Source: Monosporascus cannonballus
Lineage: Eukaryota; Ascomycota; Sordariomycetes; Xylariales
DNA: 64,000 bases
Direction of reading: 5' to 3'
Assembly: GCA_004154925.1 (NCBI GenBank)
Contig: QJNS01000132.1
Coordinates: forward strand, 124,001 to 188,000
Below are positions 1-64,000 of this stretch, in pieces; positions within the stretch are counted from its first letter, which is position 1, and each line of letters begins with the position of its first letter. The notes under the pieces were generated by a model that worked only from the letters and a program-made list of their open reading frames with translations, had not been told where the DNA came from and searched no databases. Position numbers and translations under genes: made by a program.

Positions 1-884
1 TGCATCAAAGTTTTAATAAGGCCTAATAACATAGATTAACCTAAATCACAAATTATCTAACGTATTTAAATCTTAAATAAATAAATAAACAAAATAAATA
101 AATCAAATTTTAAAAATTTACTTACGATATTATATTAATTACGAAAAAAATATTTAGGTTAAGAAATTACTAATCGCATAATTAATTTATAATACTAATT
201 ACTATTAAAGCATTAAAATAATACTTACGAACGTAAAGTTTGGTTTTATTTTAAAATTTATAAAAATATACGTAACGACGGTTTAATTAATATCAAAATA
301 ATCCTTACGTCAGAACATTTACCATAGTTGTACCAGAAAATAAAAACAGATTTAAAATTTTTACGAAATTAAATAAACAAATATTTAAATTAGAAAAAGT
401 TAAAAATTTTAATTTTCGAAAAAAGAAAAATGATTTAGCTTATTATAAAAAATATTTAAATATGAAAACCCAGTAAAAAATTCGATTTCAAGTATATCGG
501 TTTATATAACATCGCTAAAAAGAAATCTTAAAAAATAATTACTAATTAAAATTTCTATTAAAAGTTAAATTTTATTTAATTTTTTATATTTCTTTATTCG
601 AATTAATAACAAATACGATTAAAGTATATATAGCATAAAACGATATAAAAATAAAAAACGAATAAGCATACGAAATAAAAAAGAATTCTCGATATAAAGA
701 AATAAAACGAATTTACTTAATATTTAATTAAATGGAAAAAATATCCAGATTCGGAAAACATCTGGGAACCTGTTAAAAATCTTATTAACGCCCAGCGTCT
801 ATTAAAAAACTTTCACCAGCAATAACGGATACGTCCTAATTAACAGCTAATCAATCGGTAGCCGGGATATCGGGCTAACCGGCC

Positions 885-1425
885 GCAATATATATTAACA
901 TAATAACTATAACGGCAGCCTCCAACTATTTTTGTTTTTAACGTTTTTATTTTTTCAGCTCGTTTAACAATTAAAACCTTACGTTATACCATAATAACGT
1001 TTTTCGAACGAATTAACGCCTTTTACCTCCGTAAACGAATAAAATAAAAAAAGCTTTATTTATTTTTTCTTAATATTTACGTTAAGGTTTAAAAAAACCG
1101 TTAAAGCTTTAATAATCGCTTTTCGGCAAAAGCTGTTTTTACGTTTTAAACATTAATATTTGCAACAAATATTTTATAAGGAAAAAATAAGTACGCCGGT
1201 ACTATCGCAAAATCGATTTCAATTAATACATTCCTTATATTTTAAAACGTTTTTTATTATTTCGCACTTTATGCCTTTCGAAAAATAATAAAAGTAAAGC
1301 ATAATTTCGTTATTAAATTCGTCAAAGATTTTTACGAAATTAGCATAACGAACGGTAAAAGAACGAAAAAAGCGACGAATTTTAAAAATATAAAACGATA
1401 TAATTAAAAATAACAAAGAAAACAT
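885..1425 (-). pseudogene. antisense Zn2Cys6-like ORF relic in gypsy copy 1
   Basis: The frame is opposite to the host element, between chromodomain and 3' LTR. The best open part is 1219-1425 (68 codons) and reads YFYYFSKGIKC then KYKEC. With TAT read as decayed TGT/TGC, the spacing is C-x2-C-x6-C-x8-C-x2-C, identical to copy 3. The sixth Cys would fall after the stop at about 1219. The region toward 890 is a degraded K/E-rich stretch. Family knowledge: C-x2-C-x6-C-x(5-12)-C-x2-C-x(6-8)-C is the fungal binuclear zinc cluster. That it was once a gene is inferred from conservation among copies. Confidence 0.55.
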
Positions 1426-1490
1426 TTACCAAACGAAAAAAAAAGAAAAAAAGAAATTTTAAGGGCAAGATTTTGGGAAGGGAAAAATCG

Positions 1491-1865
1491 TATTACGACC
1501 CAATAAGCTCCGGTTTTAAGAAACGGTTAAATAAAAAGCATACTGGCCATCTCCCGGGTTACGTAACGGTAATTACTGCTAAGCCAGTAATTATTAATGA
1601 TTAAAAGTAATTTTAAGTAATCGTAATTACCGCCAACGGTATAATTACAGGTAATTAAGCCAAGAAAAAAAGGGATATATACGCTTATTATTTCCATAAT
1701 TTAAATAACTTCAGTTTATAATAACAATTCGTTACCCAAAGGACTTTTGGTATTACGAGACGTAATACGTTATTGTATTTATTGCTCAAATTCCCACGAT
1801 ACTCCTGCTAACATAAACCCGTCGACTTAAGGTTTAATAGTTGGTTAAACCGCTAAGCCGTCACA
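1491..1865 (+). repeat. 3' LTR of gypsy copy 1
   Basis: A 375-bp LTR that starts TATTACGACC (TGTTACGACC with one G-to-A change) and ends CCGTCACA. It aligns over its length, inverted, with the LTRs of copy 3. It contains the conserved palindrome GTATTACG-AGA-CGTAATAC at 1750-1768, found in the other LTR variants of this window. Confidence 0.9.
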
Positions 1866-1880
1866 CTAGTAGAAAGGTAT

Positions 1881-2248
1881 TGTAACGGCTAGGCGGTTTA
1901 ACCAATTATTAAATCTTAAGTCGACGAGTTTATGTTAGCAGAAGTATCGTGGGAATCTGAGCAATAAATACAATAACGTATTACGTCTCGTAATACCAAA
2001 GGTCCTTTGGGTAACGAATTGTTATTATAAACTGAAGTTATTTAAATTATGGAAATAATAAGCGTATATATCTTTATAAATTAATTAAATCTTTATTAAA
2101 TGTTAACGTTATTATAAATCCAATATTATTAAATTCGGTTAATTTTATATAGATTTGTTTATATCTTAATGCCAAAAGAGATTTAAATTACGTAATTCTT
2201 TTATGGGTCCCACCGTTTTTATGGCCGATCTTGGGTTAAGTCGTAATA
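1881..2248 (-). repeat. 3' LTR of gypsy copy 2
   Basis: A 368-bp LTR on the minus strand, from TGTAACGGCT at its left edge to CGTAATA at its right edge. Its left half matches the 3' half of the other gypsy LTRs; its right half (with the GTGGGTCCCACCG block near 2209-2221) is private to this copy and to the partner LTR at 8210. Confidence 0.9.
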
Positions 2249-2403
2249 CGATTTCCTTTTTCTCAGGACTTTTACCCTTAAAAACTTTTTTTTTAGTAAA
2301 TTATCCTTTTTTTACCATAGTAGGTCGTATTATTAATTACAAGCCTCGTAATCGTCCCAATTAGAAAAAAAACTTAGATTTTCTGGCTGCTCATATTATT
2401 AAA

Positions 2404-2850
2404 TTCGGTTTCGAAATTATGCCGTATACGTTTTATTTCGAACACGGTACCAAATATCAGATAATTAAAGAAATTCGTCGTAATAACAATATATTAAGAA
2501 TTTATATCGTTATAATGGTTTTGGCGCTTTAATCGATTCTCTGCGTCGTATTAAAAAGGAAAAAAATCGTTTAAATTGCGAAAAAATTATTGCTAAAAAG
2601 ACATTTTTACGCTTATAGCAAAAATTAAAAAAGGATTTGATGTGCAAGTAGCGTAATATCGACGAAACCATTAATCGCCTTTTTTATTTTCGTTATTAAA
2701 AGAAATATTTTTACGCTAAAGGAGTTAAAATTATTAATTACGGTCTTTAGTTAATGGATAAGCTGGATAAGTAGGAACGTACGGAAGCCGAGGCTCCGTT
2801 TCCTGTACTATCTTTTGCTTCCTTTAACTGGTCCATTCTTAAGGATTTTG
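2404..2850 (+). pseudogene. antisense Zn2Cys6-like/coiled-coil ORF relic in gypsy copy 2
   Basis: The frame is opposite to the element. It opens near 2419 with MPYTFYFEHGTKYQIIK, which matches the first half of the zinc-cluster motif (C-x2-C-x6-C with each Cys as Tyr); the second half is eroded. About 80 codons further on comes a charged stretch with helical character (RRIKKEKNRL..., later LMDKLDK and ERTEAEA), ending near FNWSI. The stops are mostly TAA/TAG where a Gln codon would fit. The same order of parts occurs in copies 3 and 4. Confidence 0.5.
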
Positions 2851-5800
2851 ATTAAGGGGCTTTTTTTGGTAATTCCGTTACCGCTGGTGAAAGTTTTTCA
2901 AAAGGCGCTAGGCGTCCATGAGATTTTTGGCGGGTTCCCAGGTATTTTCGAAATTTGGATACTTTTTTCACTTAATTAGATATTGGGTAAATCCGTTTTG
3001 TTTTCGTATATCCAAAATTTTTTCCATTTCGTATGCTTATTCGTCTTCCATTTTTACGTCATTTTATGCCGTATGTACTTTGATTATATTTGCTGTTAAT
3101 TCGAATAAGGAAATATGAAAAATTGGATAAAATTTGATTTTTGGTAAAAGTTTTAATTGGTAGTTATTTTCTGAAATTATCTTGTTAATTTTATATAAAC
3201 CGGTATATTTAAAATCAAGTTTTGTATTAGGTCTTTTCGTTTAAATATTTTTGGTAACGAGAAAAACTATTTTTCTTTTTTCGAAAGTTAATTTTTTTAA
3301 CCTTTTATGGTTGTAATACTTACTTATTTAATTTCGTACAAATTCCAGTTTTATTTTTATTTCCTGGTATAATTATCGCAATTATTCTAACGTAAAAATT
3401 ATTTTAATATTAATTAAACCGTTATTATATATTTTTTTTGTAAATTTTTAAAATAAAACCCAAATTTATATTCGTAAGTTTTATCTTAATGTTTTTATAA
3501 TAATTAATGTTATAAGTTAATTATACGGTTAATAATTTCTTAACTTAATTATTTTGTTTATAATTAATATAATATTATAAATATGTTTCTAAAATTTGAT
3601 TTATTCGTTTTGTTTATTTATCTATTTAAAGTTTAAATACGTTAAATAATTTATAATTTAAATTAATTTATATTATTAAGCCTTGCTAAAATTTTGATGC
3701 AAATATTAATCCTTTATTTAATATAATTTTTCTAAGTAATCCGTATATATTAAGAATATATTTAAAAAAAATACGTATTAATTATTCGTCATTTATATTC
3801 TTATAATATTATAGAATATAAAAAAATTTCGTAAATCGATTAACGATTACGAAAATATTATTATAATATATTTTTATAATTAAATCTTTTAATATAAAAA
3901 GTTTAGTAATAAAGTCGAATATAACTAAATATTATAATCGTTTTGCGATTAATAATGGCTATAACTTTCCGTATGGCTTATGTCGTTAAACCTTTGTTCT
4001 GGCACAAATATCGTATTGCTATATAATTTTTTATACCGTTAATTTTATTTTTAAAAAAATATATGCGTTAAAATCGTTTTAAAGTTTTCTAAATCCCTGG
4101 ATATTTATATAGCTGATATTCGTATATTTTTCGTATTAGATCTTTTTAGTATTTTTCTGGTATTTATATTTTATTCTTTTTTTGGTTTTCCGGAAAATTA
4201 TCGTTATATTGTTAAATTTTCTGATATATGTTATTAGGTGTTGCCCGAATCGTTGCGATTTGTTATGAACGTAAATATCTTTTTATAATAATATTAAAAA
4301 CTATATGGCTAATTTTAACCAATTTCTTTTTAAGGTTTAGTTACTTACTTAAGGCGTTTATTTTGCCATTTTCTAAGCCTTTTTTATAGATAATAACGAA
4401 ATCAAAGTTCGCCAATTTTTCCGCGTAACGAAGTTATTATTTTGTAAGTTCCTTAATTATAATAAATCTGGCAAAATTTTGATAATCCATATAAATTTTA
4501 ATTTGGTGCAAATTCCCTTTTAAGAAATATTTAAATTTTCGAAATGTTATTATAATGGTAATAAATTCCTTATTGGAAATGCCGTAATTAAGTTTAGTTC
4601 CTTTTAATTTATACGAAAAGAATATAATAAAATATAATTTACCTTAATTATTTTGTTATCCGATTATTACGCCTAATACGTAATTTAAAATATCGGTTTT
4701 TAAATTAACGAAACGGTTTAAATTATATATAATTAGTACTGGTTCGTTAATAATCGTATTCTTAATAACTTAAAATATTCCTTCCGTATTTGGCGTTTAT
4801 TTGAATTTTTTTTATAAAATTTATTAAAGATATAATTATTTTGTTAAAATTTCGAATAAATTTCTTATAGTAATTGGTAAATTGAAAGAATATCTGTACC
4901 TTTTTAATTATTATTAATATTTATTATTTTATTATTACAGCAATTTTTTAAAGCTTTATTTTAATATATTTTAGAATAATAATATATCCTAAATACTTCA
5001 TTTTTTTTGTATATAATTAATCTTTTTCTGCGTTAACTAATAATTTTACGTCCAATAAAGCTTAAAAACTTTATGAACGTATTTTGCGTATGTTTTTTCT
5101 GTTTTCGAAAAAATAAAAATATTATTAAAATAATAAACGACGAAAATATCGAGGTATTTTGGTAATATATAATTTATTATCCGCTAAAAGATTATTGGTA
5201 TATTTGTAAGTTTTACTAATTTCACCAAATATTTAAATAATCCGTATTTCGTTTTAAAAATTATTTTTTATTCGCATTTTTTTAATCTTAATAAGGTTAT
5301 ATTTATCTTTAAAATTAAATATTATAAATTATTTGGTTCTGTAAAATCGGTTTTTTATTTCCGTAATTAAGGATAATAATATTCGATCTTTAACGGTAAT
5401 ATCGTTTAATTGCCGATAGTTAATTACAAATCGTAATTTTCCGTTTTTCTTTAATACGAAAAATATTAGATATTTTGCTAGTAATTTCGAAAATCAAATT
5501 TATTTTTTCTATAGCCGATTTTCCAGGTATTCTTTAAAAATACGTAGTTCGTTTCCGTTAAGATTATAAATAAGGTAAAACTTTGTCGAAAATTCTTTTT
5601 TAAGAATTATTTTGTAATTTTATTTATTATGTTCTAGTAATTTCGTATCGAATTCCTTTTTAAAGAGCTGCTTATATCTGTGGTACTGTAATAACATATT
5701 GATTATATTTTCTGATTTCTTCGGCTGCTGTTATTTTAAGTCGTTATTTAATTACTTTAATTTCGTTGTAATAATAATAATAATACGTCGTATTTTTCTT

Positions 5801-8209
5801 TAATATCCGTTTTTTTCTTATATTTTGTTCCTTTGGGTGATAAGATATTTATCGTATCCTTATGCCTATATTTATCGTTATTATCGATCGAGTATTAAGA
5901 TTTTAATTTCTTTTTTTTTTCGTTTATTAATAGGAAATAAAAGAAATTTTACTTGGCTAATTTTTCCGTTAATTAAAATTCCGTATTAGCGTATTTATAC
6001 TAATCCTAAGATTATATCGTAATTTTCGAATAAAACGATATCGAAATTAACCGTCTGGTATTATCTTTTGATAAAAATCTTAAAATAATCAATTTCGTGT
6101 ATAATTATTCCGTTATAATAAACGAATTTTTAACTTTTGATATTTGTCGTTATATAAGGTTTTAACTTATATTTTTATAATAATTTAAGTTTATTAATTA
6201 TATCCGGTATAATATAATTTCCGTTTAAAGCTTTGTAATTTATTATTACGATATACCAATATGTTCCGATTTATATATCTAAAATAATAAGATCGTTAAT
6301 ACTTTTTATCGTTACGTTTAAAGCCTTTTTTGGAATTCCCTTTAATTCCTTTAAGTTTTATTATTTTGCGGCTTTTTTATAAATATCTTTTTTTAATTCC
6401 TATTCGAATTTATTAAGCTTTATTTGTATTTTTTTATTTAACGCGTTAAGCTGTTATATTTGTTATTATTGCCGGCGTATTATTTCTTTAAGCCGTATTA
6501 ATTATTCCTACTTTTTTTGTAATTGTTTTCTTTATTAGATAAATTGTTTTTTTATGTTTGCTATTATATCTTATTTTATGTCGTCCTAATTATCGTTTTA
6601 CAGATTTTCTATAAATTAATATATTTTTTTAATAATATTTTTTCTAAGGATTTATAATAAATATTAATTAAAAATAAAAATCCGTAATAAGTTTTTAATA
6701 ATATTTTTAATTGTACGCTGGATTAATTCTTTTTCCGTTTAATAGTTGTATTATCCATAATAATAAAAAGGGTTTTCCTGCGGGCATTATTGTTTTTCGG
6801 ACTAGCTTTTTACTTCGGCCAGTTATTAAATATTTTCTGGGGTTATGTTTCGAAATTATCGATATTATTATTTATCGTTTTTATTATTTCCGGTACGATT
6901 TAGAAAATTAAATCTTTTATAATACATACGGGTAATTTATTCGTAAATATATTATTTTTATTTTTTGTAATCGGGATATCCTCGTCGTCGACAGTATATG
7001 GCATATAATCTGCTATATCGATTAGGGATTTTGGGATAAATTTTTTCTGTTTTATTCCGGCATTTGCGTAATTATTTTCGTAATATTTTTTATTATATTC
7101 GCGATATTTATTAAGTTAACTTTTTGGCGCTTCATATCTTTCGTCGAATTTTTTACCGTAATAATTCTTATTAAACCTTTTATTATAAACCTGATATATA
7201 TTTGGCTTAGATTATGTTAATAACCTTATTATTGTTTTCTTAATTATTCTTGGATTACTTTTCCGGTATAAGGGTTTAATTATCTTATTGTGATTTTTTG
7301 AGCTTTTTGTATTTGTAAACTTTATATCTCATTTTGCCATAATTAAAGTTTTTAACCTGGTTTTAATTTTATTTATAAATAATGTCAAATTCTATAAGTC
7401 TTAACGTTATTTTATAAGAAGTAAACAATATATTTTATTTTTTCCTTTAATTAGATATTTATTTTGAATATAAAATATATTATTCTTTTTTTTCTTATCG
7501 TTTTTTAAATTATTAATTATTAATCTTAATTACTTTTGCGATATACCGGTTCAAAGTAATTAATTATGTAATCCGAATAATTTTATTATTTATATTATTT
7601 TTTAACTTTTTATAAAATATATTAATAAAAGTATTAATTTTATTATTTCTTTATTTTGCCTTAATCGTAAAATATTTTAAGATTACGGCGTATTTTGATA
7701 TAGGTTTTTTTTATTTAAGTTATAAAAGTTATTAGGCTGTAAATCGTTTTTATCTGGATTGCCGAAATTATTGCGTAATTTATTTTCGAAATTAGTATAA
7801 AATAAAAAAAGTTATTAAGAAAAATCTTTTTATTTAATTTTTTTATTTTTAAAAAATGTTTTATAATAAGTTTAAATTAAATAATTATATTTTTCGTAAA
7901 GCATATTTTTATTATTAGGATTATATCTCTTAGATTATAAAAGTTTAAAAAGCAAAAGTAAATTCGTGCTTAAATTAAAAAGGTTTAAAGGTTGCTTTTT
8001 TTATTATAAGGTTTCGGCTTTTTAGGTTTTATATGGGCGAAAAAGAATTAAGCAAGTAACGTAACCTTAATTTGTCGGATTTTTTTTTCTAATTCCCGAA
8101 TTCGAATTTAAAGTTATTAAGTAAAAGTTTTTTAAATATTAATCGATATTTTGATAATATTCAATATTACTTAAAATTTAACGGTATTATTAAATAAAAA
8201 TTTATAACA

Positions 8210-8578
8210 TATAACGGCTAAACAATTTAATTAATTATTAAATCTTAAGTTAACAGATTTATCTTAATAAAAATATTATAGAAATCTAAGTAATAAATAT
8301 AATAATATATTACGTTTTGTAATTTTAAAAATACCTTAAATAACGATATTATATTATAAACTAAAATTATATAAATTATGGAACTAATAAGTATATATAT
8401 TTTCATAAGTTAATTAAATTTTTATTAGATCTCGACGTTGTTACAGATTTAATATTATTAGATTCGGTTGGTTCTGTATGGATTCGTTTAAATCTTGATG
8501 CCAAGAGAGATCCAAATCACGTGACTTTTTTTGTGGGTCCGACCGTTTTTGTGGCAGATCTTGGGTTAGGTCGTAATA
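8210..8578 (-). repeat. 5' LTR of gypsy copy 2
   Basis: A 369-bp LTR paired with 1881-2248. It ends TCGTAATA followed by the target duplication GGTAT. Its right end, about 8440-8578, is less AT-shifted than the partner LTR, so mutation is uneven between the two. Confidence 0.9.
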
Positions 8579-9232
8579 GGTATCGAGGCCGTTCCCAATG
8601 GGACATTCCTTCAGGGTCTTTACCAAAAGTCATCTACCATGGTGGTGTGGTGGCTGGTACAAAATCGTCCGCTGCAGTTGATCGGGCCAATCAAACGGGT
8701 GTAAATACATCTACTAAAAATAGTTTAAGGTGGGGCGGCGGTAGTTCCTTTCTTCCTTTTGGCCCTACTCCCACTACATAATCGAGCAGCCAGAAATGGA
8801 TGCTCGAGGTCTGGACCCGTCCAGAAATGGATATCCTGGCAAACAGATACAAGACCTGGAAACAGAACCTGGAAATATATAATCTTGGAGGCAGGAATAG
8901 GAGTGCCTACCGATAACAGTGGCCTGCTAGAAAAGTCGCTTTTGCGTGAATATAGTGGATGAGATATCTGGCCAAGGGGTCCCTTGTATGAAAAGGAATA
9001 CATAATAATCTGTGATAGTTCCCTGAGGCGTAACTGGTAAGGGGATGTTCCGGACGTCTATCATTCTTCGACATTATGAACAACCGTGGGTGGAATGCTG
9101 TCAATAAAGTACCAAAGCAATGATCATTCGGGAAAAGCTCCCAGGAGGTTTCGCAAATTAAAGTAAGTAGAAAGCAAGGGGGCGAAGCGAGGGGGAGACG
9201 CAAGGGGTGGAAAACAGGGCTTTCATAAAACA
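8579..9232. other. host island, no gene assigned
   Basis: GC-balanced sequence with little sign of RIP. The longest frames (about 70-110 codons, on both strands) overlap one another and show no family I recognise. A 12-bp direct repeat CCAGAAATGGAT occurs at about 8791 and 8820. A purine-rich stretch at 9170-9220 has four G-runs (9178-9182, 9191-9195, 9204-9207, 9217-9219). Confidence 0.4.
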
Positions 9233-9482
9233 AAACCTCATAGGAAAAATCTCATAAGAGAATCTATTTTTACCTTATTTGAACTGGACTTAAGAGATAC
9301 TTCGTAAAAGAAACCTTGTAAGAAAAACCTCGTAAAAAGAAACTTCGTAAGTGATTTTATATTTTACGAACCTATAATTCCTGTATTATTCCTCTTTTAT
9401 TAACTAACCCCGCAAGAGAAACCCCATAAGAGATCTTGTATCTTACGAGCCTATAATTCTTATGATATTTTTTTTTCCTTAG
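9233..9482. repeat. minisatellite-like AT-rich repeats, interrupted by gypsy copy 3
   Basis: Degenerate units of about 15 bp with the core CCTCGTAAGA/CTTCGTAAAA (9233-9353), then longer units containing a TTATATTTTACGAACCTATAATTC-like block. The block recurs near 9430-9460 and, after the inserted element, at about 16285-16315. Joining 9482 to 16253 gives three successive copies of the longer unit. Confidence 0.6.
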
Positions 9483-9859
9483 TGTGACGAGCTATGCGGT
9501 TTAACCATTTAGTAAACCTTAAGTCGACGGGTTTATGTTAGCAGAAGTATCGTGGAAATCTGAGCAATAAATATAGTAACGTATTACGTCTCGTAATGCC
9601 AAGGATATCTTGGGTAAGAATATATTATTATAAGCTAAAATTATTTAAACTATGAAATTAATAAGTATATATATATTTTTTTCTTTTTGGCTTAATTATT
9701 CGTAATTATACCGTTAATGGTGATTACGATTATTTGGGATTACGTTTAATTATTAATAATTACTGGCTTGGTAATGATTACCGTTACGTAATCCGGGAGG
9801 TGGCCCGTATGCTCCTTATCTGACCGTTTCTTGAAACCGGAACCTATCGGATCGTAACA
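9483..9859 (-). repeat. 3' LTR of gypsy copy 3
   Basis: A 377-bp LTR, TGTGACGAGC at its left edge and CGTAACA at its right edge, with TG..CA ends intact. It is the same LTR subtype as copy 1. The segment near 9805-9858 is hardly mutated compared with the rest. Confidence 0.92.
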
Positions 9860-9937
9860 CGATCTTCCTTTTCCCCAAAATCTTTCCCTTAAGATTTTTT
9901 TTCTTCTTTTTTTTCCTTTAGTAAGTATCCCTTTTTT

Positions 9938-10479
9938 TTGCTTTTAATTATATCGTTTCGTATTTCCAAAATTCGTCGCATTTCCCGTTCTTTTACCGTT
10001 CGTCGTGCTAACCTTATAAAAGCCTTTAATAAATTTGGTTACGAAATTATACCTTGCTCTTATTATTTTTCGAAAAATATAAGGTGTAAAATAATAAAAA
10101 AAGTTTTAAGGTATAAGGAATATATTAATCGAGGTCGATTTTATAATAATACTAACGTACTTATTTCTTCCTTATAAAATATTCGTTATAAATATTAACG
10201 CTTGGAATACGAAAAAGCGCTTGCCAAAAAACGGTTATTAAAGCTTTAACGGTTTTATTTCGAAACTTAACGTAAATATTAGAAAAAAATAAATAAAACT
10301 TTTTTTCGTTTTATTCGTTTACGTAAGCAAAAAGCGCTGGTTCGTTCCAAAAGCGTTATTATGGTATAACGTAAATTTTAATCGTTGGACGAATTAAAAA
10401 AATAAGAACGTCGGGAACAAAAACAGTTGGAAGTTATTATTACGGCTATTACGTTAACGTATATCGCGGCTAATTGGCC
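9938..10479 (+). pseudogene. antisense Zn2Cys6/coiled-coil ORF relic in gypsy copy 3 (best copy)
   Basis: Open without a stop from 9938 to 10177, in the direction opposite to the element. Residues about 41-75 read PCSYYFSKNIRC, then RYKEYINRGRFY. Taking Tyr (TAT) as decayed Cys (TGT), the spacing is C-x2-C-x6-C-x8-C-x2-C-x6-C, the canonical Zn(II)2Cys6 pattern. After several TAA/TAG codons the same frame continues with charged helical sequence (EYEKALAKKRLLKL, FIRLRKQKALVRS, LDELKK.ERREQKQLE) to about 10470. Upstream of the cluster is a basic segment (KIRRISRSFTVRRANL). Function unknown. The family could be a host-derived or element-borne DNA-binding protein. Confidence 0.62.
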
Positions 10480-13400
10480 CGATATCCCGTTTACCGATTA
10501 GTCGGCCGTTTATTAGAATGCGCCCGTTATTATTAGTAAAAGTTCTTTAATAAGCGTTAAGCGCTAATAAAAGTTTTGGCGGGTTCTTAAGTATTTTTGG
10601 AATCCGGGTATTTTTTTTATTTAATTAGATATTAGGTAAGTCCGTTTTGTTTTTGTATATCGAAAATATTTTCCACTTTATATGCCTATTTATTTTTTAT
10701 TTTTATATCGTTTTATGCCGTATATACCTTAATCGTATCTATTGTTAATGCGAATAAAAAAATATAAAAAATTAAATAGAATTTGACTTTTAGTAAAAGT
10801 TCTAATTAGTAATTATTTTCTAAGATTTTTTTGGCGATTTTGTATGGATTAATATATTTGAAATCGATTTTTTTGTTGGGTTGTTTAATTTAAATATTTT
10901 TGATAACGAAAAAAATTATTTCCCCTTTTTCGAAAATTAATCGTTTTAACTTTTTTTAGTTATAATATTTATTTATTTAATTTTGTACGAATTTTAATTC
11001 TGCTTTTATTTTCTAACATGGCTATTATAACTATTTTAACGTAAGGATTATTTTAATATTAATTGGACCGTTATCGCGTGCGTTTTTATTAATTTCTGGG
11101 GTAAAATTAAAATTTATATTTGCAGATATTATTTTAATGCTTTTATAGTAATTAGTGTTATAAATTAATTATACGATCCGTAATTTTTTAGTTTAATTAT
11201 TTTACTCGTAATTAATATAATATCGTAAATACGTTTTTAAGGTTTAAATCGTTCGTTTTGTTTATTTATTTATTTAAAGTTTAAATACGTTAAATAATTT
11301 ATGATTTAAACCGATTTATATTATAAGGCCTTATTAAAATTTTGATACAAAAATTAATCTTTTATCCTATATAATTTCCATAAGTAATTAATATATGCTA
11401 AAAATATATTTAAAGAAAATGTATACCAGTTATTCGGCGTTTATGTTCTTATAATATGATAAAAAATAAGAAAATTTCGTAAATCGATCGACGATTACGA
11501 AAATGCTATCGGAATATATTTTCGTAATTAAATTTTTTAACATAAAAAGTTTAATAATAAATTCGAATATAATTAAATATTATGGTTATTTTACGATTAA
11601 TAATAGCTATAGTTCTTTATATAGCTTATGTCGTTATGCTTTTATTTTAGCGCAAATATCGCATTATCGTAAAATGTTTTATATTATTAATTTTATTTTA
11701 GGAAAAGAATATATACGTTAAAATCGTTTTAGGGTTTTGTGGATCCTTAGATATCTATATAACTAATATTAGTATATTTTTTGTATTAGATCTTTTTGGT
11801 ATTTTTTTGAAATTTGTATTTTATTTATTTTTTGATTTTCTGGGAAATTATCGTTATACTATTGGATTTTCTAATATATGTTATGGGGTATTGTCCGAAT
11901 CGTCGTAATCTGTCGTAAACGTAAATATCCTTTTGTAATGGTATCAAAAATTATATAGCTAATTTTAATTAATTTGTTTTCGAGGTTTAATTATTTATTT
12001 AAAGAATTTATTTTGCCGTTTTTTAAACCGTTCTTATAAATAATAACGAAATCGAAATTTATTAATTTTTTTACGTATTGTAATTATTATCCTATAAATT
12101 CCTTAATCGTAATAAATCGGATAAAATTTTAATAATCCGTATAAATCATAACCTAATATAAACTTTTTTTAGAAAGTATTTAAATTTTCGAAATACCATA
12201 ATAATAATTATAAATTCCTTATCTGGAATACCGTTATTAAATTTAGCTCCTTTTAATATGTACGAAGAAAATATTATAAAATGCAATTTGCCTTAATTAT
12301 TTCGTTATTTAATTATTGCATTTAACGTATAATCCGAAATATCGGTTTTTAGTTTAACGAAGCAATTTAAATTGTACATAATCAGTATTAATTTGCTAAT
12401 AATTACATCCTTAATATTCTAAAATGTTTTTTCCGTATTTGGCGTCCATTTAATTTCCTTTTTTTTTTTGTAAAGTTCGTTAAGGGTATAATTATCTTAT
12501 TAAAATTTCAAATATATTTCATATCATAATTAACGAATCCGAAAAATGCCTGTACTTTTTTAATTGTCGTTAACGTCTGTTATTCTATAATTATAACGAT
12601 TTTCTTAGGATTTATCTTAATATATCTTAAGATAATAATATATCTTAAATATTCCATTTCCTATATATGGAATTAACTTTTTTTTGCGTTAATAAATAGC
12701 CTTACGTCCTATAAAGCTTAAAAAACCTTATAAACGTATTTTACGTATATTTTTTTTGTTTTTAAAAAGATAAAAATGTTGTTAAGATAGTAAATAACGA
12801 AAATATCGAGATATTTTCGTAATACATAATTTATTATTCGTTAAAGAATTATTAATACGTTCGTAAATCTTATTAATATAACCAAGTATTTAAACAATCC
12901 GTATTTTATCTTCAAAATTATTTTTTATTTATATTTTTTCTTAATCCTAATAAGGTTATATTTATTTTTAAAATTAAATACTTTAAACCATTTAATTCCG
13001 TAAAATCGGTTTTTTATTTCCGTAATTAAGGATAATAATATTTAATCCTTTATAATAATATTATTTAATTATTAATAATTAACCATAAATCGTAATTTTC
13101 CGTTTTTTTTTAATACGAAAAATATTAAATATCCTATTAATAATTTCGAAAATCAAATTTATCTTTTCTGTAGCCGATGTTTTAGGTATTCTTTAAAAAT
13201 ATGTAATTTATTTCAGTTAAAATTATAAATAAGGTAAAACTTTATCGAAAATCCTTTTTTAAAAATTATTTTATAATTTTATTCGTTATGTTTTAATAAT
13301 TTCTTATTAAGCTTTTTTCTAAAAAGCTACTTATATCTATAATATTATAATGGCATATTAATTAAATTTTTTAATATTTAGGGTTGTTATTTTTTAAAAT

Positions 13401-15871
13401 CGTTATTTAATTGCTTTAATTTCGCTTTAATAATAATAATACGTCGTATTTTTTTCTAATACCCGTTCTTTTTTTTATATTTTGTTCCTTTAGGTGGTAA
13501 AATATCTGTCGTATTCTTATGCCTGTATTTGTTGCCATTTTCGATCGAATATTAAAATCTTAATTCTCTTTTTTTTAATTTACTAATAAAATATAAGGCG
13601 AACCTTATTTAGCCAATCCCTTTATTAATTAAAATTCCGTATTAACGTATTTATAATAATCCTAAAATTATATCGTAATTTCCGAATAAAACGATATCGA
13701 AATTAATTATTTAATATCGTCCTTGGATAAAAATTTCGAAATAATTAATTTTGCGTAAGATTTTTCCGTTATCGTAAACGAATTCCTAAATTTCGGTATT
13801 CGTCGCTATATAAGGTTTTAACTTATATTTTTATAACAATTTAAGCTTATTAATTATATTCGGTACAATATAATTTCCGCCCAGAATTTCGTAATTTATT
13901 ATTACGGTATATCAATATGTTCTAATTCGTATTTCCAAAATAATAAGGTCGTTAACGTTTCTTATCGTCGCGTTTAAAGCCTTATTTAGGCATTTCTTTT
14001 AATTTCTTTAAGTTTCGTCATTTTGCAACTTTTTTATAAATAATCTTTTTTTAATTCCTATTTCAATTTATTAAGTTTTACTTATATTTTTTGGTTTAAA
14101 GCATTAAGTTATTATATTTGTCGTTATTATCGACATATTATTCTTTTAAGCCGTATTAATTCTTTTTTATTTTATTATAATTCTTTTCCTTATCGAATAA
14201 ATTATTTTTTTATATTTACGGCTATATCTCATTATACATTATCTTAACTGTTATTCCAAAGATTTCTTATAATTAACGTATTTTTTCCTTAATAACTTTT
14301 TTTTGAAAATCCGCAATAAATATTAATTAAAAATAAACATCCCTAATAATTTTTAATAATGCTTTTTAATTATACCCTGGATTAATTCTTTTTCCGTTTG
14401 GTAATTACATTATCCATAATAGTAAAAAGGGTTTTTCTGCAAATATTATTTTCCTTTAAACTAATTCTTTATTTCGGCAAACTGCTGGATATTTCCTGGG
14501 GCTATGGTTCGAAAATATCGATACCATTACGTATCGTTTTTATTATTTCCGGTACAATTTGGAAAATTGAATCCCTTATAATACATACGGATAATTCGTT
14601 CGTAAATATGCTACTTCCATTTTTCATAATCGGGATATTTTCGTCGTCGACAATATATAGCGTACATTTTGCCGTATTAATTAGGGATTCCGGGATAAAC
14701 TTTTTTTATGCAATTCTGATATTTGCGTAATTATTTTTATAATATTTCTTATTATATTTACAATACTTATTAAATCAGCTTTTTAGCTTTTTTTATTTTT
14801 CGTCAAATTTCTTATTATAATAATCCTTATTAGACCTTTTATTATAAACCTAATAAATATTTGGCCTGGATTATATTAATAATTTTGTTATTATTTTTTT
14901 AATTATTCCTAAATTATTTTTTTAATATAGGGGTCCAGTTATTTTGCCGTAGCTTTTTAGATTTCTTATATTTATAAGTTTTATGCCTTATTTTGCCGGA
15001 ATTAAAACATTTAATCTGGCTTTAATTTTATTTATAAGTAATACCGAATTTCATAAGTTTTGGCGTTATTCTATAAGAAGCAAAAAATACGTTTTGTTTT
15101 TTCCCTTAATTAAACTTATTATATCCCAAACATAAAGCATATTATCCTTTTTTTCTATCGTTTTTTAAATTATTTATTATTAATTTTGATTATCTTTATA
15201 ATATACCGGTTTAAAATAATTAATCGTATAATTTAAATAATCTTATTTTTCATATTATCCTTTAATCCTTTATAAAATATATCGATAAAAACGTCGACTT
15301 CATTATTTCTTTATCCGGCCTTAGCCGCAAAACTTTTAAAAGTTATAACGTACTTAAATACAAATCCTTTTTATCGGAATTATAGGAATTATAAAGCCGT
15401 TAATCGTTTTTTATCCAAATTGCCGAAATTATTACATACTTTATTTTCGAAATTAATATAAAATAAAAAAATCTTATTAATAAAATCCTTCTTATTTAAT
15501 TTTTTTATTTCCAGGAAGTTTTTCATAATAAGTTTAAATTAATTAGCCGTATTTCCTGTTAAACATACTTTTATTATTAGGACTATATCCGCTAAATTAT
15601 TAAAATCCAGAAAACGAAAATAAATTTATAATTAAATTAGGAAAATATAAGGGTTATTTTTCCTATCGTAAGGTTTTGGTTTCTTAGGTTTTATGCGGAC
15701 GAAAAAAAATAAAATAAATAACATAGCCCTAAATTATTAAATTTATTTTCCCAATTTTTAAATTCGAGCCTAAAATTACTAAATAAAGGTTTCCTAAATG
15801 CTAGTCGACATTTTAACAGTATTAAATATTGCGTAAAATTTAACGGTATTACTAAATAAAAACTTGTAATA

Positions 15872-16247
15872 TATAACGAACTATATAATTTAACTAATTA
15901 ATAACCCTTAAGTTAACGGGTTTATATTAATAGAAATATCGTAAAAATGTAAATAATAAATATAATAACGTATTACGTTTCGTAATACCAAAGATATCTT
16001 GGGTAATAATATATTATTACAAACTAAAGCTATTTAAATTATGGAATTAATAAATATATATATCCTTTTCTTTTTTAGCTTAATTATTCGTAATTATACC
16101 GTTAATGGTAATCACGATTATTTGGGATCACCTTTGATCACTAATAATCACTGGCTTGGCAGTGATCACCGTCACGTGACCCGGGAGGTGGCCCGTATGC
16201 TCCCTACCTGACCGTTTCTTAAGACCGGAGCCTGTCGGGTCGTAACA
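15872..16247 (-). repeat. 5' LTR of gypsy copy 3
   Basis: A 376-bp partner of 9483-9859. Its right part (16120-16247) keeps C and G at many places where the left LTR has T and A, including CACGTGACCCGGG, while its left part is more decayed. Confidence 0.92.
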
Positions 16248-16252
16248 CTTAG

Positions 16253-16776
16253 CTAACCTCGTATGAAAAATCTCCTACGAGATTTTATATCTTACGAATT
16301 CTAAATTCTTAGGATTTTTTTCTTTATAAACAAATCCCATAAAAGAATGTTTTTATCGTATATTAAGATATATTAAACGCCGTAAGATAAATTAGTTGGT
16401 ATGTTTGTACCGATATAAACCCGAACCACTGAAGAGGAAATTAAACAGGTGGAAACCGGCAACGGGCCTGGTTCGTATTGTATGGTTTCCGGACGATGTG
16501 CAGAACTGGACATGGTGTGGGATATAAGTGGGGGGTATAGTAGCACATGGTGGCGTATTCCAAAATTGGATGTTTGGTGTTCAAAACTGGCCGTTTATAT
16601 CGCTATATTTTTTTAATAATTCCCGAATTAACAGATTTATAATGCTTTTCGAGTCCCAGAACAAATATGTTATTTATTTTCATTTTACTAACTTGGATTG
16701 TAGGAGTCTTAAGTTTGGATGTAACCCCTAGAAAGGGCGTCAGTTTCGGGCTCTAAAGTTGGAACGGTCGCGGCCG
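16253..16776. other. host sequence between two transposons, no gene assigned
   Basis: This starts with the end of the minisatellite block and becomes GC-balanced after about 16400. The longest frame (16528-16731) has no recognisable domain. The last 6 bp, CGGCCG (16771-16776), are the left target duplication of the next transposon. The sequence continues logically at 27461. Confidence 0.45.
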
Positions 16777-16911
16777 GTTATCTCAGCTAGCTCAGGCCTC
16801 CCTGGCTCGTTTTCCCAATTTCTTCAAAGTCACTCAAGAACCGCTCCATAACGCTAAATATTAACTAATCAAATCCCAAATCCCCGTAACGAGCTAACGA
16901 GGCCTAAGCTG
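16777..16911. repeat. left end of family X copy 1
   Basis: Conserved 135-bp end, shared with 32953-33083. Besides the outer inverted end it holds an internal inverted pair, CAGCTAGCTCAGGCCT near 16784 and AGGCCTAAGCTG ending at 16911, so the end can fold on itself. Confidence 0.75.
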
Positions 16912-19900
16912 TCATTACGTAAGAACGGTTTCGTTTAATATATTTGCTTTTTTAAAAAAATAAAAATCCGTAATAACTTAATAATAATATATTTCTGTAA
17001 ATATATATATATACGATTACCTTAATTATGACTTATTATTAATATTACGATAATCCTAATTAAGACCTATTTATTATTTCTAAACTTTAATGCATATTAT
17101 AATTATAATTTGAACCCATTACGTTATTATCCTTTTTTTCAAAATACGATAAATTCGAATTTTTTCAGTTTTACCGGGTTATGTTTTTAGAATAAAACAT
17201 ACGTACGCGTATTTTGAATTTCTGACATGAATATAAAAAAATTAATATAACGTTTAAAAATTTTATTCGTAATTAGGTTTTATGTAACGATTTAAGCCGA
17301 ATTATTAATTTAACCGTTCTGATTAACTGATTAATTAATATATTAAAAAAAATGTAAATAATTATTAATATGTAAAAGTTAAGAGAAGTTTTCAGTTTTT
17401 ATTAAGTAAGACCCCGTTATATATAAATATTATAATATATTATACGGAAAGTTTGTAACTTTTGTAAAAAGGCCTAAATTTCGCCGCTTGCTAAAAAAAT
17501 TATTATTCGAAATTAACGTAATTTATATTATTTTGGATAAAGGTTAATATTTTGTAAAAACGTTTATTTTTAATTAATTTAAATTTTTAAGTTAAATAAT
17601 TATATATTTAAGGAAAAAATAATAATCGTATAATACGAAATAAAGGATAAAGCGGTTTTATAATAATAATAATCCGGATATTTTTATATATATTTTTTTT
17701 ATAATTTTAATTATTATAATTAAAAAAATTTCCAAAATTAACGGCAATTATTTACCTTATTTACTAAGCAGGTTTTTATTATTCTCGGATTTATTACGGG
17801 ATAATATCGATATGTTAAAAAAGTTAAATATTTATGAAAATTATTATACGTTAAATAAAAATATAATTCGGTTAATAAAAAAAATTAAAGTAATTATATT
17901 AATTTTTTCATAATAATATAATTTTAATTCAAATACATTGCGTTTTATAACTAAGTACAATAAAACGATATCATATTTTGGTATAATAACTTTAATATTT
18001 AAAATTATGTTCGTAATATAACATTTTAATACGGTACCGTTATGCGAAATATTATTATTATTTTTACCCGTTATTATAACCATATTTTTTTAAAAACAAT
18101 TAAAATAATTTATATTCTGGCTTAATTAATATTATAAAACAAAATAATTTTATAAAACGTTATAATAATATTTAATACCGCTTAAGTTTTTTGTTAAGTC
18201 GTAATTAATATTATCTAGATTTTATTCCCAACTTTTATTAATATATTTTATAAATGTAATAAGTAAAAGTTTTCCGGTTTTCCTAAGTTAAAACGTATAT
18301 CGTATAATAAACGCCGTTTAATTTCGTTAAATGCAATTAATAAAAACGAAAGTATTATCGACAGTACTTATAATATTTATCGAAAGTTTTTTTAAAAAAT
18401 ATGTAAATTTAAAAAAAATTTATTAGTTTTCGGAACGTTTTTATTTTATTTATAAAAACCAGAAAATAATTAGTTATATTTGGAAAATATAGGTTAATTT
18501 AGCCGAAATAATTAATTTGTACGATAAAAAATGGGAATTTCTTTTTATTTTTGTTTTATTTTATATGTAAATAAATCTTTTACTTATAATTATATATATT
18601 TATTAGCCCGATAATATAACCGGAATACATAAAATATAAATAGCTTTAAAAACGGATTATTAATTTTTAAATAAAATAACATAATTATATTAAAAATTGT
18701 CCAAATTTTATTTTTTCGAACTTTTTATTTTTTATATGCATAATATTTACATATTTACGTTATTTTTGCAGAAATTCCGTATTCGATATAAACTATTTCT
18801 AATAGAAATATTTAATATATATGGAATTTACCGAATTTATGGAATATATATATTTCCGGTTAACCGTTGCCGAATTTGAATTTATTACGTATAATATAAT
18901 TTTTAAATATTTTAGTTATGTCGGATAAATAAAGGAAACATTACGGGATTTTAATTAAAACATATTAATAAATAAGGATTTTTAACGAAGAGTTTTTATT
19001 ATTATTTATTAATAATACGTTATTTAGTAATATAAATAATTTAACGGATAACCCGTAAATATTTTATTTTTTATTTCGGAAATATAATTTAATTATATTA
19101 TTTATTAGGCGATACGGTTTTAATTATAACATATTAAATAGGATTTTCTTATTAAATAATTATAAGGCTGGAAATATTTTTAATACGGCCGATATTTTAT
19201 AGGGTAATAACGTTTTTAACTTTATTAAAAATAATAATTAATTATCGATCGATACCGTTTTTATCGATCAGAAATTACAAAATTATTTTTTTTAAAAAAA
19301 AATCTAAGTTTATTTATGTTTTTCGTATATTATATAATATGGCGACGTTAATTATGTTAAGCGGTTAATACCAATATTATTATTTTTTATAGGGCCGGTT
19401 AATTTAATTACGAAAAAAAAGATTTTATTTCGATTAGATATTACGTTTTACAATATTAGATTAAGTTCTTATTAATTCGATTTTAATATTAAATTTAATT
19501 TTGAAAGAATTTAAGGAAAACAATGGAAAGTATTTAATTAAAAGAGGGAATATTATAATTTATAACTTGTTAGCAAATTCCGCCAGTTAAAAAATAATAT
19601 ATATAATATTAATATTATTTTTTTCCGAAATTCGTTTTTAGTTAAATACCGTATATCCTTATAATGCAAATTTTATGCCCGTTATACTTTTTCGCGAAAT
19701 AAATGTTACGTTATTCGAGATTTTCGTAACGAAATCCTTAAACGCGTTTATTTTTTGTTTCGGAATTTCTGGCTTATTAAAGGATATTTATTTCGGATTA
19801 AAAAAAGTGGTTAAAAATCCGGAAATATTTTAATTACGGGCCGTAAAGTTATAAAAATTAAGTTTGTTAATTTTAATAATGCCGTATTTGTTATTAACGA

Positions 19901-22900
19901 CGTAAATAAGCTTAATTAGTTAAATACAGCAAAAAACGAAAATTAATTTGTAAATAATTTTAACGTAATTACCGAAAAAGCTTTTAATATTAAATTTATT
20001 AAGGATAATTTGGTTTAGGACGACCGTAATATCCCGTATGCGGAAAAAAGTTATGATTTTATGGTATAAATTGTCGATAACTTAATTAATAGTTTTAATT
20101 AAGGTAGTCCGTTATCGTTATTATTGTCGTTAGATAAGTAAAATAAAGATTTATCGAACGAAAACGAACCGTTAATATAATTCTTTATTTTCCTGTTATT
20201 TTGTAATATATTTTTATATAAGCGATATAATATTATTATTATAATTTTAATATTAATATAATTTTATTACCTATATAATCTTAATTACTTCATTGCGGAA
20301 TTATTTAATATAATATTATAATTATTTAATCGTTATATTAATATAATTTGCTTATTTCCGGTAATAAAACCGTAAATAAAAAATTAATATTTTATAATAT
20401 AATACGCGGTATAATTATTAACGAAATTACTATAAATAATTAAATTTATAATTTATACAATTTTAATTAATTATATTCCTTTCGAATATTTTATTTTTTA
20501 TAAAGTTTTGTAAAAAATATTATATTATTTGTAATTAAATATAATATATAATTTCACATTAATTTATATATCCTATTTATAATTAATTTATTAATTAGTA
20601 TTTTTAAATATTGTTTTAAAAAAAATTGTATTTTGTCTTTTTTTGCATATTATTATACTTTATATATTAATAATTCTTTTTACGTTTTCGGGTCTCGAAA
20701 ATTTATTTATTTTAGACATAATATTTATGTTTAAATTTTTTTGGAAATTTTTATTCGGATTATATAATAATGCCGAATATTTAGGAATTACGTATAAATA
20801 TTTTTTGCCACGTTTTTATACGTAATTTGCATATTTATTATCTGTATAATTCCGTAAATTATAATATCCATAAAATAATTATATAATATGTATTTTCTGG
20901 TTAAACGGTCTGGTTTATAAAGTTATAACCTTTTTTTCGTATTATTTATATAATATCTAATTTACATAACTTTTTTGTTCAAATACGAAAGCCGTAATTA
21001 ATTAAGGATCCGTAATTAATTTAACAATTTAATAACTTATAAGATTAATATAATCCGTTATAACGTAAATTTTATTTTGCTAATTATTATTACAAAGGAT
21101 ATCCCGAATTATATTATTAACATTTAATATTTATATAAATGCCGTATTATTCCGTAATAAAAAATCTTATTCGTAATATATATTTTTCGTAATATTACCG
21201 AATTTATAAATTTTTAATAATCGTAAGATTTTTTTAATTAATATATATTTATGTTAATATCAAAATATAAATATTTATTTTTTTTAATTTTCCGTTACAT
21301 TCATGTAACTTTATAATATATACCTGGTATTTGGAATCGGTTACGTATAATATATATTTTCTGTAAGGAATATTTTATATTATAGGATAATCGAATATTA
21401 TTTAATTAATACAAAAATGCCTTAATCAGCATTACGTTATCGGTTTCGCCTTATCGCAGGTTATTCTAATACCAGTTCCGGCTATTTTTTGGTTAAAGAT
21501 CTTCTTATCTATCCTTAAGGTTATTTTTCGGAAATAAGTTATTTCTTGGGGATATTATTAGCGAATCTAATTCCTTTAGCCGGGCGAACAAAGTTTTTTG
21601 GGTTTATTCAGAATATATTATCGGGCGTTATAACGGAAATTACCTTTATTATATCGGCAACGAATTTATTTACCTTTTATAATATGGTAAAATATGTAAA
21701 AAATATATATTATAATATGGATTTCGGATATTAAATTAAAAAAACATTAATTAATAATTATTATATTATAAATAACGTAATTTTATATATTAGGATATAA
21801 TAAGTATTTAGAATTATAAAGAATTATAATTAAATTTATTTATAATATTAATTATATAAATAATAATTTTATAAATTATATTAAGAAATTTATAATATGA
21901 TATAAATTTCATATAATTTGCATATAATTATTAAGTTCTTTTTTTATATATTATTATTTTGTTATATAAAGAAATAACGTTAATCTTTTTATTTATATTT
22001 AATAATTTATATAAATTTAATAATTTATATGTATATAAGTATATAATTTTAAAGTTTTTATATATTTTGAACGTAATTATATATATTATTTTGGAATATT
22101 TTTATAATTTATTAATTATCCGTAAAGTTTATTCGTATATTATAAATCTTTACATATTATTTATTAATATTAATAATATATTTAATTATTATTTAATATA
22201 TAAATTTTATATTATTTATTATATTTTATATTTTTTATTTATATTTTTGGCTTTATTTAAGCCGAATTTATATTGGCAAACTAATAATATTATTAAAGTG
22301 TTTAATTATAATATTTTATTTATATATATTTAATATTATATAATTATTTCAATAATATTATAAATATTTAATAAAATAAAATATAATAATTATATTCGGA
22401 AAGTATATAGCGATTTAACAAAAGATTAAAACATATATAAAGATTATAACGGCGTTAAATTAATTTTCGATACGAATTATATCAATTGTAACGTTATTTT
22501 CCGTACCTTATTTCTTATTATATATATTATTTTTCCAAATTTTACCCTAATTTTTAAAATAAGTTTTTTTTAAATTAAATAATTATTTAACAAAACTTTA
22601 GTATTATAAGGTTTTAATAAGGTGGATTTTATTAATATATGCTAAAAAACGTATGTTATTTACTATTTTATATATATTAATATATAATTTATTTATAATA
22701 ATTTCGAAATAATATTTAAATAGATATTTCGAGATTTTGATTATATATATAAAATTTATTAAAGGTTAATAAATTATGTATTTATATATTTTAACAATTT
22801 TTAAACCTTATTTTTATTAAATCCCGAAATAATTATTAAATAATATGTTTTTGGAACCGTAAAGTAAACGTTTTTCATATTACAGATTTAACCGGCGCAT

Positions 22901-25900
22901 ATTCTTTAAAAAACCGTATAAGTCAAGCCGTTAACCGTTTTTGAGAATTTATAATCTATAACGATTTACATAATATAAATAATATTAAGGATATAATAAT
23001 TTTGTGGTTTTAATTATGAGAAATATAGAACCGTAATGTATCTTATGGTATATATTATGTAAACGTTATATTTATAATGCTGAACCAAAGAAAAATCCGT
23101 AATTATATATAATTAATTACCGAATAAATAACCTTATATAAAAATTAGATTTTTAAATACCGCAGCATATTTAATATTAATATTAAAGATTTCGGCGGTT
23201 ACCCGGAATATCCAATTATTATTATATTTATGTAGGATTTTGATATAAAGGAATTCCTAAAACCAACCAGGAAAAAAAATAAAGAAATTCTTAAAATTAA
23301 CCGGGGACTTAGTTACGCCGATAAAGGGAAAATACGGCGAAAAGAAAAAAGTTAAATCCGGCCGTTAATCTTTATTAAGGGAACCAAAAAGCCTTAATTC
23401 GAAAAAAAAATAATTACTAAAATCTTTAACAAAATAATAATAAGATATATAGGCGGTTTTGAAAAATATTAATTAGGATCGTACGCGAATAAATATTAAT
23501 TTTAATTATAGGAAAATAAGGTTATAAAGCATAATTAATAAACATTTATTATAAATCCGAGATTTTAAATATTTCGAATTAATATTTAAAAAAAGCGGAC
23601 GCCAAAATAACTATATTAATAGCGAAAAAATGGCTTTTTTGATATTGGCGAAAAATTATTCATATTATTTATTTACTTACATAATCGATTTTTTACTTTA
23701 ATTATTTAACTCGAACCAAAATATCCTAGAGGTTAAAAAAATAAAAATATTTTAAAAGTTAATATAATAAATTCGAAAAAAAAACCGGAAAATAAAATTT
23801 AAAAACTTTTAATTCGGCGTCGTAAATTAAAGGCTATCAATTAAAGCGATAATTTATTTATAATTATAATAAATTATAAATCGAATTACTTAATATAAAC
23901 TTCCGTTAATTTTCTTAATTAAAAAATTTTATTATGTATTTATTATAATATATAATTAATCTGGATTAAAACGAATTAATATTTCGCATCAGGTTTAACG
24001 AATTAAAAATTAATAAAAATAATAAATTTAATAAATAAATAATATATTAATAATTTCAATTAATATTATATAAATATTTATAATTATTACGTTTTACAAC
24101 CGTAATACCGTATCGAAATCGAATACGTAATTTATTATTAACTTTAATTAAAATTAATAAAATTTTATTTTTTACTTTTTAACTTAATATTACGATCATC
24201 CTTTAATTTATTATTAGTATTATTATCCAATAAATATGGTTTATTTTTAATATGTAATTTTTTAATTTCGATAAAGATTATTATTTTGATTTTTTTCCGA
24301 TATATTATTTATTATATCAGGTTACGAATTATTACGTTTTAATAATACCGGCGATTCCGATAACGATATAAAAATAAATAAATTATATAAATATAAGTAC
24401 GGTAATAAATATAAAATTAAAAAGTTAAAAATATTTAAAAATAATAAATTTTACGTTAATGTTATAAATAAAAAGGACAAAATAAATTTTTAATTAAGAT
24501 TACTTAATACGTTTTAAATTATGCGTATAAATATAAGTATTATTTTAATCGATATTATAATTTTAAATTACGAAAACATATAAATTATATACCGGTTTAA
24601 TATTTAAATTATTAGGATTATTATTAAACCGTTAATTATTAAGTTAAGCCAAACGACCGTATATAATATATTTTAATTAAGACGAAATATAATTTAAAAT
24701 AGCCTTATAATTTTTTCCAACATTTATTAAATTTATAATACAATAATAATCCGTAACTTATATAAATCGGTTTACGATATAAAAATATAACGCCGTTATT
24801 TCCGATTAAATAAATTTCGTTATTTGCGAAAAATTATTTATATTTTTTGTAAAAACGAAAATACATTTTTTTGTATATTATATATAATACAAAAAATAAG
24901 CGGCTTTTCAAAATATCTTAATATTGTTATTTATCGAAACCGGAAACCGCTTTAATTAATTTGATTATATTTTGAATTAAATATAAATTTTTAATTTTGT
25001 TTAATTTATTCGAGAACTTATTAAATAAGGACCGTTTAAATTTAATAAAAATAACCGTATAAAAATGTATTCGTTAATTATTTATATTAACATTTTATTA
25101 TTTCTTAAATAATTACTTTTATCGAACCGGTTTTTAATTATTTTTACGTAAATGTTTTCGAATTTAAAAATTCGGATATATAAAGGAAATTAAACATATA
25201 TATATTATAATAAGGTTTAGCCGAAATTAAATTATTACCGTCCTTTTTTAACATAATAATTTCGTTTTTTTAAATATATTAAAATCGTTTTACGAATATA
25301 TTTGCCGTTAAATAACGCATATTATTAAAACCTTATTTTTATCCGATATCGCAAATTAAAATTATTTTATTTCGAAAATTTAAAAATAATATTTTAATTA
25401 GTTAAAAATTAAAATTAAAATTTAATAATTATTTTATTTTAATCTGGATTATTTGCGATAAATTACGTATTATTTTCCTTATTATCCAAGTTTATTATGT
25501 CACTTTTTATTACGGCCTTTATATTTTTATAAGTACTACGGTTTTTAACTTATTAAGCTTAAGTTTTTTTCGTTATTTTATTTTTTTTAAAATAAATAAT
25601 TTGGTTTTACATTTATTAAACGTTTAATAAAATATAAATTAATATAATTTATTTATAATTATAAATTATTCGATTAAATCGTTATAATATATTTTCAATC
25701 GAAAAACTTTATAATATATTTTATTATATTATTTAATTAATATCTAAAATATTTATATTTAATTTAAATACAATAATAAATACGATAATATAAATAAAAT
25801 TATTCGATGATTTTAAATTATTATATATATAAATTTAATTCCTATAAAGTATTTCGGAATTATAAAATATAATAATTTTTTTATAATTTTTAACAAATAC

Positions 25901-27224
25901 CCCCGGTTTATTATGGTTTTAATTAGATAATTGCACATATTTATAATTTTTGCTTTATTATTAATATAAATAATAATTTTAATATTAAAATATGAATTAT
26001 TAAGCTATATTAAAAAGATATTATTTAATAACCTAAATATATTAATTATTAAAAGTTTTGAATATTTTTAATTCGAATATTTACTTTTAAATATAAAGAA
26101 AATAATAATATTAATTTCGGAATAATTAATATTAAAATATCTGATTTCCGCTTTATAATTATATTTAATTAAGTTGCCGATTTAACGAAAACCGTTATAT
26201 TTCGTAATTTCTTTTTATAATATTATTAATAATTATTATATACGTAAATTAATATATATAAATAAGGAAAATAAAACGTAAATTATAAGTATTAATATAT
26301 TTAGGCCTAAATTTTTTTATTTCGATAATAAATATATTTTGTCGATAATAATTAAATTATGTTATCGTTCGAAAATTAAATTTAATATAATAATTTGGAA
26401 ATAATCGTTTAATTTATATTTAAAATTAAGAATAATATGGTTATACCGTTCGATAATTATGCGGTTAAATATTTTTAAATTAATTTTTTTCGTATTTATA
26501 AATATTAAAATAAAAATAAAATATAGAATTATTAATATAAAAATTCGTTATTTTTTTATTAATTTAATTAATAATACAATTTAAATAATTAAGGATTTTC
26601 CGAAATTTATTTTAATAACGAAAAAAATATTAAGTTTTTTAAAAACCAAATTATATATTATATTAATTTATTTTTTCCATAAAATATGGCCTTATTTATT
26701 AAGTATAACGCCTAATATAAAGCAAATAAATTAACGGCATAAAGGTTTTATAAAGTTATTAACTATATATATAATATTAACATATAAATTAATTATATTT
26801 ATATCGGCAAAAAACCGGTAAAAAATATTAAATAAAAATAAATATTTTATGTTAAAAAATTAAATATTTAAAAATATAAAATATATATTTTAAATTTTTA
26901 AGTATATTATTTATATTTGGTTAATTAGGAAAAAAAATATATTTTGGGGTTTATTACGGATGATTTTAAACTTTATATATTATTATTTTAATTTATAAAA
27001 TTATATTTTTATCTTATTTACTTAAAAAAGATAAAGAATTATCGCATATATTAATTAAAATTATAAGTTAATTTTTTTATTATCACAATTTTTATTTTAT
27101 ATTAATTAAAATTATTATTATATTAAAAAATAAAAATTTTAATTTTATATTAAATTATATAAATTAATATATGAAAAATTTCTTAATTAATATATATTAT
27201 TAAAATTAATAATAATAATTTTTG

Positions 27225-27454
27225 CAAATTTATATAAGAACGTATTAAACGGAACGAAAAATTTATAATTTGTTATTAGGCCTTATTTTGGAGATTTTGT
27301 TATTTTTGTAAGTATTATTCTTAAAGGAGTTTAGCTGATATATTGGACCCCTGACAGATATTTCTTGATCAAAAGCTATAGCTGTGGCTACGACTGCTGC
27401 GCCGCAGGCGCAGCCACAACCTCCAAAATGGGGTCCTGATCACGATGAGGCAAG
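27225..27454. repeat. right end of family X copy 1
   Basis: Shared with 34125-34316 (common landmarks: TTATTAGGCCTTATTTTGGAG-like, GCTGCGCCGCAGGCGCAGCC, GGGTCCTGAT, GATGAGG). It contains the near-perfect palindrome GGCTACGACTG..GCGCCGCAGGCGC. Its last 120 bp have escaped most mutation. Confidence 0.75.
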
Positions 27455-27460
27455 CGGCCG

Positions 27461-28061
27461 TTGGCTCTATAGAGTTTGATGACCGCCTTTCGTATGGCAT
27501 CAGATGACATTTGCACGGGCCACTTAAAAACAAGCCACCCGCTCGCGCCTACACAATCTACTAAGCCATTAGATAAGCCACTACATAAGCCACTACATGA
27601 GCCACTCTGCGTCAGGTCAGCCACGCCAGCCACAGTCGACTGCGGATGTTGTACGCTAAGGCGCTAGCCTAGATTGCGGTGGCGAGCGCTCGGATTCTTG
27701 TGAGCTGATAACAGTGGAGCGACGCGTGCAGCTCGGGACGTGACGCGCTGTCTCTAGAATGCGGTGACCGTGAGTATGGCGTCCCGCTTGGAACCTGCAA
27801 GGTACCTCGGCAGCCTAGCTTGGCTCTTTACGCCGTGACGTAGCCGTTCACCAGAGCTTATCAGACAGTGTGGGTATGGCCGCTAAAATCTGCTAAGAGC
27901 AACGGACAAGATACCCTAGCACTGGAGGAATCTGATAACTTGACCCCAGACCTATGGCAATGCGCCTAGCCGACGTAGTCATCAAGTCTCACATGCCAGC
28001 CATCCAAGACCCCTGTCGCATGAGGAATCGAGAAGATTAACACGGAGCCGCCCAGCCCTAT
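27461..28061. other. host island with short tandem repeats, no gene assigned
   Basis: GC-balanced DNA with no recognised gene. On the minus strand a frame through 27461-27633 continues into 16770 and below if the transposon and one duplication are removed, so a gene fragment may once have spanned the site. Imperfect 12-bp tandem repeats with core ATAAGCCACTAC lie at about 27560-27606 and would encode (S/C)GL repeats on the minus strand. From 27640 to 28061 I see nothing convincing. Confidence 0.35.
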
Positions 28062-28453
28062 TCAAACTGTAGACACAACGTCGCGATGGGTATGCGGACA
28101 TTGGGGTTGAGTTTTGGCTGACGAACCCCGGCCCTGGGCGAAAAGCCACGGCAGGTCTTTAGTCAAATTAAAGAGCGCCCCCAGGACCACCAGGCCGAAC
28201 GCGCACATGGGCCCTAGAATGGCAAAGGCGGTAAAGCCGTACGACGCCCGCTGGAAATCGGCGTCGTCCCGGAGCCGCTCCGTAGCGAGGCCCACCTGCA
28301 TTGCCGTCAGCACCACGACGATAAAAACGGTGGCGGAGGCCATCCAGGCGAGGTTATCGCGGAAGAGGCCGCCGTAGTTGCGCCAGCCGCGCAGGTACGG
28401 GTCGAAGGGCGGGAAGCGAGTAACGCGGTTGATGGTGTTGATGCGGGAGAGGC
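28062..28453 (-). pseudogene. DUF6601-like membrane protein, 3' part, split by hAT
   Basis: About 130 C-terminal residues of a fungal integral membrane protein. The sequence SRINTINRVTRFPPFDPYLR, then a DNLAW segment and a hydrophobic helix (ATVFIVVVLTAMQVGLA), then YGFTAFAILGPM with a second hydrophobic helix, resembles the C-terminal half of the DUF6601 family as I recall it. The first codons are cut at 28453 by the hAT terminus. Reading on from 38459 leftward across the single 8-bp duplication restores one open frame (ELRLS|RINTI). Function of the family is unknown. The gene cannot make its normal product here. Confidence 0.72.
28446..28453. repeat. left 8-bp target duplication of hAT
   Basis: GGAGAGGC, repeated exactly at 38452-38459. 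Eight base pairs is the duplication length of the hAT superfamily. Confidence 0.92.
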
Positions 28454-28580
28454 TAGGGTTTGCAATGGGTACCCATTGGGTACCCACCCATGGGTGGTCT
28501 TGGAATTTTTTTCGAAATTACCCACGACTACCCACTTACGAACTACCTACCTACCGGTACCTATTGGGTAAAAATCATAA
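28454..28580. repeat. left terminal region of hAT
   Basis: TAGGGTTTGCAATGGGTACC at the very end, then several GGTACCCA/CCCATGGG palindromic units. It is much less mutated than the interior. Confidence 0.8.
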
Positions 28581-31500
28581 TAACGTCAGAATATAACGAA
28601 TTAAAGGTTATATTTATTTTAAAAATAAGATTATTATTAAAGGCGTATTAATTCCCGTATTAATTTATGTAATAATCGCCCTGCTTTATAAATTAAGCAA
28701 AATTAATTACGAATTTGTTAATTTGGCCAAATTATTTAATTTATTATATTTTATAAACTAAACGAATGTATATTTGGGAGAAAATTATTTACGAAAGCCT
28801 TAGGGGCAATCGGAAAAACTTTCGGGATGTATATTAATGTTACTGCCAATTTTATTTTTCGCCTAGAAGCCGAACGAAAAGCGGCTTTTTCGAGCTATTA
28901 CGTTATTGTATTATTCCAGAGCCAAGCCGGGCCGGGAAAATAAGGCGATTAAAACTTACGAAGCTTACGGGTATTATAACCGAAGGAAATTATTTTTTTT
29001 AATATTTCGGTAACCGTAAGCTGAAAATACGAAGGCATTTTTGAAAAGTAACTAAAACGACGAAATTTATATTTCAAATTAGGGCGAAAAAAATGGGTTA
29101 ATACGAAAATTAATACGTTAATAAAATAAATAATTAATTTACCGGAACCTGTAGGACCGGCGGCGTAATTTGAATTTATCCGTTACCTACGGAAAATTTT
29201 TTTTTAAGTTATAATATCGGAAGGTTAAAATTTAATAAAATTAACCAAAAGTTTTTTTTGTTATCCGCTATTTAAAAATAAACATTAACAAAATTACAAA
29301 AATAATAAAAAATGGAGGTTACCCAAATGTTATTTATTTTTTCGGTACGGAAAAAATCAAGGATATCCAGTTTAATTTCGGATATTAAGTTTTTATTACG
29401 TAAATAATAAAAGTTTTATCGGGGTTTATAATATAAGGTTTATAAAAGTTTTTAAAAAAATTTAACTTAATAAATATAAACATAATATAATTAATATTAT
29501 AAAATTAAGTTAATAACGAATGTGCGTATTAATTTACGTATTAATTAATTTACCGTTTGCCGTTATTTAACGAAAATATCATAATTTTTATGTTTTAACG
29601 AAAACGTTTTCCGTCCGGTATATTTTACGATTACGTCGGTAATTATTTTGGCAAAACGTTTCGCAAATAATAAAAATAACGAATTAAAATGTAAGTTAAG
29701 CTTAAGCTTACGACCAAATATTTAAAAAATTATTTGATAATATATAATAAGGTAAAGGATAAAAAATATATTAAAAATTTATTTTTTTAACATTTAATAT
29801 TATAACGTTAAATCTATCCGAAATAAGTATTAATAATTTGGGAAACTTTTCGGCCATAATATATACCGTATTATTAATTATTAACGTTAATTTATTTTCG
29901 AACTTTTGGAAATAAAGGTAACGGTAATCTATATTATCTTATTGTAATAAGGCGATTTATTTATTTTTCGATAATTTGTTTTCGAGAATAAATTCTTATT
30001 TTTTGTTAACGGACGTTTATGGAAAATTATTATTTAAATTAAGAAATTTATAAAATAATTAATCCGAATCGTTTATAATTGTTTTCGCCGCGCCAGAACG
30101 TAATTTAAGGTCGATATTATATTAAGTTATAAGTTATTTAAGATATTTATTCTATAAGTAATTAAAAACGATTAATATAAAGATTAATATGTTACCAAAA
30201 GCAGAACTTATAATAAATTATTGGCGGTATCGATAATTTTTCGGTGGGCTTTATTTTAGATAATAGGGTCCGGTTCGGGGTACTTTTTATCCCAAGCCGT
30301 TTTATTACGGCAAATTTTGGTTCGTAATATTTACTGGGCGTTTTTTACGGCCTTTTTATTGGGATTTTCGCGAAGGAGTTTTTTGTTGCGTTTCCGTGTT
30401 TTTGCAGTATTTTTATTATTTGAAAGCGCGTTGTTAGGTTTATAACGTTTGTAAAAAAGTTTACCGCCGTTTTTTTCGAAAGCCGATATTATGTTAAATA
30501 TAATAAGATATCGATTAATACGGAAATTAATACGCGTTATGTTAGGAATACGGGCATATTTATACCTTTAATTAATAATTGCGATATAAAGAAAAAAATA
30601 TTTTTTGTTAAACATAATATTTATTTTAAATTAATTATAAATATCAAAATTAATATCGTATTATTAATACGATTAAAAATATAAAAAAATTAAAGTAAAT
30701 ACTTTGTTATTTAATAAAAATATACTAAAAACGAGATTTGGTATTTAATTAATGAATTAGGAAGAAGTAAGTAAATATATATATAATTCCTTATTAAAAT
30801 AAAAAAATTTAATTAAATTTTAAATAATTTTTGGGATAAAAAAATAACTTAATATTTATTATATAATATTAAAGAAAAAACGTAAGCCTATTTATATATA
30901 AATTTATTAAATAAAACGGAAATCCTTTATATAAATAATAATTTTTTTCGTATAAATCGTATATAAGTTATTATTAATAAATAACGTAACCAATTTATTT
31001 TCCGCCGTTTCTTATAATACTTTTAAAATAAACTGCTAAATTTTAAAATCGTTACTCGGTTACTTATTTTATAAGATCTTCCGTATTACAAACTTAAAAC
31101 GGTATTTTGGTATTAACGAGATAAAAAAATTTTAAAACTGCTTAATTTCTTATAACGCCATAACTTTTTAAAATTAACTGCGTACTAATTAATATATTAA
31201 TCTGGAAATATAACTTATTACTAGGTTTAAAACGGCGTTACCGGATCTATATTTTAGCCTTTATTTTTTGTAACTGGCGATTACGAATATTTTGCTTTAG
31301 GATTCGCTTTTGCCCAGTAACTTTCTGTTTAAATATGAAACCGGTTAATAATTACTACCGGGATAATTTAATAATTTTCGTAATTCGGATTTCCGGGGTA
31401 AGAATTTCGTTATTCAAAGGAATAAATATAAGATTAAGATTAATAATAAAAATAACGGATAAATCCGTAAAAAAATTAATCCTTACGTTATTACGGTTAT

Positions 31501-32880
31501 TTAGGGTTTTTTTATAATATTATTTAATAAGCGATAAGGAAATATAATTTTATTTATAGGGAAAAGTATTTCGGCTATATAAAATTCCAAAAAAAGTTTA
31601 AAAAAATAAAAGAAATCGCAAAATGTATTCGAAAAATCCGGAAAAAAAGAAGCGTTATAAATATAGGCCGGATAATAAATAATCTGCTTATTAATACCTT
31701 TTTAAAAGGTACGTATTTAGCGTATTACCTTATTCTGGCCTTAATTTTATATATCCGCCCGTATTAATTTTGAATTTTCGGCGTAATAATCGTATTACGG
31801 TTATTTTAATAATATAATTTATAATATAATTTTAATATTATCCGAAATTAATCTTATAATATAACGCCCTTTTTTATTAATTTTTTAATTAAGTTATTAC
31901 CGACGAAAAAAATTATGGGTTAGGCTTATTTGAGTAAAAAGCTTTCGACAAAATAAAGAAATAATTACGGAAATTAAGTAATACCTTATATAACGAAAAT
32001 GAGATCGAAAACAAAGGTAAAGGCGTATTTAAATTTGGGAAATAACCGAACGTTAAAAACGAATTTAAAAATAATTACATATTTAAAGAAACAAATTATT
32101 AAGAAAGAAATAACGACGAATCAAGAAACGAATTTATTTAGGGAAACGAAAAAGATTTTGATAAATCGGGTAACGAATTAGGTAATAAATATAGCAAAAA
32201 AGCTAGGCCTTTAACTGAATAACGGTTAAGCTCGTTATTTTATAATAACGGATAAAAAGGTAACGAATTACTTTTACGTTTCGGTATTTTAACATATTAT
32301 ATTTATAAAACGGAAAACGCCGAAACGTTTAAAGCGTAATTTATGCGGCGGCCGTAATTTTAAGAAAAAGCCGCCTTTAACGAAAATACAAATAAGGTAC
32401 TTTTTAAGAAAATTTTCGTTTTCCGTTAAACGTCTTAATATTAACAAGATTGGTTCCAGAACGTAACCTTAGAAATGGGTTAATTAATAATAATCTGTAA
32501 AATTTGTTATAAAACCCGGATATATCCGAAATCGAATAAGAATAATAATAATATTATTGCGTTAAGGAATTATATAAATAATAGGATATGCGAAAAAAGA
32601 AAATAAGTTCGAAATAAGAAAACGTAAGGCGTTACAAATTTTATTATAAGTCGAATTTTTTGGTACGTATTAATCGTTATACTAATTATCGTATTAATCG
32701 TAGTTTTAATAATATCTGTTTTAGGCGGCCGGAATTTTATCGGAAAATAATCGTTTTTGGGTTAAAATATAAATTAGCTTATATATATTTTTTTACTTTG
32801 TCGAAAATCCGTATTTTATTAATTGGGTACGGTATATATGCCTTATTTATATTTTTCTAAAATCCCGTACGTTTAAAGAT
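28581..32880. other. AT-rich hAT interior without identifiable gene
   Basis: Stop-laden, TA-rich sequence. Inverted copies of the terminal decamer (GCGTATTAAT 28642-28651, CCGTATTAAT 28655-28664) lie near its left end and related ATTAATACG motifs recur near 29525 and 30511. A minus-strand stretch near 30290-30430 reads as a basic polypeptide (KTRKRNKKLLRENPNKKA) with few stops, but I cannot place it in a family. The 5' part of the transposase gene may begin within 31900-32880. Confidence 0.4.
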
Positions 32881-32952
32881 AAATGCGAAAAATACGCCGA
32901 AAAGGTTATACGTTTGGAGTTGCAAGATATATTTCCCGAATCTTACGTTTCG

Positions 32953-34316
32953 GTTACCTCAGCTAGCTTAAACCTCTGCTGGCTCGTTTCTATTTTGGAT
33001 ATACTTTTATGTATTACGCCAAGGCGCTAAAATTAACCAATCAAATAGCGTATCCCCGTAACGAACTAGCGAGGTCTAAGTTGGAGTTGCGCAAAAACTC
33101 TTTCGTTCTGTACTTTTCTTTATAAAATAACCTATTTTTTTTATTTTTGCAACCAATTTAAATCGAATAATTTTTATTTTTTTAATATACGTTAAATAAA
33201 AGCTTTTACGCATATAGGAAATTTTTCAAATTTTTTCGATAAAGATTAGGGTTAATATAGTTAAGTTGAAATTTAGGAAATTTACCGACCGTAACGTTTT
33301 TATGGCTGCGAAAGCGCAAATACCGCGTACATCATTTTGTTATGGGCCGTCTAAGGGTAATTCAGCATGGGAAAGCCCGTCCAGTTATGCTTTTGCCCGT
33401 ACGGGCTGTCGTTATTGCGTCGCAGCTATGAAAAGGTTGGGGGTAACCAAATCCGGAACGCCCTTATGGCTGTAACATAACCAGTTTAAGTCCGGTAAAT
33501 CTAATACTTAATATATCCAGGAGATATAAATTAATATATATATAGGAATTTTTTCAATTTGTTTGGGTTAAAATTAAGGCCGATACGGCTAAATTTAGGT
33601 CTGGGAAATGGGCGACCGTAACACCCTTACAGTTACGATAGCATAACTACCGGTCGCATTATCGTGCGCCGGGTTTCCCTAATATATTTAATATGGGAAA
33701 AACCCGTCCAGCAATTTTTTTGCCCGTACGGATTGTCGTTATTGCGTCGCAGCCATAAAAAAGTTGGGGGCAGCCAAATCCGGGACGCCTTTATGGCTGC
33801 GACATAGCAACCATAACCCATACGGACAAAAGCATAGCCAAACGGGCTTTTCCCATACTGAATTACCTTTAGAAGGCCCATAACAAAATGTTATATACGG
33901 TGGGCGCGTTATCGCGGCCGTAAGGGCGTTCCGGTTAGAAGGTATGCACTAATCCAAAATTTTCATTTTCTTTTTTTAATATCTTTACTAATTTAACCCC
34001 GATATGGAAATTATATATACGGTTTAAAAGCTTTTTTAAAACTTTATATAATATTAATTTCTGTTATTTTTTCCATTATTTTTTATTATTATTTTATTTG
34101 CAAATTTTCAAAATAACTTTTGAAAAATTTATATAGAAACGTACCAAACGGAGCTAAAAAATCACAATTTGTTATCAGGCCTTATTTTGGAGGATTTGTT
34201 ATTTTTTGTAGGGTTTTCCAAATTTGGTTAGCGTGGTACTAAAAGCTACTTAGCCATAGCTGCGCCGTAGGCGCAGCCGCAACCTTTAACATAGGGCCTG
34301 ATTCTAATGAGGTAAC
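32953..34316. mobile_element. family X copy 2, 1.36 kb, probably non-autonomous
   Basis: The ends GTTACCTCAGCTAGC and (reverse complement) GTTACCTCATTAGAATC share GTTACCTCA, and a perfect 6-bp target duplication GTTTCG flanks them (32947-32952, 34317-34322). Its left about 130 bp and right about 190 bp match family X copy 1; the interior differs and consists largely of a fold-back repeat. It carries no plausible coding region, so movement would need a transposase in trans. It lies inside the hAT transposase gene and so arrived after the hAT element existed. Confidence 0.8.
33330..33900. repeat. fold-back repeat inside family X copy 2
   Basis: A block beginning TGTTATGGGCC at 33337 and running to about 33470 recurs inverted at about 33780-33890, and part of it (CCCGTCCAGCAAT..., TTGCCCGTACGG, GTCGTTATTGCGTCGCAGCC) recurs in direct orientation at about 33700-33800. 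The copies share the phrase GCCCGTACGG-CTGTCGTTATTG. The arrangement permits a long stem-loop. Confidence 0.65.
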
Positions 34317-36100
34317 GTTTCGGTAATTACCGACGTTTGGACGTCCCTTAGCTTAGCATATATTTTCCAAAACGTATATATGTATTTTATCGATAAAAAT
34401 TGAATATTTAAAAACGTTTTAATTAATATCCAACTATATAAGAATAAAAAGGGAAAGTCAAATACTTAAAAATTGTACGAAGTATTAAAGAAGTACGGGC
34501 TGTATATAAAAATTTAAGTTATTATAGCAGATAGCGGAATAAATTTCGGTATGAAATATTTTAAAAAATGCATGAAAAAAGATAAGCAAAAAAAAAGTAG
34601 AAAAACGAAACGAATTATTTCCATTATTTTATACATTTTTTACAAAATATTTTCAAACGTTTTTTTAAATGGTTAAAAGTTACAAATAACGCAAAAATAA
34701 AAGATAAAGCGGGCTTAAAGGTAAAAAAGGACGATAAAAAAAGCCAAAATTAAGCAAATTAAGCTTAATACGGCTGATCGTATTATAAAAGGGGTATGTT
34801 AACCTGTTATTTCGTTAATAGCGTTATATTTATTTTCGTATTAATTTTTTAGCCGTTTTAAATTAGATAATTTACGACGTATTTTAATTTTAGCATAAAA
34901 CGCCAGTAACAATTTAAGTATATATAAAATAATTTTAAAAAAAAGGGTATCCTAAATATTTAAAAACTATTATAGGTTATTCGAAACGTAAAAAGTCGTT
35001 GGAATTCCGTGGTATATATGCTTGTCCGGATTCGTCGATTAAGATCTGCATTCGAAAATTATATATGCCGGGAAAAAATAAATAACTTCGAAATTACGGA
35101 AACCACTTAGGATATTATCGATTACTTGATCAACATTTATAAGCCGTTCCTTTTGTTAACGAATCTTTTTGGCGTTTCGAAAAAAACGAATTACAGCTAT
35201 GTTTTTGCTAGGTTTAAAACTATAAAAAAATATTTTCGCAAATGCGAAACTTATTTATAAAATCGAATTTTTGCTAGTTCCCCCTAATCCTATTTTGAAA
35301 GATTATTTTAAGCCGTTCAGAATTATTCGGAATTTTATTAGCGCTATATCGATAAAGCTTTTCGAAATAATAAGTATTATTTTATTTTCGTAATATTTTT
35401 ATATCCTTTGTCGGATTCGAAAACGGAATTTTATTTCGATAAATGGAAAACGTTTTTAAGATAATCGTTTACAGACGATTTCTTTCGTAATAAAGCGATT
35501 CGTTATTTTAAAAATGCTTATAAGTCTTATTACGAAAAGTATGGAAATAACGCGGCGAAATTACCTAACAAATAGTATGTTAATCGAAACCTATCGGAAA
35601 TCATAACCGAAAATATTAAAACTCCTAATAAGATATTTATTTTCTTGCCCTTTTTTATTTTATTTTATTTTTATTTCTATACGTTTATATTAACATTTAA
35701 AAGGTATTTCTTTAGGTATATCAGTTTCCGACGACGGTCGGCCTTAGGAAAAAATTATCGATTATTACCTGGAAATACGTAAGCATATAAACTTTAATAT
35801 AAGGATTAATACGCTGATTAATATATAAGTTTGCCCCCTTAGATATTTTTGCATTTTGGCGTAAAATTAAAATGTTATTCCCTAGGCTGGCCGTATTCGC
35901 TCGTAACTACCTTTATATTTAAGCCGTTACTGTACTGATAAAGCGAATATGGAATTAGGCTAAGTTAATTTATTCGTATAACCGTTCCGAATTAACGTAC
36001 CTTATATTCCAAATTAGCTTCCTTATCGTATCCCATTTGCGAAATAGGTTAAAAGATTTATTACTTGACGTCTGATACGACTGTACGAAAAACGACAAAC

Positions 36101-37073
36101 TTATTCATATTACGGAACGTCAACAAAAAAAAATTAAAGAAATTTTTCATACGAAATTTTCGGAAAAATAAGATTTGAACGTTACCTTTCTTACTGCTAC
36201 TATCAGTAAAATTAACAAATCTTAATCCTTTTCCTAATCCGGTTCCTAAATTGCTATACCTTAAGTTAATCCAGGAATAATACCGAATACAATTAATTTC
36301 TTACCGAAATAGCAAATCTATAATAAGATTACCGTACAGCAGGAATCCGACCTACCGTTACCTTTAGTTAATTCATACGCCAAAGGGCAAATAAAAATTA
36401 AAAACGCTATAATTAAATCGATAAGGAAACGGGAAAAAAAAGTTCATAATAATTTTGAAAAAATTATTATAACTTTTTCGAAAGCATATATTAATAAGAA
36501 GTAAACGTATTATTAGTTAATTTGTACATTATTAAGTAATAAAATTAATTAAATTTAATTCGTTATAATTTATTTCAATTTATAATTTTTTAAATACATT
36601 TTTATTATTATATTTTATTTACATATTTTATTTTACTTTATTTTATTTTATTTTATTTTATTATATTTTTAATTATATTTATTTTTATTTATTTTTATAT
36701 GTTTTAATAATTTTTATATATTTTATTATATGTTTTTTTATTATATACGTATATAAAATTTTAAACTAATAAAATTGTTTTGAAAAAAGTGGACCTATAA
36801 ATAAGTTGTTTAAATTACCGTAATGCCTTTACCTCGTTTTAATTATTTAATATATAACATATTACAAATTTTTGCGCGGTCGTATTTTGGTGTAATTATA
36901 CGTCCCGGTTAATTTTAATTAATTAATTTCGATTTTGATATTACTTTTTAAATACGACAAATAATTTTTTAATTATGGCGCGTTTAAAAACTTATAAGTT
37001 AACACTTACTAATTAACGTATTAATCCGCGTATTAATCGATATATTAATTTTTATTCAGATTAACGCGTATAA
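36101..37073. other. AT-rich spacer between transposase and histone-like gene
   Basis: No gene recognised. Includes a run of ATTTTATTTTATTTTA repeats (about 36640-36700) and CGTATTAAT-type motifs at about 37017-37050, which resemble the subterminal motifs of the element. Confidence 0.4.
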
Positions 37074-37986
37074 TTGCAAATTAAAAACGTCAAAGGCAGA
37101 TACCCACCTTAAGGCAAAGGTACGGCTACAGGCAAAGGCATAATTAAACCGAAAGCCAAAAAAACCCCTATGGAGACAACCGGTAACATCAAAAAGCCTA
37201 AACGATGGAAGCCCGGTAATAAGTATATCAGGCCTTATTAGTTTTTTTTTTGTTTTCTTTTTTTTTCATTAATTTTGGTTTTTTTCGCTTAAGCCATTAT
37301 ATTTCGAAAAATCCGCAGGTATCAGAAAAATACCAGTCTTATAATATCTAAGGCCCCATTTTAACGTTTTGTATGCGAAATTATTTAAGGTTTGCCTGGC
37401 GGAATAAATTTACGATGCCAGCGGTTAACTATAGAAGCTTTATAAAAAATAAGCGAAGCTGTTTTTACTACCCTTTTTACTAATATATCCACGTTAGCAA
37501 TATACGTATTAGTTTACGTACTAATCGTTTATAACCGCCAATTTATGTTACATCTATAGCAAACGCGTTACGTTAATAATTAAAGATATAAAACTAATTT
37601 ACCATGTGACGGGCATGATAGCATCTATAGGTCCTATAGGTTTGCCGGATTACGGCGTTACCGGATAAACGTTATACGAAATTCCAAAAAAACGCAAAAC
37701 CAAAAAAGCCAAACGAAAAGCAGCCCGAAACAAAGCAAAATAAAAGCAGCTGGAAAAAGCTTGCGTGCAACAAGATAAGCTGTATTATATACAACGAAAA
37801 AAAAGGTTTATCCGCCAGCGGCAGGCTAAGGAGCACGAGCAAGCCGTACTGCAAAACCTAAATAAGCTATATAAAGAACTGAATATCCCGCTGAATTTCG
37901 ATTCAGAAATAACTAAACAGGACAACCAGCTAAAGCCGGACGAACAAGTAAAGCAGGACAACCTGCTAAAGCAGGACGAGCCGTAA
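37074..37986 (+). pseudogene. histone H3-fold (CenH3-like) gene with C-terminal extension
   Basis: Three exons can be read. Exon 1 (about 37074-37215) gives a Lys-rich tail ending KKPKRWKP, like KKPHRYKPG of H3. Exon 2 (37294-37482) gives FRKIRRYQKNTSLIISKAPF, the alpha-N/alpha-1 region, then QGLPGGINLRCQ as loop 1, two residues longer than in canonical H3, then TIEAL.KISEAVFTTLF (alpha-2). Exon 3 (37535-37986) gives ANLCYIYSKRVTLIIKDIKL (loop 2, alpha-3). The same frame then runs on for about 120 codons into a basic, Gln/Lys-rich segment (IPKKRKTKKAKRKAARNKAK, RQRQAKEHEQAVLQNLNKLY) with KQDNQLKPDEQ-type repeats. Four or five in-frame stops fit CAA/CAG-to-TAA/TAG. Intron 2 has ATATAT and TATAA where GTATAT and TATAG would be expected. 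Function is inferred only: a chromatin protein carried by the transposon. Confidence 0.8.
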
Positions 37987-38280
37987 AAATATTAATATAC
38001 GATTAATACGGCTTCGCATAAGGGAATTCTGGTTACCCCGATTAATATTCGGATTAATACGGCCCTGCATACGGCAATTATAAATACCCCGATTAATACG
38101 GCGTTACGTTCATAAAAATAATAATTAGGGCCAAACATAACAATTAAATATTCCTAATTTAAGTATTAATACTTTAAAAAGTACTTCATAAAATATAGCC
38201 TAATATTATATACGTTTTTTATCTTTATAAGGATTAATTTATTTATACTAATATAATAAATATTTAAGTTAAAAATAAGT
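37987..38280. repeat. right subterminal repeats of hAT
   Basis: Three copies of ATTAATACGG (38002-38011, 38053-38062, 38092-38101), each within CGATTAATACGGC-like context, in the orientation opposite to those at the left end. The spacing and placement suit binding sites for the hAT transposase, but this is inference. Confidence 0.55.
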
Positions 38281-38451
38281 ACCCATAAATGGTTAACCAT
38301 TTAGCATTTTGGGTATCTACGGGTGATTAGTCCGTGGGTGGTTTCAGTCTACCCACGCACCCCTGCTACCCACCCGTGGGTGGTTAGCGGGTCTCCGTGG
38401 GTACTCGTGGGTGGAAATTTTAGCGTGGGTGGGTGGGTAATGCAAACCCTA
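38281..38451. repeat. right terminal region of hAT
   Basis: GC-rich end with many CCCACCC/GTGGGTGG units and the terminus TGCAAACCCTA. It is the inverted counterpart of 28454-28580 and little mutated. Confidence 0.8.
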
Positions 38452-38507
38452 GGAGAGGCGGAGCTCGGCGCGCAGGAAGCGCGGGTGGACCTTGTTCGGT
38501 TCGTGGC
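38452..38507 (-). pseudogene. DUF6601-like gene, remaining 5' codons
   Basis: The minus strand reads NKVHPRFLRAELRLS directly up to the hAT duplication and joins in frame to the 3' part at 28453. VHPRFLRAELRLSR is characteristic of this fungal family as I recall it. Upstream of about 38507 I find no continuation; either an exon boundary lies there (CAG at about 38520) or the N-terminal half has been lost. Confidence 0.65.
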
Positions 38508-38923
38508 TTTTGTGAGACCCTGATATCACACACTGAAGCATATACAACTGAAGGATTAATTATCAGGTTCTTGACCTCCAAGAGGTCCTAGTTAGAAGCA
38601 GAGGGTAGTGAACCCTCCTTAAATATACATAAAACAGCTGCGGCTGAGAGAGAGCCGAACCATAACGCATAAAGGAATTTCCACCAAGGCTCAGCCGACA
38701 GACCTAGCCTTCAGCTGGGTCTGACAGCTTTCGAGGAGCTCCCGGACCAGCTTCGTCCACTTTGCCCATTCGATCATCGAGTCGTCTGCCTTGCGTGGCA
38801 AAAACATCTAGATCGTCGGAGTTCTGCGATGTCTTGGGTTTTATACCAGGTTCGATAAATCGAACTCAGATTATGTGGTCTTAGCAATTCTTCCGAAGAC
38901 TCACCAATAGCCTCAAAGTGCCA
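38508..38923. other. host spacer, gene limits unclear
   Basis: GC-balanced, unmutated. On the minus strand a short frame MFLPRKADDSMIEWAKWTK (about 38692-38808) has gene-like composition, and GTGAGT at about 38892 with a GCTAAGAC branch-like site downstream suggests an intron. It may be a last exon of the gene at 38924-39487, but the frame before the donor is not resolved. Confidence 0.3.
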
Positions 38924-39487
38924 CTAGATGCTTTCACTGACACTGTCTCGGTGAATGGGCACTAGAGCTGTGAAAACCCCGAGTAGTATAGTTCCTCCTT
39001 CAATAGAATGATAGTTTTCGACAGCTGCAAGATGGACCATCATATCAAATGGCATTTCCAAGCCCGATCCCCACTGTCGCCAAGTGAGATACCACGCAAC
39101 AACTCCAGAGTGGAAGAGGTGCGTCCAACAGTAAGTGCTTGGTCCGGTGTCATCGGATGAAGAACCATACAGCAGCTCAAGAATATGCCCTAGGAGCTGC
39201 GGCTCAGCACCTTCAATTTGGATATCCTTGATAATTTTCGAGATCTGAATCTTGTCGGTTTGGGCCGTGGTCGTGCCGTTTGGATGTGGCCTCACTCCTG
39301 CACAAACACAGGTCATTGATTCGATAAATGACTGTGTATCGTAATATGTGCTCTCTAAGCAAACGAGGCCGACGGTACCGCCTGTATAGTCGCTTGCAAA
39401 ATGCACAATAAGGTTTTTCGGCGATGGACACCAGGTTGCTCTGTCGGAATCCGGGGTTTCCGGCAAATCAAACCCCTTATGAAACAC
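38924..39487 (-). CDS. orphan fungal protein, 187 aa
   Basis: A single open frame starting MFHKGFDLPETPDSD. It is GC-balanced with no RIP damage. No signal peptide or membrane helix is evident; a central region has VGLVCLESTYYDTQSF and the C-terminal half a Trp-rich stretch (WTHLFHSGVVAWYLTWRQW). I do not recognise the family. It lies 387 bp downstream of the subtilisin gene on the same strand and could be a neighbour of the same immune locus. The 3' end may include a further exon, because the in-frame stop is followed closely by an intron-like donor. Confidence 0.5.
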   Translation of the reverse strand: MFHKGFDLPETPDSDRATWCPSPKNLIVHFASDYTGGTVGLVCLESTYYDTQSFIESMTCVCAGVRPHPNGTTTAQTDKIQISKIIKDIQIEGAEPQLLGHILELLYGSSSDDTGPSTYCWTHLFHSGVVAWYLTWRQWGSGLEMPFDMMVHLAAVENYHSIEGGTILLGVFTALVPIHRDSVSESI

Positions 39488-39496
39488 CTTTCATAC

Positions 39497-39531
39497 ACTT
39501 CCGTTATCCATCCTTGAATAATAACGGAAGT
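39497..39531. repeat. inverted repeat upstream of the orphan gene
   Basis: ACTTCCGTTAT (39497-39507) and ATAACGGAAGT (39521-39531) are perfect 11-bp inverted copies with a 13-bp loop, just before the start of the 38924-39487 gene. It could be a dimeric protein-binding site. Confidence 0.5.
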
Positions 39532-39721
39532 AATGGATTAACAACCAATCTGCTTAAATCATAAGGTTATTCACGAATATATATAGCCCAACATCCCCCA
39601 GGCTGTTGCAAGAAGTCCATAGCTTTGATATAGCATCAACATACACACCTTGAGATCTTCCCTATTCTTCATTGAGACCTTCCCCATATACTTTTGCTGG
39701 CAAAAGTCTCCTCGCGTCCTT

Positions 39722-39752
39722 CAGGGTAGCCTCACCTTCTGTCGCCAATTCT
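39722..39752 (+). repeat. short fragment of the copia LTR end
   Basis: CAGGGTAGCCTCACCTTCTG plus TC..CAATTC is the inverse of the left end of the copia LTR at 42616-42655, differing at only a few positions, and it is not RIP-mutated. The rest of the LTR is absent. Confidence 0.5.
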
Positions 39753-39874
39753 TACATGCTCCTCTTACGATATATGTTACTTAATGTGCCCTATCTGTCA
39801 ATAGCCACGGCTGGAGAAACATTCGAACACCAGTTGTAAAACAACCGACCAGTTCGCATTCAAAACTTGATCAC
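39753..39874. other. 3' flank of the subtilisin gene
   Basis: Short GC-balanced spacer; no motif I can assign. Confidence 0.4.
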
Positions 39875-42615
39875 TCACCCCATCCCAATAATAAATTCGA
39901 GGATCTTACAAATATTCTTCGGATCACCCTGGTCCATATCCTTCAGACCTTCCCATTTGCCCTTAAGTGCTATGTCCCATAAAGACCAGGGCTGAACGTA
40001 ATGACAATACCCAGTCTGAGCAGACATAGCGGCGAAGATCTTCTTCACCCCATCATGAGAGAAGAAGCGATCTCTTCTCCGCTTCGGCATACACAGCTTT
40101 TGCTTCGCAAATTCCAAAACATTGGCGGCGATCCCAGCCGCGATGGGCGTTGCGAAAGACGTCCCGGAGATGTAACGGTGTTCCCACTCCCCTGGTTTGT
40201 CGTCACACGGCCACTTGATATCTCGGCCTAAAGTGGCAAAAATCATGTCATTTGGGTTGCGGCCGAGTGGAGGATTGAAATTCGCAGGAGATCCTAGCCA
40301 GTCCGTCGCATGAATCGCAATGATACCGGGCTTTCGAGCTGGCCAGGCTTTCGGCCTGTTGCCACCCCTGTTATGCCCTGCTGCCGCGAAGATGATCTTC
40401 CCTGAGGCATCTTTACATTCTGGATCCAGGGCATGGTGGAGCGCCTGATCGATACTGTCATCTTCGTCCGCAAGCGCCAACGACATGGTGATAATGTCAA
40501 CTCTCCAGTCTTGGACCGCATAATTGATAGCCTGTAAGTGTCGTATGAGTTCTGTAATGATATTGTCTTAAAGAGAGCGGCAAGGAGGGAGAGAGGTAAT
40601 CAACCCACATTCGCAATGTGGAATAGCTCACGCTTCGGAATCCACCTCGCGTTGGAGACTTTGGCAATATAGAGCTCGGCTTCTGGGGCTACACGTAACA
40701 GCAGATCGGCAACCATGGTGCCGTGACCAATTTCATCAAGCCAGTCCTTGTGATTGTGCGATGCGAAGTTGCGGCAGTCTACTATTCTTTTCGCTTCAAG
40801 ATAACCGTCAATGCGTGTATCATCTTTTCTAACTCCACTATCGATGACGGCCACTCGAATCCTCCCAGTCTCGGACTTTGACGTGGTTGCACCTCCGGCG
40901 GATTCCGGGCGGCAAATATGTTTCTCCGTGTATTTGTTCATTTCCTTCCAGAACTCAGCGTCTCGGGAACTATTGAAACAATTGTTAATCGGAACAAGGA
41001 GATTATCCATAATTTTATTCTTAGAGTGGGATGTACCTCTCGCTCCGTGGTTTATCGTGGACGTCTTCGTCTTCATCGTAAATGGATACTAATTGGCAAT
41101 TGGCGTCTGGAGCGGCGTCCTCTGCAGCCCTGGTTGAACCACTCGACGAGATGGGTCTGGGCGGATCAGGGTGTCCATGATATGCATCAAGAGGCAGTAC
41201 AATCTTTTGGAAAATGTAGGCTTGAAACTTGCCGGGATTGCAGTGATCACGGCTCTCGTCTAGACCGGCGCTATCCAAACACGCGTTGACTGCGTCAGCG
41301 AAATATTTATCACATGGCCTGAAGTAGTCTTTAGCAAATGCCGAGAGAGACGAGCGAAACTTTTCTTTGTCCGTCTGCCTCAGGGATTCAAGGTTGTGGG
41401 GAAGGCTTTCCCACCGGTGTATCTCAATGAGAAGCTGGGCGAAATCCAGTAGCTGAGGCTCGCAGCGTAATTCATTGTCAGAGTCGTCACCAGCCATGCT
41501 TGCCAAGTCGTTTCGAAGGTGCCAGGAAAGGTAGGGATTGGTTTTGTCGAGTATTTTGTGAGTACCAGGGTCTTCGAGGAAGAGTATTCCCGAATTCCTG
41601 TCTTTCGAGTACCATCTCAGGCTTCTCCACCCGTCGTGAGATAGCTGGAGTAGAGACAGAGCTAGTATCAAGCATAGCTGATCCCTCTCTTTTGGGAGGA
41701 AATCTTGGGAGTTGTCCGGACCTTGCGTCCTGTTCCTCGATCCTCCCCTGAGCAACGCCTGCAAGGAAACTTTGGGAGACCTCCAATACTTAAGCTCATG
41801 ACAATGATCTAACTGAACTGGCCCTAACCGGTCGTCTTCCGCAGCTTTGGCCGTCATTATGGATTCCGACGTCCCGATCTCCTCGGGGAGCAATAGATTC
41901 AAGTTGGTATTCTTGTCTTTGGCATCCTGGATAATTTTACACCCGTATTGTAGGCTGCTCTTCAAACTCCTGTCGACGTGGATAATATCAGCAACACTCC
42001 CGAGGTACATGTACGGGGTAAGGGAACGGTGAACTCATAACATACTTCGAAATAACACACCTGCTCTCTAGCAAGTGAATCGGCTCCCAATCGTGGCGAG
42101 TCGACAAGTAGAGATCGAAGAAGTAACGTGAATCAATATCAATCTGATTAATAAAACCAGCTAATTTCAGTCTGGCGAGGTGGGTAGCTTTGCAGTCGCA
42201 GCGATCAAATTGTCGAACGAGACCCTTGAAAAGGGCCCGCAAGCACTTGCGAAGGCTTTCCTGTAACATCTCACGAGCATCGAGTTTGGAATCGACGAAA
42301 CCCCTATCTATTTCTAGATCCGATTCCGATGTGGACTGGTCCGTCGTCTCGTGCCTCCCAATCGCCCTTTCAATCGCTTCCCCAGCATCTCGGGCTATTG
42401 TAATAGCGTCACTATCATCCAGAGCCCCTCTAGAGCGAGAAACTGTCGAGAGTGACCTTGTGGTCATTCTTTGAACCTCCTCGATGCTATTGCCAATGTG
42501 TTCTTGAGTAGCCTCGGGTACGCCGTCACCATCGTTCCAATACTCCCGCGTCAGGCCTAATCCCAAGACGTCGACCGCGGCAAATACTGCGTAATTGTTT
42601 ATGGCCACATCGCGT
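39875..42615 (-). CDS. DUF7580-subtilisin (S8) effector-type protein, 5'-truncated
   Basis: Four exons are supported by GT..AG ends and phase: 42615-42046, 41996-41037, 40969-40609, 40531-39875 (introns 49, 67 and 77 nt), giving 848 residues. Residues about 1-500 are helical and contain LALSLLQLSHDGWRSLRWYS ... PYLSWHL, resembling DUF7580. Residues about 545-800 form a subtilisin domain with the complete triad: Asp553 (AVIDSG), His592 (GHGTMVADLL), Ser755 (SGTSFATPIAAG), and an Asn in AAAGHN. The frame has no ATG before the copia LTR at 42616 and stays open into it, so the true N-terminus is missing. Proteins of this architecture are encoded beside or fused to fungal NOD-like receptors, where the protease is thought to be the effector; that role is inference here. 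Confidence 0.8.
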
Positions 42616-42957
42616 TCTAGGAATTGAGACAGAAGGTGAGGCTACCCTGCAAAGATTTGTATGGAAAACGTTCAGGGGAGACTCAAGGTATGTCGCAGAA
42701 GATAGAATTGTCTATATTCAAGCTATAGAAGCCCAACAACAGCTGGGGAAATTCAGGGCTATATATATGTGTGAAAGAATGGCTTATTAAGCTTTATCAT
42801 TCCATTATTAATCAATATTTTTCATTATTAATCAAATGGAAAGCTTTAAAAGATTTTGGAAAACTTTTGGAAATCTTACGAATTCTTTTGCCATCTTCGC
42901 CACCTCGAATAGGGATAGACCCACTTTTCCGGAATTAAAAAATTCCGAATTCCTAGA
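42616..42957 (-). repeat. 3' LTR of copia
   Basis: 342 bp, with perfect 10-bp inverted ends TCTAGGAATT and AATTCCTAGA rather than TG..CA. It aligns without gaps to 54770-55111. It is less mutated than its partner. Confidence 0.82.
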
Positions 42958-43316
42958 GCCCCTTTTAAGGTGTATATATTTATTTATTTAAAAATATACA
43001 TAACTTATAAGATAGAAATAGAAAGTAGTTCGATATATAATATTTACATCTATTTTATAAGAATATATAGGTAGCTTTATATATATATTTATATATACCT
43101 TTTCAAAGGCGTATAAATAATTCGATATATGGTATTTATGTCTACTTATTATCGTTATTTATTGTTATTAAGTGGTAAAACCTTCAAGTTAAAATATTTA
43201 CTTCGGATATTATTATATACTGATAATATTAAGTTTTGTTATAAGGTTATTTTGTATACCTTTATCTAAGGGCTTTGTTAGTATATTAACGAGTTGCTTT
43301 TTGGTATATATGTAAT

Positions 43317-43707
43317 TGTTATGACCTAACGGGTTGCGGCCTCAGAAAACGGTCGTAACGGTAACTAAGCCATGTGGGTCGAGTCACGTGATGGCTCGAC
43401 AGGATCGATCGTAAAGCCTTTGGAGCCGGGCTCGACAAAATCGATCGTAAAGCCTTTAAAACCGGGCTTAACAGGATAAAAAAATTAAGTATAAAAACAT
43501 TTATTATTTTCATAATTTAAATAATATTAACTTGTAATACTTATTAATACCAAATGTTTGCATTATAATATCGTTATCTAAAATATCTTTAATATTACGA
43601 AACGTAATACGTTATTATATTTATTACTTAAATTCCTACGATATTCCTGCTAACATAAACCCGTCGACTTAAGGTTTAATAATTGGTTAAACCGTTTAAC
43701 CGTTATA
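43317..43707 (+). repeat. 5' LTR of gypsy copy 4
   Basis: 391 bp. It contains two tandem 36-bp units (43405-43440 and 43441-43476, each starting TCGATCGTAAAGCCTTT), where the 3' LTR has one; this accounts exactly for the 36-bp length difference. The first 120 bp are nearly free of RIP. Confidence 0.9.
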
Positions 43708-46700
43708 CGTTATAAGCTTTTATTCAGTAATACCGTTAAACTTTAAATAATATTCAATACTGTTAAAATATCGACTAGCACTTAAGAAACCTTTATTTAG
43801 CAGTTTTAAGCTCGAATTCGGAAACTGGAAAAAAAATCCGACAATTTAGGGCTACGCCATTTGCCCAACCCTTTTTCGCCCGCATAAAGCCAAAAAACCC
43901 AAAACCTTATAATGGAAAAGGTAACCTTTTAAACCTTTTTAATTTAAGCACAAATTTATTTTCGCTTTTTAAATCTTAATAATTTAGCGGATATAATCCT
44001 AATAGTAAAAATATACCTAACAAGAAATGCGGTTAATTAATTTAAGCTTATTATAAAAAAGTTTTTAAAAGTAAAAAAAGTAAATAAAAAAACTTTATTA
44101 ATAAAATCTTTTTAATTTATACCAATTTTAAAAACAAAGTACGCGATAATTTCGGTAATCCGGATAAAAAACGATTAACGGTTTAATAATTTTTATAACT
44201 TCGACAAAAAAAACTTATATCCAAATACGCCATAACCTTCAAAAATTTTGCGGCTAAAACAGGATAAGAAAATAACGAAATTAACGCTTTTATTAATATG
44301 TTTTATAAAAAGTTAAAAGATAATATAAAAAATAAGATTATTCCGATTAAACGATTAATTGCTTTGGACCGGTATATTGCAAAAATAATTAAGATTAATA
44401 ATCGACAATTTGAAAAACGATAAAAAAAGAAAAAATAATATGCCCTATATTCGGAATATAACAAGTTTAACCAGGGAAAAAAAACGCACCCCTTATTTCT
44501 TATAAAACGACGCCAAGACTTATGGAATTCGGCGTTATTTATAAACAGGATTAAAGCCAGATTAAATACTTTAATTACGGCAAAATAGGACATAAAGTTT
44601 ACAAATGCAAAAAACCCAAAAAGTTACGACAAAATAATTAGATCTTTATACCGGAAAAACAATCCAGAAATAATTAAGAAAACGATAACAAAGTTATTAA
44701 CATAATCCAAGCCAAATATATATTAGGCTTACGACAAAAGGTCCAACCGGGACCATTATAACAAAAAATTTAACGAAAAATACGAAAAGCCAAAAAGTTG
44801 ATTCGATAGATATCGTAAACATAGCAAAAAACGTTATAAGGATAATTATACGAATACCGGGATTAAACAAAAGAACTTTATCCCGGAATATTTAATCGAT
44901 ACGGTAAAATATACGCTATATATTGTCGACGACGAGAATATCCTAATTACGAAAAATAAAAACAACATATTTACGTACGAATTACCCGAATGTATTATAA
45001 AAGATTCGATTTTCCAAACCGTATTAGGCATAATAAAAATAATAAATAATAATATCGATAATTTCGAACCATAAACTTAGAAAATATCTAATAATTGGCC
45101 GAAATAAAGAGTTGGCTTAAAAATATAATATTTGCAAAAAAACCCCTTTTGTTATTATGGATAATATAACCACCAAACGGAAAAGGAATTAATCCAGCGT
45201 ACGGTAAAAAACCATTATTAGAAAGTTATTACGGACCTTTATTTTTAATTAATATTTATTACGGATTTCCAAAAAAATGCTATTAAAAAATACGCTAATT
45301 TATAAAAAATCTCTGGAATAACAGCCAAAATAACGTATAATAAGATATAATCGCAAACATAAAAAAACAATTTATTCGATAAGAAAAAAAACTGCAAAAA
45401 AACCGAGAATAATTAATACGGTTCGAAGGAACAGTACGCCGATAACAATAATAAATATAACAGCTTAACGCGTTATATATAGAAACATAAATAAAATTCG
45501 ACAAATTTGAATAAAAGTTAAAAAAAAAAGTTACTTATAAAAAGCTGCAAAGTAATAAAACCTAAAGAAATTAAAAAAAACTCCTAAAAAAAGCTTCAAA
45601 CGCAACGATAAAAAACGTTAACGACCTTATTACTTTGGATATACGAATAAGAACGTATTAGTATACCGTAATAATGGACTGCGGAATTCTAAGCGGAAAT
45701 TATATTACATTAAATATAATTAATAAGTTTAAACTATTATGGACATATAAGTTAAAACTTTATACAGCGACGAATGCCGAAAGTTAAAAATTCGTTTACG
45801 ATAACGGAAAAATTATACGCAAAATTAATTACTTCGAGATTTTTATCAAAGGATAATATTAAAGGGTTAATTTCGATATCGTTTTATTCGGGATTTACGA
45901 TATAATTTTAGGATTACTATAAATATGCCAGTACGGAATTTTAATTAATAAAAGGATTAGCCAAGTAAAATTTGCCTTATATCCTATTATTAGATAAAAA
46001 AAGAAAAAATTAAAATTTTAATATTGGATTAATAATAATAATAAATACAGGCATAAAAATACGACAAATACTTTATTACCCAAAAAAATAAAATACAAAA
46101 AAGAAAACGAATATTAAAGAAAAATACGACGTATTATTATTATTATTAAAACGAAATTAAAGTAATTAAATAACGATTTAAAATAACAAAAACAATAACT
46201 TAAAGAATTAAAAATCTAATTAATATGTTATTATAATATTATAGATATAAGTAGCTTTTTAAAAAGGAACTTGATACGAAATTACCAGAATATAGCGAAT
46301 AAAATTATGAAATAATTCTTAAAAAAGAATCTTCGACAAAGTTTTACCTTATTTATAACTTTAACGGAAACAAATTACGTACTTTTAAAAAATATTTGGG
46401 AAATCGGTTATAAAAAGGATAAATTCGACCTTTAAAATTATTAACAAAATACCTTATATTTTTCGTACCTAAAAAGAATAGGAAGTTACGATTTATGGTT
46501 AACTATCGATAATTAAACGATATTATTATTAAAAATTAAATATTATTATTTTTAATTACAGAAATAAAAAACCAACTTTACGGAACCAAATAATTCATAA
46601 AATTCGATTTCAAAAATAAATATAACCTTATTAAAATCAAAAAAATACGAATAAAAAATAATTTTTAAAATAAAATACGGATTATTTAAGTATTTGGTTA

Positions 46701-49104
46701 TACTAATAGGACTTACGAACGTATTAATAACTTTTCAACAAATAGTTAATTACATATTACGAAAATATTTCGATATTTTCGTCGTTTATTATCTCGGTAA
46801 TATTTTTATTTTTTCGGAAATAAAAAAAATATACATAAGATATGTTTATAAAATTCTTTAAGCTTTATAAAACGTAAGGTTACTTATTAACGCGGAAAAA
46901 AATCAATTCTATATATAGGAAATGAAATATCTGAAATATATTATTACCTTAGGACATATTAGAATAAATTCCAAGAAAACCGTTATAATTATAAAATAAC
47001 AAGCGCTAACGATAATTAAAAAAGTACAGGCATTCCTTGGATTCGCCAACTATTACAAGAAATTTATTCGAAATTTTAGCAAAATAATTATACCCCTAAC
47101 GAATTTCACAAAAAAAAAAATTCAAATAAACGCCAAATATAAAAAAGGCATTTTAGAATATTAAAGATATAATTATTAATAAGTTAATATTAATTATGTA
47201 CGATTTAAACCGCTCTATTAAACTAAAAACCGATATTTCGGATTATATATTAAACCTAATAATTGGATAACGAAATAATTAAAGCAAATTATACCTTATT
47301 ATATTTTTTTCATATAAGTTGAAAAAAGCCGAATTTAATTACGGTATTCTAAATAAAAAGTTTATGGCCATTATTATGGCATTTCGGAAATTTAGGCATT
47401 TCCTAAAGAAAAACTTGTATCAAATTAAGGTTTATACGGATTATTAAAATTTTACCCGATTTATTACAACTAAAGAACATACAGGACGACAATTTCGATA
47501 TGCAAAAAAATTGGCGAATTTCGATTTTGTTATTATCTATAAAAAATCAAAAAACGGTAAAGCAAATACTGTAAGCAAGTAACCAAATTTCGAAAAGAAA
47601 TTAATTAAAATTAGCTATATAATTTTTGATATTATTATAAAAGGATATTTACGTTTATAACAAATTGTAACGATTCGGGCAGTACATTTCGATATATATT
47701 AAAAAATTCAGCAGTATAACGATAATTTCCCAAAAAAAGGAAAAAAGGAACAAAATATAAATTCCAGAAAAATATCCAAAAAATCTGGTACGAAAAATAT
47801 ATAAATATTAATTATACGAATATCCAAGGATTTACAAAACCTTAAAATAACTTTAACGTATATATTTTTTTCCTAAAATAAAATTAACGGTACAAAAAAT
47901 CATACGGCAATATAATATTTACGCCAAAGCAAAGGTTCGACGACATAAGCTATACGGAAAACTACAGCTATTATTAATTGTAAAACAACTATAATATTTA
48001 GTTATATTTAATTTTATTACCAAACTTCCTATATTAAAAGATTTAGTTACGGGAATATATTACGACAGTATTTTCGTAATTGTCGATCGATTTACGAAAT
48101 TTTCCTATATTTTACTATATTACGAAAATACAAATATCGAATAACTGGCATATATTTTTTTAAATATATTTTTAACATATACGGATTATTAATAAAAATT
48201 ATATTAAATAAAAAATCGATATTCGCATTTAAGTTTTAACAAAGCCTTATAATATAAATCGGCTTAAATTATAAGTTATTTAGCATATTTAAACCTTAAA
48301 CGGATAAATAAACAAAACGAATAAATCAAAGTTTAAAAACCTATTTACAATATTATATTAATTACGAACAAAATAATTAAATTAAAAAATTACCGATTAT
48401 TTAATTAATTTATAATACCAGTTATTACGAAAATATTAAAATAATACCTACAAATGCAAATTTTGGTTTTATTTTACAAATTTACAGAAAAGTACGCGAT
48501 AACGGTCCAATTAATATTAAAATAATTTTTATATCAAAAAGAATTACGATAACTATATTTAAAAATAAAAACGGAATTAGAATTCGTAAGGAATTAAATA
48601 AATAAATATTATAATCAAAAAAGGTTAAAAGGATTAATTTTCGAAAAAAGGGAAATAGTTTTCCTTGCCATTAAAATATTTAAATAAAATAACCTAGCAG
48701 AAAATTCGATTTTAAATATATTGGTTTATATAAAATTTTCAAAAAAATCTTAAAAAACAATTACTAATTAAAATTTCCACTTAAAATCAAATTTTATCCA
48801 ATTTTTTATGTTTCCTTATTCGAATTAATAATAAATATAATCAAAATGCATACGGCATAAAATAACGTAAAAATAAAAGACAAATAAACATACGAAATAA
48901 AAAAAAATACTTAATATGCGAAAACAAAACGGACTTACCTAGTATTTGATCAAATAGAAAAAACATTCAAATTTCGAAAACATCTGAAAGCCTGTCAAAA
49001 ACCTTATTAACGCCTAACGCCTATTAAAAATTTTTTACTAATAACGCCGAAATCGGCAGGATTAAAAGTTCCCTAATTAATAAATAACTAATTTATAAAT
49101 TCCA

Positions 49105-49505
49105 AATTGGACCAGTCGAAAGGAAAAACGGCCTCCGTTATAATGGCCTTGGCGGCCTCCAGTTCGACCTGTTTTTCTCGACGTTCCAACTTATCCAACT
49201 CCTTCAGGAACCGAAACCCACGAAATAATATACGTATTATACGATCGGCTTATAATTTTTTTTGTTTTCGAAAACGACGAACTTTGGTTTACGTTTGCTT
49301 TATTTTTTCTTCGGCTTTTTTAAGTTTTATTTTAACCTTAAAATAATTAAAAATAAGTTTTTTAAGTTAAAAAATAAAAAGGCCGTTAACGTTATAAAGG
49401 CCTTAATTCCGCATTACGCATTTTTTATACCTAAAAAAATCCGATAAAAAATACGATAAGATAATAACTTATAACGAATATAATAAAAATATACTGGCAT
49501 ATTTA
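49105..49505 (-). pseudogene. antisense coiled-coil ORF relic in gypsy copy 4
   Basis: On the minus strand 49215-49110 reads FLKELDKLERREKQVELEAA, followed by an FPFDWS end, corresponding to LDELKK.ERREQKQLE of copy 3 and FNWSI of copy 2. Upstream, near 49490, MPVYFYYIRYK may be the decayed zinc cluster, but the spacing is lost and indels are likely. The coiled-coil block is the least mutated part of this element. Confidence 0.5.
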
Positions 49506-49655
49506 TTGTTGGAAAAGTAATTAATTTAAGCAAATTATTTCGCTTTTTCGTTTTTTTATTAATCGATTTTTTAATACGACCTAACATAATAACGGAAGAA
49601 AAACTTACAAAAAAAAAGAAATCTTCGAAACAAAAATTATGGAAAGGAAAGATCG

Positions 49656-50010
49656 TATTATGACTTAACGGGTTGCGGCCTCAGAAAACTGTCGTAACGG
49701 TAACTAAGCCATATAGGTCGAATTACGTAATGGCTCGATAGGATTGATCGTAAAGCCTTTAAAGCCGGGCTTAATAGGATAAAAGAATTAAGTATAAAGA
49801 TATTTATTATTTCCATAATCTAAATAACATCAGTTTGCAATATTTATTAATACCAAATATTTGTACTATAATATCGTTACCCAAAGCACTTTTGGTATTA
49901 CGAGACGTAATACGTTACTGTATTTATTGCTCAGATTTCCACGATACTTCTGCTAACATAAACCCGTCGACTTAAGGTTTAATAGTTGGTTAAACCGCCT
50001 AGCCGTCACA
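49656..50010 (+). repeat. 3' LTR of gypsy copy 4
   Basis: 355 bp, from TATTATGACT to CCGTCACA. Single 36-bp unit. Palindrome GTATTACG-AGA-CGTAATAC intact at 49895-49913. Confidence 0.9.
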
Positions 50011-53000
50011 GTGATATATAGTCACCTTTTTATTAACTACAGCTTCCTTAGTAAAGTAATATTATATATTAGTATGTTTTACCTTTTTACGGAATTCAGG
50101 ATTTTCTGCTAATTTCTTAGCAGCTTCGTTATTAATAAGAATTCCTGGAAGTTCAAATATATATCTTAGGTTAAAATAATTATTTAAGTAATAAAATATA
50201 TTACTTAAGTATATAACTTCTTTAACAGTTTTTCTGAAAGCCATATATTCGGCTTTATAAGTGCTTAAAGCTACTATTTTTTAATGTTGTAAAAACTAGC
50301 TAATAAGATTATTAAACCGTATATCTCCTAGGCAGGCTATATAGCCGGATGTTGATTTTTGGCTATTTACATCGTTACTCTAATTTAAATTGGAGTATAT
50401 TTTTAATTCAAGATTTCCGTTACAGTTATATAATAGGCCTTTATCAGGAAATTTTAATAAATATCCCCATATGTTATTTAACTTTTTAAAGTATTATATA
50501 CTAAGATTTAACATAAATTTAGCATATATACAGATTATAAAGGTTATATTAAGTTTAGTTTTTAAAGCTAAATATAATAAGGAGCCGATTTGCTTCTGAT
50601 ATTCGTTAATATTATTATTTAAAGCTTTAAACTTATTTTTAGCCAATTTAATACCCGGGGTTAAAAGGATATTTCTTGGTTTTATATCAGAGTTATTCTT
50701 GATATTATACTTTTTTAAGAACTTTTCAATATATTTTGTTTGGTATATTTTTATCGTTTTATTTTCCCGGTTTATATTAATTTCATTATCTAAATAAGTA
50801 ATTACTGGGCTTATACGGTTTAACTTTATATCCTTCGATAATTCTTTTTCGAATATATTTATAATTTTAATAAACGAGTTTAGTATTATTACATTATCTA
50901 TCTGACAAATTATTATTATATTAGATTTTTTATTTATAAATATACCTTCGTCGTATAGAAAAGTTATAAATCCATACTTGTTTAATATATTAGCAAAATA
51001 TTGATACCATAATTTAGGTAATTACTTTAAATCGTATAAAGCTTTATTTAATTTAGTTACCTTATTTTGATTTATAGCTTTTGGATAAAAGCCTTTTGAT
51101 AACCTAATATATATTTTTTTTTATTTATATTAAAGTGAACGAAAACGTTTTGTACCTTAAATTATATAATATGCCAGTTTTTATTAACAATTACTATTAA
51201 TAATAAATGCCACGTTTCTGGTTTAGCTATTGTTAAAAAGGTTTTTAAGTAATTTATACTTAGTTATTAATTAAAGCCTTATACGATAAATCTAGTTTTA
51301 AATCATTTATCTTTTTCTTTATTAATTACCCAATTAAATTTAATAGAATTTATATCCGTTATAAGTTTGGATTTAAATAATTAACGGGTGCTTATAGCCT
51401 TTTTACCTAAGGGTAAATCAGTTATAATATATTTATTTTCACGTTTTAATTCTTTAATTTCAGCCTAATAGACTGCTAACTAAGAGTTTTTATTAATATT
51501 TAACATAACTTATTTAAACGTATTAAGTTTTATTATTAAAGTTATTAATACGAAATCAACTTTGTCCTTTTTATTAAAAATTAGTAATTAATTTATTAAT
51601 AACGTATTTTTAACCATATATAACAGATTATCTGTATTTATACATATACAGTTTTCGATTAACTTATTATTATTATTATTTATTCGCTGTCTTTTATTTT
51701 TACTGTTATTATTAATAAATATATTGCTATTAAGTTTTTTATTAGGCCTTAAAGAAGACTGTATAACCGTTATAAGGGTTAATATATTAGCTGGATTATT
51801 ATCCCTATTGGTAGCTGCTATAACTACTTTAATATTATATTTCCTTTTTGAATTTTTAACATTTTTATAATTAAAATTATTAATTAAGTCAATTATTATA
51901 TTATTATTCACAAAAAGAATTTATTAATTAATAACTGATATTGATTAATTTTGACTAATTACTCTTTTATTTTAGCTATAAAGGTGATTTCGGTTATATT
52001 GGAGTTTTGGAAGATAATCTTCTTTAATTATATTATTAGTTTTTAAAGTTTTAAAAAATTTTACAACTTCTGTAACTTTTTTAAAGTTATAATCGTTATA
52101 AAAAAAACTAACGTTATTAAAGGGTATTTTAACCTTTTTATCAACTAAATCAGTTATAAAGCGATTTTCGAATATATAAACGTCCCGAAATTATATAAGT
52201 TTTTTATTATTTAAATCCCAGATTTTATAATAATTATTTTGGGTATTATAACTTATAATAATCCCTTAATTCGTAGGGGATTTTAATTTATATATATACT
52301 TATTAATGTTATAATAAATTATAAATTTTTATGTATATATATGATTTATATACGGCTTGTAACCGTAATATGCTTTAAAAAGTATTTTATATCTTAGGGA
52401 TTTATAAGGTGTACGGTTATATATATATACCGCAGTTAATAAAACTTTACTTTATAAAGAATGCTTTAATTTTATTTAATAAAATAAGATTTATTCGTTA
52501 GATTAAATTATTCGGCTTTTTATTATATATGGGAGTTATATTATGTAATATACCGTATTTATTAACATATATTTTAAAACGGTTATTTATATATTTAATC
52601 CTATCATTACTAAAAAAGTTTTTAACTTTATACCTTATTTGATTTTTAGCTTAAAGTTTGAAGTTATTAAAGGCTTTTAAAACTTGTAATTTAAAAGTTA
52701 ATAACTTAACTTTAAGGTATTTACTTGATTTATTAAGGAAAGTTATATAATTTTTATACTTATTATAGGTATTAGATAGTGGACCGTTTATATCGTTATG
52801 AATATTTTCGTTTATAATATATTCCTTATTATTTAAAAATACCTTATTTATATTTCGATTAGCTGTAGTTTGGAAACATATTTTGTATTTCCAGTTATTA
52901 AAATATATAAGATTTTGTTTAGGAATTTTTATGATATTTTTAATGAGGAATTTAGTTAAAGGTTTTAAAAATATATGGCTTAATCGGTTATACCAGGTTA

Positions 53001-54769
53001 TTAACTGGTTATTTTCTGTAGCTTTATCATTTAAAGCTAATATAGTATCTTGATTCTTTATATTATATTTAGTTTCGAATAATATACGATATAATTTATT
53101 TTTTTAATATTTTTGATTATTAACTAATGCGTAATTCTATTAAAAAGCTTTATCCTTATATCTTTATTTATTAAAATATAAATACTTTTTAACTAACTTA
53201 TAAATAAAAAGTTAATTTTTAATTTGGGTATATAATGGATACCTTTAATAATATAACTTTAAGCTAAATTTATATATTTAAGTTTTAAATCGTTAACTCT
53301 TTTTACTTAAAAGGCATTAATATCATTTTATTTAACAGTTTTATTTATACGTTTTAAATTAAAAAGAAAACTTTTATTAATTATTATATGAAATGTAATA
53401 CTGTTATCGGCTATAAGATTTATAAGATTTTGATTATTTTTTCTTTTTCCTTTTAATATTAAATACATTAATCATTCGTTAGTTATATTTAGGAAGTTAT
53501 ATATAAGGTTATTAAGGTAATTTACGTCTGGCTTAAGCTTTTCCATATTTATATCCGGATCCCCTTTAGGGGTTAGATAGGAAATATAAGGTTCCTAAGT
53601 AGAAATAACTAGGTTTTCGAAATTATTTAAAGCTGTATTTAAACGCTTTTTGTTCGAATTAACAGCTTTTAAAGCCGTTTTTTTAATTATATTAACTTGT
53701 TGGTTTTTATTATCGGTATCGATAAGTTGATTTATAAGGGCGATTTCGTTAATTCTTTTTCCCCGTTTTAAAAAAGTAAAAGTTAATTTATTTTTTTTTA
53801 TTTCTGGCTTCCTTCTTTGCTTTTTAAGGGCTGGTCTTTTCCTTACTTTATTAATGGGATTTTTTCAGCTCGAAGGAACCTTATTAGGATAAAGAAAATA
53901 ATAGTTCTTATTTATATGATCTAGGATTTTACAATAAGAATAACGTTTATTGTTATTTTTTCCAGCTATTTTTAACCCTTTTTAAAGCTAATAATTAACA
54001 CCTTTTTTTCTAACTTTTTTATTTTATTGATTAACGAAGAAAAAAATGTTTTAGAAATATAGGACTTAAAGTTTTTTCGAAGAGATTAGGTTATATTCTG
54101 GACGAAAGTTTCGAAATTATTTAATAACCAATTTAAAACCTAGGTTATAATTATTTTATCGGGCAATTCCAAATCCTTCGATTTTAATTCGTTAATTATC
54201 GACTTAACCTTATTAAGGTATTTTTTTATAGATTCGAAATTATCGTATATAAAGTTAAAAAATTTCTTTAGTATAAGAAATTCAGTTATAAATCCTTTAG
54301 GCCTATATTAGCCATAAAGAATTTCCCAGGCTTTTTTACAGCTGGTTATAGCCTTTATATGGTGCAAAAGTCCGTTTTTACATAATAACTCTATAATAAC
54401 TAAAGCTTTATTATTATCGGATTAAGATAAATTTTCTCTTATATCCGTTATTATAGCGTAATTAAGGCCTTTGCGTATAAACGTAACCTTAGTCCGAATG
54501 GACCATAATTTTATATTAATACTGTTTTTAAGCAGGAAAAGCTTGTTAAAAATTCCCATAATTATTAAGGACGAAAAGTTATATAAAGTTTTCGAAATAA
54601 GTATAAAGGAATAACCCGATAAAACTGAAAATTTGATAGCAGAAAAAGATAATTCTAACGGTTTTTAGCATAAAAAATGGTATAAATCGGTTAAGGTTTA
54701 GGTAAGATATGGAAAAATATTATTATTGTTAATATCGTTAGAAGTTATTCGCATCCGGGGCTTATAACC

Positions 54770-55111
54770 TTTAAGAATTAAGATAAAAAGTGAGGTTACC
54801 CTGCAAAGATTTGTATGAAAAATATTCAGGAAAGACTTAAGTTATATCGCAAAAAATAGAATTGTTTATATTCAAGCTATATAAGTCCAATAACAGCTGG
54901 GGAAATTTAGGGCTATATATATATGTAAAAGAATGGCTTATTAAGCTTTATTATTCCATTATTAATCAGTACTTTCCATTATTAATCAAATAGAAAGCTT
55001 TGGAAGACTTTGGAAAACTTTTGGAAGTCTTACGAATTCTTTTGCCATCTTCGCCACCTCGAATAGGGATAGACCCACTTTTCCGGAGTTAAAAAACTCC
55101 GAATTCCTTGA
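54770..55111 (-). repeat. 5' LTR of copia
   Basis: 342 bp, paired with 42616-42957. Just to its left the minus strand reads GGTTATAAGCCCCGG, a plausible decayed tRNA primer-binding site (compare GGTTATC-GCCC in other copia elements). The receptor reading frame begins immediately after its right end. Confidence 0.82.
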
Positions 55112-56686
55112 GAGGCTCATCTAGCGGAGATTGAGGAGGCTAGCGAGATTGAAAACGAACTTCTTGAATGTCTCGCCTTTAGTGGGCTATACAGCAATGT
55201 GATCGAGTTTCAGCCAACACATCGAGACGCGATATATAAGCAATTCAAAGAGCGGATTCAACCTCGCAAGGCGGGTTTCTCATTTGACGAATGGCTCGGA
55301 CGTCTCTCGTTCCTGCGGACGTCAGACCCCTCAGCAGACATTTCTAACCGAAGTTACCATTTCTTGGACCTGACCTTTCAGGAGTATTTTGCCGCGCGGT
55401 ATTTTGTACAGCAATGGGAAGCTGGGAAGGACCTCGAATACCTAGACCTTGATAGTAGGAAGATCAAGCCTCCTATCAGTCCTAAAGCTTTTCTTCGGCA
55501 GTACAAGTACACCGCACGCTACGATATCGTATGGCGCTTTACTATAGGCTTGCTCGAATCTGACAAAGTATCCGACTTCTTTGAGGCAATCGAGCAAGAG
55601 CCTCTCGACCTTTTAGGACCTACACACCAGCGGCTGGTTATGCATTGTTTGAGTGAAGTGGGCTCTTCGACGGAGTTGCCGATTCGATCGAAACTGGAAG
55701 CAAAGCTGTCACAATGGCTGCTCTTCGAATGTGACTTGACAGGATCCTCATTCCTAGCGCGTGAATCAGAGTGTCCAGACCAAGCCCTGCGTACCGCTAT
55801 GGAAAATGATTCTGGCCCCCAAAAAGTGAAAATCTTAACCGCATTAAAACATCCTGGCAGACATTTATCAGAGGTGGCCGTTGCGGGCCTCGTAGCGCTG
55901 CTCAAGGATAAGGACGGGCATGTCCGAAATGCCGCTGCCGAAGCGTTAAGGCGCCAATCAATCTTATCAGAGGGGGCCGTTGCGGCCCTCGTAGCGATGC
56001 TTAAGGACGGGGACTGGGACGTCCGAAGGGCCGCCGCTGAAGCACTAGGAAGCCAATCGACCTTATCAGAGGCGGCCGTTGTGGGCCTCGCAACGCTGCT
56101 CAAGGACAAAGACCGGTCCGTCCGAGATGCCGCCGCTGAAGCGTTAAGAGGCCACTCGACCTTACCAGAGGCGGCCGTTACGGGCCTCGTAGCGCTGCTT
56201 AAGGACGAGGACGAAGGCGTCCGACGGGAGGCCGTTCGAGTGTTAGGGCGCCAATCAACCCTATCAGAGGGGGCCGTTGCGGGCCTCATAGCGCTGCTCA
56301 AGGACAAGGACTGGCACCTCCGAAGGGCGGCCGCTGAAGCGTTAGGGTGCCAATCGAACTTATCGGATAAAATACTCGAGGTTATAGGGCTATTACGAGT
56401 ATCTGAAAGACTAGCTGAGACCACGAGCGTTGCCCTTCGCAATCCCCAATTGATAGAATCTTTATATGGGAGCTTGCTATATCGCGGTTTCAGAGAAGCT
56501 TTTAGTTTGTATATTGATACTGATACTAGCCGGAGCTTATGCATCATTAACCAACCAAGTGGACTCCGACAAGCTCGTTTGGATAACAGTCAGATCCTAA
56601 CCGCACTCAGTAGAGAGCGCCAACTTTGGAATATTCACGACTATAACCTGTGGAACAGGTTTGAGGGAGAAAATGTTCAGCAATGA
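55112..56686 (+). CDS. NACHT-HEAT NOD-like receptor, C-terminal part
   Basis: 524 codons open from the copia LTR edge to TGA/TAA at 56686; the 5' part, with the nucleotide-binding motifs, is missing. Residues 82-98 (YHFLDLTFQEYFAARYF) are the signature at the end of NACHT modules. Residues 253-417 are five 33-residue HEAT repeats of the form SEGAVAGLVALLKDKDWDVR followed by RAAAEALG.QSTL. The tail (GFREAFSLYIDTD...) resembles C-termini of such receptors. In fungi these proteins sense non-self, act in the cytoplasm and signal to effector domains. No RIP. There is a stop (TGA) at 55109-55111, so translation cannot enter from the LTR in frame. The next in-frame ATG comes after the NACHT end, so the fragment is probably not functional. 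Confidence 0.82.
   Translation, partial: EAHLAEIEEASEIENELLECLAFSGLYSNVIEFQPTHRDAIYKQFKERIQPRKAGFSFDEWLGRLSFLRTSDPSADISNRSYHFLDLTFQEYFAARYFVQQWEAGKDLEYLDLDSRKIKPPISPKAFLRQYKYTARYDIVWRFTIGLLESDKVSDFFEAIEQEPLDLLGPTHQRLVMHCLSEVGSSTELPIRSKLEAKLSQWLLFECDLTGSSFLARESECPDQALRTAMENDSGPQKVKILTALKHPGRHLSEVAVAGLVALLKDKDGHVRNAAAEALRRQSILSEGAVAALVAMLKDGDWDVRRAAAEALGSQSTLSEAAVVGLATLLKDKDRSVRDAAAEALRGHSTLPEAAVTGLVALLKDEDEGVRREAVRVLGRQSTLSEGAVAGLIALLKDKDWHLRRAAAEALGCQSNLSDKILEVIGLLRVSERLAETTSVALRNPQLIESLYGSLLYRGFREAFSLYIDTDTSRSLCIINQPSGLRQARLDNSQILTALSRERQLWNIHDYNLWNRFEGENVQQ
55868..56362 (+). repeat. five 99-bp HEAT-repeat units
   Basis: Units begin TCAGAGG(N)GGCCGTTG at 99-bp steps (55868, 55967, 56066, 56165, 56264). 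The helices' framework codons are almost identical at nucleotide level, while residues at the KDKD-G/W-H/D and end positions vary. Such homogenised repeats are typical of hypervariable fungal receptors. Confidence 0.85.
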
Positions 56687-56929
56687 CCGTCTGGCACACT
56701 CTGGCATGATAACGTCGACATATTCACAACCACAACCGACAACCCTCAGCTTTCTAACTGATACGTCAGGTGATAATACAGTCGACCACTCCAGCCAGGA
56801 TAGCACCGAGTACAAATGTCATAAATTTACCTTCGTTCAAGCTTTTTTGATGCTGCTTTCACGCAGGATATGAAGGTAAAGTGTCCCGGTCTTTGGAATT
56901 CCAGCAGAGCTCTACGCGCAGGGAGGCTA

Positions 56930-57231
56930 CATGGGACCAGCTCTTTGACATTGAAGAAGCCAGAGAAGCCGTATCGGCAGACACTGGAGCTGAGAAGATG
57001 CTTGGGCCCAAGCATCACTCCACGCTTAGCACCATGAACAACCTCGGCAACGTACCAAGCAGCCCGGGGACGTACGAGGAGGCAAAGGCGATGCATCGGC
57101 AGGCATTAAAGCTAACAGAAGAGGTGCTTGGGCCCAAGCATCCTTCCACGCTTGACCCGAACAACCTCGTCAACCAGACATTAGAGCTGAGGGAGGCGGT
57201 ACTTAGGCGCGAGCAACTACCCGGGCCCTGA
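56930..57231 (+). pseudogene. TPR (kinesin-light-chain type) relic
   Basis: About two 42-residue TPR units of the type found in fungal receptors: LGPKHHSTLSTMNNLGNV, YEEAKAMHRQALKLTEEVLG, PKHPSTLDP. A preceding half unit (PYRQTLELRRCLGPK) is in another frame, so there is a 1-nt frameshift near 56990. The last unit jumps from DPNNLVN to QTLELREAV, indicating an internal deletion. The remnant ends GP* at 57231. It may be the broken C-terminus of a second receptor or of the same one. Confidence 0.6.
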
Positions 57232-57896
57232 CGGCCTAGCTCTTCAATGTATGTTATTTTCTAATATCTTTGAAAAGGGAGGGTTCTAGGGGAGCAGGTT
57301 AATTTATGTTTCATATCGTCCTGTATTAGAAGTTTCGAGAACATTCTAAAAGACTGTACTTTGTGACAGCATGTTCGAGACAATTCCATACCTTTCACCA
57401 CCTGACAGGAATCACCAATACGTCATACCCGCCGCACCCTGTTACACCGCTTCCTGGGATTTTACGCCATTATGCAGGAACGGGAGCGACTAGGCATATA
57501 ACAGCAATATGGTAGTCATATACGGTGTTACACTAGCAAGAGAATTTTATGTGGTGTACAGGAAGTTACTTCGAGTCCTTGACACTCCAAAGTCGGTCCA
57601 TGGCAGGGCCAGCTAGGAGGACACCTGATAGCTCGTACTTGATTTTACCGTTTTAATTTGTGCTTGCTCGAGAGCGCCTGCTGTCCTACTTGGTCCGTCG
57701 CGACGAAGATATATGTATAAATCTCTTATTAGAAGCTGCTTAAGATATAGATGCCCCGCCCGCTAGAGGTATTTCTCGAGGCCTCACTCATCCGAAGGTG
57801 ATTGTAGAATATACAGGGCCCATAGCAGAATAAGACCGACGGACACCCTCCTATGCCGCCATTTGTCAAGTAGCGCTTGGTCCGTCCATCGTTCCT
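57232..57896. other. spacer, nothing recognised
   Basis: GC-balanced, no long frame, no repeat that I can see. Confidence 0.4.
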
Positions 57897-58880
57897 TCAC
57901 TTGGCTTTTACTATCCGGCGACGCTTCGCCTTGCGAAGTCGCCTTTGCCTTACTTGCTCTGACGACCGCAGGGTGACACCATAAATCCTTTAAACATGGC
58001 TCCGGAAGTGGTCCAAATGTTTGAATTTAAGATCTCTGCACTTCGGATGTTTACACCGAATCTTTTTACCGCACTGTTCAGCCCTTTTACGCCCGACCAG
58101 ATGATGGTTATCAAAGTGGTCGTTCATGACGGTAGGATAGCAGTATGTAAAGGCCCGCTTTTTAAAAAAAAGTCGTTTATTACCAATATAATCGGGATAT
58201 TGCGTTGTTTGCATAAGGAAAGGGAATCGGTCGGGGCTGGGCATAGGTTCGGTTTCCACGTCGGGCGGCTTAGATTTGACGGGCAGGCAAATCTTGGCCT
58301 TTTGTTAAATGCGGTCGTACTTAATCGTCTTTTTTTTATCGCAAAAAGCTACCATAAGATTAATGGCTTTAATTTTTCGTTGGAAGATTTCGTTTTTAGT
58401 CAAGTCGTTAAGCTGGTGGCAAACAATTTTTGCCAATTTAACGCGTTCTGGGATGGTAATATCGATAACAGGTTCCGCATATTCCTTTTTTTTCCCGTAT
58501 TTGCCTTTTAATATCCTAAGTGGAACGGTTATAAAAATAATGCTTGCGGTATTCTTTGACGACCTGCCTTTTATGCTGCGTACGTTATATTTTAAGTTCG
58601 ACAATCTCCAGGTCCGGCGGAAGGTTTACCTATATTTCCTCGGGTACCATATCCGAGGTGGCTCGAAGGTTACGCGTAAGGCTTACGTACGTAAACAGTC
58701 GAAATAATTGACTCTTTTTTTTTCCTTTAGGAAAACGTTTTGAAGGTCGAAATTGGCGATTTTATTTAAGTAAGCGTAATAAAATGTCATAAATTAAGGG
58801 TTATGGCGTATTATTTGGTTACGTACAAAATCTGGCGCGTTTCCTGGAAGCGAAATCTGGTTAATATAATTCCTAAATCC
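57897..58880 (-). pseudogene. DUF3435 tyrosine-recombinase (FluG-domain) relic, C-terminal part
   Basis: Read leftward: SLPGNAPDFVRNQIIRHNP (R..H box, about 58796-58860), FYYAYLNKIANFDLQNVFLK (candidate Tyr), VNLPPDLEIVEL, VVKEYRKHYFYNRST, then, after a shift at the eight-T run 58486-58493, EYAEPVIDITIPERVKLAKI, a C2H2-like finger CKHPKC with HLDHFRSH, and a basic tail YGVTLRSSEQVRQRRLRKAK ending at 57897. This order matches the C-terminal half of DUF3435 proteins as I recall them, a family that includes Starship captains. In-frame TAA/TAG codons and the frameshift make it inactive. Its 5' half is not found beyond the solo LTR at 58891. Confidence 0.7.
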
Positions 58881-58890
58881 ATATGTATAA

Positions 58891-59225
58891 TGTTATGACC
58901 CAACTGCTTGGCACAACCAGAAACGGTCATACAGGAGTGGGGACGCTCCAAGTCACGTAATCGCCAGGATCGCTGGCGAATCCAGCAAATCCTAGGACTA
59001 AGGGGGATTACGTCCAAGTATAATATGCTTCCCGTTTCCATAATTTAAATAATTCCAGCTTATAATAAATTACTTATTAATATTAATTATTTGCAATAAG
59101 GCATTCCTAATATTAAAAGATATAATACGTTATTATATTTATCATTTAGATTCCTACGATACTTCTGCTAATATAAACCCGTCGACTTAAGGTTTAATAG
59201 TTGGTTAAACTGCTTAGCCGTTATA
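58891..59225 (+). repeat. solo gypsy LTR
   Basis: A 335-bp LTR, TGTTATGACCC to CCGTTATA, with a perfect 5-bp duplication TATAA on both sides (58886-58890, 59226-59230) and no internal region. This indicates excision of the element by recombination between its two LTRs. Its 3' half matches the other gypsy LTRs; the first 150 bp are a distinct variant. Confidence 0.88.
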
Positions 59226-59230
59226 TATAA

Positions 59231-60886
59231 ATGTTGGTTATTTTTATTATTTTATCCTGGGTAAGCGGAAAGTACGAAACGTATCGTTAGCAATATTCGT
59301 AGCGTTTTTTTGTGATAAATTTAAGCATTTATTTTTATTATTTTAAATCGAGATTTTGTTAATTAATATCGTTTTTAAATTTGGAATATAATATGGCTTT
59401 AACTTCAGAAAAAAACGCCTTACGATACTGAGAGAAAACCGGGGTCTTTAATTTGGACGCCTTTTATCGGAACGGAATGTATTATTTGAATTACGGCGGT
59501 TTCGATCCGAATATGATAAATGTATTTGTTAAATTCGGCGTATTAAATATATTATTATGCAGAATAAAAGCGAAAATCGTAAAAACGGTATAAAAAAACC
59601 TTTTTGGTAAAAGTAAAATAAAAAATAATTTTAAATAAAAATTATTAATTTTAAAAACGTTTAATTACTTAATATTAGAAATAAATCGTAACAAAAATGT
59701 ACAACTGAAGTTTATTATTTGCCTTTTTATAATAAATAAATTTGATAATTATGGCCAATATATATTATGCAGTAATAAAGTATTGTATAATTATTATTTA
59801 AATATTTTTATAATAAAAGGCTTTACAGCGTCCGCGTTTTATAGTTTTTTAAGAAAAATAACTTTAAAGCAATTTAAAATTTGTATTTAGCGTCGGCGCC
59901 GCGTTTTCGTTATCGTCCGACGAAAAGAACTAAATAATTCCGCAACCAAAAAGTTTTTCGATAAAATTATTTTTTAGTTTTTTCCGTTCGTTATTTACGA
60001 GTTCGGCAGGTTACCTTCCGGTATAATACAAAATTTAATAATAGCTGGTTGATTAAATACGGTAACGTTTACCAGGGAATATATTCGTATTATACGTAAT
60101 ATTAAACGTTAAGATAATCCGTAAATTATTTACGTTATGTACCAATTTATTATTGATATTCGGCGGCCGGTAACCCAAACGAAAAACACAAATATATTTA
60201 TAATATTAATTATATTAATATATTAAAATAAATAAACCGTTTAAGTATTTTATTTATTTTTTTTTGGCGTTATTCCGGTTTATATATTAGCCGTTAACGA
60301 TTATATATAATTATTAGAATTAACGGATGTATTTTTTGTTATTATCCCAGAATTTAATTTTATAACGTTCGTAAATATATAAGAAAAAATCCTAAATTAT
60401 TTTGCGTTTAAAATTTTTAATCGATATTTTTTAATTACTAATCCTTATATCGGTATAATATTTATACGGATAAAGTTAAAAATATAAAAAATTTATAAAA
60501 GAAATTTTAAAAAATAATTTCGCGTATCGTTTTTATTTATTAAAGATATCGTTAATGTTAATTTCGGGTTTTTTAAAATATTTCGGCTTGATAAAACGTA
60601 TATTGCTTAATTAAGCCCAGTAAATAATATACTGTTTAATCGAAAACGTTAATATTTGTTTCGCGGCTCGCTTTTATGTTTTTTGGGCGGTAAAGCTTTA
60701 AAAAAAGGCGGCGTAATTTTCGTGCAAATTATTTACGCCCGTAAGTAAGGGCGCGATTATCGGGTTAGCGGTTATTCGGTTGGGAAAGCGGAAGCGGATA
60801 AACGATTATCGACGGTAAGAAATAAAAGAACGGATTATTTCGAACGACGTAAATAAGGAGGAAACCGAAAAAAGGTACGGAAATTA
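59231..60886. other. AT-rich degraded sequence, no gene recognised
   Basis: TA-rich with frequent stops in all frames. A short plus-strand run near 59438-59580 (FNLDAFYRNGMYYLNYGGFD) has few stops but no family I know. Probably transposon remains. Confidence 0.35.
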
Positions 60887-61211
60887 TTACCGCCATATAT
60901 AAAGTAAAGCAGTTATGGCAACTTGCGTCTGCCAATTTCGGGCGATAAGGGATGGATTTATTGTGGACGATAAGAAACCAGGAATAGGACGAAAAATGCT
61001 AAAGTTAGCCGTTCCGCTAGTGCAAAGAACCGAAATTAAACCCCAGGTGCAGGTGTTCCTATGCGCAGGAGGATCTGGCCAAATATATAATACCTGCCTT
61101 CGACCTTTTGTCACGGCTATTCCCGCGTTGCTGGTGCCTCCTAAAATAACGACGCTTTCCGCCCAATTCGGCAGCGTTAGCAGCGCTTTCTCTGTTTATA
61201 ACGTAAATTAA
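60887..61211. other. less mutated segment beside gypsy 5, unassigned
   Basis: A 300-bp patch with balanced base composition, open on both strands (98 codons plus, 75 codons minus). I recognise no domain in either. It lies on the 3' side of the minus-strand gypsy and could belong to its 3' end or LTR. Confidence 0.3.
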
Positions 61212-64000
61212 GTAACCTTACGGCATTATATAATAATTACCTTAATTACTTTAATAACGTTATCGGTTTAATATTTTAATAACCTGATTAATTACGTAAT
61301 CAAATTTTTCTTTAATATATTAAGATTTTATGTTATAATTTTTTATATTAATATTATAATCTCCATCGGTAAAAGCGCTTTTTGGCCGTATAATAACTTA
61401 TAAAGGCTAAAACCGTAACCTTTTATAATAATATTATTTACAAATATTATTTTAAGTAAAAACTTAACCTATTCTTTATCCGTACCGTCCATCGTTTTTA
61501 TTAGTCCTTTAACAATCGGGATATATTTTTTTTCGATTAGTCTCTGGCGCTAAATAACGTATATAATTATAACTTTTCGCTTAATCTCAAATATTTTGCA
61601 AGTTTCGATAATTTTTCCTTTATTTTCAAAACTTTTATCGATTTTGATTTTAACAGGAATTCCGTATTAATAAAAAATATGTTCGTCTAGGAACTTTTTA
61701 ATTATCGTAAAAATAACCGTACGTAAACCTTTGGGTTCGAAATATCCGAATAATTTGTATCGGGCTTCGATAATTGCTTTATACCCGTTATCATTTGACA
61801 TAAATTATATATTAATAACCCAAATAATTGCGATATCCAAGGGATTTAAAAAACCATAGCTTTTTTCGAAACGTCGATCAGTAACTTTTTGGCATAAAAC
61901 GCAGGAAAAAACTGCCTTCCGTATATACCTATATATATCGCGCCAATAATATAAAGCAGTTATGCGTCGATATATCGCATCCCGTTTTTTATAACCGCAA
62001 TTTTCGTAATATTATCTAATTATTATTAAACGTTCCTGTTTACTATCGATAACTTTACGATTGCTTTATTATTTTTCTATTTTGCGTTATAAAATATTAT
62101 CTTGGACAAAATATTTTAGAATTTCGGTTTTAAAGATTATTCGTTTTTTTATCATTATATTCGATAATTAATTAAAGAGTTTTAATATCGTTAAAATTTT
62201 TGCGTATTTTTGCAACCGTTTAAATCAAATCTTAATTAAAAATCCCTTTTTTATATGGGTTATTCCGATTATAAGATTTAGCCGAATAACGTTTAGCTAA
62301 ATATTAATAAAGTTATAGACTTTTCCTTTTTATTAATTGTCCAACTTATTAAAAAGCTCGGCTGGTTTTTTCGATAATCTATTAACGGCCGTATTTTTTT
62401 TTGCCAAAGATATGTTTAATTTCGAAATCGAAAAATTTAATTTATATAATTTAACGAATTAGCAACGTATCGAGTAATAAATTTATAATATTATTAATCT
62501 ATATAACGAATATTTTAATATTAACTTTTAACGTAAACCCAATTCCATACATATAATTCCGGAATCGCCCTAAAAGTTTAAAATTAGTTCGATATTTTAA
62601 CTTAGTAATATCGTAATTTAGCTTAGTTCCTTTTTAGATATCACTTTTATAACGCGCCGGGTATTTTATGTTATTAATTACCTGGCCTAGCGTTTTTCCG
62701 AAACTTCGCCCGTACGAATCCGTCCTTATAATAATTTTTTTTGTTTCAGGGTTAAAATTAATAAAAATTAGAGTTAAAGCCGTCCAAAGTTTATTTTTAA
62801 GCGTTTTCATAATATGCTCCTAATTAGGGCCCCAAATATAAAGCTTATTTTTATGAAATAACTAAGTAAGAAATTCCCCCTTAATAATATAACATATAAT
62901 AAATATCCGATAGTAAACGGTAATTCTTAAAAAGATTTTAACTTTCGATAAGTTTTTGTAAAAACGAATTTCCAGAATTTTTATTATTTTGGCTGTATCA
63001 GGTCGACGATTATTCGTATTATAGAAAATTTCGATTATAACTGTAAATTCGTAATATTACTGGGACTTTTACATATTAATCGTAATTCTGGCAAGCTTAT
63101 AATTAAAAAAGTTTTCTTTATATTAATAATATGTTCAAAAACGAACCGTCGAATCCCGGAAAAAATCTTAATATTATTATATCGCGTCCTTAATCCCTTA
63201 ATACTAACATTATTTATAAATAACTACGTAATTTCTGGTATGAAATTATAAAAAGTCTTGGTAATTACGCGATAAAAATAAGTTACAAAATTAATAAACC
63301 TTATAAATATAACGGTATACCGGAATAATCCTAACGATATTACGAACGTTATTATATTTTTACCAGCAAAAAATAAAGTAATCTAATTATACCCAGATAA
63401 AAAGTTTATAAAAGATATTAAAAAGCATATAGCGAAATTTGTGGAAAATTCGTTGCAATTTTCCGGTATAAATACATCTCCTAAGGTAATAACGTTTAGC
63501 TTCGTTATAAAATTAATTAGTTATAAACCGTTATTTTTTTCTTTTAAAGGAACTAGGTATTCCGATAAACAATATGTAATTACTTAAGTATTTTCTTTCG
63601 ATACGTATTTGTAATATGTTAATTAATTTGTCTCTTATATTAGCTAATACTATAATACTTTTAGTTTGTTATGCTTTATGGGAAATAAATTTAATTTTAT
63701 AAAAAAAATACGATAATCTTTTTAATTTAACTATATTCCTGTTAATCCTATCCTAAGGTAGTTTCTGTCCGGAGTAATATCTCCTTAAAAAAGGCTTTTT
63801 TTATGCGAGTAAATCTATCGCCGATCTGATCAAATAAAACCTTAGTTCTTTTTTCGATTAATCAAGTGCTGCGGGGTATCGAAATAAACTTGGGAAATAA
63901 TGCTGTTAATAGTATATTAGGTTTATTTAAAACATTGTTTTACTCCTTAATTATTTGCATAATTTTTTCCAGCCTTTTAACTTTTTAATCTGGGTTCCCA
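61212..64000 (-). mobile_element. Ty3/gypsy copy 5, different lineage, partial
   Basis: A minus-strand pol runs off the right edge. Reverse transcriptase at about 63360-62990 (GKNIITFVISLGLFRYT, then SIKGLRTRYNN and FSGIRRFVFEH), RNase H at about 62790-62510 (NFNPETKKIIIRTDSYG, KLNYDITKLKYR), integrase zinc finger at about 62010-61895 (TYRR-like DAIYRRITALYYWRDIYR, CVLCQK), integrase C-terminal motif at about 61420-61360 (GFSLYKLLYGQKALLPM). The sequence differs clearly from copies 1-4. RIP stops throughout; LTRs not identified. Confidence 0.78.

Follow-up and report, generated by a model that had tools for sequence, protein, structure and literature searches.

Two diverged histone H3-type genes in a hAT-type transposon of Monosporascus cannonballus

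The analysed window, a stretch of 64,000 nucleotides of Monosporascus cannonballus DNA (contig QJNS01000132.1, 124,001-188,000), contains a complete hAT-type element of 9,998 bp (window positions 28454-38451) that shows RIP-like decay. The element contains two H3-type genes, H3-A and H3-B, which are divergent and located one on each side of the transposase, together with a further gene, gene 4. Judging from the sequences of this and related copies, it seems an evenly balanced proposition that this hAT-type transposon carries two diverged H3 genes, a transposase and a protein of ~506 amino acids as standard equipment, and that the histones are working genes. The features of the element are listed below; C90 is a sister copy.

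28446..28453, no strand: target site duplication, left copy, GGAGAGGC, perfect, 8 bp
28454..38451, no strand: whole hAT-type element, GC 0.283, alignable with the C90 element over most of its length and at both ends
28454..28464, plus: terminal inverted repeat TAGGGTTTGCA, left end of the element
28736..30489, minus: gene 4, decayed; the C90 copy has five exons and encodes 506 aa
30853..31569, minus: H3-B, decayed; exons at 31219-31569 and 30853-31163 (two in all); the C90 copy encodes 237 aa
31852..36492, plus: hAT-type transposase, decayed and interrupted, with a Dimer_Tnp_hAT match
35836..36006, plus: C-terminal dimerisation domain of the hAT type (PF05699), scoring 24.5 bits against a cut-off of 21.4, 2 stops inside
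36975..37986, plus: H3-A, decayed, four exons (36975-36993, 37060-37215, 37294-37482 and 37535-37986); 264 aa in the C90 copy
38441..38451, minus: terminal inverted repeat TAGGGTTTGCA, right end of the element
38452..38459, no strand: target site duplication, right copy, GGAGAGGC, perfect, 8 bp

The terminal inverted repeats share 11 identical bases (TAGGGTTTGCA), and 15 of the first 20 bases agree. The dinucleotide indices of the element are RIP-like and its GC content is 0.283; the right flank has a GC content of 0.477, and the left flank is likewise AT-rich (0.249). The window element is a hAT-type transposon copy that was killed by RIP-like mutation. The hAT dimerisation domain was detected by a six-frame family search, which also found it in the C132 copy (26.6 bits, cut-off 21.4). 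An earlier note on this DNA had placed an H3 gene inside a hAT transposon, an assignment that is upheld by the 8-bp duplication, by the dimerisation-domain match above the cut-off and by many further copies. DUF659 (PF04937), the domain named for the hAT in the available text of PMC6710886, has no match in the M. cannonballus genome or in the control genomes. Approximately 1,370 bp within the transposase (32954-34324), with internal direct repeats (327-bp spacing) and inverted repeats, are absent from C90. Beside the insertion site, open frames with a GTSFATP motif lie on the minus strand in GC-normal DNA (38924-41088); from this motif, we take them to be subtilase-like.

The window copy of H3-A has 8 internal stops and has lost the GT of intron 1 and both the GT and the AG of intron 3. 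In a six-frame search of the whole genome (88.8 Mb in 618 contigs), the locus is matched by the Pfam histone profile above the curated cut-off (E 1.5e-6, 34.5 bits) with 3 TAA codons inside the match, and the peptides that had led the earlier note to call a histone H3-type gene are present in order. Two further features it described are also borne out: loop 1 is two residues longer than in canonical H3 (GLPGGINLR vs DFKSDLR in host H3), and the fold is followed by a basic Gln/Lys-rich C-terminal extension, which comprises ~120 residues in the window and, by our own division of the protein, 114 in the C90 copy. The gene model itself needs correction, as the note had read three exons from 37074 and overlooked a 19-nt first exon that starts at 36975. 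Similarly, its single H3 gene is real, but H3-B in the same element had escaped it. Loop 1 of H3-B is likewise two residues longer than that of host H3. A chance open reading frame at H3-A is ruled out by the Pfam match over the cut-off and by the many related copies. An ordinary host gene was also rejected: the host-like H3 (C110) and CenH3 (C5) genes sit elsewhere and have other introns.

The C90 element (L009:1189-9915, 8,727 bp) has open frames for H3-A, H3-B and gene 4. In this copy, the four-exon H3-A gene encodes a protein matched by PF00125 with E 5.7e-31 (107.8 bits), and the two-exon H3-B gene one matched with E 1.6e-24 (86.9 bits; cut-off 26.4 for both). The transposase of C90 is disrupted, with stops in the frame and a change of frame; its pieces have no Pfam hAT match and no PDB match up to E 10. 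Moreover, ~258 bp near the transposase end are missing in C90 and present in the C118, C570, C132 and C81 copies. No 8-bp duplication was found at the C90 copy, whose flanks differ. This broken transposase speaks against the view that the histones are working genes.

Gene 4 of C90, which is open over its five exons, encodes a protein with no Pfam match over the cut-off and no NCBIfam match. A large protein search scored 7,994 candidates, those sharing most words with the query, of which 2 matched, both from Monosporascus. An AlphaFold2 model of the protein (P0122) built from two sequences had a mean pLDDT of 38.6 and was set aside. A deposited protein of Monosporascus sp. MC13-8B (P0121) joins gene 4 of the element to a downstream host gene (L009, L039), which has a precomputed Pfam P450 match (PF00067). 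P0121 agrees with C90 gene 4 in four stretches at 99-100% and in a fifth, of 85 residues, at 54%, at the point at which the deposited model departs from gene 4; it agrees with the gene downstream of C90 gene 4 at 98.8% over 86 residues and at 48% over 77. The fusion is probably a gene-model error.

Elements of this kind are numerous in the genome. The six-frame matches comprise 112 for H3-A, 95 for H3-B and 121 for gene 4, most of them with stops; the 95 H3-B matches, together with all but one of the H3-A matches (111), merge into 112 gene places, a figure that includes weak cross-hits and host genes. Divergent A-B pairs within 9 kb number 21 and convergent pairs 0; the only two same-strand combinations are both on C24, between neighbouring elements. 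A second family, with loci such as C511 and C489 that are 81-85% identical to each other over their main blocks, shares with the first only a weak transposase similarity (43% over 47 residues). Its ends are TAGGGT(G/A)AGGG, and the C489 copy (150496-166178, including nested sequence) has an 8-bp duplication, ACTTTGCT. At C511, divergent B-type and A-type genes, recognized by weak matches of 35 and 30 bits, enclose a piece of transposase. In 8 family-2 or related loci, the sole match to gene 4 covers 15 residues (E 0.65).

The introns of these genes also recur. In both families, the coding sequence of the A-type genes is split by introns at two places, one between LF and NLC and the other immediately ahead of VALREI; the A-type intron within the fold is 49-52 nt long. 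The B-type intron lies at the second of these places. The family-2 introns were read by eye from decayed copies. As the A-type and B-type genes share the intron before VALREI, their sequences suggest that they are paralogues. When A and B were constrained to group in the tree, the likelihood rose by 5.97, and a constraint on the two B-types gave a rise of 6.58; with the A-types of the two families constrained to group, the score was 1.17 lower. The introns of host H3 and host CenH3 lie elsewhere, after PFQRL or FSRV and, in H3, also after TIQ. At C165 (L013:4115-4568), a canonical H3 fragment starts at VALREI, has an interruption at the host H3 intron place and adjoins a 169-bp stretch (96%) from the 5' region of H3-A, in inverted orientation.

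Selection on the histones was assessed from transversions, counted in the C90 reading frame, because RIP makes transitions only. Five copies were compared with C90, together with some further pairs; for each gene, the test draws in essence on a single divergence between subfamilies, within one genome. Between C90 and the window, the H3-A fold differs at 6/224 nonsynonymous and 7/47 synonymous positions (p 0.0023), and the H3-B fold at 13/264 and 11/48, respectively (p 0.0002). Summed over both folds, the counts are 19/488 (3.9%) nonsynonymous vs 18/95 (18.9%) synonymous; over both tails they are near neutral, at 95/632 (15.0%) vs 31/156 (19.9%). Since folds and tails agree in their synonymous rates, the difference lies in a lowered nonsynonymous rate in the folds. 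The H3-A fold gives a similar result between C118 and C90 (5/224 vs 7/47, p 0.0012), which is not independent because C118 has its H3-A in common with the window lineage; comparisons of the window H3-B fold with C118, C570 and C132 (p 0.0074, 0.0007 and 0.0011) again reflect one divergence. Within the C90 group, pairs have too few differences to inform and no constraint is visible, and over the whole of H3-A, C570 vs C90 points non-significantly in the reverse direction (35/624 vs 3/143, p 0.089). No significant constraint was detected on gene 4, with ratios of 0.50-0.90 for copies compared with C90. As judged from these substitution patterns, the histone folds of H3-A and H3-B are under constraint, and their tails change fast under little constraint. 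The C118 copy (L010) is a mosaic: its H3-B and the greater part of its transposase are close to those of C90, with 1.5-5.3% transversions per 400-bp block, but its H3-A tail is distant from that of C90 (22.5%), as is the H3-A tail of the window (25.2%).

That the folds look preserved by selection suggests that the element uses its own histones rather than bearing accidentally stolen cargo. The opposite reading, passive transduplication, holds that a host H3 was captured by chance, travels as cargo of no use to the element and is inactivated by RIP. It has been published for Pseudocercospora fijiensis and Pyrenophora (in the available text of PMC6710886 and PMC3538342), and both the stops in most copies described here and the lack of constraint among C90-group pairs agree with it. 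Nevertheless, we regard it as unlikely, as it does not lead one to expect constraint on both folds between subfamilies at a synonymous rate common to folds and tails, a divergent arrangement of the two genes that is fixed across two families, or introns where host H3 and CenH3 have none.

If the histones are indeed working genes, their tails may indicate what they do. The marks that silence transposons in fungi have histones as their substrate. Neither the H3-A nor the H3-B tail of C90, both of which are basic, contains an ARKS motif, of which host H3 has two. In the fold, H3-A, H3-B and the open family-2 B protein all retain R83, C110, H113, K115, R116, K122 and D123 (H3 numbering); R63 is replaced, and H3-B also lacks K64 and R69, which counts against a working histone role. 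The compared residues, from R63 to D123, are presumably nucleosome or histone contacts, and most of them are thus conserved. In active copies, H3-A and H3-B would be made as proteins, pair with host H4 and be incorporated into nucleosomes of the element or its vicinity. Since the open-copy tails lack ARKS (K9 and K27), such nucleosomes would be unable to carry H3K9 or H3K27 methylation, and the element, free of these silencing marks, would stay open for transcription and excision.

The element also contains short motifs that may be relevant to this mechanism. The C90 element contains 30 occurrences of GTACTAAT/ATTAGTAC, and its 1.27 kb of flanks contain 0; the introns of the three open genes, which total 493 bp, account for 14 of the 30, and the 3,030 bp of coding sequence of these genes for 0. 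The pair with a 12-bp period has 39 exact occurrences in the 88.8 Mb, of which the C90 element holds 9; the reversed control has 0. Such pairs in introns and non-coding parts may mark the sites from which a protein of the element starts this chromatin state. The 12-bp-period pair was not found in two family-2 loci tested; a different motif pair is shared by L018 and 7 of 8 family-2 loci and is present in 0 of 5 family-1 loci tested. The element-specific pair GTACTAATCNNCGTACTAAT is present in either orientation in nearly every intron of the C90 element and in its non-coding parts.

A bolder version of this proposal, which we advance tentatively and consider possible though somewhat improbable, is that a lineage of hATs, old and present in filamentous ascomycetes, runs its own two-histone chromatin: a divergent pair of H3 variants, kept by selection, would replace host H3 on the element, be unable to bear the K9/K27 silencing marks of the host and thereby shield the element from heterochromatin. 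The copies observed in the window lineage are all heavily mutated, so any shield against RIP works poorly. Alternatively, the histones might pack or bend the DNA or the ends of the element during transposition and leave silencing untouched. The element-specific motif pairs spread along the element and the basic tails would suit such a cofactor; the kept nucleosome-type residues, needless for a mere DNA-bending protein, make it a distinctly unlikely role.

The earlier note had further proposed that the captured H3 was of centromeric type, perhaps to target or evade a chromatin state such as AT-rich centromeric DNA; on this reading, the genes would come from a CenH3 and steer the element to centromeric chromatin. 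The longer loop 1 of H3-A and H3-B had pointed this way; however, it also occurs in several other alignment rows that are not fungal CenH3s, and loop 1 of the family-2 A-type is canonical, so that the feature is not CenH3-specific. The RWQ of fungal CenH3s at loop 1 is absent from both proteins. H3-A is nearer to host H3 (50/86 residues, 58%) than to host CenH3 (45/87, 52%), and H3-B is equally distant from them (46/87 and 47/88, 53% each). The best PDB matches of both are ordinary H3s. The best tree, built on 93 columns and with good support for 3 of its 44 inner branches, places neither protein with the CenH3s; on this weakly supported tree, the AU test did not reject such a grouping (p-AU 0.43 and 0.56), and with H3-B alone constrained to join the CenH3s the tree score was 2.09 higher. 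The protein searches were read over the best 120 of 821 matches for H3-A and of 5,864 for H3-B. Among the latter 120, many top rows are plant or Aspergillus/Penicillium proteins named CENH3 or CSE4; within both sets of 120, no name is termed transposon-borne and none is from Monosporascus. An H3 variant of Stromatinia cepivora (P0214, 139 aa) is 59% identical to H3-B in the fold (51/87) and has a short odd tail, KKKWRFKPG. Taken together, tree, identity and PDB ranking do not support a CenH3 origin of H3-A and H3-B, and even with the AU values, the loop length and the CENH3/CSE4 names in its favor, capture of a centromeric histone appears very improbable.

The suggestion that the element had reshaped its H3 is supported and extends further than proposed, to two genes with constraint on their folds. 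If the histones are working genes, a transposon with its own selected H3 variants would attack silencing at its base, and what the published cases read as harmless cargo would become a testable conflict between element and host. Such elements would also offer a natural series of H3 folds released from the tight constraint on host H3, and grounds to re-examine hundreds of "inactivated H3 copies" in other fungal genomes.

H3-carrying hATs with one or two H3-like copies are known from Dothideomycetes, where the available text reads them as passive capture (PMC6710886, PMC3538342). In P. fijiensis, 784 H3-like sequences were described in 471 hAT elements, one or two in each, and like elements in five other Mycosphaerellaceae; the H3 copies were read there as a captured intronless transcript without function (Dhillon et al. 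2019, PMC6710886). Second H3 copies with a 16-aa insertion were also described in that study (PMC6710886); as far as that description goes, the insertion would fit an unspliced intron of 49-52 nt, as in the A-type genes. In Pyrenophora tritici-repentis, a 5.6-kb hAT carries one H3-like gene, H3L (Manning et al. 2013, PMC3538342). In a full-text literature search, with preprints and most subscription papers outside its reach, PMC6710886 and PMC3538342 stood out among the listed results as descriptions of H3-carrying hATs, and a review (PMC8616336) contains the relevant terms; within these results, no such element from Sordariomycetes and no proposal that its histones are under selection came to light.

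The element described here differs from the histone genes of its host, with which it shares the histone fold (58% and 52% identity of H3-A, and 53% and 53% of H3-B, to the C110 H3 and the C5 CenH3, respectively), in its intron places and in the C-terminal extension of H3-A, which the host proteins lack, and host H3 differs in its two ARKS motifs. Compared by its published description, the Pyrenophora hAT similarly combines an H3-like gene with a further gene of unknown function, but it is 5.6 kb long, has a single H3-like gene and shows little RIP (PMC3538342). The Mycosphaerellaceae hAT, according to its description, is more alike, with ~9.5 kb, one or two H3-like genes (two in 9,998 bp here), an 8-bp duplication and hundreds of RIP-damaged copies; in contrast, its available text makes no mention of two separate lineages of the gene, of introns, of gene 4, of an open copy or of constraint (PMC6710886). 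As H3-carrying hATs had already been published in 2013 and 2019, the finding of the earlier note is not new in the form in which it was put: this kind of element is known, and the additions are a Sordariomycete host, a two-gene plan across families, an open copy and constraint on the histone folds.
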